DNA from: Deltaproteobacteria bacterium
GTDB lineage: Bacteria > Myxococcota_A > JAADFL01
Assembly (NCBI GenBank): GCA_013152945.1
Contig: JAADFL010000018.1
Span: forward strand, 1-64,000
Direction: 5' to 3'
DNA length: 64,000 nucleotides
In this document: positions 1 to 64,000 of the stretch, piece after piece
Position numbering within the stretch: the stretch's first letter is position 1
How the letters are laid out: every line of letters starts with the position of its first letter
Notes under the pieces: generated by a model
The model's input: only the letters and a program-made list of their open reading frames with translations
Database searches by the model: none
What the model was told of the DNA's origin: nothing
Translations under genes and position numbers: made by a program

Positions 1-56
1 GAAAGCCGGCCTGGTCCAGGAGATAAAATACAAATCGTTTGGATTTGTTCTCGCAT

Positions 57-76
57 GGGCGGTTCGCGAACCGCCC
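57..76. repeat. 20-bp perfect palindrome (REP-like)
   Basis: The 20 bases GGGCGGTTCGCGAACCGCCC are fully self-complementary. They lie in the gene-free start of the window, 143 bases beyond the stop of the response regulator, which is read toward this side. GC-rich palindromes with this core recur as dispersed repeats in other bacterial genomes, as far as I recall. No T-run follows on either strand, so a simple terminator is unlikely. Only one copy was seen in this window. Confidence 0.6.
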
Positions 77-110
77 CTATCTTAAGGTGTGCGGCATGAA
101 CACATACCCT

Positions 111-153
111 ACTGACATTTTCACTCGGCACTTCACTGACATATCGACTCGGC
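111..153. repeat. Pair of 19-bp imperfect direct repeats
   Basis: ACTGACATTTTCACTCGGC (111-129) is followed by ACTGACATATCGACTCGGC (135-153), differing at three positions, with a 24-base period. Short repeats of this kind occur at the ends of IS21-family elements, so this may be the end of an insertion sequence lying left of the window. No transposase is visible here, so this reading is tentative. Confidence 0.4.
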
Positions 154-219
154 TTCGACAGGAGAAAGAACCACCAGCGGGTGGATACCTGCACTGTCTC
201 AATCCCGGAAAATGATCGA

Positions 220-1584
220 TTATTCCGCCAGTCGTCTGTATATCGTCCTCATGGCAATACCCAGGAGTTGGGATGCGAGCCGCTTATCACCTTTCGTAAA
301 GGCCAGGGTGGCCTCGATCATCCTGCGCTCCACCTCTTTCAAAGAAGTTCCCACCCCAAAAGTAATCTCGGTTCTTTCCTGTGCCCTGTCCGCTATGTCC
401 TGGGGCAAATCCTCGGCATGGACGATATCGCTTTGGCACAATACTACCGCCCTTTCCATGGCGTTTTCCAGTTCCCTGACATTTCCGGGCCATGTGTAAG
501 CCATGAGCAATTCCAATGCCCTGGGGGAAAATCCATGCACAGGCTTGCTGTTCTTGCGGGCGTACTTTTGCAGAAAATGGTTGGCCAGCAAGGGAATATC
601 TTCCACCCTCTCTCGAAGCGGGGGCAACACAATTGTTATTACATTGAGCCTGTAAAACAGGTCCTCTCTGAATCTTCCTTCTTCAACAAGGAGCTTTAGA
701 TCCGCGTTCGTGGCCGCAACAACCCTGACATCCACGCTGATCGGATCGTTGCTCCCCAATCTCTCGAAGGTTCCATTTTGAAGCACCCTCAAAAGCTTGA
801 CCTGTACCTGCGGCGCCAAGTCCGCAATCTCGTCCAGGAAGAGTGTTCCCTTGTTCGCAGCCTCGAACCTTCCTTCCCTTCTCTTGGCCGCGCCTGTGAA
901 TGCTCCGGGTTCGAAACCAAACAACTCGCTTTCAAGAATGCTCTCCGGTAATGCAGCACAGTTGACGGCCATGAAAGGACCGGACGCCCTCTTGGAACGA
1001 TCGTGCAATGCAGTGGCTATCAATTCCTTGCCTGTGCCGCTCTCTCCCTGGATGAGCACGGTCGCCGTGCTGGGCGCCACCTGGTTTACAAGTGAAAGGA
1101 CCCTTCGCATGGCCGTGCTTTTTCCGATGATATCACCGGCCCGCACGAATTCGTCCAACCTTGCCCTCAAGGCCTTGTTCTCCTCGACCAGGGATTGTCT
1201 CTCCAATGCACGTTGCACTGTTTTCAGCAGTACCATTCGTTTCAGCGGCTTGGACACGAAATCATAGGCACCTTCTTTCATGGCCTTTACCGCGGTTTCG
1301 ATGGTTCCGTATGCAGTGATGAGCACGACCTCTGTTTCAGGAGAGAGTTTGCGGCAGGCCTTGAGCAGGTCTATGCCGTCCACCTTCGGCATCATGAGGT
1401 CGGTCAGGAGCAGGTTAAACTCTTCCTTCCTCAAGATCTGGATGGCATCTTCGCCGTTGCCCAAGGCCACTACTTCGTAACCCTCTCGCGAAAGAGTCTC
1501 CCTGATGGATTCGAGAACCGACGGCTCATCATCCACGACCAGCAATTTGGCTCGTTTCAACATACTGGAACCGGATACTATCAT
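220..1584 (-). CDS. NtrC-family sigma-54 response regulator
   Basis: 454-residue response regulator that, when phosphorylated, should activate sigma-54 RNA polymerase. The receiver domain (about 12-125) has the acidic pair D18/D19, phosphoacceptor D62 and K112. The AAA+ domain (about 150-380) has Walker A GESGTGKE at 180-187 and an intact GAFTGA loop at 227-232, the sigma-54 contact. The C-terminus (about 415-454) is a Fis-type helix-turn-helix. The start overlaps the kinase stop in an ATGA, which implies translational coupling; Met8 is an alternative start that gives a more typical receiver N-terminus. The partner is the adjacent kinase. The target promoters are unknown: I found no convincing -24/-12 site in the 3108-3260 intergenic region. 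Confidence 0.96.
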   Translation of the reverse strand: MIVSGSSMLKRAKLLVVDDEPSVLESIRETLSREGYEVVALGNGEDAIQILRKEEFNLLLTDLMMPKVDGIDLLKACRKLSPETEVVLITAYGTIETAVKAMKEGAYDFVSKPLKRMVLLKTVQRALERQSLVEENKALRARLDEFVRAGDIIGKSTAMRRVLSLVNQVAPSTATVLIQGESGTGKELIATALHDRSKRASGPFMAVNCAALPESILESELFGFEPGAFTGAAKRREGRFEAANKGTLFLDEIADLAPQVQVKLLRVLQNGTFERLGSNDPISVDVRVVAATNADLKLLVEEGRFREDLFYRLNVITIVLPPLRERVEDIPLLANHFLQKYARKNSKPVHGFSPRALELLMAYTWPGNVRELENAMERAVVLCQSDIVHAEDLPQDIADRAQERTEITFGVGTSLKEVERRMIEATLAFTKGDKRLASQLLGIAMRTIYRRLAE

Positions 1585-3107
1585 TTATTACTTGCAACAG
1601 GCAATCTGACCACAAAGGTGGTTCCTGACCCAAGGTGCGACTCCACCTGTATCTTGCCCTTGTGCTCCATCACAATCTGTTGTGTCAACGCCAAACCCAG
1701 ACCGGTTCCCCTTTCCTTGGTGCTGAAGAAGGGATCGAAGATTCGCTCAAGAACCTCCCCGGGAATACCATGGCCTGTATCTATTATCTTGACTTCAATA
1801 AAATCCGAAACAGAAGATCCCACGATCTTCAGCCTACCCCCGCCGGGCATGGCGTCCAAAGAATTCTTCATCAGGTTCAGGAATGCCCGGCGCAATTGAT
1901 CCTCATCAGCCAAGACATCTTCCAGGTCATCCGCCATGTTGAACTCCAGATCGATGGATTTCTCATCCAGGGCCGGCTTCAGGAAGTTGACCAGGTCGAA
2001 CAGCAGGGGCTTGAGTGACAATGGTTCCAGGTCGGGATTCGGAAGCCTTGCAAATCTCAGGTATTCCTCTGTCACCTCTGTCAGGCGATCCACCTCCCTG
2101 GAAACGGCTTGTACAAGTTGCTTCATGCCAGGTGACGAATTTTCAGCATCCTCGGTAAGGAGTTCCACGTTCAAGGCAATCGAGGACAAGGGATTCCTGA
2201 TCTCGTGCGCTACCTGGGCCGCTATCCTGCCGACTGCGGCAAGTCTTTCAGCCCGCAAAAGGTCGGCCCTCTGCTCCTCGAGTCTTGCGTTTCTGTCCGA
2301 GAGGGCGTCCAAGAGTCTGTCGAATTCCTCGGCCAGGAGGCCCACCTCGTCCTTTCTCTTTATAATGATCTTTGGAGCCTCTTCACCGGAAGCAAGTTTC
2401 CGCACCGAGTAGGTAAGCTTGCCTAAAGGTCTCAAGGCGGAAGCCATCAGGAACATCATTGCGGCGGAGACCACGGCGGCAACCAAGGTAAGGATAATGA
2501 TTCCCCAGATAGCATCACTCCCGGCCCTCTCGGCCCTGGCTGCGGCGGCCGCAACCCTGCCGGAGATATTCAAGTCGAGGAGCTTGAGTTCTCTTTCCAA
2601 ACGTCGGCCGCTCTTTTTCAATCCTGGTAAAAGGGATGTTGCCTTATCATTTTCACCGGATTCCACGGCATCCAGGAAGTCCTCTGCCTTGGTATCATAG
2701 TCTTGCTGGTAATCCAGTATGCGATCCAATCTCTTCATCAGGGATAGGAGAGCTTTCTTCTCGGTTCCCGGATTGATGCCGGCTTCATGACCGGCCAATA
2801 CCTTGCGACTCTTCTCGAGGGTCGTCTTCGGGCTCCTGGGGAAATGTAGGCCGGCGATCCTTGCAAGAACGAGCCTGACCTTGGGATCTTCGGTTTCCAA
2901 CACCTTTGAAATATCGGATTCCCGGCCTTCATGAACCTTTATCAGCCTTGTCACGGATCTTGTAAGAGGGAGGTAACCGTCGTTAACCAAATGCAGGATT
3001 TCACCCATTGCCTGGAAACGCAGTAATGCATGCAGGGACACGCCGATAAATGCAATCAGCACTATAGTGAATCCCAGAAATACCTTGGTCGCAATGGAAA
3101 GCCTCAT
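1581..3107 (-). CDS. Membrane sensor histidine kinase (NtrB-like)
   Basis: 508-residue inner-membrane sensor kinase, cognate to the NtrC-type regulator whose start it overlaps by 4 bases. It has TM1 at about 8-29, a periplasmic helical sensor region (about 30-198), TM2 at about 200-224, HAMP (about 222-275), a dimerization/phosphoacceptor helix with H301 in VAHEIRNPLSS, and a C-terminal ATPase domain. The ATPase domain shows an N box (NLMKNSLDAM), DTGHGIP, FDPFFSTK and GTGLGLAL. The start was placed at the Met directly before TM1 (MRLSIATK); the frame runs 19 codons further upstream, but that extension would put a Cys-containing polar stretch before the signal anchor. The helical sensor gives no hint of its ligand. 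Confidence 0.94.
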   Translation of the reverse strand: MRLSIATKVFLGFTIVLIAFIGVSLHALLRFQAMGEILHLVNDGYLPLTRSVTRLIKVHEGRESDISKVLETEDPKVRLVLARIAGLHFPRSPKTTLEKSRKVLAGHEAGINPGTEKKALLSLMKRLDRILDYQQDYDTKAEDFLDAVESGENDKATSLLPGLKKSGRRLERELKLLDLNISGRVAAAAARAERAGSDAIWGIIILTLVAAVVSAAMMFLMASALRPLGKLTYSVRKLASGEEAPKIIIKRKDEVGLLAEEFDRLLDALSDRNARLEEQRADLLRAERLAAVGRIAAQVAHEIRNPLSSIALNVELLTEDAENSSPGMKQLVQAVSREVDRLTEVTEEYLRFARLPNPDLEPLSLKPLLFDLVNFLKPALDEKSIDLEFNMADDLEDVLADEDQLRRAFLNLMKNSLDAMPGGGRLKIVGSSVSDFIEVKIIDTGHGIPGEVLERIFDPFFSTKERGTGLGLALTQQIVMEHKGKIQVESHLGSGTTFVVRLPVASNK

Positions 3108-3260
3108 TTGTACGAGAGAGTAACAGCAATGGAAGGATTTTGGAAAAGAAAAAACTCTTGCCATTCATCTACATATAAGATACACGAAGTTTACTTTGGG
3201 CAGTTGTGCCGGCATGGGCCGTGCACGGGTTGGAATGCCAGTTTTCCAGGAGCGTGAACA

Positions 3261-4784
3261 ATGCTCGATTCAATGATCCACTCGACACTAGGAAAGTTCC
3301 TATCGACATGGACCGCTGCATCATTGATGGTCCTGCTGTTTCCCTCGATTTCCATTGCAGGAAAAAAGGAACAATATCAGGTCAATCAAGGAGAAAGTAA
3401 AACAACAGGACAAGACAAGGTCGCTGCCAAGAACAAGGCCACAGGTCGGCCTCGGCTCTTGGTAGTGGGAATTTTCCCTCCATCTTTCGAAAAAAATGTT
3501 GATCCCAAGGTCGGGATGAGGCTTGCCGGAGACCTGGAGCGGGAGCTTTCATCCTCGTCAAAGCTGGATCTGTTCCCCAACAAAAGGGTGGATGCTGCCC
3601 TTACGGAAATCGATCCGGCCCAAGTCGCTGCAAAAGAACTAAACAAGATCTCAAAAGAGGTTGACAGGGGTAAAAAGCTCCTGGACGATCTCAAATTGGA
3701 AGATGCAATAGCTGCTTTCAACGCAGCAATCGAGGGATACAAGAAAAATCTGGTTTACATGAAAGATTACACGCCGCTCGTACAGGCATTGCTCCAGCTT
3801 TCTGTAGCCTATTTCCGGATCGGTGAGGACGAGAAAGGCCAAAAGTACCTGACACAGGTGTTATGTCTCAATCCGGACCTGACATTGAAAGAGGGCGAAT
3901 TCCCCGAGATATTCCAAAGGATTTTCGACCAGGTTAAGAAAAAGGCGCTGCAAGGGCCCAAAGGGTCGATAAATATTGCTTCTTCCCCTCCCTTTAGTGA
4001 AATCTACCTGAACGGCAAGAAACGCGGCGTCACGCCTTTGCTCGTTCGGGACCTAATAAAGGGGCGCTATTTCCTGAGGGTAGATAAGCAGGGGTACAAG
4101 CCTTACAATTCGGAAATCGAGGTGGGAGATAAGGAAGGAGAACTCGTACAGGTCAACCTCGAACCCGAGCCGAGAGTGGTAAAGTACAACAAGAAAGCAG
4201 TGTTCAAAGAATTGGGCAAATTCGCGGCTAATCAGAACTGGGGCTCTGAATTCAAAAAAAAAGCAGGACTTACAGCCGGCTGGCTGGGAATTGATTTCAT
4301 GGTCTTCGGCCTTATGGTAGTGGGTGACGAATACGAGATGACCACATTCCTGTACAGGACTTCCGATGGAGCGATGCTCGCCCTTCCAACAATCAAGATG
4401 GATTATCAGCTTCTGAATGCAGCCATTGAACTCTACAAGCTAAGCGAGGTTATTTCAGAAAAAATTACATTCTTCCCTGACAATCCGCCTCCCTTGGTAA
4501 AGGTAAAACCCATAGAAAAAGAATTCGGCATGGTAGTGGCTCCTCCGCCACCCAACCCTGTCGTAACCGGACCGGGTACTGGTTCCACCGGTACTGGTAT
4601 TGTGGTCCCGGGAGGTCCTGGAAAAGGAAAAATAGGTACAGAGAAGGAATGGTATCAAAAGTGGTGGGTATGGACCCTGATAGCAGTCGGCGCAGGAGCC
4701 GTGGCCGGTGCGGGCGTAGGAACCTATTTTTTGTTGAAGCCCTCTCCCAAGCCATCGGCCAGCGTCAACTGGCCTGGTCCGTAA
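3261..4784 (+). CDS. Exported PEGA-domain protein with TPR-like region
   Basis: 507 residues. An N-terminal hydrophobic segment (about 12-33) works as signal peptide or anchor. A helical TPR-like stretch follows (about 120-215). A PEGA domain begins near residue 235 (SINIASSPPFSEIYLNGKKR) and ends near EVGDKEGELVQVNLEPEP. A Pro/Gly/Thr-rich linker (about 425-455) precedes a C-terminal Trp-rich TM helix (about 468-492) and a short Lys/Pro tail. PEGA domains usually sit on cell-surface or envelope proteins. The start has a good Shine-Dalgarno (CCAGGAGCG). It is divergent from the kinase and 48 bases ahead of the Kelch gene, so the two probably form an operon. The exact role is unknown. Confidence 0.85.
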   Translation: MLDSMIHSTLGKFLSTWTAASLMVLLFPSISIAGKKEQYQVNQGESKTTGQDKVAAKNKATGRPRLLVVGIFPPSFEKNVDPKVGMRLAGDLERELSSSSKLDLFPNKRVDAALTEIDPAQVAAKELNKISKEVDRGKKLLDDLKLEDAIAAFNAAIEGYKKNLVYMKDYTPLVQALLQLSVAYFRIGEDEKGQKYLTQVLCLNPDLTLKEGEFPEIFQRIFDQVKKKALQGPKGSINIASSPPFSEIYLNGKKRGVTPLLVRDLIKGRYFLRVDKQGYKPYNSEIEVGDKEGELVQVNLEPEPRVVKYNKKAVFKELGKFAANQNWGSEFKKKAGLTAGWLGIDFMVFGLMVVGDEYEMTTFLYRTSDGAMLALPTIKMDYQLLNAAIELYKLSEVISEKITFFPDNPPPLVKVKPIEKEFGMVVAPPPPNPVVTGPGTGSTGTGIVVPGGPGKGKIGTEKEWYQKWWVWTLIAVGAGAVAGAGVGTYFLLKPSPKPSASVNWPGP

Positions 4785-4832
4785 CAATCAACAGGGTGAT
4801 TTCATGAAAAGAAAAGAAGGGACGCGATAATT

Positions 4833-6494
4833 ATGGCCGGGCGCAATAAAGCTCATGTCCTGTTCTTTGCCGCCATAGCGGCATTAATGGCAACTTGTAC
4901 AGGCTCATTGGGTTGCGGAGAAGAAAAGCTCGGGTTCGAATTGAGAGCCTACTTTCCTTGCAACCACTTCCTGAAAGACGATAACCCATTGAGCCCGCCT
5001 GCAAGGTACGCCGAGGTCTGCCTGAACTACTCGCAACAAGACCTGGATGCAGAATGCAAGGTCACCGCGGTCTCTTCGGCCGGCCTGGACATTCCAAACC
5101 TCAGGACCGGAAGGGCATTAAGGGTCAGCATCGAGGCCAGGGCCACCAAGGGCAGAGGCGAGCCCATAGCGTTTGCACAAAGTCAGCCCATGATCGCGGA
5201 TGAATCAAGTCTTCAGAAAACAACCATGATGCTGTCTTTGGTGGACCGTTTCGCGACCGCCACGAATAACACCAACTGCAAGGGCAGGTCATGTGCATGC
5301 AGCAAGATGATGGTCCCGAGAAAAGATTTTACAGCCACTGTGCTGCACGACGGCAGGATACTGTTGGTCGGCGGAATGGACGACCAGAACAATGTGCTTG
5401 ACAATGGAGAGGTTTTCGACCCGGAGACAGGAACCTTTGAATGGACAAAAAACAGGATGGTCGGAGGCAGAGTCGGCCACGTGGCAATCAGACTTGGACG
5501 TGATTATGGTTACAAGGTTCTGATTGTGGGTGGTGAAGGTGAACAGCAATGGAAAGTAGCTGAATACTATAATCCCGAGAGCAACCGGTTTGAAACAATA
5601 GGCAAACCAATGATGTCTTCCAGGGTCCACCTCACTGGAACCAGGCTTAATGACGGCCGGGTTCTCCTGGTCGGCGGTTACAAAGGGGCCGGCACCAAGA
5701 CATACCTTGACAACATGGAAATTTTCGATCCTGTGAACAACAACTTCGTCGCTGTCATGGGAAACATGTCCGAAGGACGGGCATATCACACGGCAACCTT
5801 GACCACTGTGGGAAGAGGACAAAGCGCGTTCAGCCAGGTCCTGGTTGCCGGCGGGTTGCGCCAGGGCACGGTCCTTAAAAGCGCCGATGTAATTCAAATC
5901 CAGGACGGCATGACAGATGCGGACGTAAAGACTATACAAATGAAGGATAAAAGGTGGGGGCATGCAGCCGCTAGAGTCGGCATGGGCGACAAGGTATTGA
6001 TAGTGGGCGGTTCCAACAATGCCGCAGGCGCAGGGGTCGGAACCCTGAACAGCATCGAGATGTTCGATGGGTTTTCAGCCAAGGATTTTGTGGCGTGGAA
6101 TCCTCTTGACACTCCAACTCTGAAAACAGGCAGATTCGGCCCGACCCTGACCGAACTCGAGGCATCAAGTGGAAATGCAGGTGTAACAAGGGCCCTGGTA
6201 GTGATAGGAGGCCTGAATTCGGCTACTCCACAGCCAAGCACGATCGGCTCGGTTGAACTCATCATTCCGGACAACCCGGCGGATCCGACCAGCTTCAGCG
6301 TTGATTCAACCAGTGCCAGAATAATCCGTGATACCAGGGTCGGCCACCAGAGCGTCAGATTGCCCAATGGTATGGTCATTTCCATGGGAGGGTTGTACAG
6401 GGACAGCATGGGAAATTTTGCGGTCCTCGACTCTGCCGAAATATACAACCCGGGTCCGGCCTATTGGTGCGGGTCCAAGGCCTGTTCGAACTGA
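4833..6494 (+). CDS. Exported Kelch-repeat beta-propeller protein
   Basis: 553 residues. The N-terminus has a signal-like hydrophobic stretch ending in SLGC, a weak lipobox with C28 as candidate lipidation site. From about residue 165 on, repeated Kelch blades appear with the pattern hydrophobic-hydrophobic-Gly-Gly: RILLVGG, KVLIVGG, RVLLVGG, QVLVAGG, KVLIVGG, ALVVIGG, MVISMGG. About seven blades predict a complete beta-propeller of the galactose-oxidase/Kelch type. I see no copper-site residues that would argue for an oxidase, so binding or scaffolding is more likely. The gene is preceded by GAAGGGA at 4815-4821 and follows the PEGA gene closely. Confidence 0.85.
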   Translation: MAGRNKAHVLFFAAIAALMATCTGSLGCGEEKLGFELRAYFPCNHFLKDDNPLSPPARYAEVCLNYSQQDLDAECKVTAVSSAGLDIPNLRTGRALRVSIEARATKGRGEPIAFAQSQPMIADESSLQKTTMMLSLVDRFATATNNTNCKGRSCACSKMMVPRKDFTATVLHDGRILLVGGMDDQNNVLDNGEVFDPETGTFEWTKNRMVGGRVGHVAIRLGRDYGYKVLIVGGEGEQQWKVAEYYNPESNRFETIGKPMMSSRVHLTGTRLNDGRVLLVGGYKGAGTKTYLDNMEIFDPVNNNFVAVMGNMSEGRAYHTATLTTVGRGQSAFSQVLVAGGLRQGTVLKSADVIQIQDGMTDADVKTIQMKDKRWGHAAARVGMGDKVLIVGGSNNAAGAGVGTLNSIEMFDGFSAKDFVAWNPLDTPTLKTGRFGPTLTELEASSGNAGVTRALVVIGGLNSATPQPSTIGSVELIIPDNPADPTSFSVDSTSARIIRDTRVGHQSVRLPNGMVISMGGLYRDSMGNFAVLDSAEIYNPGPAYWCGSKACSN

Positions 6495-6601
6495 TAGTAT
6501 TCATACGGCATTCACCGGCTTAGATTACTTTTGGAAAGATTTGTTTTAATCCGGCAGGTAAGCCTGGCTATTGGGCCGGGGGCTTTTGAGGGAAGTCAGG
6601 A

Positions 6602-7909
6602 TTATTCGCAGGTGCAGGCAACCAGGCTGGGATCCTGGTCTGCATCCTTGCAAGAGCAATTGGAAGTAGCATCGCCGTTGTCGTCACATGTGCCTTCTTC
6701 GAGACACGTTACGTCTTCATTCTGCGAAATGTCCTTTTTATAACAATCAGTGCATATGCAGAACTTTTTCCCATTAGGGCCTTCCTTGCACCTGCATTTC
6801 ACAGGGTTGTCTTTCGGCTCACATACCTCGGCATTGCTATTTCGGCAATTAGAATCAGGGTTTTTCAGGCCCGGGCAAAAACCTTGGATTGCATCCTTGT
6901 TGCATGCTTGTCTCCACTTTCCCCTAAGCACACCCCGGCCGACTGCATCTTCAGGCAACGCATAAACACCCCGCAAGATGCCACCCAGATTACCGTCCTT
7001 GTCTACCCATCTGCCTACGAAAACTCCCTTGCCCTGCATTGTTGCGGATGCAGAGTAAGTTCCGCGAAGCAGGCCGCGGTGGTGTCCGTCCGGATCAGCA
7101 TAAATACCGAAGAAGACCCTTTTACCGTTCTTCCTGATGCCCCAAATACCTGCCATGAGGCCATCCACATTACCTGAAGAATTTATCCATTCACCCTTGA
7201 AAGCGCCTCCCCTCCTGTTCACCCTTTTCCACACGCCTCGCAGGAAACCGAAGTTACATGAAACCGGCGCCATGACAGCATCCAGTACAACCTTGTTTCC
7301 CAGGTCATCCACCACCGACACGTCGGACAGGCCGTCAATATCTGAAAGTTCTATCTTCCGGCCGTAAAGCCCTTTGAATCCAATCGCGAGTCCTGGCACA
7401 ACGTCCCGGGCCCCGGGAACCGGCACTACCTTTACGAGCAGGCCGTCATGGTGCGGCAATGTCACTGCATCGATTGCAATACATGAACGGTCGAAGCATG
7501 GCCTCACAAAATCGTGTTTTTCATATGCATAGGTCCGAACTATGAAAACCTTTGCTCCCCTGGCCTTTATCAGTCCCTGCCAATGAGTAGGAGTTTTCAA
7601 ACCAGGATTGAAAGGAAACTGACCCCAGCCGATACGAAGCAGGTACACGTGCTCGCCCTCTGGAATATTTTTCTCTGCCTCGGCCTGCTCCAGGTCGTCT
7701 GCGGTGAAAGCCAAGTCCTGGACCGGATCGAGGGCCAGCGCATTGTCGTCGAGCACCGGAAGATCCTGGTCCGGTAGAAAACCTCCGTCAGGATCTTCCA
7801 AGGCGTACCCGCCGTAAGAAAAACCCTGGCCCTGGTCACCGCCGCAGCCGGCAAGCAACCAAATTATTCCCATTCCCAGAACAACCACCAAAAAATTACC
7901 TTTTCTCAT
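6602..7909 (-). CDS. Lipoprotein with Gly/Trp repeats and Cys-rich tail
   Basis: 435-residue lipoprotein. The start (MRKGNFLV) has a strong ribosome site (GGAGGTTCCGAA), and the signal ends in LLAGC. A less specific region follows to about 230. Then come several units with the pattern G-x-F-x-G-x-W or G-x-L-x-G-x-Y (for example FKGEW, MAGIWG, LLRGTY, FVGRW, ILRGVY, VLRGKW), which suggest a small repeated beta structure. The last 100 residues are rich in Cys (CRCKEG, CICTDCYK, CSCKDA, CTCE at the very end), likely disulfide-bonded outside the cytoplasm. I know similar layouts from myxobacterial-type lipoproteins but no function. It is convergent with the Kelch gene. Confidence 0.8.
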   Translation of the reverse strand: MRKGNFLVVVLGMGIIWLLAGCGGDQGQGFSYGGYALEDPDGGFLPDQDLPVLDDNALALDPVQDLAFTADDLEQAEAEKNIPEGEHVYLLRIGWGQFPFNPGLKTPTHWQGLIKARGAKVFIVRTYAYEKHDFVRPCFDRSCIAIDAVTLPHHDGLLVKVVPVPGARDVVPGLAIGFKGLYGRKIELSDIDGLSDVSVVDDLGNKVVLDAVMAPVSCNFGFLRGVWKRVNRRGGAFKGEWINSSGNVDGLMAGIWGIRKNGKRVFFGIYADPDGHHRGLLRGTYSASATMQGKGVFVGRWVDKDGNLGGILRGVYALPEDAVGRGVLRGKWRQACNKDAIQGFCPGLKNPDSNCRNSNAEVCEPKDNPVKCRCKEGPNGKKFCICTDCYKKDISQNEDVTCLEEGTCDDNGDATSNCSCKDADQDPSLVACTCE

Positions 7910-8272
7910 TTCGGAACCTCCTTTGCTTTTCCTGGTAATGAAAACACCAAGGGTACGACAAGGTTCCGCAAAAAAATGAAAAAATATCGTAATAATGCCT
8001 GGTTGTGACATACATCACGCCAGCTCTGTGTCCAGGATCACAAAGCCGTTTGGAACTCATGTTAGCAAATCTTTGTATTGTTTCCGCTGCTTGACATGTT
8101 CAACCAGTTTTCGTTCAATATTGACAGCTTTATCAAAAGCCGGAGCATAAATTGTGGATCCGATGATTTTAATCAGAAAAGATATTAAAAGGTACGAAAT
8201 GCATTGTTCCATGAGATGCCTGTCGACTTGTTACAAGGCCATAAATACTAGGGTTTTTATGCGAGGTTAAAC
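7910..8272. other. Divergent intergenic region between two exported proteins
   Basis: 363 bases without a credible gene separate the two divergently transcribed genes. It contains a CRP/FNR-like dyad at 8004-8019 and two TTGACA boxes, at 8091-8096 and 8121-8126, facing the phosphatase gene. The first has TTCAAT 17 bases downstream, the second CATAAA 19 bases downstream; both -10 matches are weak (4 of 6). The side facing the lipoprotein is A/T-rich (7960-8000). I see no RNA gene. Confidence 0.5.
8004..8019. promoter_or_regulatory. CRP/FNR-like operator candidate
   Basis: TGTGA-CATACA-TCACG matches the enterobacterial CRP consensus TGTGA-N6-TCACA at nine of ten positions. It lies about 95 bases ahead of the lipoprotein start and 254 bases ahead of the phosphatase start, a plausible distance for the former. 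Whether the host has a regulator with this specificity is not visible here. Confidence 0.45.
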
Positions 8273-9991
8273 ATGAATTCTTCAGGAATGATCCGGTCTA
8301 TATTGCTTGTCTGCCTTTGGTGCTTATTGGTTGCAATACCATACGGTTGTACCTCTTCAAGTGGAAGTGACACAGACTCTGATATCGACACTGATACTGA
8401 CACGGACACTGATACAGATACAGATACTGACATAGACACTGATACGGATACGGACACGGACACAGACACAGACACTGACACTGACACAGATACGGATACT
8501 GATACTGATACTGACATTGACATTGACACTGATACGGATACAGATACTGATACTGATACTGACATTGACACTGATACGGATACAGATACTGATACTGATA
8601 CGGATACTGACACGGATACTGACACGGATACGGACACGGACATAGACACGGATACTGACACGGATACGGATACGGACACGGACACGGGCGGCAAGATAGT
8701 AGAATTCGATCCCAATACTTATGAAGAAAATACGGATGATTTCAGCCTGGGTGTCCAGGTCGGGGGCACACAGTCTCATGAAGCAATCTTTTGGACTAAA
8801 TATACCGGCAACAGAGAAATTGTACTAAAGGTGTGGAAGGATCTGGGAAACGGCAAGGTTGAGATGTTCTTTGATGGACCTGCTGTTGTTCAGGAAGGTG
8901 GTTACGTTCATACACATGTAAATGGATTAAGGAGTTATACCCAGTACTACTATGCATTTTTTGAAAAAGATCAAGGCGGCGGTATAGGAGTATTCAGGAG
9001 CAATATCGGCACATTCAGGACAGCACCTGCATCGACGCAAATCATTCCCTTGAGGTTTTCCGCAACACATGGAACCAATCAGGATAATGGCGGCAAGGCA
9101 GGATTTCCGTACCTCACGGCATGCGCGAACTATGACCTGGATTTCTTTTTGCATCTGGGAGACATAACGTACAATGATGGAGCAAAAAGTGTTTCAGAAT
9201 ACAGAACGATGTGGGAGAAAAACCTGTCCGAAAAAGGATTCAAGGACATATTTGCAGCAACTACTTTCTACTCAGTATGGGACGACCACGAGGTAGGCAA
9301 CAACTATGACCCGGAGACAACCGATCCCCAGCAAATGAAAAACGCTTACGACGTGTACTTCGAGTACATGGCGGTTCCGCGCGACCAGGACCATCCTTAC
9401 AGGATCTGGCGTTCGTACAAGTGGGGCAAGACAGCCGAATTGTTTCTCCTTGATTGCAGGTCGGAAAGGAAGCCGTCGTCACGCCTCGGCGACAATGCCC
9501 AGTACATTTCCGAGGAACAACTATACTGGTTCATAGATGCACTGGACAATTCCGACGCAGTATTCAAGCTCATTGCCAACTCGGTTCCCATCACCAATTA
9601 TCCCGCCTTGTTCGACACTGCGGCAAACGACAGATGGGAAGGTTACAAGGCACAACGCACGGAATTATTGGACACAATAAAACAGGCGGGAATTAAACAC
9701 GTATACTGGCTGACAGGTGACTTTCACCTTGCCGTCGTGGGCTGGCTCGAACCTGACAAGAGTTACGGCATGCACGAGATACAGATGGGGCCGGGCGGGG
9801 CCATGAACAATCCATTGGGGAGTCTTCTGAAGCCACCCCAGTTCTCGTTCGGCCGCGGCTCGGGCCTGGGTCATGCTGCAGACACGGCCACAATCGTGGA
9901 CCTTGATCCAAAGTCTGTTCCGCCCTCGTTTCATGTTGTTTTCTACGATAAAGACGGCAAGGTCCTCCACGACGAGGTACTGACCGATTAG
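8273..9991 (+). CDS. PhoD-like phosphatase on an Asp-Thr stalk, lipoprotein-like
   Basis: 572 residues. A hydrophobic signal ends in PYGC (C26). Then comes a stalk of about 106 residues made almost only of Asp-Thr dipeptides. A beta-rich domain (about 145-250) precedes a metallophosphoesterase of the PhoD type: FLHLGDITYND, WDDHEVGNNY, DRWEGYKAQ and WLTGDFHLA supply the metal-binding Asp, Asn and His residues of that family. PhoD enzymes hydrolyse phosphomonoesters or diesters outside the cytoplasm with Fe/Ca. The stalk presumably holds the enzyme away from the membrane. The start ATG follows GCGAGGTTAAAC. The signal has no twin-arginine motif, unlike many PhoD proteins. Confidence 0.9.
   Translation: MNSSGMIRSILLVCLWCLLVAIPYGCTSSSGSDTDSDIDTDTDTDTDTDTDTDIDTDTDTDTDTDTDTDTDTDTDTDTDTDIDIDTDTDTDTDTDTDIDTDTDTDTDTDTDTDTDTDTDTDTDIDTDTDTDTDTDTDTGGKIVEFDPNTYEENTDDFSLGVQVGGTQSHEAIFWTKYTGNREIVLKVWKDLGNGKVEMFFDGPAVVQEGGYVHTHVNGLRSYTQYYYAFFEKDQGGGIGVFRSNIGTFRTAPASTQIIPLRFSATHGTNQDNGGKAGFPYLTACANYDLDFFLHLGDITYNDGAKSVSEYRTMWEKNLSEKGFKDIFAATTFYSVWDDHEVGNNYDPETTDPQQMKNAYDVYFEYMAVPRDQDHPYRIWRSYKWGKTAELFLLDCRSERKPSSRLGDNAQYISEEQLYWFIDALDNSDAVFKLIANSVPITNYPALFDTAANDRWEGYKAQRTELLDTIKQAGIKHVYWLTGDFHLAVVGWLEPDKSYGMHEIQMGPGGAMNNPLGSLLKPPQFSFGRGSGLGHAADTATIVDLDPKSVPPSFHVVFYDKDGKVLHDEVLTD
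8369..8686 (+). repeat. Asp-Thr (GAY-ACN) hexanucleotide repeat tract
   Basis: 318 bases, 106 codons, alternating Asp codons with Thr codons and a few Ile or Ser replacements. Third positions vary freely (GAC/GAT; ACA/ACT/ACG), with longer near-identical blocks such as GATACGGATACAGATACT repeated. This points to expansion by slippage or recombination combined with selection for the amino acids. It encodes the acidic stalk of the PhoD-like protein. Confidence 0.95.
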
Positions 9992-10024
9992 ATCCGGCTG
10001 AGAACCAGGCAGTATTTTGCCCGG

Positions 10025-11401
10025 TTAACCCCGGGCCGGTTTCCAGGAACCGTCCAGGAACACGGTCATGGCCTTCTTCATGTACAGGTGGTCCATTGTG
10101 CCTGCCAATTCCCTGATACTGTGCATGGCAAGCTGGGGATTCCCCACGTCGGCAACCGGCACGCCCAGAATGGCCGAAGTCATGCTGCCAATGGTGCTGC
10201 CCGACCTATAATCGGAACGATTCACGAACTCTTGCATGGGCACGCCAGCCGCTTTACAGCATTGCCCGAATACCGCCGCACTAAGGGCGTCGGTTGCATA
10301 GGCCCTTGAAGCATGAAGTTTAAGGACCGGGCCCTTGTTCAGCGAAGGCGCATGGTTGGGATCGTGCCTGGATGCATATCCAGGGTGCCTGGCATGGGCA
10401 TTGTCAGCCGAGATCATGAAAGACCCGGCAAGGCCTGCCAGGAAGCCTTCACGATCGTCACCAAGGGCCATGGCGGTCCTCTCCAGGATTGACGGCAAGA
10501 AAGTGGAACGCGCCCCCTGTGCAGTTTGACTGCCGATTTCTTCATTGTCGAGGCAGGCAAGTATTCTCGTGTGGGCCGTGCCTCCTCCCATATCTTTCAA
10601 GGACGCCAGTAATGCCGAAAGACCGGCATGACACATGGCAAGGTCATCTAGGCGGCCGGATCTAATGAATTCGTAGTCAATACCCCCGAAACCGGCAGGC
10701 TGGGCGTCGTACAAGTAAAGATCCATGGATAAAATGGATTCCCGGTCCAGGCCCAAACTTGCAGCCACTAAGGCCTTCACTCCTCTTTCGGCTTTATTCG
10801 AACCGAGGCTCTCGTCTCCCATGATTATTGCCATCTCGGTCTGGGGATTAACGGTAAGCCCCTTGTCATTGGCCTCCCTGTTCAAGTGAATGGCCAAGTT
10901 CGGCATGGATAAGAAGGGCGTATCACTGCAATAGAGCCTGCTTTCGACCTCGCCTTCACTATTCTTGAACATAACCCTGCCGCAAAGGCCCAGATCCCTG
11001 TCCATCCATGTCACCCGCAATGGGCCTCCGTACACCTCAGCCGACAGTGTCACAAGACCGTCAGGCTCCTTTTTTTCAGGGCTCGGCTTCAACTTGAAAC
11101 CCGGGCTGTCCGTGTGTGCGCCCAGCATGAAGAAGCCTGCCCTTGAAACACGGGACTTGCCTGCAACTATTGCGATTATGGAAGAATCACCCCTGGTGAC
11201 ATAATACCTTCCCTTGGGTTCCATGGTAAACTTGTCTTTTTCATCCAACTGTTGGAACCCGTTTTCTTTCAGCCTCTCAACCAGGTTTTCGATTGCAAAA
11301 AAAGCACAGGGACTCTTGTCCAAGAATTCAATCAGCCCGAGACACAACTCTTTTGCCTCGGGCCTTGTTGCCCCGGAATCTCTTTTCTCAAGATCGTTCA
11401 T
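10025..11401 (-). CDS. apeB: M18 family aminopeptidase
   Basis: 458-residue cytosolic metallo-aminopeptidase of family M18 (aspartyl aminopeptidase type), which removes N-terminal, often acidic, residues from peptides using two metal ions. Visible motifs are GAHTDSPGFK near the N-terminus, SGRLDD, DNEEIGS, the conserved block SADNAHARHPGY, GSTIGS and DVGNPQLAMHSIRE with the C-terminal His ligand. The second Met (MNDLEKRD) was chosen because GGAGGTGGTG stands right before it; the upstream ATG at 11413 would swallow this ribosome site. It is divergent from the GH92 gene, with a 15-bp palindrome covering its probable -35 box. The symbol follows the bacterial apeB naming and is moderately certain. 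Confidence 0.93.
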   Translation of the reverse strand: MNDLEKRDSGATRPEAKELCLGLIEFLDKSPCAFFAIENLVERLKENGFQQLDEKDKFTMEPKGRYYVTRGDSSIIAIVAGKSRVSRAGFFMLGAHTDSPGFKLKPSPEKKEPDGLVTLSAEVYGGPLRVTWMDRDLGLCGRVMFKNSEGEVESRLYCSDTPFLSMPNLAIHLNREANDKGLTVNPQTEMAIIMGDESLGSNKAERGVKALVAASLGLDRESILSMDLYLYDAQPAGFGGIDYEFIRSGRLDDLAMCHAGLSALLASLKDMGGGTAHTRILACLDNEEIGSQTAQGARSTFLPSILERTAMALGDDREGFLAGLAGSFMISADNAHARHPGYASRHDPNHAPSLNKGPVLKLHASRAYATDALSAAVFGQCCKAAGVPMQEFVNRSDYRSGSTIGSMTSAILGVPVADVGNPQLAMHSIRELAGTMDHLYMKKAMTVFLDGSWKPARG

Positions 11402-11419
11402 CACCACCTCCATGTCAGC

Positions 11420-11447
11420 AAAATATCAGATTGGTTTACATTGTAAA
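11420..11447 (-). promoter_or_regulatory. Putative promoter of the M18 aminopeptidase gene
   Basis: On the minus strand TTTACA (11447-11442) and TATTTT (11425-11420) are 16 bases apart, five of six and four of six matches to the sigma-70 boxes. The -35 box lies inside the palindrome at 11434-11448. Confidence 0.45.
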
Positions 11448-11448
11448 C
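11434..11448. promoter_or_regulatory. 15-bp perfect palindromic operator candidate
   Basis: GTTTACA-T-TGTAAAC, a perfect 7-1-7 dyad, lies between the divergent aminopeptidase and GH92 mannosidase genes. Its position over a probable -35 box suggests a repressor site that could control either gene. The half-site is AT-rich, typical of LacI, GntR or TetR-type regulators; none is encoded nearby. Confidence 0.55.
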
Positions 11449-11585
11449 ATTTGTGGTTGTTCGAGTTCTGTTATAGCCTGCCATGTCTTATTGCAAAATT
11501 CGGGAGACAGGCGCATATATTGTCACCAGGACGTGAAAGTGGATCCCGGAGCCAATTTGAAAAAGATCTATTCAGGGAGAAACCA

Positions 11586-13937
11586 ATGCAGCAGAAAAAA
11601 AGCCGGTTAATTAAATCTGTATTCACGGGTATTCATGCTCTGTTTGCTTTAGTTTTATTTTTTACAGGTTGCTCGGTCAACCGGGGCAATGGGGACAACG
11701 GCAAAAAAGAAGAGCCCTTCCCTGATGACTGCGTGGAAATGACGAATGTGTTCCAGGGCACGGGAGGCGAAGGATTCTCCACCGGACAGGTGACTCCAAG
11801 TGCGTGCAGGCCATTCGGCCCCATGAGAGTAGGCCCGAACACTTCAGGTAAGAACGGCGCATTTCAGGCCTATCATTTTTCCGGGTACTACTACCCGGAC
11901 GAATACTCTTTCGGCATCGCCCATGTCAGAATGAGTGGAATCGGCGGAAGCGACCAGGGAAACATACTGTTCCAGCCGCTCTTCGACATGGATGAATCCG
12001 ACACCAGGGAAGCCGGGTACAAACGCAAGATGGACAAGAAATCAGAACAGGCGTCGCCCGGTTACTACAAGGTAAAGTATGAGCAAGGAATAACCATAGA
12101 GCTTACCGCCACCAGGCATTGCGCATTGCACAACTATACTTATGAAAACGAGGCAGGCGAACCATGCCTGCTAATAGATGCCGGCGCAGCGGTTCCAGGA
12201 AGCCATGTTACGGATTGCGAGACCACCCTTGATCCCAAGGGCAAGACTATATATGGATGGGCCTTGAACAAGGGCGGATTGAGCGGAAGGTACGGCGGGT
12301 TGAAGGTTTTTTTCCGGTTAAAGCTCGACGGCGCCGACATCTCAAGGTATGGAGCTTTCGAGCCCGGTTCCCTGCACCCGGATGAAACCCACAGCAGGGG
12401 GAGTGGCGGAATCTATGTCTGCTTCAAAAAACAGGGGGCAGGCACAACCAGCGTAACAGCAAGAGTAGGCATCTCGTACGTGGACCAGGAGGGCGCAGAC
12501 AACAATCTTAAGGCTGAAACATCGGGCCTGACATTCGAACAGGTCAAGGCCGATGCAGCAGCGGAATGGAAGAAAATGCTCTGCCGGATAAAGGTAATCG
12601 GCGGCACAAAGGATCAGCGCCGAATATTCTATTCATCGCTGTACCACTCATTTATTATGCCTACTGTTTTCGAAGATTCCGATTCCAGGTACATGGGTTT
12701 CGACAACAAGATCCATAAGGCGTACGGTTTCACCTATTATACGGACTTCTCCTTGTGGGACACGTTCAGGACACTTCATCCGCTGCTTGCCCTGCTACTC
12801 CCTGAGCGACAAAACAACATGCTTCAGTCACTGGTCACTATGTATGAGCAAGGAGGAGCCATGCCCAGGTGGCCCCAGGGGACGGGGTACACAGGGTCCA
12901 TGATCGGTTCTCATGCAGACGCGGTATTTGCCGACAGTATAGTAAAGGGTCTGACAGGCTTTGACGTGCAGACAGCTTACAAGGGTATCAGGGCATCTGC
13001 GACCGGCGTGGTAGATCCTGTCGGGAGGGGCGGTATCGAAGATTACCTGTCCCTGGGGTGGGTGCCTGCGGACAAGGAGGGCAGTAGCGTATCCAGGACA
13101 ATGGAATTCTCTTTCGACGATTTTTGTGTTGCCCAGGTCGCAGAATACCTTGGCGCCAAAGAAGACATGGACATTTTCCTGCAGCATTCGGGCAATTACA
13201 AAAACCTGTTCGATCCTGACAAGGGCTTTTTCAGGGGCAGGAACTCGGACGGCACGTGGTTTGACCAGGGAACCGGCCAAGAATGGGACCCATTGTATTT
13301 TTCAGATGAGTTCGCAGAAGGAAATGCCTGGCAATACTTCTGGTTCGTTCCCCATGACGTGGCAGGCCTTGCCGAGCTTGCCGGAGGCAAGGCAAAATTG
13401 CTCGCCAAACTTGAGCAATTCTTTGAACTCACAAAGCAGGACTTCGAATCAGGCCGCTCCGATTACAACCTCTTGCCCAAACCTTACTACTGGCATGGAA
13501 ACGAACCCGATATACAAGCCGCATACATGTTCTGTGATCTCGGCAGGCCCGACCTGGCACAAAAGTGGAGCAGGTGGATCATGGAAAACAGGTACAACCC
13601 GAACCCTGACGGTATTCCGGGCAACGATGACTGTGGAACCATGGGTTCCTGGTACGTCTGGAGCGCAATCGGCTTGTACCCGGTGGTGGGAAAACCGTAC
13701 TACTACCTGATTGCTCCCCTGTTCCACAAGGTCAGTATTGAACTTGGCGACAAGACACTGACCATTGTAAAGGAATCCATTGATGGTGATGGTGACGGTG
13801 ATGAATACATCCAGTCAGCAACCCTGGACGGGCGGGATCTGCAAGGCCCGTTCATCAAGCATTCAGACGTCTTGTCCGGCACGGTACTGAAAGTCAAAGT
13901 CGGTTCCGAGCCGTCATCCTGGGGAACCGGGAATTAA
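11586..13937 (+). CDS. GH92 alpha-mannosidase-like lipoprotein
   Basis: 783-residue exported glycoside hydrolase of family GH92 (calcium-dependent exo-alpha-mannosidases). The signal peptide ends in FFTGC, so it should be lipid-anchored. An N-terminal beta-sandwich (about 45-300) starts with the typical segment GGEGFSTGQVTPSACRPFG. The (alpha/alpha)6 barrel shows YYTDFSLWDTFRTLHPL, EGNAWQYFWFVPHD, HGNEPDIQAAYMF and GNDDCGTMGSWYVWSAIGLY, which hold the family's catalytic and calcium-binding positions. The start was set at the ATG after TTCAGGGAGAAACC; the open frame reaches 124 codons further up but lacks coding character. A strong terminator follows. It likely trims mannose from glycans at the surface. 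Confidence 0.95.
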   Translation: MQQKKSRLIKSVFTGIHALFALVLFFTGCSVNRGNGDNGKKEEPFPDDCVEMTNVFQGTGGEGFSTGQVTPSACRPFGPMRVGPNTSGKNGAFQAYHFSGYYYPDEYSFGIAHVRMSGIGGSDQGNILFQPLFDMDESDTREAGYKRKMDKKSEQASPGYYKVKYEQGITIELTATRHCALHNYTYENEAGEPCLLIDAGAAVPGSHVTDCETTLDPKGKTIYGWALNKGGLSGRYGGLKVFFRLKLDGADISRYGAFEPGSLHPDETHSRGSGGIYVCFKKQGAGTTSVTARVGISYVDQEGADNNLKAETSGLTFEQVKADAAAEWKKMLCRIKVIGGTKDQRRIFYSSLYHSFIMPTVFEDSDSRYMGFDNKIHKAYGFTYYTDFSLWDTFRTLHPLLALLLPERQNNMLQSLVTMYEQGGAMPRWPQGTGYTGSMIGSHADAVFADSIVKGLTGFDVQTAYKGIRASATGVVDPVGRGGIEDYLSLGWVPADKEGSSVSRTMEFSFDDFCVAQVAEYLGAKEDMDIFLQHSGNYKNLFDPDKGFFRGRNSDGTWFDQGTGQEWDPLYFSDEFAEGNAWQYFWFVPHDVAGLAELAGGKAKLLAKLEQFFELTKQDFESGRSDYNLLPKPYYWHGNEPDIQAAYMFCDLGRPDLAQKWSRWIMENRYNPNPDGIPGNDDCGTMGSWYVWSAIGLYPVVGKPYYYLIAPLFHKVSIELGDKTLTIVKESIDGDGDGDEYIQSATLDGRDLQGPFIKHSDVLSGTVLKVKVGSEPSSWGTGN

Positions 13938-13960
13938 AGCCGTTGCCCGTGTTCCTCTCA

Positions 13961-13987
13961 CAAGCCTATTTAGGCTTGATTGTTTTT
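13961..13987 (+). terminator. Rho-independent terminator after the GH92 gene
   Basis: CAAGCCT-ATTT-AGGCTTG forms a perfect 7-bp stem with a 4-base loop, followed by ATTGTTTTT. It begins 23 bases after the GH92 stop codon and should end that transcript. Confidence 0.8.
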
Positions 13988-14069
13988 CCGGCCGAAATGG
14001 CCTATATGGAGGCTATGGCGTTGCCAGGAGGACGAAATCCTATTAAAAGATGTAACAAGGAGCATGGTG

Positions 14070-14309
14070 ATGGAATCCAAAGACAGCGTAAACTGGGAAA
14101 AGGTGGACGAGGTTGCCCTGGCCTTACTAAGCCTGACGCTTATCGAGGATCGCGTCTGGAAGGGCCTTGATTGGGACATCATGGATCGGCTTCATGAAAA
14201 GGGCTGGATATCGAACCCGAGAAGCAAGGCAAAGTCTGTGGCGGTCACTCAAGAGGGCCAGGAAAGAGCAAGAGAGTTCTTTAAGAAGCACTTCATGTCG
14301 GATGCATAG
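14070..14309 (+). CDS. DUF6429-like small protein
   Basis: 79 residues, cytosolic. The sequence VDEVALALLSLTLIED, WKGLDWDIMDRLHEKGWIS and KAKSVAVTQEG matches what I know of the DUF6429 family, a small winged-helix-like protein often found beside mobile elements or alone. Two Met codons compete; the second (MESKDS) has AAGGAG at the right 8-base distance, the first only 2 bases. It stands alone between the GH92 terminator and the convergent amylomaltase gene. The function is unknown. Confidence 0.8.
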   Translation: MESKDSVNWEKVDEVALALLSLTLIEDRVWKGLDWDIMDRLHEKGWISNPRSKAKSVAVTQEGQERAREFFKKHFMSDA

Positions 14310-14418
14310 CAGAATCCGGTCGGATTAAATCCGGGAACGAGCTTGCCAAGACAAATGGAACTCAAAAATGTAATGGAAAGGTGTTGTTGCCGCCGGACCT
14401 GTATTAGTTATACTTGAC

Positions 14419-15990
14419 CTACAGCCTGCCGCTTTCCTGCACCATCCTTTTCAATGTCTCCCGGTCGACGCCGTTTTCCGACAGGGCCGCGCCCATGGAT
14501 ACGAGATCCTCGATTGTTCCAGGCAGTCTCCATGTCCAGTTTTCCCGGCTCGAGGTCCCGGGAACATTGATGCGATCAGGCACGGCCAATAGGTCCTGGA
14601 TCGGCATGATTGCAAGACAGGAGCCGGATTTGTACAGCACCTCCAGAATCGATTCATGTACCTTCCTGCAAAATCCCAGGCCGGCCGAATCCGACCTGCC
14701 TTTCAATAACGGCAAGTTAAAAAACAATCTTTTTTCATTTTCACTTAGCATTTCCCACCATATTGCAAGTGGTTCTGTATCGTGGTTTCCGGAAGCGGCT
14801 ATGGAAAGTACTGGGTACCGGGCGGGATCTTTGAATGCATCGCCGTCCCTTTCCCAGCGTAACACCTTGTACCCGGGAATTTCTAGCCCGGCCATGCACT
14901 CCCTTACAAAATCAGGTATGACTCCGAGGTCTTCCGCAACAATGGCCCCGCCCTTCGATGCATCCCTCATGGCCAGGAGCACCGCTTTGCCTTGCTCTTC
15001 CTGGCTCTTCTTGTTGGAAGGCCTGAAATGGGGTTTTCCATTCAGCCTTGGAATAGTCCAGGTCCTGAACATCCCGACCACGTGATCCACCCTGAACAGA
15101 TCGAACAAATCAGATGCCCTGGCAGCCCTTGCACGAAACCATGAATAGTCGTCTTGTTGCATCTTGTTCCAATTGTAACCCGGCAAGCCCCAGTTCTGAC
15201 CCGTGTTGGAATACTGGTCCGGTGGAGCACCGGATTCCACTTCCAGGTCAAACAGGTCCTGGTGGGCCCACACGTCCGCGCTGTCCCTCGAAACCGTAAA
15301 GGGAAGATCCCCCATCAGGAAAATGCCCTGCCTGCTTAGTTCGGCCCGGGCCGATAACCATTGCTCGTGGGCGAGCCATTGCCCGAACCGGTGCACAAAA
15401 ATTCTGTTTTCCATTTGTTCAACCAGGCTGGAATCAATACAGAGAGGACCATGCTTCTGGCCTTCACTCCAATCTTCCCAACCTGCATGGTTGTTCGACT
15501 CTTTCAAGGCGGAATACAGGCAGTACGGATCCAGCCACTGCTGTTGGCTTACACAAAACTCCTTAAACCGCCGCCCTTTTTGTGTCAGGTGAACCAACTC
15601 GTTTTTCTTGAATCTCTCGGCTACTGATGCAAGCAATGATTTCTTTGCAACACGAACAGCCTTGTAATCCACTCGTTCACAATTTCCTGCAGAAAGTCCG
15701 GCATCGGAGAATGCCTTGCCTACTTCGTCTTCTCCAAGTTCGGGCAAGCCCGAAAAAGACAAGTAGACAGGATCAATGGCAAACGCCGACACAGCCGAAT
15801 AAGGGCTGGTCTCAAAATCTCCCATGTCGAATATAGGCAGGACCTGGATCACGGTCTGCCCCATTGATGCGAACCATTCACCAGCCTGTGCAAGGTCAGG
15901 AATTTCTCCAATAAAAGGGCTATTGCGTGTACGCAGCGAAAACAAAGGAACAATTACGCCTGCCCTCTTCTCTTTGAAATTCAAAGGCAT
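14419..15990 (-). CDS. malQ: 4-alpha-glucanotransferase (amylomaltase, GH77)
   Basis: 523-residue GH77 enzyme that transfers alpha-1,4-glucan segments between oligosaccharides in glycogen and maltodextrin metabolism. It has the family's entry motif SPYSAVSAFAIDPVYL, the nucleophile region FRVDHVVGMFRTW, the acid/base region IVAEDLGVIP and the third carboxylate region GNHDTEPLAIWW. The length fits the compact (about 500-residue) bacterial form rather than the 690-residue enterobacterial form. The start is the ATG 4 bases after AGGAGGAA; the frame continues 16 codons upstream into the neighbouring gene. The gene lies 25 bases behind the large lipoprotein gene and is probably co-transcribed with it. 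Confidence 0.95.
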   Translation of the reverse strand: MPLNFKEKRAGVIVPLFSLRTRNSPFIGEIPDLAQAGEWFASMGQTVIQVLPIFDMGDFETSPYSAVSAFAIDPVYLSFSGLPELGEDEVGKAFSDAGLSAGNCERVDYKAVRVAKKSLLASVAERFKKNELVHLTQKGRRFKEFCVSQQQWLDPYCLYSALKESNNHAGWEDWSEGQKHGPLCIDSSLVEQMENRIFVHRFGQWLAHEQWLSARAELSRQGIFLMGDLPFTVSRDSADVWAHQDLFDLEVESGAPPDQYSNTGQNWGLPGYNWNKMQQDDYSWFRARAARASDLFDLFRVDHVVGMFRTWTIPRLNGKPHFRPSNKKSQEEQGKAVLLAMRDASKGGAIVAEDLGVIPDFVRECMAGLEIPGYKVLRWERDGDAFKDPARYPVLSIAASGNHDTEPLAIWWEMLSENEKRLFFNLPLLKGRSDSAGLGFCRKVHESILEVLYKSGSCLAIMPIQDLLAVPDRINVPGTSSRENWTWRLPGTIEDLVSMGAALSENGVDRETLKRMVQESGRL

Positions 15991-16015
15991 CCGATTCCTC
16001 CTGCATTTTCCTTGC

Positions 16016-18337
16016 TTATTTAACCTGCTTGCCGGCACCTAAAGAATCACCTTGCGGCAATTCCCGGAGAACCTTGTAGCTTTCGGCCAGAGCCAATAAG
16101 GCCAGGCCTGTTTCCCTGCTCCTTATAACCGGTATCGAATAGTCAATCCTGAACCCCCCTGTCGCCAACCATGATTCATCCAACAATGACGCCATGCCTG
16201 GATCCCTGTATTGCAAACCGAGCACGAAACGTAATGCCTGGTCCAAGCTCCGATGGATCGCATCCATCTTGAAGGGAGCCGCCGAGAGCGCAGCCTCCAT
16301 GGCAATTGCAAGAACAGCCACATTGGGGCCGCAGTCCAATGTCGGCGAGTACACAGGCGGAAATGCGAATCCTCCGGCTTGTTCAATCGAAGCTCCCCTT
16401 GACACAGTCACCTTACAACAGGCTGACTGGATGGCTTCCAAATCAAGCACATCCTCCAAGGTCTCCCTGCCGCCACCCGGCAACCCTTTCAATTCCATGG
16501 CTGCCATCATCACCCATGGTGCAAGATACAAGATCGATCTTGCCGAATCCCGGTCCATCGCGGTTTTTCTCTTTTTTTTCAACCAGTTGATTCGAGCCTC
16601 GACCAGGCGACTCGTGGTTTCGAGAATATCTTCTCCCGTGCTTCCGCTATGGACCAGACGCGCCAAAGCAAGAAGAGCCAAGCCCTGGGTCGAAAGCCTG
16701 AGTTTGGAGGCATTCATGCCGATACCCTCTCTTGCAAGTTCTTCCAGGAGAAACCGGCCCAGCTCAATAGGCGCAGACTGAAGCACAGGCATCAAACCAT
16801 TCTTTTCCTTTATCAAAAGGAGAGATAATAGAGTTCCAGCCGTACCTTCGATTATGCGGTCACGCTCCATTGGATCATGGCTCATTGAGCCCCGGCCTTT
16901 TCCCCGAACACTGCATGCAAGCCTGCCCTTTGATCCAAGGACACAAAACCTGTTCGAAATCAAACTGTACAGAGCCTTTGTAAAAAACGGGTGGTTTTCC
17001 AGGCCATCGACAGTAAGTGCAGCCTCGAGGGCGCAGAATGTTACAAGTGCTCGCAACCCCATATCGTGCTTAAGCCTCCAGACAGGCCTGACAGGATCGA
17101 GCCGGTACAGATAACCATTGTCCCTTGTACGGTTTCTTTCAAGATATCCGAGTCCAGCCTCGATAGCTCCTGCAATGGCCCGGGGACTGATATCTATATC
17201 ATCTTGTGACGGAGCCAACCGGGTCAGTTCCATGACGCTTCCGCCTGGAAGTTTTTCCAGGAAGATCCTGGTCGGCAGGAACCACAGCTCAAAGTTCTCA
17301 TCCATCCAGGAATCCCTGCCCAGACCGCCGGATATGCATATTCGATCCAGTTCCCTCCTGACGGTTTCCGTGTGGTTACGAAATGAGCCAAGCGGGGTCT
17401 GCAGACGAATGTTGCTTCCCTTTTGCATGTCGCGCAGCACAACCGTATGTAATCCGGGATTGATAAAAGTATTCAGCCGTGACGCATCCTTGTCGAGCAC
17501 TAATGCAGCAGAGCTTCCAAGTTCGAGGACTATTCGGAAGCGGTCCCGCACCATGGCATTGTATTTTCCCGGAGCGCCTGACATGGCTCCAATGCTAATT
17601 TTTTTTGCGGCTCTAACCAGGGCATTAAGCAGGGTATCTCCCATACCACCGGCCCTTGCCTCCAACCTGGGTTTTCCTGCAACCGGCTGCATGGAAAAAA
17701 GGGAAACAAATGCCATACACATCCCGGGACTACATTGCTCGGCGAGTTGATCTATATCGGGTTCGGCAGGTGTTCGGCCATTGGCCAAATTCCACGTATA
17801 TGCAATTATTCTCTTTATGTCCTGCCTGTCCAATCTCGAGTCAGGCCCCACACGGAATAAAAAATTGCCGCCCTTTCCAATGAGCAAGGGATGAAACCAC
17901 CCATCCTGCCTGGCTGCATCGACCCGGCGTATGCTGTCTGCCGACGCTGACAGAGGTGTATAGATTATGAACCCAATACCTGATTCATTAAGAACCTGTC
18001 CCAGTCTTGAAGGGGTTGATGAAAAAAATTTCCTTGAAAGCAATCCTTTCGAGTTTGACAAGGTCACAAGGCGATTACTCACGAGAGGATCCGCGTACTG
18101 TTGAGGGTCGGATCCAATCACAAGGATCTTGCCTTTACTCCACTTCAGGAACTCTACCGCTTTTCTCCTGAATATCGCTGTCGGTGATGAATAGCCGGTT
18201 CCCGGAGGAGGTGTATAATTAAAACGTTCATTTGCTCCCTGTTGCAGAGTGCCGGGACAGACTTTGGTGATTCCATCGCCCTTGTTGCAGGACGACAAGA
18301 CGAAAATGCTTGTCAAAAAATAGACACCGAACCTCAA
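16016..18337 (-). CDS. Large lipoprotein, helical repeat C-terminus, unknown
   Basis: 773 residues starting at TTG, chosen because AGGAGG stands 7 bases before it; an in-frame ATG at 18355 lies upstream of that ribosome site and has none of its own. The signal is short and ends in LSSC, a good lipobox. Residues of about 50-190 look like an alpha/beta domain (KILVIGSDPQQYAD, GFIIYTP). The last 390 or so residues are helical, with repeats such as GLRALVTFCALEAAL, TQGLALLALARL and ETGLALLALAESY, resembling the alpha/alpha toroids of glycan-active or terpenoid-cyclase-like folds. I cannot name a function. It lies directly upstream of malQ, and a glycan-related role would fit, but this is inference. 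Confidence 0.8.
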   Translation of the reverse strand: MRFGVYFLTSIFVLSSCNKGDGITKVCPGTLQQGANERFNYTPPPGTGYSSPTAIFRRKAVEFLKWSKGKILVIGSDPQQYADPLVSNRLVTLSNSKGLLSRKFFSSTPSRLGQVLNESGIGFIIYTPLSASADSIRRVDAARQDGWFHPLLIGKGGNFLFRVGPDSRLDRQDIKRIIAYTWNLANGRTPAEPDIDQLAEQCSPGMCMAFVSLFSMQPVAGKPRLEARAGGMGDTLLNALVRAAKKISIGAMSGAPGKYNAMVRDRFRIVLELGSSAALVLDKDASRLNTFINPGLHTVVLRDMQKGSNIRLQTPLGSFRNHTETVRRELDRICISGGLGRDSWMDENFELWFLPTRIFLEKLPGGSVMELTRLAPSQDDIDISPRAIAGAIEAGLGYLERNRTRDNGYLYRLDPVRPVWRLKHDMGLRALVTFCALEAALTVDGLENHPFFTKALYSLISNRFCVLGSKGRLACSVRGKGRGSMSHDPMERDRIIEGTAGTLLSLLLIKEKNGLMPVLQSAPIELGRFLLEELAREGIGMNASKLRLSTQGLALLALARLVHSGSTGEDILETTSRLVEARINWLKKKRKTAMDRDSARSILYLAPWVMMAAMELKGLPGGGRETLEDVLDLEAIQSACCKVTVSRGASIEQAGGFAFPPVYSPTLDCGPNVAVLAIAMEAALSAAPFKMDAIHRSLDQALRFVLGLQYRDPGMASLLDESWLATGGFRIDYSIPVIRSRETGLALLALAESYKVLRELPQGDSLGAGKQVK

Positions 18338-18429
18338 ACCCGCTCCTCCTGTCATGTGAAAAACATCCCACAGACAGGACTATCGGGCAACAAAAGATTA
18401 GAGCCGGTGCCCGGGAGAAGATCCAGGGC

Positions 18430-19005
18430 CTAAAGGAAAAAGGTCTGCTTGGCTTCCTGGGCAAGAGCCAGAAAAGTACTTACTCCCACCAGCTTCAGAT
18501 TCGGGTAGTCGATAAGCTCGTCCTTTGAGATACCCATTAAATCCATGGACATCTGGCAAACGTAGATTTTTACGCCGAACTCACCGGCCTGCTTGACCAT
18601 GTCTTCGAGAGATGGAACTCCATTCTTGTCCATGAGCATTCGTATCATCTTGGGACCCATTCCGGCCATGTTCATCTGCGACAGCTTGAGTTTCCTGGTC
18701 CCCTTGGGCAGCATCCATCCAAACATCTTACCGAGAAAATTCTTCTTTGCCTTCTTTGCAGAATCCCTGAGGGCGGATATGGACCAAAAGGAGAAAAACA
18801 GATGTACTTCCATGTCATAGGCGGCAGCGCCGAGCGAGATGATAAAGGCAGCCAGTATCCTGTCCAATGAACCGCTGATAATGCCTATTGCCAGGGAATC
18901 CTTTGGAGCAGACTCTTTTAACTCCTGTACTTCGGAAGAAAGCCTTTCCATTGTTTTTTGAAGATCTTGAACCAGCGTCCCTGTTTCACCCGTTTCCTTA
19001 GCCAT
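18430..19005 (-). CDS. DsrE/DsrF/DrsH-like (DsrE2) family protein
   Basis: 191 residues. An N-terminal coiled-coil-like helix (LVQDLQKTMERLSSEVQELK) precedes the DsrE2-type fold: DSLAIGIISGSLDRILAAFI, GAAAYDMEVHLFFSFWS, MMLPK-like loop, MNMAGMGPKMIRMLM and GVKIYVCQMSMDLMGI, where the single Cys of the family sits. Such proteins handle sulfur or persulfide groups at the inner membrane side. The start was fixed by GGAGG-TTGCA-ATG at 19005; the frame extends upstream without ribosome site. A 35-base dyad lies 36 bases ahead of the start. The coiled coil at the N-terminus is an uncommon addition. Confidence 0.85.
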   Translation of the reverse strand: MAKETGETGTLVQDLQKTMERLSSEVQELKESAPKDSLAIGIISGSLDRILAAFIISLGAAAYDMEVHLFFSFWSISALRDSAKKAKKNFLGKMFGWMLPKGTRKLKLSQMNMAGMGPKMIRMLMDKNGVPSLEDMVKQAGEFGVKIYVCQMSMDLMGISKDELIDYPNLKLVGVSTFLALAQEAKQTFFL

Positions 19006-19040
19006 TGCAACCTCCACTTTGAAAAACCACCTTGTCAACG

Positions 19041-19075
19041 TGCGAAACAGTATCGTATATACGCCTTGTTTCGCA
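19041..19075. promoter_or_regulatory. Nested dyad, operator candidate upstream of DsrE2-like gene
   Basis: Perfect 9-base arms TGCGAAACA (19041-19049) and TGTTTCGCA (19067-19075) flank a core that contains another palindrome, CGTATATACG (19054-19063). It lies 36 bases ahead of the DsrE2-like start. A second dyad with the same inner half-sites (GAAACA / TGTTTC) lies at 19154-19183. Confidence 0.6.
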
Positions 19076-19153
19076 AAATCGCAAATAACACAATAAGCCA
19101 ACAAGAACAACAAATAATTCTCAATCATTGATTTTTCCGACTGCCATAGGCTA

Positions 19154-19183
19154 TTGAAACAGGACGACAAGTTATTGTTTCAA
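19154..19183. promoter_or_regulatory. Second GAAACA/TGTTTC dyad, upstream of the kinase gene
   Basis: TTGAAACA (19154-19161) and TGTTTCAA (19176-19183) are perfect inverted arms with a 14-base spacer, 28 bases ahead of the deoxynucleoside kinase start. It shares the GAAACA...TGTTTC core with the dyad at 19041-19075, with a spacer 3 bases shorter. Confidence 0.5.
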
Positions 19184-19211
19184 CGGCTGTAAAAACCTTG
19201 GAGGCATACAA

Positions 19212-19832
19212 ATGGAAAAGCATTTTATTGCATTTGCCGGCAACATAGGCTCGGGAAAGACTACTGCAGCCAAGATATTAAGCCAAAACCTGGGCTTCGA
19301 ATTATTCGACGAGCCGGTGATAGACAACAGGTTCCTGGCTCATTATTACGCTGATATGACCAGGTGGTCCTTTACACTGCAAATGGAGTTCCTCATCAAG
19401 AGAGTCAGGCACCATGAACTAATAGACAAGGTTCAGAAGTCCTGTGTACAGGACAGGACCTTGTACGAGGATCCGGAGATATTCGCCAAGTACCTGCATG
19501 GACTGGGTCATATGAACGATGATGAATTGGACCTTTACTTCGAATACTTCAACAGACTAAACAAAGAATTGGTCAGGCCCGATCTCATAGTGTATCTTTC
19601 GGTTGAAGACATTTCGATATTGGTTGCCAGGATCAAGAAAAGGGGAAGGAAAGAAGAGCAGGGAATCAAGGAAGAATTTCTCAAGGGACTGGCCGCCTAT
19701 TACTCGGTCTTTCCCCAAGTCTGCAATAACAAGTACGGGTTGAAGGTTGTAAGCTTCGATGTCTCCAGGATGGACATCCGCTCAGAACAGGGGAAAAAGG
19801 CATTATTGGAAGCAGTTGAAAAAGGGCTTTGA
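19212..19832 (+). CDS. Deoxynucleoside kinase family protein
   Basis: 206-residue cytosolic kinase of the deoxyadenosine/deoxyguanosine kinase family, which phosphorylates deoxynucleosides for salvage. Visible are the P-loop GNIGSGKT (10-17), E34 of the DEP motif, the substrate-helix segment RWSFTLQMEFL, the D-R-T motif (81-83, the ERS/DRT catalytic triplet) in QDRTLYEDPEIFA, and a LID with RIKKRGRKEE. The start ATG follows TTGGAGGCATACAA. It is divergent from the DsrE2-like gene across two similar dyads. The substrate base cannot be told from sequence alone. Confidence 0.9.
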   Translation: MEKHFIAFAGNIGSGKTTAAKILSQNLGFELFDEPVIDNRFLAHYYADMTRWSFTLQMEFLIKRVRHHELIDKVQKSCVQDRTLYEDPEIFAKYLHGLGHMNDDELDLYFEYFNRLNKELVRPDLIVYLSVEDISILVARIKKRGRKEEQGIKEEFLKGLAAYYSVFPQVCNNKYGLKVVSFDVSRMDIRSEQGKKALLEAVEKGL

Positions 19833-19914
19833 GATTTTTTTTCAAAAAGTACGGCTTCGTAAGAATTCAAAAGGGACGTTCTGGAATAGTACATTCCGAT
19901 CCCCATACAAGCCG

Positions 19915-21339
19915 TCAAAACGAATACCGCACGGTAAATGCAAAGATATCCACACTCGCCTTGTACGTCCCGTTGCCGATAACATCCGCCAAGTCGGGGT
20001 CATTCGGCCTAATGGGATTTATTTGCTTCAACCGGCTGCCGGTTATTTTCCTATCCGGGAAAAAAACATGTAAATACCCGATGTCCAGGAACAGTGGAAG
20101 CCACGGGCTTGAAAGCGTTGCTCCCAGCGCCAAACCATACTTGTCGTTATCATAGACTGCAACCGAGGCAGTCTCGTCAGGCACGGCGGAACTTTCATAA
20201 TAGGCGCCGGCACTTAGGGAAAGCCACTTGCCGAGCACATCGTACGTGCCGCCCAACCTCAAGCTCCAGGCATTCTTCCAGTGCTTCGGCACAGTAACAT
20301 CCTGGACATCGAATTCATCAATTACCTTTACTCCTGTTACTGTAATTCCCTGCACCTTGACTGAAACATCTTTTTGCGAATCCCATTTCTCGAAGGCAAA
20401 ATCAAGTTCCAAGTCCCAAGCAGGATCGAGTGTCAACCTGGCCCCTGTCCTGAAAACGAGAGGGGTGTGCAGGATCATGTGAGATTTGGAGCCATTGTCC
20501 TCCACTTTTGCATCTCCGAACAGGTAGGCATCGTTTCCTTCCTTGTATCTGGGCAACTGCACCTTGAACCGTGTAGGTGCATTTACTGTCATGGGAGGCC
20601 GAAGCGCTGCTCCAAGCTGTAACCAAGGCAAGGGCATAACCTTGACCCCAAGAAGAACGTCCACGTTTTTCCACTCCCTGGCGTCGACTTGTACGGTAAT
20701 GTCGTTGTACAGGTATTCCCTCGGGCCTGTATTTTCTATACCGGTGTACGTGGTGAGCTTTTGGCTCTGCCTGAACCGGATGTCCACGAATTGCAGGCCC
20801 AAGCCTACCTGTAGCCAAGAAAGCGGCCTGTACGCGGCAGACAACTGGTAAACCGCTTCCCAAAGGTCCAGCCAAATGAGGGAATATCTTTGCGGACCGG
20901 TCGAGTCGTATCCATAGTCTCCGGCATAGGAGCCATAGGCTGAAAAAGACAGGAAAAAGCCATCCAGCCCGAATGAAGAACCCAGGAAAAGACTTGGAAT
21001 CCATTGGACAGGAGCAAGATTGCGTGCTGTCGGATATCCCCCGGGATGTATCAAATCAGCAGCCCTTTTGAAATCTACTTGATTCCATATGAAACCGTTG
21101 TCCATGCACAGGTGGGTGCCTGCAAGGCCTGCAAGTCCGGCCGGATTATAGTATGCCTGCTGCAAGTCGGGCGGACCCGCTGCAAAAGCTCCCCCCCTGG
21201 CCATGGCCCTTGCTCCGCGGTCCGGTATCACTCCTCCTGCTGCATGCGTTTCCAGAGGCAACATTAAAAACAACAGGCCTGTGACAAGCATGATTCTCTT
21301 GTCTGAATCAAACACGTGTTCCGTTATAAGCCATCTCAT
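19915..21339 (-). CDS. OmpP1/FadL/TodX-family outer membrane protein
   Basis: 474-residue predicted outer-membrane beta-barrel. The mature N-terminus GARAMARGGAFAAGPPDLQQAYYNPAGLAGL is the FadL family hallmark, the hatch segment with the NPAGL motif. Alternating aromatic/polar strands run to the end, and the last residues FTVRYSF end in Phe as outer-membrane barrels usually do. Such proteins let hydrophobic molecules through the outer membrane. Two starts are possible: ATG at 21339 gives a signal with Arg and Lys ahead of the hydrophobic core, but no Shine-Dalgarno; ATG at 21291 has a weak AAGAGA but no positive charge. The longer reading frame further up is not signal-like. Confidence 0.88.
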   Translation of the reverse strand: MRWLITEHVFDSDKRIMLVTGLLFLMLPLETHAAGGVIPDRGARAMARGGAFAAGPPDLQQAYYNPAGLAGLAGTHLCMDNGFIWNQVDFKRAADLIHPGGYPTARNLAPVQWIPSLFLGSSFGLDGFFLSFSAYGSYAGDYGYDSTGPQRYSLIWLDLWEAVYQLSAAYRPLSWLQVGLGLQFVDIRFRQSQKLTTYTGIENTGPREYLYNDITVQVDAREWKNVDVLLGVKVMPLPWLQLGAALRPPMTVNAPTRFKVQLPRYKEGNDAYLFGDAKVEDNGSKSHMILHTPLVFRTGARLTLDPAWDLELDFAFEKWDSQKDVSVKVQGITVTGVKVIDEFDVQDVTVPKHWKNAWSLRLGGTYDVLGKWLSLSAGAYYESSAVPDETASVAVYDNDKYGLALGATLSSPWLPLFLDIGYLHVFFPDRKITGSRLKQINPIRPNDPDLADVIGNGTYKASVDIFAFTVRYSF

Positions 21340-21406
21340 AGTACATAGTGTATTTGCAGCAGCACTGGTTTGTAAATATAAGCTTGTTCCGTCTTTTTTA
21401 CGGGAA

Positions 21407-21434
21407 TTGAAAAAGAACAGCGGAATCATATATC
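21407..21434 (+). promoter_or_regulatory. Putative promoter of the PDZ-like lipoprotein gene
   Basis: TTGAAA (21407-21412) and TATATC (21429-21434) are separated by 16 bases. They lie about 75 bases ahead of the start of the lipoprotein gene and match the sigma-70 boxes at five of six and four of six positions. Confidence 0.4.
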
Positions 21435-21508
21435 CTGCCCATGTCCCATAAGAGTAGATGGGATAGGTGAGAAGTATTATTGTCTCGAACCATGTTGTGG
21501 AGTGTAGT

Positions 21509-22543
21509 ATGAATAAATTCATCGTGTTACTTGCCGTCCTTGCCGCCGGTTGTGGAGCCGGAGGATACAAGGCGGATATCGTCACACCACCGGCAAATCT
21601 CGGAAACCTCGACGCTGTAGTCGTGTACCCATTCACATTCAGGTACAAGTACGATGCATACGAGTCATACGAAAAAGTGCAGGACGAAATTTCACTCCTG
21701 GTTGATTGGGGTAAGGCACTGGTATTCGGCCCGGATGATTTCACGATTTTCGGAAACAAACTCAAAAGCCTGGATCCTTATGCCACTACAAACTTGTTGC
21801 CAAAAATGAAAAACAATGATCTCGACTTGAATTCAGTGGTCGCGTTTCGGGGATGGTCCGAAGAGCATGTGCAGGCTACCCAAAAAAGGGCATTCACTTC
21901 CACTGGTAAAAAAGCAGGAGCTGTTGTTCATAGAAAGAGGATTCTCGTATGCCACCTCGAAGTAATATATCCTGCGACCAGAAGGCTGCTGTTCGAAATA
22001 ATGGGAACAATTGTACAGAATCCATATGCAGATCCGGTGGAATGGGATGAAACACCCGGCTTGACCAGGATGCACAGGAACATGGTCAAATCCGCCATGA
22101 AAAGACTCGGTGATTATTTCACTTTTCCCGGATCCATGCCGGATCCGGGCATTGACTATCTTGTAAATTACAAGTCCCTTTTCACGTATACAGTCGAAGG
22201 CAAAAAAACGTTGAAGGAAATCTTGAAGGAAAAAGACATGCTTGATCGTGAGGCAGAGATTCAGGTCAGGTACAGGTACTTCTACCCTGAATTGAAATAC
22301 AAGGAGATTACCTTTTTTCAAAAGAACCCGGCTGGATTGCTGATCAAAAAAATCCATAACAAGGCCCTGACCGGGGTCGGGCTTCAGCCCGGCGACCTAT
22401 TGCTCTCGTGGTGTGGTATCAACCTTACCGGACCGCACCGCCTGGTCAGAGCGATTGTCAAGTCTTCAAAAAGCAGGACATGCAGAATTGATGCTTTGAG
22501 AAATGGTAAGAATGTCAGTTTCGATTTGAGAGCCAAAAACTAA
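21509..22543 (+). CDS. Lipoprotein with C-terminal PDZ-like domain
   Basis: 344 residues. The signal MNKFIVLLAVLAAGC is a textbook lipoprotein signal, with GGAG ahead of the ATG. Most of the mature part is not recognisable. The last 70 or so residues (PAGLLIKKIHN, VGLQPGDLLLSWCGINLTG, VRAIVKSSKSRTCRIDALRNGK) look like a PDZ domain of the type found in HtrA-like and secretion proteins, which binds peptide C-termini. Its divergent neighbour is the FadL-like porin. It may act on envelope proteins, but no protease domain is present. Confidence 0.75.
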   Translation: MNKFIVLLAVLAAGCGAGGYKADIVTPPANLGNLDAVVVYPFTFRYKYDAYESYEKVQDEISLLVDWGKALVFGPDDFTIFGNKLKSLDPYATTNLLPKMKNNDLDLNSVVAFRGWSEEHVQATQKRAFTSTGKKAGAVVHRKRILVCHLEVIYPATRRLLFEIMGTIVQNPYADPVEWDETPGLTRMHRNMVKSAMKRLGDYFTFPGSMPDPGIDYLVNYKSLFTYTVEGKKTLKEILKEKDMLDREAEIQVRYRYFYPELKYKEITFFQKNPAGLLIKKIHNKALTGVGLQPGDLLLSWCGINLTGPHRLVRAIVKSSKSRTCRIDALRNGKNVSFDLRAKN

Positions 22544-22637
22544 ATTTTGGGTTCGAAAATCAATCCAACCCGGTTATCCTGTCCCTGGGGAAAAAACATT
22601 CGGGTGTCATTCCGGGAAAGTGTATGCTCTGATTTTA

Positions 22638-24140
22638 TTATCTTTTAAGCCCCCACAAGCTCTTTTTGCGTTCAATGCCATCTCCTTTCTTGGACCTCAT
22701 ATCCGCCAGCCTCACCTCTGAAGCTATTTCCGGATCATTGGGGCTTAATTCATAGGCTCGCTTGAACCAAGCCGCTGCCTCGTTCTTTCTTCCATCCATT
22801 TTCAAGAGCCTGCCAACGAACTTGTACGTGTCGGGGAATCCTTTATCAAGCTCCAAGGCCTTGTCCAGGAGTTCCATTGCCTCTGCCATTGCCGCAACCC
22901 TCTTTGTGGCCCGGCCTTGGGCCCAGGTACACCATGCCAGTCTGGCAAACCTCTTGGCACTCGGTTCCACGGCGGATGCAGCCTTGAATTTCAAGGCCGC
23001 CGTATTCCAATCCCTACGTTTGAACGCGACATCTCCCTCTGCTTCGAGAAACAAGGCTCTCTCAGCCTTGCTTCTTTCAACTTGCTTGGAATCGCTCTTT
23101 CCTTCGCTTAACTGTCTTATATATTCCCGCCTCTTTTCATGGTCCGACAGGATTTCTTTTGCCTGCGTAATGGCAACAAATACTTTCCTGGCCTGCTCCA
23201 GGACCATTTTTGGAGCAAAAGTTGAAAGCCTGTCCGGATGGAAGTCCTTGGCCAGTTTGAAAAATGCAGCAGATATTTCCTTGTCTCCTGCACTTTCATC
23301 CAAATCGAGAATTTTGAACAAGTCGCCCTCATGTGCGGCTTTAAGCTTTTCATTTATCCTGCTTCTCAACTCATCCAGTTCGTCGAAATGCGGATGCACA
23401 CGCTCTTTTTGTTCAGCAACGGCCCCGGCTTGCCTTCCCCGTGCTTTGACAAGCTTTCCGCACATTATCAGGCCCATCATCAGGGTACAAACCTGGAACC
23501 TTGACAGTTTTACCTTGCTCAAGGCTTCCTCCAGGGCCAAAGATTTTTCGAAAATCGACAGGATTCGGTTCTCATCATGATCCAAACCTTGCACCGGCGG
23601 ATTGAAATCATCGGCAAACCTGTAAGGAACCTTGAGCCACGGCTCAATTATCCGGTCCACTTCCTGCTCGGCCATGCACTCCCGTATGCCGTTTACGATC
23701 AGGACAGTAGGATCGACCGGGAAGGAATCCGGGCATACCTCGCCGTTCAGGAATTCCACTTCACAGCTCTTTAGTTTGGTCAACCTGGCCAATTTTCGTC
23801 TTTGCTGAACAACAAGGCCCTTTTCCAATGTTTGCGAATCCAGTGCGCCCATTTCCAGGAGGACCTCGCCCTGTCTTTTGCCGGTGCTTGCCATGACCTG
23901 CAGTGAACGATTGTATGCCGAGTCATCGATGGCGCCCAAGGTCAGGAGCACTCTACCCAGGGTGTCCAACGGCTTGGAGAAGCGAACCATTACCGGTGTA
24001 CCATGCCGCAGGTACACGGCACTTTCCTCGCCTCGATTTCTCACGACCACCTTGCCGGTAGCCTTCTTTGAATAAAGCCGGGCAAGAGCCACCGCAAAAT
24101 AGCCTTTATCGAACCGGATTTCCTGATTTGTAGGTATCAT
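22638..24140 (-). CDS. DUF4388 (PATAN) + J-domain + TPR protein
   Basis: 500 residues in three parts. Residues of about 10-170 resemble the DUF4388/PATAN domain (KATGKVVVRNRGEESAVYLRHG, LGRVLLTLGAID). About 271-345 is a J-domain with HPD at 301-303, the signature needed to stimulate Hsp70 ATPase. About 355-500 is helical with TPR units ending near ELSPNDPEI. This combination occurs in deltaproteobacterial and myxobacterial signalling proteins. The likely partner is an Hsp70, perhaps the one at 30214. The start is the ATG after GGGGGACTTGTG; the upstream frame is not coding-like. Divergent from the rhomboid gene. Confidence 0.87.
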   Translation of the reverse strand: MIPTNQEIRFDKGYFAVALARLYSKKATGKVVVRNRGEESAVYLRHGTPVMVRFSKPLDTLGRVLLTLGAIDDSAYNRSLQVMASTGKRQGEVLLEMGALDSQTLEKGLVVQQRRKLARLTKLKSCEVEFLNGEVCPDSFPVDPTVLIVNGIRECMAEQEVDRIIEPWLKVPYRFADDFNPPVQGLDHDENRILSIFEKSLALEEALSKVKLSRFQVCTLMMGLIMCGKLVKARGRQAGAVAEQKERVHPHFDELDELRSRINEKLKAAHEGDLFKILDLDESAGDKEISAAFFKLAKDFHPDRLSTFAPKMVLEQARKVFVAITQAKEILSDHEKRREYIRQLSEGKSDSKQVERSKAERALFLEAEGDVAFKRRDWNTAALKFKAASAVEPSAKRFARLAWCTWAQGRATKRVAAMAEAMELLDKALELDKGFPDTYKFVGRLLKMDGRKNEAAAWFKRAYELSPNDPEIASEVRLADMRSKKGDGIERKKSLWGLKR

Positions 24141-24283
24141 CACAAGTCCCCCTGGATCCAACGGTTTTTTTTTAACTCCCTCGTGTGTATTTTTACGTTT
24201 AGCACCAAAACAAGCAAATATCAAGCTATTGTAAAAAACCGAAAAACTTTTTGGTTCGGTTACCACACGAAACACATTTTGAT

Positions 24284-24312
24284 TTGACCAAACCTGCCTC
24301 GGCCTGGATAAT
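24284..24312 (+). promoter_or_regulatory. Putative sigma-70 promoter of the rhomboid gene
   Basis: TTGACC (24284-24289) and GATAAT (24307-24312) have the ideal 17-base spacing, each five of six to consensus. The predicted transcript start near 24319 leaves about 14 bases of leader containing the ribosome site AGAGGAG before the ATG at 24333. Confidence 0.6.
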
Positions 24313-24332
24313 GCCCTGAAAGAGGAGAACCG

Positions 24333-25460
24333 ATGGGCCCCAGAATCTGCCCCAAATGCGGACATCCATTGACACCGGTTCACTACGCAGGAGTAAGGGC
24401 CGATCACTGTACATTTTGCAAGGGTATCTGGCTGGACAAGGGAGAGCTTGCCAGAATAGAAGGCACACCAACAGACCTCCCGGACAGGTTGGCCGGTGAT
24501 ATCGAGGAAGTTCACAGGACCGGGCACGTATGCCCTTCCTGTGGAGGCCGGCTTGTAGAACGTGAGTTCGTACCGGGCACGGGCTTGTGGATAGACCAAT
24601 GCAAACAATGCGGAGGATTGTGGTTCGATTCCGGCGAATTGATGCAGGCCAGGTCGATTCGCAAGAGGATTAGGAGGCCCGTATCCAGGGCCGAGGCATC
24701 CCGTATCGATGCACTCAGAAACGAATGGCAGCGCCAATCCGGAAGTTCCGGGACCGGTTGGCGGCGGCGACAACAACCCCATGATCCGAACCGTGGAGCC
24801 AGGCTCTACCTGTTTCAGCTCTTGACCGGCCTGCCTGTCGAGGTGGACAACCCTGTAAGTCATTTTCCGTACATGACCATAGCCCTGGTTGCAATCAATG
24901 CCCTGGTGTTCTTCTATACTCTGGCCTTCCCAGGTTTTGCCGATGCCTGTGCCTTGGTTCCTGCAGAGATCTTTCGCGGAGAGCATTTTTATACATTACT
25001 GACCAGCATGTTTATCCATGGAGGAATAGTGCACATCCTTGGGAACATGTACTTTTTATGGATATTCGGGGACAATGTGGAAGATGTGCTCGGACCCTTG
25101 AGGTACCTGCTATTCTACATTGTCTGTGGAATAGCGGCAGGACTCTCCCATACCCTGGTTGCCGGTCCGAGCGAAATTCCGCTGGTCGGCGCAAGCGGAG
25201 CCATTGCCGGCGTTATGGGCGCCTACATGTTCCTGTTCAGAGACAAGCTCTTCTATATCGTGTTCTTTTTCATACAGTTCAAGATCCCTGCCCCTGTTTA
25301 TCTCCTCTTCTGGGTCGGATGGCAGCTTCTGTATGCAACCATGTCAGGCGCCGGCGCAGGAGGAGTTGCCTGGTGGGCTCACATAGGCGGCTTTACTATC
25401 GGCGCTATCTTGACCTATTCGTTGAAGTTCAGGAAAAGATTGTCAGAATCAGGAACCTGA
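24333..25460 (+). CDS. Rhomboid intramembrane protease with two zinc ribbons
   Basis: 375 residues. Two TFIIB-type zinc ribbons open the protein: C6/C9/C26/C29 and C67/C70/C90/C93. A basic linker (about 105-160) leads to a six-helix rhomboid serine protease domain (about 180-365). The catalytic serine S288 lies in GASG and its partner H350 in AHIGG; H234 and N238 of HILGN support the oxyanion hole. Rhomboids cut substrate transmembrane helices within the membrane. The zinc ribbons are predicted to be cytosolic and could recruit substrate or nucleic acid; fusions of this kind are known but not characterised to my knowledge. Confidence 0.93.
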   Translation: MGPRICPKCGHPLTPVHYAGVRADHCTFCKGIWLDKGELARIEGTPTDLPDRLAGDIEEVHRTGHVCPSCGGRLVEREFVPGTGLWIDQCKQCGGLWFDSGELMQARSIRKRIRRPVSRAEASRIDALRNEWQRQSGSSGTGWRRRQQPHDPNRGARLYLFQLLTGLPVEVDNPVSHFPYMTIALVAINALVFFYTLAFPGFADACALVPAEIFRGEHFYTLLTSMFIHGGIVHILGNMYFLWIFGDNVEDVLGPLRYLLFYIVCGIAAGLSHTLVAGPSEIPLVGASGAIAGVMGAYMFLFRDKLFYIVFFFIQFKIPAPVYLLFWVGWQLLYATMSGAGAGGVAWWAHIGGFTIGAILTYSLKFRKRLSESGT

Positions 25461-25525
25461 TTTTTCAGAGCCATTGCCGATAATTTTTCCCGGATCCCTC
25501 CGGCTCTGGAAGTGCCTGGCCGGAT

Positions 25526-26821
25526 TTACTCTTCCCTTATCTTTTTTGCCCTTTCCACAGCCCGGATAGCGCAGAATGCACCGCACATGGTGCAGGTCCC
25601 CTCGTCTTCCCTGGGCGGATTCGATTCACGGAAGCGCCTGGATTTTTCCGGGTCCAGGGCGGATTTTATCTGTGTTTCCCAGTCCAAACTCTTTCGGGCG
25701 CTTGCCATTGCAAGGTCTCTCTCCCATGCACCTTTCACGCCCTTTGCAAGGTCTCCTGCATGCGCGGCAATCACGCTGGCAATGACTCCTTCGCGGACAT
25801 CATACTCATCCGGAAGCTTCAAATGCTCGGCAGGCGTAACATAACACAAGAAATCAGCCCCGGCCCAGGCAGCAAGCGCTCCGCCTATTGCGCCAGCTAT
25901 GTGATCCCAGCCTGCAGCCACATCGGTTACAAGCGGCCCCAAAACATAGAAAGGCGCGCCATGGCAAAGTGATTTTTGTAACCTGATATTCTCCTGCACC
26001 TGGTCGAGAGGCACATGTCCCGGGCCCTCGATAATGACCTGTACGCCCGCATCCATTGCGCGGGAAGCCAATTCGCCAAGGGTTACGAGTTCGGTGATCT
26101 GGCTCCTGTCTGTCGCATCTGCAAGACAACCGGGCCTGAAACCATCCCCGAGGGACAGAATGAGATCATGTTTCCTCGCAATATCCAAAAGCCTGTCAAA
26201 ATGTGCGAACAAGGGGTTTTCCGCCTTATTGAATTCCATCCACTCGATGGTCAATGCACCACCCCTGGATACTACATCCAGGACTCTGCCTTCCCCCTCC
26301 ATGGCAGCCGCAGCCTTCCGGTTGACACCACAGTGAACCGTCACAAAGTCAACACCCTGCAAGGCATGCTCTTCTATTACCTCGAATATCTCGTCGGTCT
26401 CGAGTTCGACAAAGGACTTGCGCTTGCCCACGGCCCTTGCACATGCCTCGTAAATCGGAACAGTGCCCATAGGAACATGGATGACATCCATGATTGCATG
26501 CCTGATGCCTGCGAGATCGCCGCCGGTTGAAAGGTCCATCACGGTATGGGCGCCTGCCTCTATTGCAACCTTTGCCTTTTGAATTTCAAGGCCCTTGTCC
26601 AGCATATCCCTCGATGTCCCTATGTTGGCATTGACCTTTGTTGAGAGCCCTTTTCCTATTGCCAGCGGAATACGATCCTTTCTGTTCTTGTTTGCGCAAA
26701 TAACCGCATGCCCTGAAGCTATCTCCCGGCTCAATAAATCTGCTGAAATACCTTCCTGGTGAGCGGCAGCCCTTACTTCTTCGGTTACCCTGCCTGACCT
26801 TGCTGCTTCTATCTGGGTCAT
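25526..26821 (-). CDS. thiC: Phosphomethylpyrimidine synthase ThiC
   Basis: 431-residue radical SAM enzyme that turns aminoimidazole ribotide into HMP phosphate in thiamine synthesis. Typical segments are ANIGTSRD, EAGAHTVMDLSTGGD, VPIYEACA, FVTVHCGVN, SLGDGFRPGC, IIEGPGHVPLDQ, FYVLGPLVTDVAAGWDHI and the iron-sulfur motif CTMCGAFC near the end. That motif reads CX2CX3C, one residue tighter than the CX2CX4C of the long enterobacterial enzyme. The length fits the short form without the N-terminal extension. The start is the Met of MTQIEAARSG. No TPP riboswitch motifs (CUGAGA, GAACCUGAU) are present upstream, which is unusual for thiC. Confidence 0.95.
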   Translation of the reverse strand: MTQIEAARSGRVTEEVRAAAHQEGISADLLSREIASGHAVICANKNRKDRIPLAIGKGLSTKVNANIGTSRDMLDKGLEIQKAKVAIEAGAHTVMDLSTGGDLAGIRHAIMDVIHVPMGTVPIYEACARAVGKRKSFVELETDEIFEVIEEHALQGVDFVTVHCGVNRKAAAAMEGEGRVLDVVSRGGALTIEWMEFNKAENPLFAHFDRLLDIARKHDLILSLGDGFRPGCLADATDRSQITELVTLGELASRAMDAGVQVIIEGPGHVPLDQVQENIRLQKSLCHGAPFYVLGPLVTDVAAGWDHIAGAIGGALAAWAGADFLCYVTPAEHLKLPDEYDVREGVIASVIAAHAGDLAKGVKGAWERDLAMASARKSLDWETQIKSALDPEKSRRFRESNPPREDEGTCTMCGAFCAIRAVERAKKIREE

Positions 26822-26978
26822 GAAAACACTCCTATCCCATCCCCTCCAACGGCATCCAGGGTTAGCAACCGGGACAGGGATTGTCAACGGCTCTATAAGA
26901 GTATGATAACCATTAAAAAAAACAGCGTATATTCTTGCAGATCATTAAAATGAATATGGCTTTGTAACCTGAAAATTG

Positions 26979-27278
26979 TTATGCAGCCATGCTCTTCAAC
27001 GCGGACCGGGCCGCCCACCTTATGTCTTCTTCCAGTTTCAAGAATATCAACTCGGCTGGCCCGAGCCTCTTTTCGAACCACAGCCATACATTACCGCCGC
27101 AGCACCTTGCAGTGAAAGGAAACTCGAACCCCTCTGCCTGAACTACACCTAAAAAAGAGCCGTCCCATGACCTGTCCAGGCTCACAGATACATGGAAGTC
27201 ATCGAAGCGGCATTCGGACCGCTGATCGAGCAAAAGACCATAACCTCCCCTTGTCTTGTTTATTTGTCTGTTTTCCAT
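26979..27278 (-). CDS. Small protein, unknown
   Basis: 99 residues, no signal or membrane segment. The start (MENRQINK) has a strong AGGAGGTGCGAC in front. The sequence is mixed alpha/beta with aromatic stretches (GNVWLWFEKRLG, IRWAARSAL) and two adjacent Cys (ARCCGG). I do not recognise the family. It is divergent from the WYL regulator gene and upstream of thiC in the same direction, 157 bases away. Confidence 0.65.
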   Translation of the reverse strand: MENRQINKTRGGYGLLLDQRSECRFDDFHVSVSLDRSWDGSFLGVVQAEGFEFPFTARCCGGNVWLWFEKRLGPAELIFLKLEEDIRWAARSALKSMAA

Positions 27279-27455
27279 GTCGCACCTCCTGCATTTTTTT
27301 TCTAATACATGTATATCAGGGGGGTATGACATTTTAATACTTGCCTGTTAATGTTTATCCGGATCTTGTTGATTTTAGCCGTCCCTGGGTTATTAAGTAT
27401 CTCCATACCTATTTTGCAGGCCCCTGAAAAAGGACCTGGGAACCGGGAGGGAACA

Positions 27456-29540
27456 ATGAAAAAAGACGAAAGACTCCTTGCCCTTGTCACCACCTTGCTG
27501 GACCAGTCCGAACCGGTGACCTACGGTCAGCTCTCTGAATGGTTTGACGACTATAAAAACTGTGACAACCCGGACAGCGCATTACGCAAGTTTGAGCGGG
27601 ACAAGGCGGACCTGAAGGAACTTGGAGTTCCAATACAATACATTGAACCTGATGAGGATAGTGTAGGAGGCTATTTCATAGATCCCAAGGATTACTACCT
27701 GCAGGATCCCGCGCTGAGCAGTACCGAGCTGGCATTACTCTACCTTTCCGGCAGGGCCGCGGTGGAGCTTCCTGAATTTCCTTTGAAGCAGGAATTGATG
27801 TTTGCCCTGAACAAGATTGCATACGGTTCGGATGCACCGGCGGAACCCCTGAAGGCACGATTGGGCCTGGGAATCGAAAAAGGCGGGCAGGACCTGGAGG
27901 AAAAGCTCAAGCTTCTCACCATGGCCCTGCTTAACAACAAAATTGTACGTATAGAATATCGGGCATTGTCAAGTGGGGAGAACACCGTTCGCAAGGTCGA
28001 GCCTTATGGCGTTTTCATGAAACACGGGGAATGGTACTTGGCGGGATTTTGCCGTTTGCGCAAGGCTGTCAGAATCTTCAAGGTGGCCAGGATAGGTTCG
28101 CTTGATGTCAATACCAGGGCCATTGGTACACCTGATTTCAAAATTCCGGATGATTTTCAGCTCCAAGACCTTGCCGGCCGTCCCCCGTATTGTTTCCGCG
28201 TTCATCCGCCTGTCAAGGTGACTCTGTGGATCGATCCGTCAAGACCCGACATCAGGCGAATGTTTGAAGGTACCGGGCGGATGGCAGGAGAAAACTTGGA
28301 ATTGGAATCCACAAACTCGGGAGCCCTGTTGGACATGATAGTGCCGTTGAGAGATGGGGTAAAGATCATCGAACCACCCGAACTCATAGAAGAACTTTTG
28401 CACAGGCTGAAGGCCCTCCGCTCAATACATGGAAGAAAGCCCGAGCCAAGCGGCACTCCTGATAACGACAAAAAAACATCGAAAAACAATTCGACTGGCA
28501 TTGGCGGAAAAGGGCCGGGGAAAAGTCATGAAAGTCATTCCGGTCACCCAACAACCCCTGGATCATCATCTGGCTCATTGCCCGGATTATTGCCCGGATC
28601 ATTGGAAAGAGTTCGCAGGATACTCACGGCTCTTCCAAAGGGGCTTAAAAAAGATGGGGCCTTTCTGGAAGACGAAGCCCGTTCGCTGGGCGTAACAGCC
28701 GGGCAACTCGCAAAGGATCTACAGGCCGCAATGATGGCGGGTCGCTTTCCCTTCTCGCCGGACGACCTGATAGAAGTGGCCATGAATGGAGACAAATACA
28801 AGGTATACCTGGAACAAAAGCTGGAAAAGCCATTGCGCCTGACTCCGGAAGAAGCCTTCAGTCTGATCGTCGCTGCCCGCTTCTTCAAGGGGCTCGAAAA
28901 TACTCTGGATGGAGCGCTTGAAAAAATCGAATCCGTGCTGGACAATTCCGGAAGAAAGAAAATCCGGGACCTTGGCCGGAAGATGCAACTTAGCAGCGAG
29001 GAAGGTGATTCAAGTGTGTTGGATTTGCTCGAACAAGCCATTGAAACTCGCAGGCAGGTACTTATCGAGTACAGGACGGGCGGAAGTGGAGAAATTACAA
29101 AAAGGCATTTTGCTCCGTACTCGTTACTGAATATCTCAGGCAACTGGTACATAGTGGGCTTTTGCGCATTGAGAAACAATATCAGAATCCTAAAGACCGA
29201 CCGGATTATCAAGTGTCTTCCAGTCAACAAGGGGTTTGAGATGCCGGACGACTTCGACCCTGATTTTCACAGGAGAACTTTGTTGGCCAGGAATTTCCAG
29301 GGAATGAAGGCAAAAATCAGGCTCACGGGAGAAATGGCCTTGATGGCGAAAGAAAACCCTGCCGGCCTTGATCTGAAAGAAGAACCCGGCGGCTCTATCA
29401 TAGTGACCGTCAGCGGAGGAGGATTGGATTGGCTGTCCGCATGGACCCTTGCAAGAGGCGAGGATGCGACAGTGCTCGAACCTGAAGAATTGAGACAAAA
29501 GATCGTGGGTGATATAGACAATGCTCTCTGCCGGTATTAG
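27456..29540 (+). CDS. Double WYL-domain transcription regulator
   Basis: 694 residues made of two similar halves, each a helical N-terminal region followed by a WYL domain. WYL 1 (about 165-235) contains IEYRALSSGE and GEWYLAGFCRLR; WYL 2 (near 530-600) contains IEYRTGGSGE and GNWYIVGFCALR. A polar linker rich in Ser, Gly, Thr and Pro (about 335-385) joins the halves. The layout recalls PafB and PafC fused into one chain; in mycobacteria that pair activates DNA-damage genes. The first 50 residues look like a winged helix. The start is the ATG after GGGAGGG. Proteins of this type commonly respond to nucleic acid ligands. Confidence 0.85.
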   Translation: MKKDERLLALVTTLLDQSEPVTYGQLSEWFDDYKNCDNPDSALRKFERDKADLKELGVPIQYIEPDEDSVGGYFIDPKDYYLQDPALSSTELALLYLSGRAAVELPEFPLKQELMFALNKIAYGSDAPAEPLKARLGLGIEKGGQDLEEKLKLLTMALLNNKIVRIEYRALSSGENTVRKVEPYGVFMKHGEWYLAGFCRLRKAVRIFKVARIGSLDVNTRAIGTPDFKIPDDFQLQDLAGRPPYCFRVHPPVKVTLWIDPSRPDIRRMFEGTGRMAGENLELESTNSGALLDMIVPLRDGVKIIEPPELIEELLHRLKALRSIHGRKPEPSGTPDNDKKTSKNNSTGIGGKGPGKSHESHSGHPTTPGSSSGSLPGLLPGSLERVRRILTALPKGLKKDGAFLEDEARSLGVTAGQLAKDLQAAMMAGRFPFSPDDLIEVAMNGDKYKVYLEQKLEKPLRLTPEEAFSLIVAARFFKGLENTLDGALEKIESVLDNSGRKKIRDLGRKMQLSSEEGDSSVLDLLEQAIETRRQVLIEYRTGGSGEITKRHFAPYSLLNISGNWYIVGFCALRNNIRILKTDRIIKCLPVNKGFEMPDDFDPDFHRRTLLARNFQGMKAKIRLTGEMALMAKENPAGLDLKEEPGGSIIVTVSGGGLDWLSAWTLARGEDATVLEPEELRQKIVGDIDNALCRY

Positions 29541-29788
29541 AGCCGTTGGAAAATATTATCGGCAAAGGGCTTGGGGCAAGGCATGATGATAAATGACGGC
29601 TTCGTACAAATTGGGTTACGAACTATGGGTTGCGGATATTAAGAAAATCGCAATGTGCTTCTTCATGAAATCATTCCCCACTTTTTACAACACGGGCAGC
29701 CATGGATCAGGTCATGTACGGTTGTTGTTTTTCTTGCCAAATTTCTTTTTTTGTGAATAAAGTTAAAGTTGCTTCAGGAGGAATCCAA

Positions 29789-30193
29789 ATGACAGCATCA
29801 AAATCGGCCGATGGAAAAACAAAAAAGGGAGAAAAAAGGAAAGCCGCAAGGAAAACGGCCAGGAAGCCTGTAAAAAAGAAGGCCAAGAAAACAAAGACCG
29901 ATTCGAAGAAAAGGGCTTCATCCAAAGCAGCCAGGAACAAGGTCGACAAGGCCTTGGAAGATGCCAAGCCAGGCCCCCTTGCAACACTCATCGAAAATCA
30001 GGCTATCTTGTTCGATGAATTACGGGACGTCCGGGTCAGAATCGAACAACTGGAAGACATGGTATTGCTGGAAATTAACGATTTGGCTAAAAAAATACAA
30101 GACTTCAACATTGCTTTCTATGATGAAATGAATGTCGTAAGAAAAGCCCTGAATGTCGATTCCGGGGACCATGACGACCTGGACGGAATCTGA
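29789..30193 (+). CDS. Lys-rich coiled-coil protein, Hsp70 operon
   Basis: 134 residues. The first half is extremely rich in Lys, Ala and Arg ([14 protein letters not shown]), like bacterial histone-H1-type tails that bind nucleic acid. The second half is a predicted helix with heptad-like spacing ([19 protein letters not shown]). The start follows CAGGAGGAATCC. The stop is 20 bases ahead of the Hsp70 start, so the two are probably co-transcribed. The specific role is unknown; the basic tail could aid binding to DNA, RNA or an acidic partner. Confidence 0.75.
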
Positions 30194-30213
30194 TTCAAAC
30201 GGGGAGTTGCAAG

Positions 30214-32037
30214 ATGGCGACAGCCTTGGGCATAGACTTGGGCACCACTAATTCGTGTGCAGGGATTGTAGACGGCACCAAGCCCAAGATCTTGTCTTTA
30301 AAAGGCAACAAGGCCCTCATGCCCTCGATAGTCGCCATCTTACCTGATGAGAGGAGGCTGGTAGGCTATATCGCAAAGAGGCAGGCGGTTACCAATGCCA
30401 AGAACACCGTGTATGCAGCCAAGAGATTGATTGGAAGACGCTATGGCTCGACCGCCGTTAACAAAATGCAGGAACGCATGCCCTATGAAATAGTCGAGGG
30501 ACCGAACAACGATCCAAGGGTGAAATTGGCCGGCCGGGAGTACTCGATCCCCGAGATCATGGCCGTCCTTTTGGCTGAAATCAAAGGCAGGAGCGAAGAA
30601 AAGCTCGGCCAAGAATGCAAGGAAGCGGTGATAACGGTTCCGGCGTACTTCAACGACGGCCAGCGCCAGGCAACCAGGGACGCAGGGGCCATTGCGGGAT
30701 TGGATGTCCTTCGGGTTATCAATGAGCCGACAGCAGCGGCACTTGCATTCGGGTACACAAAGGAGATTGAAAAGACTATAGCTGTATTCGATCTCGGTGG
30801 TGGAACCTTTGACATATCCATCCTGGATATCGGGCAGGGGATATATGAGGTAATCGCCACTGACGGCGATACGTTTCTCGGCGGTGAAGACTTTGATCGC
30901 AGGATCGTGGATTGGCTCGCAGAAGACTTCAAAAAGCAACATGATATCGATTTGAGAGAGGAACCTACATCCTTGCAGAGGCTGAAAGAGGCTGCAGAAG
31001 AAGCCAAGTGCGATCTCTCACTTGCAGTGGAAACAGAAATAAACCTGCCGTTTTTAGTCCAGGGCCCGGACCAAGCCCCCCTGCATCTCCAGCGAACGAT
31101 AAGTAGGGAGCGCCTTGAGTCCCTGACTTCAGACTTGGTTGAAAAAAGCCTGGAAATAGTCGAGAGGGTAATAAAGGAGAATAAAATAGCCCTGGATAAA
31201 ATTGATGATGTCATACTTGTGGGAGGCCAAACAAGAATGCCTCTTGTACAACAACGTGTGCAGGAATTCTTTCAAATGGAGCCCAGTAAGGCGATCAACC
31301 CGGATGAAGCAGTAGCACTTGGCGCTGCCTTGCATGCCAACAGCCTGCTTAACAGGAAAAACGACATGCTCCTGCTGGATGTAACGCCCATGTCACTTGG
31401 AATCGAGATACATGGAGGATATTTTACAAAGATAATTCCGAAGAACACCACGGTGCCCACCGGTGCCAGCCATGTCTTTACCACTGTTCAAGACAATCAA
31501 CCACAAGTAAGAATCTCCGTGATGCAAGGAGAGAGCGAAGAGGCAAAAGACAATGAACTGCTCGGAGAATTCATACTGGATGGATTAAGAGAGGCCCCAA
31601 GGGGAGAAGTCGAAGTACTGGTGAACTTCGAAATAGATGCTGACGGAATCGTCAGTGTATCCGCCAAGGATCTGCAAACAGGCAGGAAACAATCAGTCAA
31701 GGTAACATCCACGTCCGGATTGAGTAAAGAAGAAATCAAACAGCTTGCAGACAAGAATGCACTTGCGCCAGCACCTGGAGAGCAGAAAAATGGTGAGTTC
31801 GAAAAGATAAGAAATGAGATAGAGGCCCTGGTCAACCGGCTCGAGAAATTGCTTCCACAGGCTGCAAAGGTTTTGAACGAATCAGCCTTCGGCGATGACG
31901 TAGTCAAGAAAGTCGAAAAATTGATCATCAATGCGAAATCATCGAAAAACGCCCCACAGCAGGAACTAAGAAAACTGGCCGAGGGTATCAACCGGGCCGT
32001 CACAATGTTCGAGGGAATACTCGGGGGGAGCGCTTGA
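30214..32037 (+). CDS. Hsp70 chaperone (DnaK-like)
   Basis: 607-residue Hsp70. The ATPase domain shows [13 protein letters not shown] at the N-terminus, [36 protein letters not shown] and LVGGQTRMP. The interdomain linker reads [16 protein letters not shown], and the substrate-binding beta domain follows to about 500. The protein is shorter than the usual 635-640 residues and lacks the acidic EEVD-like or DAEFEE tail of canonical DnaK, so it may be a specialised paralogue. No grpE or dnaJ lies beside it; the nearest J-domain is in the protein at 22638. It is flanked by a Lys-rich protein and a TPR-like protein in the same run. Confidence 0.95.
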
Positions 32038-32040
32038 GCC

Positions 32041-32934
32041 TTGGCAAAGGCAAACAATGAAAACAACACCATCAGGAAACTCATCGAAGAAGGCCTGTAC
32101 TACCTGGGCCTATCAAACGAAGAACAAGCCCTTGCGCGTTGGAGATCCGTCTTGGAAAAGGACCCTGGTAACAAGAGGGCCAGGGAATATATTGCATTTG
32201 TTCAGCCCGGCGCGGAAGAAGCAATAGATGTCCCGGATAACAAAGATGATATGGGCCCGGACAAAGTAACCGAAACAACACGGGAACAAGGACAAGAAGG
32301 CGGGACCTTGTCTCCTGCCGAGCCGGACAATGAGCAGGAAGAACAGGAACAGGTCCCCCCGCCTTTGTCACAAGGGGCCGGAGAGGCTTTTCAAGACCTG
32401 ATGATTTCATCGAATACGGCGCCGATATTTATTCCATTGGACGGCTCGCTCCAGCCTGATGCCTCCACGCCCGAATCCGGAGACGAATCGCAAGAAAAAC
32501 CAGATAATGAAAATGTCGAACATTTGCCGGAAACCGGGGCAAACCCGGAAGTTGAAAAAGGTGAAAGCCCCTTACTCGAGGGTGCGAAAGATCTCCTGGA
32601 GGCCGGTGACTACACCGAAGCATACGAATTGGTCGAAAAATTCCTTACGGCAGAGCCTGATAACGAAGAAGGCCTGAACCTTAAAATCGCTATCAGGAAA
32701 TCACTCATGGAGTTGTACAAGGCTGAACTCGGGAATCTCGATGCAGTACCGGTAAGACAGATTACGGATTCCGACCTGGTATGGGTGAATCTCAGTCCCA
32801 GGGAGGCCTATCTACTTTCAAGGGTGGATGGTATATTGACCTTTGGAGAGATTATCGATCTCATGGACATGGAAGAGTTCGAAATCTATCGATTGCTGAG
32901 CCGGTTCCTGAAAGATGGACACATTTCAAAGTAA
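32041..32934 (+). CDS. TPR-like acidic protein of the Hsp70 operon
   Basis: 297 residues from a TTG start 3 bases after the Hsp70 stop, with GGGGGAG upstream. The N-terminus carries a TPR-like helix pair (YYLGLSNEEQALARWRSVL, DPGNKRAREY). A long acidic, Pro-rich disordered stretch follows (about 60-165). A second TPR-like segment appears near 180-225. The last 50 residues (LSPREAYLLSRVDGILTFG, FEIYRLLSRFLKDGHIS) resemble the domain that ends several myxobacterial gliding and signalling proteins. The tight coupling suggests it works with the Hsp70, perhaps as co-chaperone or client adaptor. Confidence 0.8.
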   Translation: MAKANNENNTIRKLIEEGLYYLGLSNEEQALARWRSVLEKDPGNKRAREYIAFVQPGAEEAIDVPDNKDDMGPDKVTETTREQGQEGGTLSPAEPDNEQEEQEQVPPPLSQGAGEAFQDLMISSNTAPIFIPLDGSLQPDASTPESGDESQEKPDNENVEHLPETGANPEVEKGESPLLEGAKDLLEAGDYTEAYELVEKFLTAEPDNEEGLNLKIAIRKSLMELYKAELGNLDAVPVRQITDSDLVWVNLSPREAYLLSRVDGILTFGEIIDLMDMEEFEIYRLLSRFLKDGHISK

Positions 32935-33174
32935 CCCGAATTATTATTGCTCCCCCCTGATTCAGCGGACAAACCGTCCCAGCGTCGAGGCTTTCCTGTA
33001 TTGTACCAATACCTGCAGTCAAACTATTGACCATTCTCATGGTATTTGCAGGAGCTCGGCTGAAATATCCGCCTCCATATCCTGATTCTGCCCCTTAAAA
33101 AACCCCATGAACTCCTTGCCGGCTTGTCTGAAATTACCGGAAGGAACAGGAGAACCATGTATCAGGAATAGAAA

Positions 33175-34440
33175 TCAAGTTCCAGCCGAGTAGTCGGTCT
33201 CATAGCTCCTTTGTTCATCCGAGAGTTCATCGATTTCAATACCGAGGGTCTCGAGCTTGAGCCTTGCGAGCTCCTGGTCCTGCTCATCCGGCAAGTCGTA
33301 CACGTCGGGTTTCAAATCTTTACCCTCCCTGGCCAACTTGCACAGGGACAGATACTGGTTGGCAAAGGACATGTCCATGACCTCACTCGGGTGGCCCTCG
33401 GCAGCAGCCAAGTTGACCAGCCTACCCTTTGCAAGGACATAGATGCTTCGTCCGTTTTTCAAATTATACTCTTCACAGGCCCTGCGTATCTCGGTTACCT
33501 TGCTTGTCCGCTCGGCAAGCTGGTTAAGGTTGATCTCACAGTCGTAGTGCCCTGTATTGCATACTATGGCCCCGTCTTTCATGCGATCGAAATGGCGTCC
33601 CACGATAACATCCTTCATTCCAGTGGCAGTAATGAAGATATCGCCAATTCCGGCGGCCTCGTCCATGGGCATTACCCTGAAACCGTCAAGGATCGCCTTT
33701 AATGCGTTTGTGGGCTTGACCTCACTCACGATGACGTTTGCGCCCATTCCCCTCGCCCGCATGGCGGTTCCCTTGCCGCAGTGACCATAGCCTGCTACCA
33801 CGAAGTTCTTACCGGCAAGAAGCACACTGGTGGCCCTCAGTATTCCGTCGATGGAGGACTGGCCGGTTCCATATACATTGTCGAAATCCCACTTTGTTTC
33901 AGTGTCGTTCACTGCAATTACAGGATACTTCAATGCTCCATCAGCAGCCATGGCCCTGAGCCTGTGAACACCGGTCGTTGTCTCCTCTGTTCCACCCAGT
34001 ATCTTGGGTATCTTGCCCTTGTGCGTGGAGTGCATCCTGAAAATCAGATCCGCTCCATCATCCAGGGTCAGCAAGGGATCGAACTCGGTGGTCTTGTCTA
34101 TGGCCCAGTAGAAATCATCTACCGACATTCCATGCCAGGCATAGATGGAAGTTCCCTCATCGGCAAGGGCGGCAGCTACGTCGTCCTGTGTGGAAAGGGG
34201 ATTGCACCCGGACCATGAAACCTCGGCGCCGGCAACCTTCAGGGTCCTTACCAGTACAGCAGTTTCCTTGGTTACATGGAGGCACCCGGCTATGCGCATA
34301 CCAGCCAAGGGCCGGTCCTTTTCAGCCCTTTTCCTTAGCTCCATCAAAACCTGCATCCTGCTCTCGGCCCACTGAATTCGTTTTCTTCCATCCTCTGCGA
34401 GCTTGAGATCGCGTACCTTGTAGTTACCGCCTTGGTCCAT
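33175..34440 (-). CDS. ahcY: S-adenosylhomocysteinase
   Basis: 421-residue NAD-dependent enzyme that splits S-adenosylhomocysteine into adenosine and homocysteine in the methyl cycle. Typical motifs are GCLHVTKETAVL, GCNPLSTQDDVAA, ILGGTEETTTGVHRL, VNDTETKWDFDN, the NAD-binding GYGHCGKGTAMRA, TATGMKDVI and CNTGHYDCEI. The C-terminus ends in an aromatic Tyr-containing segment (YETDYSAGT), not the usual YRY, so the last stretch is divergent. AAAAGGAGCTTTAA precedes the ATG. I searched the 230-base leader for an SAH riboswitch and saw no GAGGAGCGCUGC-like core. Confidence 0.96.
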   Translation of the reverse strand: MDQGGNYKVRDLKLAEDGRKRIQWAESRMQVLMELRKRAEKDRPLAGMRIAGCLHVTKETAVLVRTLKVAGAEVSWSGCNPLSTQDDVAAALADEGTSIYAWHGMSVDDFYWAIDKTTEFDPLLTLDDGADLIFRMHSTHKGKIPKILGGTEETTTGVHRLRAMAADGALKYPVIAVNDTETKWDFDNVYGTGQSSIDGILRATSVLLAGKNFVVAGYGHCGKGTAMRARGMGANVIVSEVKPTNALKAILDGFRVMPMDEAAGIGDIFITATGMKDVIVGRHFDRMKDGAIVCNTGHYDCEINLNQLAERTSKVTEIRRACEEYNLKNGRSIYVLAKGRLVNLAAAEGHPSEVMDMSFANQYLSLCKLAREGKDLKPDVYDLPDEQDQELARLKLETLGIEIDELSDEQRSYETDYSAGT

Positions 34441-34671
34441 TTAAAGCTCCTTTTCAATTCGACAGCTCTTGAAAGAACATTGAAGCAATTCGATACAACG
34501 ACTCTTTCAATAGGTCAAGGTTTATGTCCGGGTGGGGATGGTCCGGCCTCGTGGACGTTGGGGCATTTCTGCACTATCCCCGATCCGTGTCTTGATTACA
34601 GGGAGCTTCAAATCTGATCCGTCCCAAAAACACCTGGGATCTTCGGGGCAAAAATTCGTGCGTTAAACAAT

Positions 34672-37600
34672 CTATGGCAGGCAGCAATATTCCGTGCCAC
34701 CGCACTCGGGTGCCGTAAAAAACCACTTACATGTAAGTCCGTCGGCGCACACCTCCAGCTCGCTGTCCTCACAGCTCTCGGCATAGCCTTGCGGGCCTAT
34801 GCAGCAGTTCCATATGCCGTACAGGTTGAAGCAATGGGAGCTGTTCTTCAGGCACCTGAAACCTTCTATACATCCGGTGGGCGTGGCATCGGGATCGCAC
34901 TCGCCGCCCTCGCTATGACATTTGCCATCCGCTGCGCACGCCGCCCCTTCCACGCATGGTCCTGTCGTAATGGGATCGCAGGCTCCTCCAACCGGGACCC
35001 GGCCCCAGCACTTGCCTGCAATGCACCGCAGCTCCAGGCGCGGGTCGCAAGGATTCTCGCCTCCGCACGAGTCTCCCTCGCCGCCAACCTGGGTGCAGGT
35101 GTTGGAAATGCACACCAGGGAGGAATCGTTACACTTACTGCCGGGGAGGCAAGGCTGGCCATCTCCACCCGCATGTACGCAGAAGTATCCCGACCGATCC
35201 GTGTCGTAAATGCAAGTCAACCCACTCTCGCACATGTCCGGCACGCCTTGATCGCAAGGCTGGTCCAGGCCGGACCTGGTCAGGCAACACAATGTCACGC
35301 CATAATGGGTAGAACAATAGGTTATGCTCGAGCAGTAGTACGCATCGGCGCACCTGCGGCCGCCTCCACAGTCGCCACCGAGCCCCACCGGAAGCATGCA
35401 GCTGTTGCCGTACTTGGAGCAGTCCGGGTAATCACGGAAGCATGTCAACCCCGCGGGGCAATCAGTAGAGCCCTGGGTGTCGCTGCAAGCAGTGCCTTCC
35501 TCCACACATGTGCCGTTAGCGCACACTGCCCCCTCCTCGCAAGGCGGCAGCAGGTCCGAGCAGGCCTCTCCCTTCTTGGTGTACTGTGCGCACTCATTGT
35601 TGAAGCATACCAGTGCCGGGTCGCATGGATAGTCGCCAGCGCCGCCGCAGGCATCTCCCACGCCACCAACTTGCGTACACTTGCCATCGATGCATACGAG
35701 CTGATCGTCGCAGGTCCCGTCATCGTGGCATGGTTGGTCCTGGCCGCCCGCCTGGATGCAGCACCGGTCTCCGCCGCACTGCTCGTCGACAACGCATACC
35801 AGGCCTTCCAGGCACGGCGGATGCCAGGGCAACGCCGAGCCGCAAGGCTCGAGCTCTCCTGCCCTGGGGAGGCAACACGGAGAGGTACCGTAATCATTAA
35901 TGCATTTATCTAAATTCGAGCAATAGGTACCCGCACCGCAGGGTATTAGCATACAGCCATCCCCGAGACCGGCCGACTTGATGCAGCAGGTATCGCGCTC
36001 GTACCGGTCATAGCAAGCGTTGATGTTAAGGCAAACAAGTCCACTCGGACAGTCTGTGGATCCCTCGAGATCGGTGCATGCACCTCCCTCTGCAACGCAC
36101 GTTCCATCCACGCACACCGCCCTTTCGACGCACGGCACATGGTCCGAGCACGCCTCTCCAGCCTGGCTGGGCTTTATACAGGCGCTGTTGAAGCATACCA
36201 GGGATGGATCGCATGGGTTGTCACCAGGGGTGCCGCAAGGATCTCCCTCCCCTCCGACGTGAAAGCAGGTCCCGTTGATGCACAGCAGCTGGTCATCGCA
36301 GGTCATGTCTTCATAGCAAGGCTCTCCCTCCCCGCCGGCCTTGGCGCAGAAAAAGCCGTCTCGCTTGGAGTCATACAAGCAGGCGAGGCCGGATTGGCAA
36401 TGTGGCCCTTCCGGTGACGTCGAGCACGGCTCGGACTCTCCGGGCGCGGCCAGGCAGCACTGGGACAGGTTGTACTCGTTCCTGCACCTGGCAGCAGAGG
36501 AGCAGTATGTACCCTCTACGCAAGGACGGCCTTCACAGGCCTCTCCCAAAAGACCGGGACCCAGGCAGCAAACAGGTGAAGATCCCATCACGCTCCTGCA
36601 ATCGGAAGGCGAGTTCACACAGTACAGGCCTTCCTTGCAGGGAGTGTCGAAGCTGCAGCTCTCTCCATAACCGGCAGGCGCGATGCAGCAAGGAATGCTG
36701 TCGGTGCACCTCGATGACTCAACGCAAAGCATTCCCTCTGGGCAATCTGTAGAGCCCTGCAGATCGCTGCACGCCCCTCCCTCTGGAACGCACACGCCTT
36801 GCGAGCACGCTGTTCCAGCCTCGCAAGGCGGCGTGGACTCGGAGCAGTTCTCTCCCTCCTTTACAGGTCGAGTGCATTTTCCGTCGAAGCAGGCCAGCTC
36901 GAGTGCGCACGGAGGATCGGACGGCGAGCCGCAATCGTCCCCAAGGACGCCCACGGCCGCGCAAACCTGGCCGATACACTCCAACCCTTCCGAGCACGGC
37001 AATCGCTCTGGATATGCCCTGGGATCTCCACACGGCTCTCCCTGCCCCGCAGTGGGGGAAGGGCACAGCGCCATGGTCAAGGAAGTCACTGTGGCTCCCG
37101 GGGGTGACTGCTCCATGGGCGCCTGGTCCAGGAGCATATCCTCTGCACAGCCTTCGCAGGCATCCTGGCTGAAAGGGTTGCAGGGGCGCCTGCACCTGCC
37201 GTCGGACCCGCAGAACAGGCCGGGCTTGCAGTCCAGCACCGAGAAGCAAGCATGACCTTCTTTTCCAAGACCCGGCATCGTGCATGGAATCACGCAGAGC
37301 AGCTCAATATCTGCGTGCATATGCATGTCATCGGACCACTGGAGGTAGGCGGCGCAGGTGCGGCTTTGGCCACAGGCGTCCGGCGCGGCCGGGTCGCCGT
37401 TACAGGGCGATGCGCAGTAGGTCGCCATATAGGTCCCCATGCATACATCGGACTGGTTGCGGCATCCAATGAAAACCGACTTGTTGATGTCAGAGTACCC
37501 TACATTGCATTCCTCGTAACAAATGGTTTCATCGATGCAATACATGTCGTGCGTCCCTGCCATAATGCAGGTGTCGGAGCACTCGAAGCCAGGGCAGTTG

Positions 37601-38799
37601 TCACATGCATCTCCCACGCCGTCTCCGTCGGTGTCGGTCTGGTCCGGGTTGCCCACGAGCGGGCAGTTGTCCCGCATATTGACGAGGCCGTCCTTGTCCT
37701 GGTCCAGGACGCTGTCCAGGTCCGGCACAGGGCTCGTCACCTCGAGCTCGTCGAACCGCCTGGCAAGCATGGCCTCTATTATCCTCGTGTCTATCTCGGG
37801 CAGGCCCTTGGCGATCTCGGCCTTCACGTCCGCCTCGAGCACCCCGTCTTCAAGGTCCAGGGACAACGTGTTCAAAAGCTCCTGGAGCTTGGCGTTGAGC
37901 AGGGTCCTTACCTGCGGGCTGTACTCGAACCCTGGTATCCTGTTCCTTGCCACGCGGCTCAGCACCGTGCTCACCGCGAACATGTACGCGTTCGAGCCTG
38001 TGTCCCCTCCAAGCAGGTTCATGGACGTGCTGTTGCTGAACCCGGTGAAACCAGGCTCGGTTATGTCAAGCTCATCCTTCAGCTCACCCTCGGCCTGGGA
38101 TACTGCATCGTCGAAATCCACGCCTTCGGAGACCAGAGCCTTTACCCGCTTGGCTATGAGATGCGTCACTATGTTCACGTACACGCTCTGGACGCCCTCC
38201 TCACTGGGAACGTAAAACGCACGGAGCGTCAAGGGACCGGTCAAGTCACCGATTATCTCGTTGTAGTAGTAACCGCTGCCGCGCACCTCCACCGGCCCAG
38301 ACGGCTCCAAGGCCAGGACGAACTCGCCTTTGTCGTTGATCGTCTGCGTGCTGTACACGAAACCGGTCGGGTTCAGCTCGCTGTCCAACTGGGAGATATC
38401 CATGTCCGAGCCCAATATGAACGGCCCCTTCTGGACCGAGCCTTGCAGCCTGATCATGCCCTTTGGAAGCTCCTCCAGCTCCTGGAATGGCTCGCCTGGT
38501 TCGCCATCCTGCTCAAGGGATTCTCCACCAAGATCCAGGGACTCGCCGTCCAGCTCACCACCGTCCTCCAGCATGGCGTCAGGCTCGGGCACTGCCTCCG
38601 ACTCGTCCGGCGTCTCGTGCTCCACTCCATCCAAGACAACCACCTCGTGCTCGACGCTACCTTCGTCCTCGGCTGCGATTTCTCCCTCTTGTTGCAGCCT
38701 GGAGCCGGAGTCGGACCCGGAGCAGGCAAGCCAGTACAAGCTGCACGACAGCCCGAGCACCAAGGTGGATACAGGGTTATACTTACCTGTCCAGGCCAT
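34672..38799 (-). CDS. Giant cysteine-rich lipoprotein, copy 1
   Basis: 1375 residues. A signal (WLAC at about 23-26) leads to an acidic stalk (about 30-110). A conserved N-terminal module follows (about 115-355), starting [19 protein letters not shown] thrombospondin type-3-like calcium loop comes next ([20 protein letters not shown]). The rest, about 950 residues, is a tandem series of Cys-rich units with the pattern GEPC, CxxGLxC, CxxGxCxxxG and CC pairs, reminiscent of Dickkopf N-terminal cysteine repeats. The Cys must be disulfide-bonded, so the protein is exported and probably exposed at the outer surface. AAAGGAGAAAGT precedes the start. Its paralogue lies 222 bases upstream. The function is unknown; adhesion or structural roles are possible. 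Confidence 0.88.
37585..38480 (-). repeat. 0.9-kb segment duplicated in copy 2
   Basis: The coding segment for the conserved N-terminal module and calcium loop is almost identical, at the DNA level, to the one at about 42515-43430. Long runs are base-for-base identical, including third codon positions. The boundaries given are approximate. The Cys-rich parts outside the segment are much less alike. Confidence 0.8.
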
Positions 38800-38859
38800 G
38801 GTACTTTCTCCTTTCGCTTACGCGCCTTTTGTTCAAGTGTCCGAAACCAACAGGGTTTC

Positions 38860-38883
38860 CTCAATACCCTGAATTGGGCAAAG
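38860..38883 (-). promoter_or_regulatory. Conserved upstream element of Cys-rich gene 1
   Basis: Read on the minus strand the first bases are CTTTGCCCAATTCAGG. This 24-base element is identical to one upstream of gene 2 at 43791-43814. It ends 61 bases ahead of the ATG of gene 1, versus 60 bases in gene 2, and weaker similarity continues toward the start codon. It is a good candidate for a promoter or operator shared by the pair. Confidence 0.65.
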
Positions 38884-39021
38884 CATTCTTTGGGATCTAG
38901 TCCTATCCACCTTTGTTCATCACTGTCCCCACGCCTTTATTGAAAAAGACCGACCTCGATGAATAACGCGGCCTCCCGGGGAGCACACGAGACCAAAAGT
39001 GCGGCTACCCAAAGCAATAAG

Positions 39022-42000
39022 TTAAGGCAAACAACAGATATAGGGAGGTTTACACTCCTCTATCGAATCTCGACAGGTAAGACTATCAGCGCACATTTCA
39101 AGTTGCGGGTCATCGCAACTCTCACCAAACCCTTGAGGACCAATGCAGCAGTTCCATACTCCATGGTTGTTGTAACAGTACGAGCTGTTCTTCATGCACA
39201 TGAATCCATCCACACAACCGGTGGGCGTGGCATCTGGATCGCACTCATCGCCCTCGACATGGCACATGCCGTCGGCTGCACAGGCTGCCCCTTCCACGCA
39301 AGGCCCTGTGGTCAATGCATCGCAGTGTTCTCCCACCGGCACTCTGCCCTGGCACGTTCCTGCGATACACCAAAGCTCCTGGTTCGGATCGCACGGGTAG
39401 TCGTTGTCGCCGCCGCATGCCTCACCTGGTCCGCTCACCCGGGTGCACGTCCCTGAAATGCACAACAATGGATCGTCGCAGGTTCCATCTTGATAACAGG
39501 CCTGGTCCTGACCGCCCATGGGCCTGCACACACCGTTGATGCAACCAAGCGCCTCGTTACAGGTGCCGTCCTTATAGCAAGGCTGTCCTTCTCCACCGGC
39601 CTGGACGCAAACATTATCGAGACAACCCAGGGCCTCGTCGCAGGTCCCGTCCTGATAGCAAGGCTGTCCTTCTCCGCCGGCTTGGACGCAAACATTGGTT
39701 CCTGAATCGCACACCAATCCTATCTCGCACATGTCCGGCACAGACGGATCACAGGGCTCGCCCGAGCCGGACCTAGCCATGCAACACTCCTTGACCCAGT
39801 AGTGGTCAGCGCAGTACTGGGTGCTTGAGCAGAAGTAATCATCACCACATATATAGTTGGTACCGCAAAGCTCGCCCAACCCTTCCTTTACCAGGCAGCA
39901 CTGAACACTGCCGTACTCAAGGCACTCGGGAACATGGAATGCGCAGTAGAATCCCTCCGGGCAGTCGGAAGAGCCATAGGCGCAAGCGCTACCCTCCCTG
40001 ACACATCGTCCTTCCGAACACGCCGTTCCAGCCTCACAGGCCGGCAACGATTCAGAGCACGGCTCCCCCGCCTTTGTAGGCTGCGTGCACTTGCCGTTGA
40101 AGCAGACAAGGGATGGATCGCACGGAGGATCATCGTTTCCTCCACATGCAGCGTCCTCGCCAAGGACCTGCACGCAGGTCCCGGCCACGCATCCCAGGGG
40201 CTCATCACAGGTCTCGTCCTGGTAGCAAGGCTGTCCCTCCCCGCCGGCCTGTACGCAGAAGTAACCTTTCTTGTCCAGGTCGTACGCACATGCCAGGTCC
40301 TTCTGGCACGGCACCTTTGGATATCTTGCACATGCCTCGCCGTCTCCAGGCTTTGTCAGGCAACACGGCCCATCAACGCCATAGTTCTCCCCGCAGGTCG
40401 GCGAGTTTGAGCAGAACGTCTCGCCATCGCATACACGACCTTCACAGCCCTCCCCGAGGTGAACCGGGGGAAGGCAGCAAGGTCCGACGACATCGTATTC
40501 GCTACACTCCATTGCACTCACGCAGTAAAGCCCTTCACCGCAGATGCGGCCATCACAGCTTTCTCCAAGCCCGGCAGCATCAATGCAGCAAGGCCCGGTG
40601 ATCCCATACATGCTTTCGCACTCCGCCACGTCCATACAATCGAGCCCATCGCCGCAGGAACGGCTCTCGCAGCTTTCTCCCTCCTTGGCCAAGTCGAGGC
40701 AGCAGGGACTGGCGACCCCATATGTATCGCTGCACGCCGATGCATCCAGGCAGTTGAGATTACCTTCGCAAGGTCGCCCATTGCAGGCTTCTCCAAGCCT
40801 TCCAACAGGGAGACAGCACGGTGGAGAGGTTCCATACTGATCGTTGCATTCAACCATGTCAACGCAATAGAGACCGTCCCTGCAGGGCGTATATCTACAA
40901 CTGTCACCAGGGTCGCCCGGCCCAAGGCAGCAGTCGGGAAGGGAGTACGTATCTATGCACACCGGGCTTGCTGGTATGCAATTGAAGCCCTCGGGGCAGT
41001 CGGCAGTGGTATCGCACGGCTGCCCCTCCTTTACACACGTGCCTGCTGACGAGCACGCTGTCCCATCCTCGCAAGGCGGTGTGGATTCAGAGCAGGGATC
41101 CCCTTCTTTTGGAGGTTGCGCGCACTTGTCATCGAAGCATACCAGGGACGGGGCGCAGGGCTTGTCGCCAGGCCTACCGCAGGGGTCACCAAGTGCTCCA
41201 ACTTGCCTGCAGGTGCCGCCTACGCAGCCCAAGGGCTCGTCGCAGGTGCCGTCTGGGTAGCAGAGCTGACCTTCCCCGCCGGCCTTTGTGCAGAAGTACC
41301 CGCCCTTGGCCGCATCAAAGGCGCAAGCCAAGCCTACCTGGCAGACCGCGCCTCCCTGCGATGAGCCACATGGCTCCGACTCTCCAGGCCGAGGCAGGCA
41401 GCAGTTAATTTGCCTGTACTTCATCATACATTCCTCGGAAGATGAGCAGTACGTGCTGTCGTTGCATGGGAGCCCCCCAAGGCAACCCTCGCCCAGGCCG
41501 GCCGGACCGAGGCAGCATGATGTCACAATGTTGTACTTGTCCATACACAATGCACCCGATATGCAGAAAAGCCCATCAGGGCAATCAGAGGATTTCTGGG
41601 TATCGGTGCACTCCATGCCTTCTGCAACGCACTCGCTTTTCAGGCACACAGTGCCGTTCTCGCAAGGAGGCTCCGACTCGGAACAGGCCTCGCCCTCCTT
41701 TCTATACTCGCTGCACTTGCCATTGAAGCACACCAGGTGGAAGGCGCACGGCGGATCCGACTCGGAACAGGCCTCGCCCTCCTTTCTATACTCGCTGCAC
41801 TTGCCATTGAAGCACACCAGGTGGAAGGCGCACGGCGGATCCGACTGCCCGCCGCAGGCGTCACCGATATCACCCATTTTCACGCAGACATGGTCGATGC
41901 ACTCCAGCCCCTCCATGCACGGCACGGCACCCGGCTCCAGGTTCGGATCCCCGCACGGTTCCCCCTGGCCTGCCCAGCCAGCCGGGCACAGCGGTGTCTT

Positions 42001-43731
42001 TATGCTATCAATTGTTATATCCTCCATGCCCGGAGGTGTTTGCCCCGGCGGCCAGAGCTGGTTTAGAAGCTCGTCCTCTTTGCAGCCCTCGCAATCGTTC
42101 GGATCGGACGGGTTGCACGGACGCCTGCACCTGCCGTCGGACCCACAGAACAGGCCGGGCTTGCAGTCGAATATGGTGGAGCAGTAGTTGCCCTCTCCTG
42201 CATTGCCGAACATGGTGCACGTTAGGAGGCAGGTCAGCACGAGCTCTGCGTGTGACTCGTCCGAAAACAAGGGATATGCCGCGCAGGAGTAGCCCTGGCC
42301 GCACGCACCAGGATAGCTTGGGGCAGGGCACGTATTGGTACAGTACGCCAAGAGATCCCCTGCGCCGAAATTGGGCGCTATGCAAACATCGTCCTCGTTG
42401 GTGCATCCTATGAAAACGACTTGGCCGGGATCCTGGCCCTCGACTGCACATGCCTCGTAACAAAGGAGTTCATTGCTACAGAACTGGCTGAAAGTACCAG
42501 GTGGGGCGCATGTGTCCGAGCATTCGACGTCAGGGCAGTTGTCGCAGGCATCTCCGACGCCGTCGCCGTCGGTGTCGGCCTGGTCCGGGTTGCTCACGAG
42601 CGGACAGTTGTCCTGCATGTTGACGAGGCCGTCCTTGTCCTGGTCCAGGACGCTGTCCAGATCCGGGACAGGGCTCGTCACCCCGAGCTCGTCGAACCGC
42701 CTGGCGAGCATGTATTCGATCACCCTCGTGTCTATATCAGGCAGGGCCTCGGCGATCTCGCCCTTCACGTCTGCCTCGAGCACCCCGTCTTCAAGGTCCA
42801 GGGCCAAGGTGTTCAGAAGCTCCTGGAGCTTGGCGTTGAGAAGCTCACTCGCGCCCTGGGTGTTGTTGTAATCTGGTATCCTGTTCTTTGCCACCTGGCC
42901 CAGCACCGTGCTCACCGCGAACATGTACGCGTTCGAGCCCGTGTCCCCTCCAAGCAGGTTCATTGACGTGCTGTTGTTGAACCCAGTGAAACCAGGCTCG
43001 GTTATGTCAAGCTCATCCTTCAGCTCACCCTCGGCCTGGGACACTGCATCGTCGAAATCCATGCCTTCGGAGACCAGCGCCTTTACCCGCTTGGCTATGA
43101 GATGCGTCACTATGTTCACGTACACGCTCTGGACGCCCTCTGTATCCGGAACGTAGAAAGCGCGCAGCGTCAAGGGGCCGGTCAAGTCACCGATTATCTC
43201 GTTGTAGTAGTAGCCGCTGCCGCGCACCTCCACCGGCCCGGACGGCTCCAAGGCCAGGACGAACTCGCCTTTGTCGTTGATCGTCTGCGTGCTGTACACG
43301 AAACCGGTCGGGTTCAGCTCGCTGTCCAGCTGGGAGATATCCATGTCCGAGCCCAATATGAACGGCCCCTTCTGGACCGAGCCTTGCAGCCTGATCATGC
43401 CCTCCGGCAGCTCCTCCAGCTCCTGGAAGTGCTCGGCCAAGTCGACGTCCCGCTCCAGGGATTCACCATCCAGCTCACCGCCGTCCTCCAGCATGGCGTC
43501 ATGCTCGGCCGATGCATCACCCTCTATTGATGCCTCATGTTCAACCTTACCATCCTGCTCGACAAATCCTTCCTGCTCCCTTGCCTGCTCCCCTGCCTGC
43601 TCCCGTTCTGTTGCAGCGTCTTTCTCGTGTTGGAAACCGGAACCGGTACCAGAGCAGGACAGCCAGACGTAACCGGGTGCCAGACCAAGCAAAAGTGCAA
43701 GGATGCAATACTTGTTTCCTGTATGGTTCAT
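39022..43731 (-). CDS. Giant cysteine-rich lipoprotein, copy 2
   Basis: 1569 residues, paralogue of copy 1 and larger by about 190 residues of Cys-rich repeats. The signal ends in WLSC. The acidic stalk is richer in Glu and Gln here ([15 protein letters not shown]). The N-terminal module and the calcium loop are nearly identical to those of copy 1. The Cys-rich units carry internal duplications: one is a perfect 84-base tandem copy, and three [15 protein letters not shown]-like units stand in a row near the C-terminus. The start was set at the second Met (MNHTGNKY) because GGGAGAGGTGGCG lies right before it. A LuxR-type regulator gene lies 155 bases upstream in the same direction. Confidence 0.88.
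41672..41839 (-). repeat. Perfect 84-bp tandem duplication
   Basis: Bases 41672-41755 are repeated without change at 41756-41839, giving two identical 28-residue Cys-rich units ([19 protein letters not shown] in each). The absence of any difference shows a very recent duplication inside the coding frame. It illustrates how the repeat region grows. Confidence 0.95.
42515..43430 (-). repeat. 0.9-kb segment duplicated in copy 1
   Basis: Counterpart of the segment at about 37585-38480, carrying the conserved N-terminal module and calcium loop of the second Cys-rich lipoprotein. The boundaries are approximate. Confidence 0.8.
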
Positions 43732-43790
43732 CGCCACCTCTCCCTTCAACCTCGGACTTTTATTCAACTATCTGAAGTTTATCGAGTTTT

Positions 43791-43814
43791 CTCAATACCC
43801 TGAATTGGGCAAAG
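43791..43814 (-). promoter_or_regulatory. Conserved upstream element of Cys-rich gene 2
   Basis: The same 24 bases as at 38860-38883. It lies 60 bases ahead of the start codon of copy 2, between that gene and the LuxR-type regulator gene. Confidence 0.65.
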
Positions 43815-43885
43815 TATATCCAGAGGCTGGCTTTCCCGTGGGCAGATGCTTCAGGTCCGATTAACTCCGAAAGATCCTTCCAGTG

Positions 43886-44995
43886 CTAGTCCCTTGGTAA
43901 TAATCTTTGCACCAACTCGGCTCTGGAGTAGACTTGAAGCTTACTGTATATGTGTTTCAGGTGGGTGTGCACGGTACCATGTGCTATGCCCAGGTGTTCT
44001 GCGATCTCCCTCTCTGTCTCTCCCTTGGCCGCCAGCATTGCCACCTCGCGTTCCTTGGCGGTCAAGCACGATGGCATTACGAGAGGCCTCTCCCCGACAG
44101 CAAGCACTTGGGCCGACTCGATGACAGCCAGCACGCCAACAAAGTCCGACTCGCTGTTACGCCAACATCGTAGGAGCAACGACTCTCCCGGCCGCAACAC
44201 ATCTGATAGGTCCATGGTCGAATAGAATGCGTTTACCGGGCGATTCAAGGCGTCCATGGCCGCTTTCCGCACACGTTTCAGGGCATGGTTGAGCCTGGGC
44301 ACCAACAGGTTAGCCGATAGCCTGGTAGATGGCACATGGAAACGGATTCGAGCCTCCTGGCTCAACCAGCACAATCGCCCGGTACGATTGAACAGGATCG
44401 CAGCCAGTGGAAGCCCTTTATCCAATGTATGAACCACCTCTGCCAGGGCGTGGTGCACCGGCCCCATTGCCCGCATGGACCGCAAGGCCTTCTCCACTAA
44501 TCTTGCCAACTCCAGGGCGCGGCGGCGTTCCTCACTGTCGAATGGGCGTTCCTTGATACTCCGACAGAGACCGGACAATGCCAATGGATCTCCTCGGTCT
44601 CCCAGTGCCAACACGAGCTGGCGTTCTATCTGGTAAGGCCTCCAGAATTCATTGTAGATTGTCGTTCGCCTAGCTTCCATCTCATCGACAATCTCGTACA
44701 CGTCCAAGACGCGCGTGCAGCGTCCGAATACGGCATCGATCGGACAAACCTCCTGGCTCTGGAACCGATTCAGTTCCACGAACCTGTTCCACATCTCGAT
44801 CCGGTCCGACCAGTCAAGGTCTTCCGCCCAGATCACCACGTCGTCAACCGTCAACACAGGGAAGCAACTGGCCGGGATGAAGTTGGCGTTCGTGATCCCG
44901 AACTCTTGTGCACTTTCTTCTATTAGGGCTTGGCCCAGCTCCAAGGGAGCCCCGGCTGCCTCTATGGCTTCAACACACTTTGTGGATGGCCACAC
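43886..44995 (-). CDS. LuxR-type transcription regulator 1
   Basis: 369 residues from a GTG start with GGAGG 8 bases upstream. The large N-terminal part (about 1-290) has no clear domain; the middle (ILFNRTGRLCWLSQEARIRF) looks PAS-like and may sense a small ligand. The C-terminus is a LuxR/GerE helix-turn-helix (LTAKEREVAMLAAKGETERE, GTVHTHLKHIYSKL). It is divergent from a second LuxR regulator and upstream of the Cys-rich gene pair in the same direction, so it may control that pair. No receiver domain is present. Confidence 0.85.
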   Translation of the reverse strand: MWPSTKCVEAIEAAGAPLELGQALIEESAQEFGITNANFIPASCFPVLTVDDVVIWAEDLDWSDRIEMWNRFVELNRFQSQEVCPIDAVFGRCTRVLDVYEIVDEMEARRTTIYNEFWRPYQIERQLVLALGDRGDPLALSGLCRSIKERPFDSEERRRALELARLVEKALRSMRAMGPVHHALAEVVHTLDKGLPLAAILFNRTGRLCWLSQEARIRFHVPSTRLSANLLVPRLNHALKRVRKAAMDALNRPVNAFYSTMDLSDVLRPGESLLLRCWRNSESDFVGVLAVIESAQVLAVGERPLVMPSCLTAKEREVAMLAAKGETEREIAEHLGIAHGTVHTHLKHIYSKLQVYSRAELVQRLLPRD

Positions 44996-45293
44996 CCCTG
45001 GATCCTCCGTTAAATGGCATGCACCACAACCGATGGGCTGGACCTGAACAAGACGAGTTTTTTAAGAGCCGGCCGACCTCGGCGGGGTCCATATAGAATC
45101 ACCTGACGCCTGCAGCACGGCTTCCATCGATTGCCATCTTGTTAATAATATATAAAAATAAGCAGTGACATGCAATACAGTCGCCAACAGAAAGCAGGAT
45201 GGAGAGCCCTTGGCTATGCACTGGCTCCCCCACTGTTTCATGGCATTGCGACGCTACATCTTCTTTACAGCCGGGATTTGGTAAAATAGGCTC
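44996..45293. other. Divergent intergenic region between LuxR regulators
   Basis: 298 bases without a gene. It has an AT-rich core (TTAATAATATATAAAAATAA near 45141-45160) that suits a pair of promoters. I could not place a full -35/-10 pair with good spacing. No RNA gene is seen. Confidence 0.4.
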
Positions 45294-46013
45294 ATGTTTC
45301 TTACCGAGATACTCGAGGCGCTAGCAGGAACACTGCCATATCCATGCGCAGTGTGCAGCAAGGATGGCGATATCCTTTGGATGAGCTTGGCCGTACCAGA
45401 TCTATTAACAGACGCACCAGGATCACAAGGCGGTTTTTGTAACGTTCTCTGCCATCAGGTATGCACCTGGTTTCAGCGTTACATGCATGCACACGGAACC
45501 AACACCGGCCCGATAGCAGTGCCGCGTAAAGAGCTGCCGGCCCTGGCGGACAGGCCGGACCTGCGGGTGCTCCAGGTGGAGGTGAAACCTATGGAGGGCG
45601 TCGGCAACAAGGGACAAGTCCTGCTCATAACCTTTCTGGGTGTCGATGGTGCGCCGCATGCAAACCGGTCGGGCAAACGTGGGAAATCTGTCGAGCCGGC
45701 CGCGACGCCGGCTATGCAACGACATGCCGGGCCTCGGGAACTCGGGAAAGAGAAGCAATCAGGAACCCTTCCCGCACTCGCACTACTTACGCCTAGGCAG
45801 AGAGAGATAGCATTGCTTGCGGCATACGGGTTCAGCGGCCCCAATATCGCGGCCAAGCTCGGTCTTGCCGAAGCAACGGTCTATTCACATCTCAAGCGCA
45901 TCCACAAGAAACTGGGGATTCACAATCGGGCCCAGCTTACCTGGCTCGTACTTGGGAGGAATCAAGCCTCTAACGACCATGGCAGGGCTCCTCACCTCGA
46001 TCTTGATAATTGA
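45294..46013 (+). CDS. LuxR-type transcription regulator 2
   Basis: 239 residues. The N-terminal half resembles a PAS-like module (PYPCAVCSKDGDILWMSLAV) with Cys residues. A basic, disordered linker follows (about 120-165). The C-terminal LuxR helix-turn-helix is clear (LTPRQREIALLAAYGFSG, ATVYSHLKRIHKKLGI). It is divergent from regulator 1 over a shared 298-base region, so the two may regulate each other. AAAATAGG lies before the ATG. Confidence 0.83.
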   Translation: MFLTEILEALAGTLPYPCAVCSKDGDILWMSLAVPDLLTDAPGSQGGFCNVLCHQVCTWFQRYMHAHGTNTGPIAVPRKELPALADRPDLRVLQVEVKPMEGVGNKGQVLLITFLGVDGAPHANRSGKRGKSVEPAATPAMQRHAGPRELGKEKQSGTLPALALLTPRQREIALLAAYGFSGPNIAAKLGLAEATVYSHLKRIHKKLGIHNRAQLTWLVLGRNQASNDHGRAPHLDLDN

Positions 46014-46468
46014 TGAAACTTCCACCCCAGGTTGTTTTCGATAAGTTACAAGATTTGTATTGCCTGCCGGAGCAAAACAGGCTCAAAAGCGCTACACGGG
46101 TCGTGAATACCATGGTCAAGAACAAGGAGTTACGGCACATGAGAAATAAGCTTTATCTTATCATTACAACCCTTCGCACAATCGAACTCGGCGGGATCCT
46201 CCCGGCAGCAGCCGCTCTCGGTCTTCCAGTGCCATGGCTCTTTGAGAACCCGGTACCGGACGGTGTGCTCCGGAACCAGGTGCAAGGCTGGCACAAATCT
46301 GCGGTATTCCAACCTAGGCCGACACAACTCCTTCTTCCCCCTTGCCTGGTGCTCCTTCTGTTTGCTCCATCGTATACTTACTCTTTACTCGCCCCATCAT
46401 GTACACCATCCCGGTGGCGATTCTTCCCCCTTTGTCAGGTGTCTGCAAAATCGGGGCAGATTCAATAA
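46013..46468 (+). CDS. Possible small protein after LuxR regulator 2
   Basis: 151-residue open frame whose ATG shares a base with the stop of the LuxR gene (TGATG). The first 70 residues (VFDKLQDLYCLPEQNRLKSA, ELRHMRNKLYLIITTLRTI) read like protein; the last 50 are Pro/Leu-rich and look non-coding. No separate ribosome site is visible, so translation would depend on coupling. It may be spurious. Confidence 0.25.
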   Translation: MKLPPQVVFDKLQDLYCLPEQNRLKSATRVVNTMVKNKELRHMRNKLYLIITTLRTIELGGILPAAAALGLPVPWLFENPVPDGVLRNQVQGWHKSAVFQPRPTQLLLPPCLVLLLFAPSYTYSLLAPSCTPSRWRFFPLCQVSAKSGQIQ

Positions 46469-46574
46469 CGGCAATGCATGCAACCGTATACAGTCTGTTG
46501 TATACAAAGCCGTGACATGTTATCAAGCAATCATGAATTACGTGGGCCGGGGTTCTCTCGAAAAAGCAGCATCC
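46014..46574. other. Gap ahead of the sugar operon
   Basis: 561 bases between the LuxR gene and the epimerase. Apart from the doubtful small frame above I see no gene, tRNA or clear terminator. The operon promoter should lie here, probably between 46440 and 46530, but no convincing -35/-10 pair was found. Confidence 0.4.
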
Positions 46575-47543
46575 ATGTATAGAAACAAACGAGTCATGGT
46601 GCTCGGCAGTACGGGCTTCATCGGCACCAACCTCTCGGCAGCGCTCATCTCGGCCGGGGTCAGGCCTTGCCTCGTGGGTAGAATGCGCTCAAGACTTCGT
46701 TTGTCCGTGGAACCAGGCACATTTCACTTCGAAGAAGTTTCAGATCTTACACAACCTGACCTGGTGGAGGATCTGATTCTAACCCACCAGCCCCAGGTGG
46801 TGTTCAATTTGGTTGCATGTGATGTTGAATCCAGTGAAAAAAAACCGGAAAAAGCCCATGAAACAAACTGCAGGCTTGTCGAAAGAGCCGTAACGGCTGT
46901 TTCAGGCATCAATCCTGGAACATGGCAAGGGGCCAGGTTCGTTCATACAGGTACTGCTCTGGAATACGGCGCTGTTCATGGCCCACTGCACGAGGACGGT
47001 CCGGCCGTTCCTACAACCGTTTACGGCCGAACCAAGCTCGAGGGAACACTGACATTGAAGAAATTGGCTGCATCAAACGATATACCGGCAATAACCGCCC
47101 GCCTTTTTACGGTATATGGCCCGTTCGAAGCAGCAGGAAGACTCCTTCCCTACCTCGCCGGGTGTGCTGCATCCGGAAGGCCGGCCCGCCTGACACAGGG
47201 AATACAAAAAAGGGATTTCACATTCGTAGCCGATGTAGTGGAGGGCCTCTTGAGGCTCGGCGCGTGCAGCCGTCCGAGGGGTACTCCGGTAAACCTTGCC
47301 ACGGGAAAATTGACATCAGTATCAGAGTTCGTACAGGCGGCAGCATTGGTTCTCGGCATGCGGCCTGAAAAACTCCGGTTCGGCCAACTGGGCACAAGGC
47401 CGTGGGAGATGAAACACAAACCTGTAACAATCAGAAGGCTGCTCGATCTCACAGGATGGGCACCACTTACAATGCCTCCGGCAGGCATAGAAGAAACATT
47501 GGAATATTTGAATTCAATAATGCTGCAAAATGGTGAGGTATGA
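46575..47543 (+). CDS. NAD-dependent sugar epimerase/reductase (SDR)
   Basis: 322-residue extended short-chain dehydrogenase. The cofactor motif GSTGFIGTN begins near residue 11, and the catalytic Tyr and Lys appear in YGRTKLEG after a Thr-containing segment (FVHTGTALEYG). RLFTVYGP and RDFTFVADVVEGLL are family segments. Such enzymes epimerise or reduce keto-sugars attached to a nucleotide. The Met before KRVMVLG was chosen; a Met 14 codons upstream is equally free of a good ribosome site. The stop overlaps the next start by 4 bases, and it opens the CDP-sugar operon, where it could act on the product of the dehydratase. Confidence 0.9.
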   Translation: MYRNKRVMVLGSTGFIGTNLSAALISAGVRPCLVGRMRSRLRLSVEPGTFHFEEVSDLTQPDLVEDLILTHQPQVVFNLVACDVESSEKKPEKAHETNCRLVERAVTAVSGINPGTWQGARFVHTGTALEYGAVHGPLHEDGPAVPTTVYGRTKLEGTLTLKKLAASNDIPAITARLFTVYGPFEAAGRLLPYLAGCAASGRPARLTQGIQKRDFTFVADVVEGLLRLGACSRPRGTPVNLATGKLTSVSEFVQAAALVLGMRPEKLRFGQLGTRPWEMKHKPVTIRRLLDLTGWAPLTMPPAGIEETLEYLNSIMLQNGEV

Positions 47544-48262
47544 AAGACGAGAACATTCACAGCACACCCGACTTGTCCCTGGTCGTGCCTTGCTATAATG
47601 AAGAAGAATCAATCGAATCCACTGCAACCAGACTCGTGCGGGTTTTTGACCGGGCCAAAGTGGATCTCGAATTGATCTTGGTGGATAATGGATCAATTGA
47701 TTCAACCCCAAACATCATAAAGTCCCTCATGGCCCGTGGTCTTCCCGTGTCAGAGGCCCATGTACCCGTCAACATCGGTTACGGCAACGGTATTTTGAAA
47801 GGACTCGAAACCGCACGTGGCAGGTTCGTTGGTTTTACCTGTGCGGACGAACAGGTATCGGCCGAGGATACCTTGCGCGTGTATAAAAAGGCCGAAGCCA
47901 ATCCCTTCCCTGTTCTTGCAAAGGTACGCCGGAGATTCAGAAAGGACGGGCCAAGACGCAAGGTCATCTCCATAACCTACAACATCGCAGCCAACATCCT
48001 GTTTCCCGGGCTGGGCAGTATCGATATAAACGGCAATCCAAAGATCTTCCCGGGCCGATTGCTCGGCCTATTGAACCTCAAATCCAGGGATTGGTTCCTG
48101 GATGCTGAAATAGTCCTGAAGTGGAGAAGCATGGGCCTTCGGATTGTTGAATTCGATGTCCAGGCCAAGTCCAGGAGGGCTGGGAAATCCAAGGTCGGGC
48201 CGGCAACATGTCTCGAGTTTTCAATCAACATGTTACGCTATAGGCTAAAAAGGTTTAATTGA
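47540..48262 (+). CDS. GT2 family glycosyltransferase (DPM1-like)
   Basis: 240-residue glycosyltransferase of GT-A fold. LSLVVPCYNEEESIES and ILVDNGSIDSTPNII bind the nucleotide; the acidic pair appears as TCADEQ, and GNPKIFPGRLL with DWFLDAEI completes the acceptor side. Dolichol-phosphate mannose synthase-like enzymes of this size charge a lipid carrier with one sugar. There is no C-terminal membrane anchor. Both ends overlap its neighbours in the operon, so it may link a sugar to a polyprenyl phosphate for the polytopic protein further down. Confidence 0.92.
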   Translation: MKDENIHSTPDLSLVVPCYNEEESIESTATRLVRVFDRAKVDLELILVDNGSIDSTPNIIKSLMARGLPVSEAHVPVNIGYGNGILKGLETARGRFVGFTCADEQVSAEDTLRVYKKAEANPFPVLAKVRRRFRKDGPRRKVISITYNIAANILFPGLGSIDINGNPKIFPGRLLGLLNLKSRDWFLDAEIVLKWRSMGLRIVEFDVQAKSRRAGKSKVGPATCLEFSINMLRYRLKRFN

Positions 48263-48282
48263 CGAGCAATGGAAAGCCGAAC

Positions 48283-49554
48283 ATGAACAGGTTCAATGAA
48301 TTGCAGGACATTTTGTTACGCACCAGGTGCGGAGCCTGCGGCGCGAAACTCGAAGCACCGGTCATGTCTCTCGGTGGAGTTCCGCTTGCAAACGAGTTCA
48401 CTCATTGCAGTGCCGCCAAGAATCTTCCCGTCTATCCGTTGGACCTGTGCCTCTGCCATACCTGCGGCCTGTTGCAACTCGGGCACCTTGTGTCGCCATC
48501 CCGACTGTTTTCAAGCTATCCCTATTTGACCGGGACCTCCTCAACCATGAAAATCCATTTTGAAGATTATGCCCGGCGGGTAATAAAAGACGGGGCCTTG
48601 GACCCCGGAGACCTCGTAGTGGACATCGGCAGCAATGATGCAACATTGCTTCGTTGCTTCAAAGAGCTGGGCACAAGGATACTCGGAGTAGACCCGGCAA
48701 AGAACCTGGCGAAACAGGTCTCACAACAAGGAATCCATGTTATACCTGACTTTTTTTCAAGCAGGCTTGCCCGGCGAATCATGGAAGAATACGGCCCCGC
48801 ATCTGTAATAACCGCAAACAATGTGATGGCCCATGTGCCTGAACCATCGGATGTTCTGAAAGGTTTCAGCCTGCTTCTTGCTCCCGGGGGAAAGGTAATA
48901 GCCGAGGTTCCCTACCTGGCCGATCTCCTGGCCGGTACGGCATTCGACACCATATACCATGAACATGTAAGCTATTTTTCCGTATCGGCCCTGGTTCATC
49001 TTTTCAGAGGCGCAGGAATGGTTATTGAAAAAATAGTCAGGTTGAAAGTTCACGGCGGTTCCCTGAGAATAATCGCGGGCATGGCGACACACACAAAAAC
49101 AGGCCCGGAGGTCGAACAACTTGTCCGGCAAGAATCCAAGGATGGTTTGAGGGACCAGGTTACGATCGATTTGTTCGAAAAACGAGTTCGCTTTTTCAAA
49201 GAGCGCTTCAAGAACAGCTTGTTGAATTACAAAAAACAGGGCAAATCCCTGGCGGCGTACGGGGCCCCCGCCAAGGGAAGCATGTTGCTGTTTCACTGTG
49301 GAATCGGCCCGGACATCCTGGATTATACGGTCGATGCGAACCCGTTAAAACAAGGTATGTGTATGCCCGGCACGGCCATACCCATATTCCCGGTATCCAG
49401 GCTGAAGCAAGATCGACCCGACTTGTTGATCATTCTGCCCTGGAACATGGCTGACGAGATTATCAGACAGGAATCATGGTTTTCAGTACATGGAGGGAAA
49501 TTCATCATCCCGCTGCCACTGAGCAACTATGATCAGGCGGAGGCCAGGTTATGA
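48283..49554 (+). CDS. Sugar C-methyltransferase (TylC3/NovU type)
   Basis: 423-residue SAM-dependent methyltransferase that methylates carbon in nucleotide-linked keto-deoxysugars. The N-terminal zinc-binding part has C-x2-C and C-x2-C pairs (RCGACGAKL and LCHTCGLLQLG). The SAM site is LVVDIGSNDATLL. The C-terminal domain begins with SLAAYGAPAKGS, typical of this family. The Met of MNRFNEL was used; a TTG 24 bases upstream overlaps the previous stop. It lies between the GT2 gene and rfbF. Known relatives act at C-3 of 4-keto-6-deoxyhexoses, so the substrate may be CDP-4-keto-6-deoxyglucose. Confidence 0.92.
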   Translation: MNRFNELQDILLRTRCGACGAKLEAPVMSLGGVPLANEFTHCSAAKNLPVYPLDLCLCHTCGLLQLGHLVSPSRLFSSYPYLTGTSSTMKIHFEDYARRVIKDGALDPGDLVVDIGSNDATLLRCFKELGTRILGVDPAKNLAKQVSQQGIHVIPDFFSSRLARRIMEEYGPASVITANNVMAHVPEPSDVLKGFSLLLAPGGKVIAEVPYLADLLAGTAFDTIYHEHVSYFSVSALVHLFRGAGMVIEKIVRLKVHGGSLRIIAGMATHTKTGPEVEQLVRQESKDGLRDQVTIDLFEKRVRFFKERFKNSLLNYKKQGKSLAAYGAPAKGSMLLFHCGIGPDILDYTVDANPLKQGMCMPGTAIPIFPVSRLKQDRPDLLIILPWNMADEIIRQESWFSVHGGKFIIPLPLSNYDQAEARL

Positions 49555-50318
49555 AAACAGTGATACTTGCTGGAGGAAGGGGCACGAGACTCCTGGAGGA
49601 AACATCGATCAGGCCCAAACCAATGGTCGAAGTGGGAGGAAGGCCCATCATCTGGCATATTATGCACATTTACTCATCACACGGATTCAATGAATTCCTT
49701 GTGGCTTGCGGGTACAAAGGAGAACAGATAAAGGATTACTTCCATAATTTCTTCATAAATAACAGCGACTATTTTGTTAACCTCAAGGACAACACGAGTG
49801 AAATAGTCAAGCCTTCGGACGTCGATTGGAGGGTAGGTGCCATAGATACCGGAATCGACACCATGACCGGCGGCAGGCTTGTCAAGCTGAAAAAATGGTT
49901 GGAAGATGAGACATTCATGGTGAGTTATGGAGACTGTGTCTCAAATATTGACCTGCAAAAGCTGCTTCTCTTTCACAAGGAACACGGCAAGATCGCCACT
50001 GTCACCGCAGTTCGTCCTCCTGCCAGATTCGGGGCGCTCCAACTCGATAATGACATGGTACAGGAATTCTCGGAAAAGTCACAGGCCGCATCAGGTTGGA
50101 TAAACGGAGGATTCTTCGTGTTCGAACCACGAATCTTCGACTATCTCGATGGCGATGACTGTATATTGGAGAGGGACCCTCTCGAAAACCTGGCACAAGA
50201 AAGAGAACTCTATGCTTACAGGCACGAAGGATTTTGGCTACCAATGGATACGGTAAGGGACAAAGAAAGGCTGGAGACACTCTGGAAGACAGGAAAGGCT
50301 CCATGGAAGACCTGGTAG
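49551..50318 (+). CDS. rfbF: Glucose-1-phosphate cytidylyltransferase
   Basis: 255-residue enzyme that makes CDP-glucose from CTP and glucose-1-phosphate. LAGGRGTRLLEE and RPKPMVEVGGRP form the nucleotide-binding start; VSYGDCVSNIDL carries the metal-binding Asp; FGALQLDND, WINGGFFVFEP and EGFWLPMDTVRDK are conserved in RfbF/DdhA. ATGA overlap with the methyltransferase and a 16-base overlap with the dehydratase show tight coupling. It supplies the first committed step of the CDP-deoxysugar branch. Confidence 0.96.
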   Translation: MKTVILAGGRGTRLLEETSIRPKPMVEVGGRPIIWHIMHIYSSHGFNEFLVACGYKGEQIKDYFHNFFINNSDYFVNLKDNTSEIVKPSDVDWRVGAIDTGIDTMTGGRLVKLKKWLEDETFMVSYGDCVSNIDLQKLLLFHKEHGKIATVTAVRPPARFGALQLDNDMVQEFSEKSQAASGWINGGFFVFEPRIFDYLDGDDCILERDPLENLAQERELYAYRHEGFWLPMDTVRDKERLETLWKTGKAPWKTW

Positions 50319-51436
50319 GAAAATCCAGACTCGCCCATGCCTTCAAGGGCGGAAAAGTCCTGGTTACCGGCCATACAGGCTTCCAGGGAGGGTGGCTTTG
50401 CTTATGGTTGGATATGCTTGGGGCCGATGTGATGGGTTTCGGGCTGGAACCGGAAAAGGGTGAATGGCCCACTATTTTTGATGTAGTCCGACCGTCGAGT
50501 AACATGAAATCTATTACAGGGGATATTAGGTCCAGAAACCTGGTTCGCGAAGTAGTCCGTGATTTCAAGCCGGATTACGTTATTCACCTGGCTGCCCAAG
50601 CCCTGGTGGATACATCAATCGAACAGCCTGTATATACCCTCGAGACCAATGTCATGGGAACCGTAAACCTGCTTGACGCGGTCCTGTCATACGATGCTCC
50701 AAGGGCTGTACTGGCTGTAACCAGTGATAAGTGTTACAAGGCGACAGGCAAGAACAACACTGCCTTTACAGAAAATGCTCCCCTGGGCGGCAGAGACCCG
50801 TACAGCGCCAGCAAGGCCTGCGCAGAGATTGTAGTGCATTCATTTATGAGCAGTTTCATGAATTCGCATCTTGGTCGAAACAAACCCGTGTTTGGGATTG
50901 CAACAGCAAGGTCAGGCAACGTGATAGGCGGAGGGGATTGGGCCGAGTCCAGGTTGGTACCTGATTGCGTAAAAGCATTCAACGCCGGGAAGGCTGTTAC
51001 CCTGCGTATGCCCCAGGCGGTACGGCCGTGGCAACATGTGCTCCAGGCAATATCGGGTTATCTCTGGCTTCTGATCAAACTCGGCAAAGATCCGGGAAAA
51101 TTCTCAGGACCTTGGAACATGGGGCCATTGGATAAAAGCCATGTTCAAGTACGGCAACTCGTGCAAATAGCCGGCCGGTGCTGGGGACAATCCGGTGACT
51201 ATGTAGATCATCGTACCAGTGACTCTGTAGAAGAAGGATTACTTCTCCTGGACTCCACAAAGGCCAGGTCCTTGCTAGACTACAGGCAGGTATGGCCCCT
51301 ATTGACAACCGTGGACAAGACCATTGCATGGTATAAGGCGTGTATGCAAGACCGTGTAGATCTCCTGGAATTGTCGATGGAACAAATACAGGATTTCACC
51401 AAGGATGCACGAAAACTCGGCCTTGAATGGTGTTGA
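50303..51436 (+). CDS. rfbG: CDP-glucose 4,6-dehydratase
   Basis: 377-residue NAD-dependent dehydratase giving CDP-4-keto-6-deoxyglucose. GHTGFQGGWL binds NAD; HLAAQALVDTS, VTSDKCYK, GGRDPYSASKACAE (catalytic Tyr and Lys), ARSGNVIGGGDWAESRLVPD and RPWQHVLQ are typical of RfbG/DdhB. The start is ATG after AGGAAAGGCTCC. No RfbH-type dehydrase gene (needed for 3,6-dideoxyhexoses) follows, so the product probably goes to the C-methyltransferase or epimerase of the same operon. Confidence 0.96.
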   Translation: MEDLVGKSRLAHAFKGGKVLVTGHTGFQGGWLCLWLDMLGADVMGFGLEPEKGEWPTIFDVVRPSSNMKSITGDIRSRNLVREVVRDFKPDYVIHLAAQALVDTSIEQPVYTLETNVMGTVNLLDAVLSYDAPRAVLAVTSDKCYKATGKNNTAFTENAPLGGRDPYSASKACAEIVVHSFMSSFMNSHLGRNKPVFGIATARSGNVIGGGDWAESRLVPDCVKAFNAGKAVTLRMPQAVRPWQHVLQAISGYLWLLIKLGKDPGKFSGPWNMGPLDKSHVQVRQLVQIAGRCWGQSGDYVDHRTSDSVEEGLLLLDSTKARSLLDYRQVWPLLTTVDKTIAWYKACMQDRVDLLELSMEQIQDFTKDARKLGLEWC

Positions 51437-51465
51437 CATTGCACGTGCCGCCAGCCTCACGGAAT

Positions 51466-53397
51466 ATGAACAGCAGGAAAATATGCACCTGGAAAATTCT
51501 GCTGTGGACAGCTTATGCATTTGCATCGGTTTCGATTTTGTCAGCCCTTATTTTGCCGCCCGGCGATTGGGATCCTCTTTCATACGTACTTGCAAGGGCG
51601 GTAGTGGTTTTGCCAACCATGACCCTGTTGCCCGGACTTCCTTGGGCACTGGTTCTTTTCAAGAAACAATCAGGCAAGGCTCAACGCCTTGACATAATGG
51701 ACATTATTCTTTTGGGATTGGGGTTTTCCTTTATCGGTCATGTACTGGCATTAGTCCTGCTCAAACTGACCGGCTTTACCACGGTGTCCACAGCCCTGCT
51801 TGTCACAATAGTCTTGGAATCTCTCCCACCCGCTTTTTTCCTTCGAACAAGAAATATAAATATTAAGCTGGACCTCGCTTCAACGCCAAGAGCGGCAATC
51901 ATGGCTTTCATGATTTTCCTTGCCGGCATCCTTGGCATGGCTTTCTTGACATTTACTGATGCCTCGAGACCTGTTTACGGGTACTGGTACGATCACGCGG
52001 TGGAAAATGGTATTGTCTCGCCCAGTTGGGTTTCATTCAGCCATTCTCCAAGTTGGGGAAGGCCCGAACGCTACGGACCGAAAAAGGCGCCGGCTCTTGT
52101 TTTCAAACCTGTCCGAAATAAGTTGCCCCTCGAGGCAATGCAAGCAGGCAGCGCCAATTTGTTCTTCTTGTTACAGGCTCCTGTAGGCGCAAAAATCTCT
52201 CTGTTCAAAGAGGGTAGAATCATAGCAACCGGGAAGGTGGAGGCGCGGCCTGTCGAAAGCCCTGCGGAAGGACCGGTGCTTCGCTACCTGCATAACGGCA
52301 TAACTGCCATTAGGTCCGAGATTTCCGTCTCCCAGGGAGAAAAGCTCGTATTACGGGTGGATTCACCCCCCGGATTCAGGCTGGTGGATCTCACAAATGC
52401 AGGGAAACAAGCAATAAATGAATTGAATTCCACGGACTTGAGGGAAATACACTATTACCAGGAGCTGAATATTGCGGAAAACTATCTCTGGGTCAGGGAA
52501 ATCTTGAAAAACCGCTGGCTGGTAATCCACCAGCCTCCTTTCTGGACATATCTGTCAGCAGCCTTCAAGGTAATACTTGGACCACTGAATTATACTTTTT
52601 TCCTGTTAAGCCTTGTCATACTGGTCTTGACCGGCATGGCATGTATCAAGCTCGTCTATGTTTCAGAACCCGGGTCTACCCTTCCGGTATTGCTCGTGCC
52701 TGCCGTGGTAATACTGATGCAGCAAAAGTTGATGGCTGCTTCTTCATGCATTGTCTTCCCTGACCAGGCTTACTCCCTTACATTTCCAATGGCGCTCCTT
52801 GGAATAATGTATGGCGGGCCTTTGTTGTTCGGCACGTGGGGATTCTTATCAGGAATCTTGAGGTATCCCGGGACAATAGTCCTTTCTGCAGGTGCCTTGT
52901 TCCTTGGTCCGAACTTCAAGAGAACCAGGATGTTTCTTAAGGCGGCCTGGTTACCGATGGCTGCGCTCTGCATCCTGGCGACTGTTGCCGGCCTTGTTTC
53001 GGGCCATTTGACAGATTGGCTGAACGTGTTGTACTTCGAGACCTTTCCTGAACATTTTCATGGAAATTACGACCTTGGAACACTGGTCTCCAGAATTCCC
53101 GGTTTCTACCGGGAGATGCTCATGTGGAGCGGATTCATTCCTATTTTGTCTCTTGCCATGCTGTCCGGCACTGGAAGACGCCTTGCACTTTTTGGAATTT
53201 TCTATTCATTTCTGCTCAGTACAATAGACCATGTATCTCCTCACTATTTCCTGCCCATTCAGACCGTGCTCGCATGTTCGGGAGCATGTAATGTGTCAGT
53301 CATGATAAAAAAACGCCGGAGTAGGATTGCACCTGCTGTTGCGTGGATAATTCCAGTTTTTGGAATAGCCTGGCTGCTTTTTTCCGGCACAGTATAG
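51466..53397 (+). CDS. Polytopic membrane protein of the sugar operon
   Basis: 643 residues with roughly eleven predicted membrane helices: about five in the first 170 residues, a soluble, probably periplasmic, segment of about 170 residues, then the rest to the end. The Met before NSRKICTW was used. I do not recognise the family with certainty. The layout and the context suggest a GT-C-type glycosyltransferase using a lipid-linked sugar, or an export component. It is 29 bases after rfbG and likely its last partner. There is no clear catalytic Asp motif in the first loop, so the enzyme assignment is uncertain. Confidence 0.7.
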   Translation: MNSRKICTWKILLWTAYAFASVSILSALILPPGDWDPLSYVLARAVVVLPTMTLLPGLPWALVLFKKQSGKAQRLDIMDIILLGLGFSFIGHVLALVLLKLTGFTTVSTALLVTIVLESLPPAFFLRTRNINIKLDLASTPRAAIMAFMIFLAGILGMAFLTFTDASRPVYGYWYDHAVENGIVSPSWVSFSHSPSWGRPERYGPKKAPALVFKPVRNKLPLEAMQAGSANLFFLLQAPVGAKISLFKEGRIIATGKVEARPVESPAEGPVLRYLHNGITAIRSEISVSQGEKLVLRVDSPPGFRLVDLTNAGKQAINELNSTDLREIHYYQELNIAENYLWVREILKNRWLVIHQPPFWTYLSAAFKVILGPLNYTFFLLSLVILVLTGMACIKLVYVSEPGSTLPVLLVPAVVILMQQKLMAASSCIVFPDQAYSLTFPMALLGIMYGGPLLFGTWGFLSGILRYPGTIVLSAGALFLGPNFKRTRMFLKAAWLPMAALCILATVAGLVSGHLTDWLNVLYFETFPEHFHGNYDLGTLVSRIPGFYREMLMWSGFIPILSLAMLSGTGRRLALFGIFYSFLLSTIDHVSPHYFLPIQTVLACSGACNVSVMIKKRRSRIAPAVAWIIPVFGIAWLLFSGTV

Positions 53398-53472
53398 GGC
53401 TGCTGCCAAAAGGTCTTGACAACCGCTGCTCTTTGAATCAAAAAGTTTCAGTTCTTTGAGGAGGATGTCAAG

Positions 53473-54447
53473 ATGGTTGTTGCTGTACGTGAAGTACTGG
53501 AGGTCAGGGGCAATCCCGACCTTGCAGAGGTCTATGTCGCCAGATTGCGTGAAGATCCAAGGACATTGGTTGAATTCGTGGATTCCATCGATCCCCGGTT
53601 TCCAAGAGAGGAAAAATGGGTGGTCACCGTGTCCACGCAATTCGGATGTCCAATGCGCTGCGCCATGTGCGATTCAGGAGATCACTATATCGGCAATCTT
53701 ACCGCCGATGAAATACTTTCCGAGATCGACCACGTGGTAAAAAAGAGAGCGCCTTCGGGAAAAATCGATTGCCCCAAGTTCAAGATTCAGTTTGCCCGTA
53801 TGGGCGAACCTTCTCTCAACCCCGGTGTACTGGAAGTATTGGAAAAGCTTCCCATTGTATATGATGCTCCCGGTCTCATGCCCTGCATCGCCAGTATCGC
53901 ACCCAGGGCGGGCAAGAATTGGTTTGAGAAATTAATGGAAATCAAAAATCGGATGTACCCGGGCGGACGATTCCAGTTGCAGTTTTCCATAAACACTACC
54001 AGCGAAGATGTACGCAACCGGCTGATGCCTGCATCCAAGTGGAATTTCGAACAAATTGCAGAGTACGGTGAACGATTCCACGAAACATCGGACAGGCGGA
54101 TCACGTTGAACTTCGTATTGGCAAAGAATCTTCCCGTGGATCCTAAAAAGGTCAGGTCGATATTTTCACCGGAACACTTCATTATAAAACTGACACCTTT
54201 GAATCCAACAGATGTTGCCAGAGCGAACAATCTCATGCCCACGCTGACTCCATCCGCCCCGAATGCAGCGGACGACTTGGCCGTGGAATTCGAGAACCTG
54301 GACTTTGATTGCATCGTCAGTATAGGAGCAGAGGAAGAGATCAGGATTGGAAGCAACTGCGGCCAGGCAGTGGCCAGATGGAGGAGACTGGAAGCCGTGG
54401 AATCCATGCAGGGCACGGGCGTCCTCTCCGGGGCCAGGCTGGACTAA
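53473..54447 (+). CDS. RlmN-like radical SAM protein
   Basis: 324 residues. A CX3CX2C cluster motif (C59, C63, C66 in GCPMRCAMCDSG) marks the radical SAM iron-sulfur site. FARMGEPSLNP and LQFSINTT match RlmN segments, and the C-terminal part SNCGQA keeps a single Cys at about 296, the position that in RlmN takes up the methyl group. However, the N-terminal helix-hairpin-helix RNA domain of true RlmN is lacking or reduced and the protein is about 30-40 residues shorter. It may be a paralogue with another substrate. GAGGAGG precedes the start. Confidence 0.83.
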   Translation: MVVAVREVLEVRGNPDLAEVYVARLREDPRTLVEFVDSIDPRFPREEKWVVTVSTQFGCPMRCAMCDSGDHYIGNLTADEILSEIDHVVKKRAPSGKIDCPKFKIQFARMGEPSLNPGVLEVLEKLPIVYDAPGLMPCIASIAPRAGKNWFEKLMEIKNRMYPGGRFQLQFSINTTSEDVRNRLMPASKWNFEQIAEYGERFHETSDRRITLNFVLAKNLPVDPKKVRSIFSPEHFIIKLTPLNPTDVARANNLMPTLTPSAPNAADDLAVEFENLDFDCIVSIGAEEEIRIGSNCGQAVARWRRLEAVESMQGTGVLSGARLD

Positions 54448-54469
54448 CACCTGAAAAAGTTTAGGGCCG

Positions 54470-54715
54470 TTAATTTATTTCAATTATCTCTTTTTTCAAA
54501 TCACTGCCTGAACTTTTCTTGAGCTTGCAGGTACTGAGACCGAACACGGTATAAAGCGGGCAGGACCCTGCTATTCCTGTCAGCAGCGGCATCAACCCCA
54601 ACCAGCCCCAACTGGTCTGGGGACCTATGAAAACAAGACTCAAGATTATCAAGCCGGCTATTATCCTGAAAAATCTTTCGATTCCATTCTCATTCCTTGG
54701 AAAAATTCTGTTCAT
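54470..54715 (-). CDS. DUF2892 small membrane protein
   Basis: 81 residues with two hydrophobic helices (FFRIIAGLIILSLVFIG and GWLGLMPLLTGIAGSCPLY). The fold and the CPLYTVFGLSTC pattern match the DUF2892 family, known from the C-terminus of rhodanese YgaP-like proteins. GGGAGGTACGAA precedes the ATG. It stands alone, convergent with the radical SAM gene and divergent from the exported hydrolase-like gene. Its function is unknown. Confidence 0.85.
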   Translation of the reverse strand: MNRIFPRNENGIERFFRIIAGLIILSLVFIGPQTSWGWLGLMPLLTGIAGSCPLYTVFGLSTCKLKKSSGSDLKKEIIEIN

Positions 54716-54922
54716 TTCGTACCTCCCAGGGAAAAACACCTTTGTCATCCCTTTCCTTTTCTCCTCTGCAATAGAAAGGCCAAATTTTCATCTTAACAAT
54801 AATACCGGTTTTTCAGGGGGTTATCTCTTTAGAACGAATCCCGTGCGACGTGATTTCTTGGACTCACAATTGGAATGGAACACCAATATGTCTCATAAAT
54901 GAGATGGCTCTAACCAATGGGG

Positions 54923-54951
54923 TTGAAATGTCGGGTTATTGAACATATAAA
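54923..54951 (+). promoter_or_regulatory. Putative sigma-70 promoter of stalked TIM-barrel protein
   Basis: TTGAAA (54923-54928) and TATAAA (54946-54951) have the ideal 17-base spacing and five of six matches each. The predicted leader is about 29 bases, with CAGGAGG ahead of the ATG at 54987. Confidence 0.65.
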
Positions 54952-54986
54952 CAAGTGAACTGGCGAATTTGGTCAGGAGGCTTGCC

Positions 54987-56915
54987 ATGAAATCTCCAAC
55001 TCTATCAAGTAATTGGAAAAATACCACGATCCCTTTATTTGTTTTCCTACTTTTTGGAATACTGCTCCCAGGAGCCTCTCTGGCCCAATCAGGTTCTCCC
55101 GGCTTTGCAAAGGAATGGATCCGCAAGACCCCTTTTACCTTGATTGGGTTGAATATCTTGGCAAGTTCACTGGATGTCGATGAATACGTCGGGGCTGGTT
55201 TCCACGCTCTCCTGGCATGGGAGGAAACCGACAAGCAGGCAGCGATTTCAAGCAAGGGCGGAGTCCCCTGGCATGCGCACCTGCGCCCGGCAGACCAGGG
55301 GCCGACCGACTTCATCAAGAATCTTGCAATGGCAACCGCAGCTCATCCCGGAGGTCTCGGATGGCTCCTTCACGACGAGCCCAGCAGGCTCCAGATGCCG
55401 GGCATTGGACAGGTGGCGCAATGGCTTCGGGGTAAATATCCCAATATGCTGGTGTACTCCAATGCATTTCCGTCCTATGCCAGCTCGTCCCAGCTCTATG
55501 GTGACGGATCAAATCCGGGTTACTCGTGGTCACAGTACCTGGATGACTTTATAGCAATCATAAAGCCCGACCTGCTCATGTATGACCACTATCCATTCAA
55601 GTCGGACGGTACTACCGGCGATTCTTATTACAGCGACATGATGACCGTGCGAGACAAGGCCCTTGCAGCAGGTATACCCTATTGGACCTTTATTCAATCC
55701 TGGTCCGATCAGAACAGCAGGTCCCCCAGTGAATCAGACTTGAGGATGCAGGTCTTCTCGATGCTTGCGGCAGGATATACAGGTTTGGCCTATTTCACGT
55801 ACGACCACTTTCAAAACGGCGGACTGCTGGATGAATCCGGTAATCCTACCCAGTTGTACCACATAGTTGCAGATGTCAACCAAGAGGCTTCACACATAGG
55901 ACAAATCACAAAGTTCCTGGAGAGCACGGATGTAAGGTTCATCCCCGGTAAACACAAGTTCTTCAACATGATAATCAACAACAAAGTTCCCTCAGGGTTA
56001 CAGGTATGGAGCAAAGATGCCGGAGGAGATAACAATATCACATCGGCTTCCGTCGATTTCTCCAACGATGCCTCTTATGGAAAGGAAAGGAACGGCCTTA
56101 TCGGCTTTTTCAAGGATGACCAGGGCCGAAACTTCTTCATGCTGGTAAATTTGACTCATGGTGCAAATATCTCTTCAGAACAAGGCAGCCTGGATTTCGT
56201 TCTAGAGTTCGACCAATCCGTCGACCACCTTAGAATGCTTGACAGGCTAAATGATAAAACGCAACGCATAGCGTTGAATCAACATACCCTTAAGATCACA
56301 TTAAAGGGAGGCTGTGCCAATCTTTACAAGTACGATGATGGCGGCTTTCCGCCAAACAGTGATGCTGATACCGATATAGACACTGATACTGACACCGACA
56401 CTGATATCGATACTGATACGGATACTGACGCGGATACTGACACTGATATCGACACCGATACTGATACTGATACTGATACTGACGCGGATACTGACACTGA
56501 TATCGACACTGATATCGACACTGATACTGACATGGATACTGATACTGATACTGATACCGACACTGATACTGACATGGATACTGATACTGATACTGATACT
56601 GATACCGACACTGATACTGACATGGATACTGATACTGATACTGATACCGACACTGATACTGACATGGATACTGATACTGATACCGACACTGATATCGACA
56701 CCGACACTGATATCGACACCGACACTGATATCGACACCGATACTGATACTGATACTGACGCGGATACGGATACTGATACTGGCAAAGAGCAATTTTCAAA
56801 TGGTGGCGGCTGTGACTGTAGTATAAGCATTGCCGACACCAGGCAGCCTGATTCGTTTAATATAGGGTTTTTGCCTCTGTTCCTTGCAATTTTGCTGATT
56901 GCGAGGAAAAGATAG
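54987..56915 (+). CDS. Exported TIM-barrel-like protein, Asp-Thr stalk, MYXO-CTERM-like tail
   Basis: 642 residues. A signal peptide is cut after LPGASLAQ. The main part (about 40-440) resembles glycoside hydrolase-like TIM barrels: LGWLLHDEP with a candidate acid Glu, MYDHYPF, YWTFIQSW, GLAYFTYDHF. A 140-residue Asp-Thr stalk follows (about 459-598). The C-terminus has NGGGCDCS, then a hydrophobic helix (FNIGFLPLFLAILLI) and ARKR, the layout of MYXO-CTERM sorting signals. So the protein should be processed and displayed at the cell surface. Met 54987 was chosen because of CAGGAGG. The substrate is not known. Confidence 0.85.
   Translation: MKSPTLSSNWKNTTIPLFVFLLFGILLPGASLAQSGSPGFAKEWIRKTPFTLIGLNILASSLDVDEYVGAGFHALLAWEETDKQAAISSKGGVPWHAHLRPADQGPTDFIKNLAMATAAHPGGLGWLLHDEPSRLQMPGIGQVAQWLRGKYPNMLVYSNAFPSYASSSQLYGDGSNPGYSWSQYLDDFIAIIKPDLLMYDHYPFKSDGTTGDSYYSDMMTVRDKALAAGIPYWTFIQSWSDQNSRSPSESDLRMQVFSMLAAGYTGLAYFTYDHFQNGGLLDESGNPTQLYHIVADVNQEASHIGQITKFLESTDVRFIPGKHKFFNMIINNKVPSGLQVWSKDAGGDNNITSASVDFSNDASYGKERNGLIGFFKDDQGRNFFMLVNLTHGANISSEQGSLDFVLEFDQSVDHLRMLDRLNDKTQRIALNQHTLKITLKGGCANLYKYDDGGFPPNSDADTDIDTDTDTDTDIDTDTDTDADTDTDIDTDTDTDTDTDADTDTDIDTDIDTDTDMDTDTDTDTDTDTDMDTDTDTDTDTDTDTDMDTDTDTDTDTDTDMDTDTDTDTDIDTDTDIDTDTDIDTDTDTDTDADTDTDTGKEQFSNGGGCDCSISIADTRQPDSFNIGFLPLFLAILLIARKR
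56361..56780 (+). repeat. Asp-Thr hexanucleotide repeat tract 2
   Basis: 420 bases, 140 codons, mostly GAY-ACN, with Ile, Ala and Met replacements at regular places. Larger units recur, for example GACATGGATACTGATACT. It encodes the stalk of the TIM-barrel protein and is the longest of the three tracts. Confidence 0.95.
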
Positions 56916-56958
56916 GCACAGGACTGAAATCCTGAAAATTTTTTGGCAAGGCGTGATC

Positions 56959-58011
56959 ATGTCTTTTTCATCAAGAAAAGACCGGAACAAACCAAGAATA
57001 CTTGGAGTCGTGCTTTTGTCATGTTTACCCATGTTTATTCTTATTCATTCAGGATGCGGGTCCAACAAAAGTGAAAGCAAGGGTTCTGACACTGATGTCG
57101 ATCTGGACCTGGACATGGATATCGATACTGACGTGGATTTGGATTTAGACCTCGATATTGATACGGACACGGATACTGACACTGACACTGACACCGACAC
57201 TGACATTGATACTGACACTGACACCGACACGGACATTGATACTGATACTGATACTGACACCGACACTGACACTGACATTGATACTGATACTGACACCGAC
57301 ACGGACACGGATACTGACACGGATACTGACACGGATACGGATACCGGGAATGTACAACCGCCTCTTGGCGGCTCCTCCATGGGTGCCATAGGACCTGATT
57401 CGCCGGGAATACACCGCTTAACGGCACAAGGTATCAGCTTCAACGCAATAGTCCCCAACAATTACACCAGGACCAGGCCCACGGCTCTCTTGGTCGTTTT
57501 CTCCGGCACAGAAGGAGCATCGACAATGACCAACAACCTGTTGGGTGCTGGTCCTTATGTAGGACTTGGGGATGTCCTGGCAGCAGTGATAGACGGAAAG
57601 ACCTATTACGGCCGTGGAGATGCAGGAGCTGCAGCCCTCGATGACATGAGAAAACGTTATAATGTGGACAATGACAGGACGTACCTGCTCTCGGAATCTG
57701 CAGGAACCACTGCAGGACTGTCTCTGGGTTTCGATTTGAGGCAGTCTTTTTTCGCAGCCTTTTGGGCCAACGATGTCAATGCCCGGGCAACGCCAAAGAA
57801 AACATCAGCCCAACTGGGCTTCAGGCCTTGGGGTAACGCAGGTCCGGGGGGCGATCTTGCGGATGCGAATGCAATTGTTCAGGCTATGAAAAACAAAGGA
57901 TACAGGTTAGCCGCTGATGCGCCTTACAGCGGGTCCGGCTCAAATCAACATGGTTCATCAGACCAGTTTTTTGCTGCCTTAAAATTCTTTGTAGGAAAGT
58001 CAAGGCAATGA
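56959..58011 (+). CDS. Asp-Thr-stalked alpha/beta-hydrolase-like lipoprotein
   Basis: 350 residues. The signal ends in IHSGC, so lipid anchoring is likely. An acidic stalk of about 86 residues begins with Asp-Leu and Asp-Val pairs and changes to Asp-Thr. The C-terminal domain (about 145-350) looks like an alpha/beta-hydrolase: TALLVVFSGTEG, a nucleophile elbow LSESAGTTAG with Ser, and a late His in NQHGSSDQFF. A carboxyl-ester or polyhydroxyalkanoate/feruloyl-type esterase is possible, but the substrate cannot be named. It starts 43 bases behind the TIM-barrel gene and overlaps rmuC by 4 bases. Confidence 0.82.
   Translation: MSFSSRKDRNKPRILGVVLLSCLPMFILIHSGCGSNKSESKGSDTDVDLDLDMDIDTDVDLDLDLDIDTDTDTDTDTDTDTDIDTDTDTDTDIDTDTDTDTDTDTDIDTDTDTDTDTDTDTDTDTDTDTGNVQPPLGGSSMGAIGPDSPGIHRLTAQGISFNAIVPNNYTRTRPTALLVVFSGTEGASTMTNNLLGAGPYVGLGDVLAAVIDGKTYYGRGDAGAAALDDMRKRYNVDNDRTYLLSESAGTTAGLSLGFDLRQSFFAAFWANDVNARATPKKTSAQLGFRPWGNAGPGGDLADANAIVQAMKNKGYRLAADAPYSGSGSNQHGSSDQFFAALKFFVGKSRQ
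57088..57345 (+). repeat. Asp-rich hexanucleotide repeat tract 3
   Basis: 258 bases, 86 codons. The first third has Asp alternating with Val, Leu, Met and Ile, and the rest with Thr. The gradient suggests that the tract has an older, drifted part and a younger part. Confidence 0.9.
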
Positions 58012-59339
58012 CCGGCATGGATTTTTACATCATACCGGGACTTGCGATCACCACAACAATTCTTGCATTTATCCTGTTACGTCTTTATCGGCACGGGGAC
58101 TCCGGCATCGCAAACAAACTTGCAGCTCTTGAAAAGGGACAGGAGCGGACAGAGACGATATTGCGGGGAGAGCTTTCTGCCTTGAGGTCTGAATCTGCCC
58201 GGTCTGCCAGGGAACAGAGACAAGAACTTGCATCTTCAATGAAAAGCACCACTGAATTGTTGCAGGGCTCGCTTGAGCAGATAACAACCTTGCACAGGCA
58301 AAAATTAGAAGAGCTTTCTTCTACACTGGGGAATCTGACCAGGTCGAACGATTTGAAAATGGACGGTCTTCGTCAAGCATTGGACCAAAAGCTGTCCGAT
58401 ATCAGACGGCACACAGAGCAGTCCCTGGACAGGATCAGGGAGAAGGTTGACAAGGAACTCCATGACACGCTGGAGAAACGCCTTGGCGAAAGCTTCAAGC
58501 TGGTATCGGAAAGGCTTGAAAAGGTCCAGTACGGTATCGGGGAGATGCAGGAATTGGCAAAAGGTGTTGGCGATCTGAAAAAGGTCCTGACCAATGTAAA
58601 GACAAGGGGGACATGGGGCGAGATACAACTCGGTAACCTGCTGGAACAGATACTTGCGCCGAGCCAATATGAGACAAATGTAGCGGTAAATCCCGGAACC
58701 GGCCAAAGAGTGGAGTTTGCCATAAAGTTGCCGGGTAAGAGTTCGGATAACAAGCCGGTATATTTGCCCTTGGATTCCAAGTTCCCTGTTGCAGACTACC
58801 AGAGGCTGGTGGATGCAGGAGAAGAGGCTGACCCGGAGAAGTCAAAAGAGGCGGCAACCGGCCTGATCAGAGCCATAAAAGAGAATGCAAAGAGCATCAA
58901 CGGGAAATACATACATCCTCCGTACACCACGGACTTCGGAGTTATGTACCTGCCTGTGGAAGGGCTTTTTGCGGAAGTAGTCAAATTCCCGGGCCTGTTG
59001 GAGGAAATCCAGGTTAATTACAGGGTTACGATTGCCGGGCCTACTACATTGGCAGCATTCCTGAACAGCCTGCAAATGGGCTTTCGCACACTCGCCATCC
59101 AGGAAAGGGCACAGGAAGTATGGGAAGTGCTCAAGACAGTCAAGGCATCCCTGTCCAAGCTGGAGGAAGACATGGACAGAGCTGTCAATTACCTGGAAAA
59201 GGCTGAAAAGAGCATGAATTCCGCCATCAACAGGAGAAAACGATTGGGCAGGAATCTTGAAAAAGTTGAATCCCTGCCGGACCGGGATTCGACTCACCTC
59301 TTGAAAAACGTACATACAAAGGAAGATGATTCCCAATAA
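58008..59339 (+). CDS. rmuC: DNA recombination protein RmuC
   Basis: 443 residues. An N-terminal membrane anchor (about 4-24) leads to a long coiled coil (about 30-190) and the RmuC nuclease-like domain (about 195-390), with [47 protein letters not shown] and [19 protein letters not shown]-like segments. RmuC limits DNA rearrangements by inverted repeats. It overlaps the hydrolase gene by 4 bases and lies 29 bases ahead of uvrB, so DNA repair genes cluster here. The length is close to the E. coli protein. Confidence 0.94.
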
Positions 59340-59368
59340 TAGCAGCGGAAAAGCGCAGGAAAAAAATA

Positions 59369-61399
59369 ATGGGCTTCGATCTCAAGAGTGAATTCAAGCC
59401 TACAGGCGACCAGCCGAGGGCCATTAAAGAGCTCTTGGAACGCATAGAAAAAAAAGAACGCTTCCACGTTCTCCTTGGTGTTACAGGCTCGGGCAAAACA
59501 TTCACCATGGCAAACGTTATTGCAAGGGCAAACAGGCCCAGCCTGATTATGGCGCCGAACAAGACACTGGCAGGTCAGCTCTTCGAAGAATTCAAGGAGT
59601 TGTTTCCGGGCAATGCTGTCGAATACTTTGTATCTTATTACGATTATTACCAGCCGGAAGCGTACTTGCCGGTCACCGACACTTACATAGACAAGGATGC
59701 GAGGATAAACGAACGTATTGACAGGCTCCGACACAGCGCCACCAGGTCTCTTTTGACCAGGCGCGATGTCATTATCGTCGCCAGTGTATCCTGCATCTAT
59801 GGAATAGGGTCAGCCGAGGCCTATCATCAAATGGTTCTGACCCTGAAAAAGGGCATCGAAACCGATCGGGGAGAGATCCTGCGCAAGTTGGTTGACATCC
59901 AATATGATCGAAACGACGTAGATTTTCACCGCGGGACATTCAGGGTGAAAGGCAATGTGCTGGATATCTTCCCGGCCCATGAAGAGCAGAAGGCCCTGCG
60001 CCTGGTATTCTTCGGTGATGAAATAGAAACAATAAGTGAAATAGATCCCTTGCAGGGAACAAGGCTGGCTGATTTGGACAAGGCCGTCATTTTCCCCGGG
60101 AGCCACTATGTCACTCCCCCGGGGCAGAGGGAAAAAGCAATAGAATCCATTCGCCGCGAGCTTGAAGAAAGGCTGGCGGAGCTTAGGGCCAAAGGTCTTC
60201 TTTTAGAGGCGCAACGACTCGAGCAAAGAACCAGGTACGACCTGGAAATGCTGGAAACCATTGGCCACTGCAAGGGAATAGAAAACTATTCCAGGCACTT
60301 GAGTGGGAGAACCAAAGGGGAACCGCCGCCCACACTGTTGGACTACTTCCCAAAAGATTTCCTGTTGTTCATAGACGAAAGCCATGTGACCACTCCCCAA
60401 ATCTCGGCAATGTACAAGGGTGACCAATCCCGAAAAAGGGTGCTCGTTCAACACGGTTTCAGGCTTCCGTCCGCTTTGGACAACAGGCCGTTGAAATTCG
60501 AGGAATTCTGGAAACGGGTCGGCCAGGCAGTCTTCGTGTCAGCGACACCCGGTGACTTCGAACTCGGGAAGACCGGTGGAGAAATAATCGAACAAGTAAT
60601 AAGACCTACCGGGCTTGCAGACCCGGAGGTGGAAGTAAGACCTGCGACCTACCAGGTGGACGACCTTGTGAAGGAAATAAGAAACACCACGGACAATGGG
60701 TTCAGGGTGCTCGTGACCACCTTGACCAAACGAACGGCCGAAGACCTGACCGAGCATTTACAGGGACTGGATATCAAGAGCGTGTACCTCCACTCGGATA
60801 TCGGCACACTGGAACGCCAGGAGATCCTCCGTGACTTGCGAATGGGAACATACGATGTGCTTGTAGGTATCAACTTGCTGCGGGAAGGCCTGGACTTGCC
60901 CGAAGTAGCCCTGGTTGCAGTACTGGACGCGGACAAGGAGGGTTTCTTGAGAAGCGAACGCTCCTTGATACAAACCATGGGCAGGGCCGCAAGGAACGTG
61001 GAAGGCCGTGTCATCCTCTACGCGGACAAGAAAACCGTTGCAATCAAGAATGCACTTTCCGAGACCAGGCGGCGACGGGAAAAGCAACTACAGTACAACC
61101 GGGAACACCAAATAGAGCCGAGAAGCATCAGCAAGGAAATCCGTTCCGGCATCGCGGCGATCATTGATTCTGATTACTCTTGCGTGTCTGTAATTAGGGA
61201 CGGCTCCGAGGCCGAATACATTTCAGGTTCGGGCCGGGACAAGAGCATGGTCATTGACGAACTCAAGAGGCTTATGTTCGAGGCTGCTGCCGAGTTGGAG
61301 TTCGAAAGGGCCGCCGAACTCAGGGACGAGATAAGAAAAATCGACTCACAATCTTTTTCAAGCCATGACCAGAGGCACCCTGGTTCAAAAAGGAACTAG
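59369..61399 (+). CDS. uvrB: Excinuclease ABC subunit UvrB
   Basis: 676-residue helicase-like subunit of nucleotide excision repair. Walker [11 protein letters not shown], the beta-hairpin region [12 protein letters not shown], the DEAD-like box [20 protein letters not shown] and the C-terminal UvrC-binding domain ([19 protein letters not shown]) are all present, so it is complete. The last 80 bases overlap, tail to tail, the end of a GT-C-like gene on the other strand. AGGAAAAAAATA precedes the start. Confidence 0.98.
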
Positions 61400-63449
61400 G
61401 GCCGCCGGCAACGGCTCTAACGTAGTAAAATCCTATTCTGACTTTGTTTTCAGCAGCACCTATATAGTGTTCGTTGAATCCCGGCCTGGCAGTAATTATT
61501 TCCTGAGCCATGGGTTCCAGTTCATATCTTTTCTCGATAAGATCGCACTGGTAAGCCGGCGTATCATGAATGTCCTTGGCCCCCTTGTAATCAACGCTAC
61601 AAGCTCCGGGGCGCCAATAAACCAGACATTTCTTGCCCGGTTTAGGAAGAGAAGCAGCACGAATCCATTTGTGTTTCAGTCCAAGGAAACATGAAAACCG
61701 TTTGGGCGGCGCCAGGCCCAGGTCCTGCCGCCATTGTACCTCCAGAATTCTGCAGCCCTTGGGCACTTTTTCAATGTTGTCCCTGAAAAATTCGTATTCT
61801 GACCTGAACGTGGGTTGAGGCCGGTGTGCTCCCAGGTTCAGCAATCCTGCCGAAACAAGCCCGGCCAATACCAGGTTGCCGGGGGAAAGCATGCTTGGTG
61901 CCCGGAATCCAACCATGTTGTTCAACTTGCACAGGATTCCGCCGATTATTACTGCGGCCATGATTACGAGTGGAACCTGGTACCTAGCCGTCACCAATCC
62001 CGGACCGGCAAGAGATGCCGTGGGAATAGCAGGAGCAAGGCCAAAAAGCAAAATCAATAATATCGTCCGTTTTTCTTTCCCTGCCTTATTCCCGTGCCCT
62101 CCGGGTAACACAATCCACAAAATCGATCCAATTGCGAGAACAAGTAAAAATGAAAGGGGCGTCCTGTCCGGAAACAAGACGGAACCTTTATGCAGGCCAA
62201 AAAGTCTTGCAAGAGACCATGGCGCAAGCGACCTCCAAAAGGGAAAGTAAGAGCATGCCCTTGATCCTGTCCACCAGACTGACACGAGTGCAGGCGCCAT
62301 GGCAAGGATGGTCCCCGCTATTACCAATGGTTTGCGCTGAAGCCTTTGCCCCTTTTTAGAAGACAAAATGAAAAGCCCCAGAAAAACAACAGACAGAGCC
62401 GCCTCAGGCCTGGTTGCACAAGCCAATGCCGATGAGAGCCATGCAGCGACCAGTAAGACTCCGGACTTATGTTCAATACCCGCCATTGCAGATGCCAGGG
62501 ATGTGGCTAAAAGCAGACCGACAACTATCCAGGGGTCATCCGTTGGTGAGAGCCTTGCGTGTATCGGCCACAAGGCAAGACATGCTGCAGCAGCCAAGCC
62601 GGCGAACCTGCTTTGGAAAAGTTCTTTTCCAATAATATATACCGGGAGTACGGTGACTGTTCCTGCAATTGCTCCGGCAAGAAAGGCTGTCCGATCGCTT
62701 TGGCCCAGAGCGAGAAACCAGGGTAAAATCCATCCGAAATAGCCCGGCCCATAGCCTTGCAGATCGATAGGCGGCCTTGAAAGACATGGTAGGTGGGAAT
62801 AAAAATTGGCAGGCCCGTGTGTTGCCATGAACCACCTAGCAATAAAAGCGGCGGCAATGACAGCAATCAATGCAATGCCGGTCCAGGGCGTAAAGATTGC
62901 CCTGCCTGATCCACGATTCAAAATCAGGCTGATAAAAAAGAGGGCCGACAAGACGGCCATGCCCGCAACCCACAATATGGATGAAAGGCCTGCTGTTGAA
63001 GAGAACCAGGAAGCCCCTCCTCTTATTGCCTGAATGGTTTCCACCTTTTTCCTGAAAAAGCCTCCTTTGTCCCTTTTTCCAATCACAGCGGCAATGTGGA
63101 CTGCAACCAGCATCGCCTCATCTTCGGAAATGTTGTTATAACCGGACAAGATGAAATCAAAAGATTTGCTTAAAGCCACTGCATTTCGGCCCTGTCCGCG
63201 GCCAAGGAGCTCCAAAACGAGCGATGAACCAGCCGGGCCCCTCAGTGTTGCGTGTATCCTGTCGAAAGGAATCTGGATAGAGTCTACTTTCCATTTACTG
63301 TCTTTTGAGTAGAACGGTTCGAACAAAGACTGAATTTCAGCCTCCCGGCCCTGCTCTATTACGAACAGGCCCTTGTCCTTGCAAAGGCCCAGACCGGCCT
63401 GGCCCGCCGCCACTACAAGAAGCAAGAAGAACAGTGATTTGCGTATCAT
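61320..63449 (-). CDS. GT-C-like polytopic membrane glycosyltransferase
   Basis: 709 residues. A signal-like N-terminal helix precedes a soluble region of about 140 residues, then some ten or more membrane helices (from about 155 to 520) and a soluble C-terminal region (about 530-709). The layout and segments such as [16 protein letters not shown] and [12 protein letters not shown] (a candidate acidic active-site loop) resemble PMT/oligosaccharyltransferase-type GT-C enzymes. The stop lies within uvrB, so the last 27 codons overlap it antisense. Its acceptor is unknown; a lipid-linked sugar from the 46575 operon would be a possible donor, which is inference. Confidence 0.78.
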
Positions 63450-63614
63450 GGTCCAACAGTCTATTTCATAGCCGCAATATTGTCATCCAACCTAAAAAAG
63501 GTTTTGGTTAATTACAAATATTCCCACCACCCGGCCGAACCGGTGATCCGGTTTACTCCTTGACATACCCAACATCTTGGGAGTAGCTTCCACCATGGTT
63601 GCTTGGGGCCGGGC
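63450..63614. other. Divergent intergenic region at the right edge
   Basis: 165 bases between the GT-C-like gene and the partial gene. It holds a perfect hairpin AACCGG-TGAT-CCGGTT (63538-63553) and a second hairpin CCCAA-CATC-TTGGG (63568-63581) right after TTGACA (63560-63565). They could be operator or leader elements for the right-hand gene. Confidence 0.35.
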
Positions 63615-64000
63615 ATGGGAGAGAATACAGGGAGATTAGTCATTAAAGAGCATCACGAGAACTTGCTCCTGTCGAAATGCAGGACCGGGGCTTGCGTAGG
63701 CTTTGGTTGGATTGCATTATTTCTCTTCTCAATCGCATGGCTGGGGCAACTGCCTGTAATCAACCAAGTCTACCTAGCTTTCAGCCGCCAGGATTACGTA
63801 TGGTGTCCTGTACACCATCGGCTGGAATACCTGGAAAATAATGAGAACGACAACATAGCAGGCAGTATCTCCATCATTCCTCTTGGCTCGATATTCGCGC
63901 CGCCACAATCGAAAGACAAGCATAATCCATGCCCACGGGTCTTCATGGATCAGTCAATGGCGCCGGCTATGAAACCTATGGCCGTGCGAGCACACGTTCC
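63615..64000 (+). CDS. Partial CDS, single-helix membrane protein, unknown
   Basis: Open frame of 128 codons running off the window end. It starts MGENTGRLVIKEHHENLL, has one hydrophobic segment (about 30-47, FGWIALFLFSIAWLGQL) and then a soluble, probably extracytoplasmic, stretch with DYVWCPVHHRLEYLE and MDQSMAPAMKPMAV. The ribosome site is poor, so the start is uncertain. I do not recognise it; the absence of stop codons over 386 bases and plausible membrane topology support it as a real gene. Confidence 0.55.
   Translation, partial: MGENTGRLVIKEHHENLLLSKCRTGACVGFGWIALFLFSIAWLGQLPVINQVYLAFSRQDYVWCPVHHRLEYLENNENDNIAGSISIIPLGSIFAPPQSKDKHNPCPRVFMDQSMAPAMKPMAVRAHV

Follow-up and report, generated by a model that had tools for sequence, protein, structure and literature searches.

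A six-gene bacterial operon that probably makes a methyl-branched sugar from CDP-glucose and appears to pass it to a membrane lipid

Background

The sugar 3-C-methyltransferases TylC3, TcaB9 and MtmC of the mycarose and tetronitrose pathways act on dTDP-dideoxy sugars for antibiotics, and their family also includes 5-C-methyltransferases such as NovU. In Sinorhizobium meliloti, SMb21416, SMb21417 and SMb21418 are annotated side by side as ddhA, ddhB and an NDP-hexose 3-C-methyltransferase (PMC4053727). The virenose of Coxiella burnetii LPS is a 3-C-methyl-6-deoxyhexose in a surface glycan, for which a TylC3-type enzyme has been proposed (PMC3539893, PMC3204966). Three-component periplasmic glycosylation consists of a polyprenyl-phosphate sugar synthase, a flippase and a GT-C glycosyltransferase (PMC11127046). 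A literature search found no paper on C-methylation of a CDP-activated deoxyhexose.

The operon described here lies in a window of 64,000 nucleotides, the whole stretch of DNA that was analyzed. Its methyltransferase shares the fold family, the order of domains and the active-site motif of TylC3, TcaB9 and MtmC, but the substrates differ, in that its partner enzymes would supply a CDP-6-deoxy sugar that retains O2. The S. meliloti genes form the same ddhA-ddhB-3-C-methyltransferase neighbourhood as is found here, known there as annotation only, while the virenose pathway has been proposed to run through dTDP or GDP sugars, in contrast to CDP here. Like three-component periplasmic glycosylation, the operon joins a gene of the polyprenyl-phosphate synthase class, a GT-C-like gene and sugar genes; unlike it, the sugar and the GT-C family are different and a search of the genome for GtrA (PF04138) found no flippase gene. 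The single steps resemble known chemistry, and the full combination seems to be undescribed. The six overlapping genes very probably make a rare methyl-branched sugar from CDP-glucose, and appear to pass it to a membrane lipid for attachment outside the membrane.

Organization of the operon

Six genes are located on the plus strand within positions 46575-53397, in the order SDR, GT2, C-methyltransferase, rfbF, rfbG and polytopic protein, a pattern not due to chance. From 5' to 3', neighbouring genes overlap by 4, 4, 4, 16 and 10 nt. The preliminary description had proposed an operon of coupled genes at this place, which agrees with these overlaps. It had, however, put the GT2 gene downstream, whereas this is the second gene, between those of the SDR and the methyltransferase, and instead of the several polytopic proteins that it mentioned a single one is present (51427-53397). 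The genes listed around the operon encode regulators, a radical SAM protein and surface proteins and do not resemble a polysaccharide locus.

Synthesis of CDP-4-keto-6-deoxyglucose

The rfbF product (49551-50318, plus strand) scored above the curated equivalog cut-off of TIGR02623 (374.5 versus 300.25 bits) and matched glucose-1-phosphate cytidylyltransferase (PDB 1tzf) over its full length with an E value of 2.1e-89. The rfbG product (50303-51436, plus strand), a CDP-glucose 4,6-dehydratase homolog, likewise exceeded the equivalog cut-off of TIGR02622 (391.9 versus 278.45 bits) and matched PDB 1rkx (E 5.9e-87). It carries TSDK...YSASK, corresponding to the CDP-type fingerprint [ST]DK...YxxxK, which has been given for CDP-Glc dehydratases as [ST]DKxnYx3K (PMC8987622, Table 1). 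The start of rfbG was placed at the ATG at 50303, the longer TTG start at 50234 being unlikely; it is the one RfbG gene of the genome. Based on these matches, RfbF would form CDP-glucose from Glc-1-P and CTP, and RfbG would convert this to CDP-4-keto-6-deoxyglucose. This assignment, already made in the preliminary description, is supported.

The same description had noted the lack of an RfbH-type dehydrase. Such an enzyme, if encoded at a distance, would convert the RfbG product to a 3,6-dideoxy sugar, leaving the methyltransferase to act elsewhere, and as the draft genome (218 contigs) is 94% complete, there is some room for one. Searches of this draft with PF01041 and the RfbH model NF011936 gave no RfbH. 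The best NF011936 score was 127 bits against a cut-off of 423, and all DegT/DnrJ relatives with a readable active-site segment have the PLP lysine, its replacement by His being the criterion for an RfbH (E1) dehydrase. A distant RfbH was rejected on these grounds and is extremely improbable.

The C-methyltransferase and its predicted product

The third gene (48259-49554, plus strand) encodes a TylC3/TcaB9/MtmC-type sugar 3-C-methyltransferase. Domains PF08421, PF13489 and PF08484 were all above cut-off, giving the full architecture of Zn-binding N-terminal domain, SAM domain and C-terminal Methyltransf_14 domain. The best PDB match was 4rv9, the D-mycarose 3-C-methyltransferase MtmC (E 6.6e-89), and TcaB9 was matched with an E value of about 1e-71; the similarity to both spans 400 residues, including the active-site motif. 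The YHEH motif and the conserved Tyr are present, and the Cys pairs C24/C27 and C66/C69 are conserved. The three domains, the motif and the MtmC match bear out the enzyme type named earlier. Translation may start at the ATG at 48283 (after GGAAAG) instead of the TTG at 48259. There is one such methyltransferase in the genome, at the operon. A phage origin was considered and rejected, as phage records gave distant homologs only (<35% identity).

The enzyme would remove the proton of C3, which adjoins the 4-keto group, and add the methyl group of SAM, yielding CDP-3-C-methyl-4-keto-6-deoxyhexose. C3 is the presumed site of methylation. Placement of the methyl group on C5 or another position, as in the NovU branch, would be compatible with the Pfam domains, which are common to 3-C and 5-C enzymes, but it is very unlikely given that the closest solved relatives are 3-C enzymes and that the 4-keto group introduced by RfbG makes the proton at C3 more acidic. 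Based on the RfbF and RfbG scores, the CDP-type fingerprint, the architecture of the methyltransferase and the lack of RfbH, all observed in the sequence, the simplest product would be a CDP-linked 3-C-methyl-6-deoxyhexose, as had been suggested. It is simplest to assume that the methyltransferase acts on the CDP-sugar, the single RfbG and the single methyltransferase both being encoded here.

The SDR and the configuration of the sugar

The first gene (46575-47543, plus strand) encodes an SDR of the extended type which matched PF01370 (E 6.5e-38) and fell below every NCBIfam equivalog cut-off. It had been called an SDR epimerase; the first part of this name stands, while the second goes no further than a fold-level label. 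The protein has TGTALEYG...YGRTK, that is the Thr/Tyr/Lys set without the [ST]DK or [ST]DE dehydratase pair, and is 37-43% identical to the SDRs adjoining methyltransferases in five other loci (L138, L147, L047, L154 and L158). It would reduce the 4-keto group of CDP-3-C-methyl-4-keto-6-deoxyhexose. Alternatively, the methyltransferase itself could carry out this reduction and the SDR could epimerize the completed CDP-sugar at C4 or elsewhere. MtmC, the closest solved relative, is reported to reduce the 4-keto group besides methylating, and the structure model of the SDR was nearest to 4-epimerases (UDP-sugar 4-epimerases) and 4,6-dehydratases, a likeness not decisive between epimerase and reductase. 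We consider this alternative unlikely, however, as the residues required for simple ketoreduction are all found in the conserved partner SDR and, to our knowledge, TcaB9-type relatives with the same motif have not been reported as bifunctional.

As neither a C2 nor a C3,5 epimerase is encoded in the operon, C2 and C5 should stay D-gluco. Four products are possible, namely 3-C-methyl-6-deoxy-D-glucose, -galactose, -allose and -gulose, of which the gulose form is D-virenose. A CDP-type dehydratase, a methyltransferase of the same family and an SDR also occur together in clusters of the order rfbF-rfbG-methyltransferase-(RfbC-like epimerase)-SDR (L172, L175, L176, L179, L184, L185 and similar). 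These have an RfbC-like 3,5-epimerase that the operon lacks, for which reason the product of the operon should have the D configuration; their SDR is also more distant from that of the window (about 29%).

Proposed transfer to a lipid carrier and beyond

The GT2 (47540-48262, plus strand) matched PF00535 (E 6.7e-20). Its family profile matched ArnC (1.9e-25) and DPM synthase (1.3e-21), both full length, over profile positions 4-223 or 4-224 of 229 with the C-terminal half included, and the GtrB-type protein sll0501 over most of its length. Its placement with the polyprenyl-phosphate sugar synthases ArnC and DPM synthase is supported by these profile matches. In two genomes of the phylum (L133 and L134) GT2 homologs lie directly before rfbF without any methyltransferase, which ties the GT2 to the CDP-sugar. 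It is proposed that the GT2 transfers the sugar from CDP to polyprenyl (undecaprenyl) phosphate, and that the lipid-linked sugar is flipped across the membrane by a carrier.

The polytopic protein (last gene, plus strand) had no Pfam, NCBIfam or PDB sequence match, and a Pfam scan of all 29 homologs gave nothing convincing. Its AF2 model (mean pLDDT 89, pTM 0.90) had ALG9, ArnT with undecaprenyl phosphate, Emb and Pmt4 as top Foldseek matches (E 3.5e-3 to 9e-3, probability 0.97-1.00), a moderate match to the GT-C fold with a best E of 3.5e-3, a TM-score of about 0.33 and no supporting Pfam family. A periplasmic beta-sandwich insert is predicted at residues about 204-321, and QPP and E351 are invariant in the 29 homologs. 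Based on the predicted fold, the protein is proposed to be a GT-C glycosyltransferase, which would place the sugar onto an acceptor outside the inner membrane. To regard the GT2 and polytopic protein as generic surface-polysaccharide genes, as was done before, is incomplete: the former resembles a polyprenyl-phosphate sugar synthase and the latter a GT-C transferase.

The same CDP-3-C-methyl sugar could also be used by the GT2 as a cytoplasmic Leloir transferase on a growing glycan, with the polytopic protein as a polymerase, ligase or other membrane protein. The GT2 also matches generic family-2 transferases and is without membrane helices of its own. Elsewhere in the phylum, genes for homologs of the polytopic protein do not adjoin rfbF, a point which also counts against the lipid-carrier reading. 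Even so, the GT2 profile fits ArnC and DPM synthase full length and better than any Leloir transferase, the best folds for the polytopic protein are GT-C, and the listed neighbours hold no polysaccharide locus, all of which make this use of the sugar rather unlikely. For the whole route, in which the operon makes one C-methylated 6-deoxyhexose and delivers it from the CDP-sugar through polyprenyl phosphate and the GT-C to an extracytoplasmic acceptor, we estimate a probability of roughly 0.5.

Related loci

L138 and L147 show the order SDR-GT2-methyltransferase-rfbF again, together with a different GT-C, while L154, L158, L047 and L132 contain parts of this cassette. The SDR-methyltransferase core occurs in Chloroflexota, Acidobacteriota and Planctomycetota as well as in a second genome of this phylum. 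The methyltransferases of the six SDR-linked loci group together in a single clade (94/72; as low in 0 of 500 label shuffles). A profile comparison gave no significant support for common descent of the polytopic protein with the L147-type GT-C (E 0.12), although the QPP of the former lines up with a PPP.

Very tentatively, and with the odds somewhat against it, the cassette may represent an undescribed lipid-carrier route in at least four phyla, by which a CDP-linked 3-C-methyl-6-deoxyhexose passes to polyprenyl phosphate and, through varied GT-Cs, to an extracytoplasmic acceptor. In the lineage of the window, a classical RfbG would have replaced the usual divergent CDP-type dehydratase, and the GT-C would have given way to a family known to date from this phylum alone. 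If true, the operon would provide a compact enzyme set for a branched deoxysugar of defined D-configuration, extend polyprenyl-phosphate/GT-C glycosylation to CDP-sugars, and open a poorly assigned family of methyltransferases to enzymatic tests.

Candidate genes for CDP-deoxyhexose C-methylation are widespread across bacterial phyla. The preliminary description had regarded CDP as unusual compared with dTDP, but among the dehydratases with a recognisable motif beside close homologs of the methyltransferase 32 were CDP-type and 2 dTDP-type. Since CDP-type dehydratases are the commonest recognisable neighbours and the S. meliloti neighbourhood was already annotated, CDP is not unusual for this type of methyltransferase.

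Gene organization

Six plus-strand genes occupy 46575-53397 in the order SDR, GT2, C-methyltransferase, rfbF, rfbG and polytopic protein, with successive overlaps of 4, 4, 4, 16 and 10 nt. The gene inventory of the preliminary description stands, except that the GT2 gene, which it had placed downstream, is the second of the operon. The start of rfbG is probably ATG 50303, and the methyltransferase may begin at ATG 48283, preceded by GGAAAG, as an alternative to TTG 48259.

Two divergently placed LuxR/GerE-type regulator genes lie upstream (43886-44995, minus strand; 45294-46013, plus strand). A gap of 75 nt separates the operon from a divergent, RlmN/Cfr-like radical SAM gene (53473-54447, plus strand; CxxxCxxC), whose product scored 53.5 bits with the RlmN model, far below the cut-off of 290. 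Surface-protein genes also lie downstream. Two consecutive genes (54969-58011, plus strand) code for products with extended Asp-Thr (DTDTD) repeats; the product of the first has a Cys-containing, hydrophobic and basic C-terminal tail resembling a sorting signal. The neighbouring genes inspected differ from those expected in a polysaccharide locus. The source genome is a 4.84 Mb draft (218 contigs, 94% complete), with which its nearest relatives among those compared share only the phylum.

Predicted biosynthesis of the CDP-sugar

RfbF and RfbG scored above the equivalog cut-offs of their respective NCBIfam models and matched a solved glucose-1-phosphate cytidylyltransferase and CDP-glucose 4,6-dehydratase, respectively, at about 1e-85 or better. 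RfbG, present as a single copy in the 94% draft, carries TSDK...YSASK; the published fingerprint of CDP-glucose dehydratases is [ST]DKxnYx3K, and that of dTDP-glucose dehydratases is [ST]DE (PMC8987622 Table 1). The absence of RfbH noted from the operon was borne out when a distant rfbH was sought genome-wide: as far as the 94% draft can tell, the 3,6-dideoxy branch is absent, because the RfbH model gave no match near its cut-off and the DegT relatives with a readable segment retain the PLP lysine, the residue absent from RfbH.

The methyltransferase (METHYLTRANSFERASE) has the complete three-domain set of sugar C-methyltransferases and is the sole Methyltransf_14 protein of the genome. Its closest solved relative is MtmC (4rv9, D-mycarose 3-C-methyltransferase), followed by TcaB9, and it keeps four cysteines, the substrate-loop tyrosine and the YHEH motif. 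From these relatives and the 4-keto group we infer methylation at C3.

The SDR was assigned to no equivalog model and lacks the dehydratase residue pair. Its structure model (pLDDT 83) most closely resembles UDP-sugar 4-epimerases and 4,6-dehydratases and does not discriminate between epimerase and reductase; since the operon has no other reductase, it is most economically assigned as a putative 4-ketoreductase. Many related clusters have an RfbC-like 3,5-epimerase between methyltransferase and SDR, whereas this operon has none; the genome has a single RfbC-like gene, on a different contig (C167) and within a few kb of an RmlB-like and a DegT-like gene. C2 and C5 should therefore keep the D-gluco configuration, which leaves four possible products, D-virenose included.

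The CDP carrier, thought unusual in the preliminary description, is less special than claimed. The neighbourhood survey comprised 93 loci: 91 were centred on a methyltransferase homologue (80 from named genomes, 11 from others), and the remaining two, L133 and L134, were GT2 loci without a methyltransferase. Of the 93, 45 had rfbF nearby. Dehydratases with a readable motif within 5.5 kb of the 91 methyltransferase loci were CDP-type in 32 cases and dTDP-type in 2, a count that describes this methyltransferase branch rather than the family as a whole, since the sample consists of best homologues and the search detects only SDRs resembling the queries. In addition, S. meliloti SMb21416-21418 (ddhA-ddhB-3-C-methyltransferase) is already in a published table (PMC4053727). 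No report of C-methylation of a CDP-deoxyhexose was found in the literature searched, subscription literature being mostly outside the search.

Probable transfer of the sugar

The operon is real and the proposed chemistry its best reading; added here are a probable delivery by lipid carrier and GT-C glycosyltransferase, and the occurrence of the cassette in several phyla. A nine-member GT2 profile gave full-length matches to ArnC (1.9e-25) and DPM synthase (1.3e-21), and matched a GtrB-type enzyme over most of its length. The GT2 is tied to the CDP-sugar by L133 and L134, where its homologues directly precede rfbF without a methyltransferase.

Pfam, NCBIfam and PDB gave no sequence match to the polytopic protein (51427-53397). 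Its confident model, from a 29-homologue alignment (pLDDT 89, pTM 0.90), best matched the folds of ALG9, ArnT with undecaprenyl phosphate, Emb arabinosyltransferases and Pmt4 (E 3.5e-3 to 9e-3), all GT-C, and includes a beta-sandwich at about residues 204-321, followed by a helix with the conserved E351 and by an invariant QPP. Since the fold match is moderate, the protein is graded as probably GT-C. The family, represented by 29 loci (L103-L131), is present in 32 of the 237 genomes sampled from the phylum, with no match in plasmid records; in some of them it adjoins an SDR gene and another GT-C-like gene.

Taken together, the GT2 profile, the L133/L134 adjacency and the GT-C fold matches suggest a route in which the GT2 would move the sugar from CDP to polyprenyl phosphate and the polytopic protein would pass it to a periplasmic acceptor. 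Three-component systems follow the same route from polyprenyl-phosphate sugar to periplasmic acceptor (PMC11127046); no GtrA flippase was found in the 94% draft.

Recurrence of the cassette

The SDR-GT2-methyltransferase-rfbF set recurs in Chloroflexota (L147), where a dehydratase of CDP type and a polytopic protein matching PMT_2 weakly, below threshold, accompany it, and in Chloracidobacterium (L138), which shares the polytopic family of L147 and has a B12-radical SAM gene as well. Parts were found in Planctomycetota (L154, L158) and in a second genome of the window's phylum (G016; L047, L132). When 97 methyltransferases were placed in a tree, the six from SDR-linked loci grouped together (94/72; 0 of 500 label shuffles gave so low a value), although the one from the window has a long branch. 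The relatives with a visible dehydratase have a divergent CDP-type enzyme, as in L147, whereas the window has a classical RfbG, which suggests that the dehydratase was replaced within the cassette in this lineage.

A B12-binding radical SAM protein adjoins the GT2 in two distant genomes (L138:5112-7163 and L132:8699-10720; 61% identical) and may be a second enzyme that modifies the same lipid-linked sugar.
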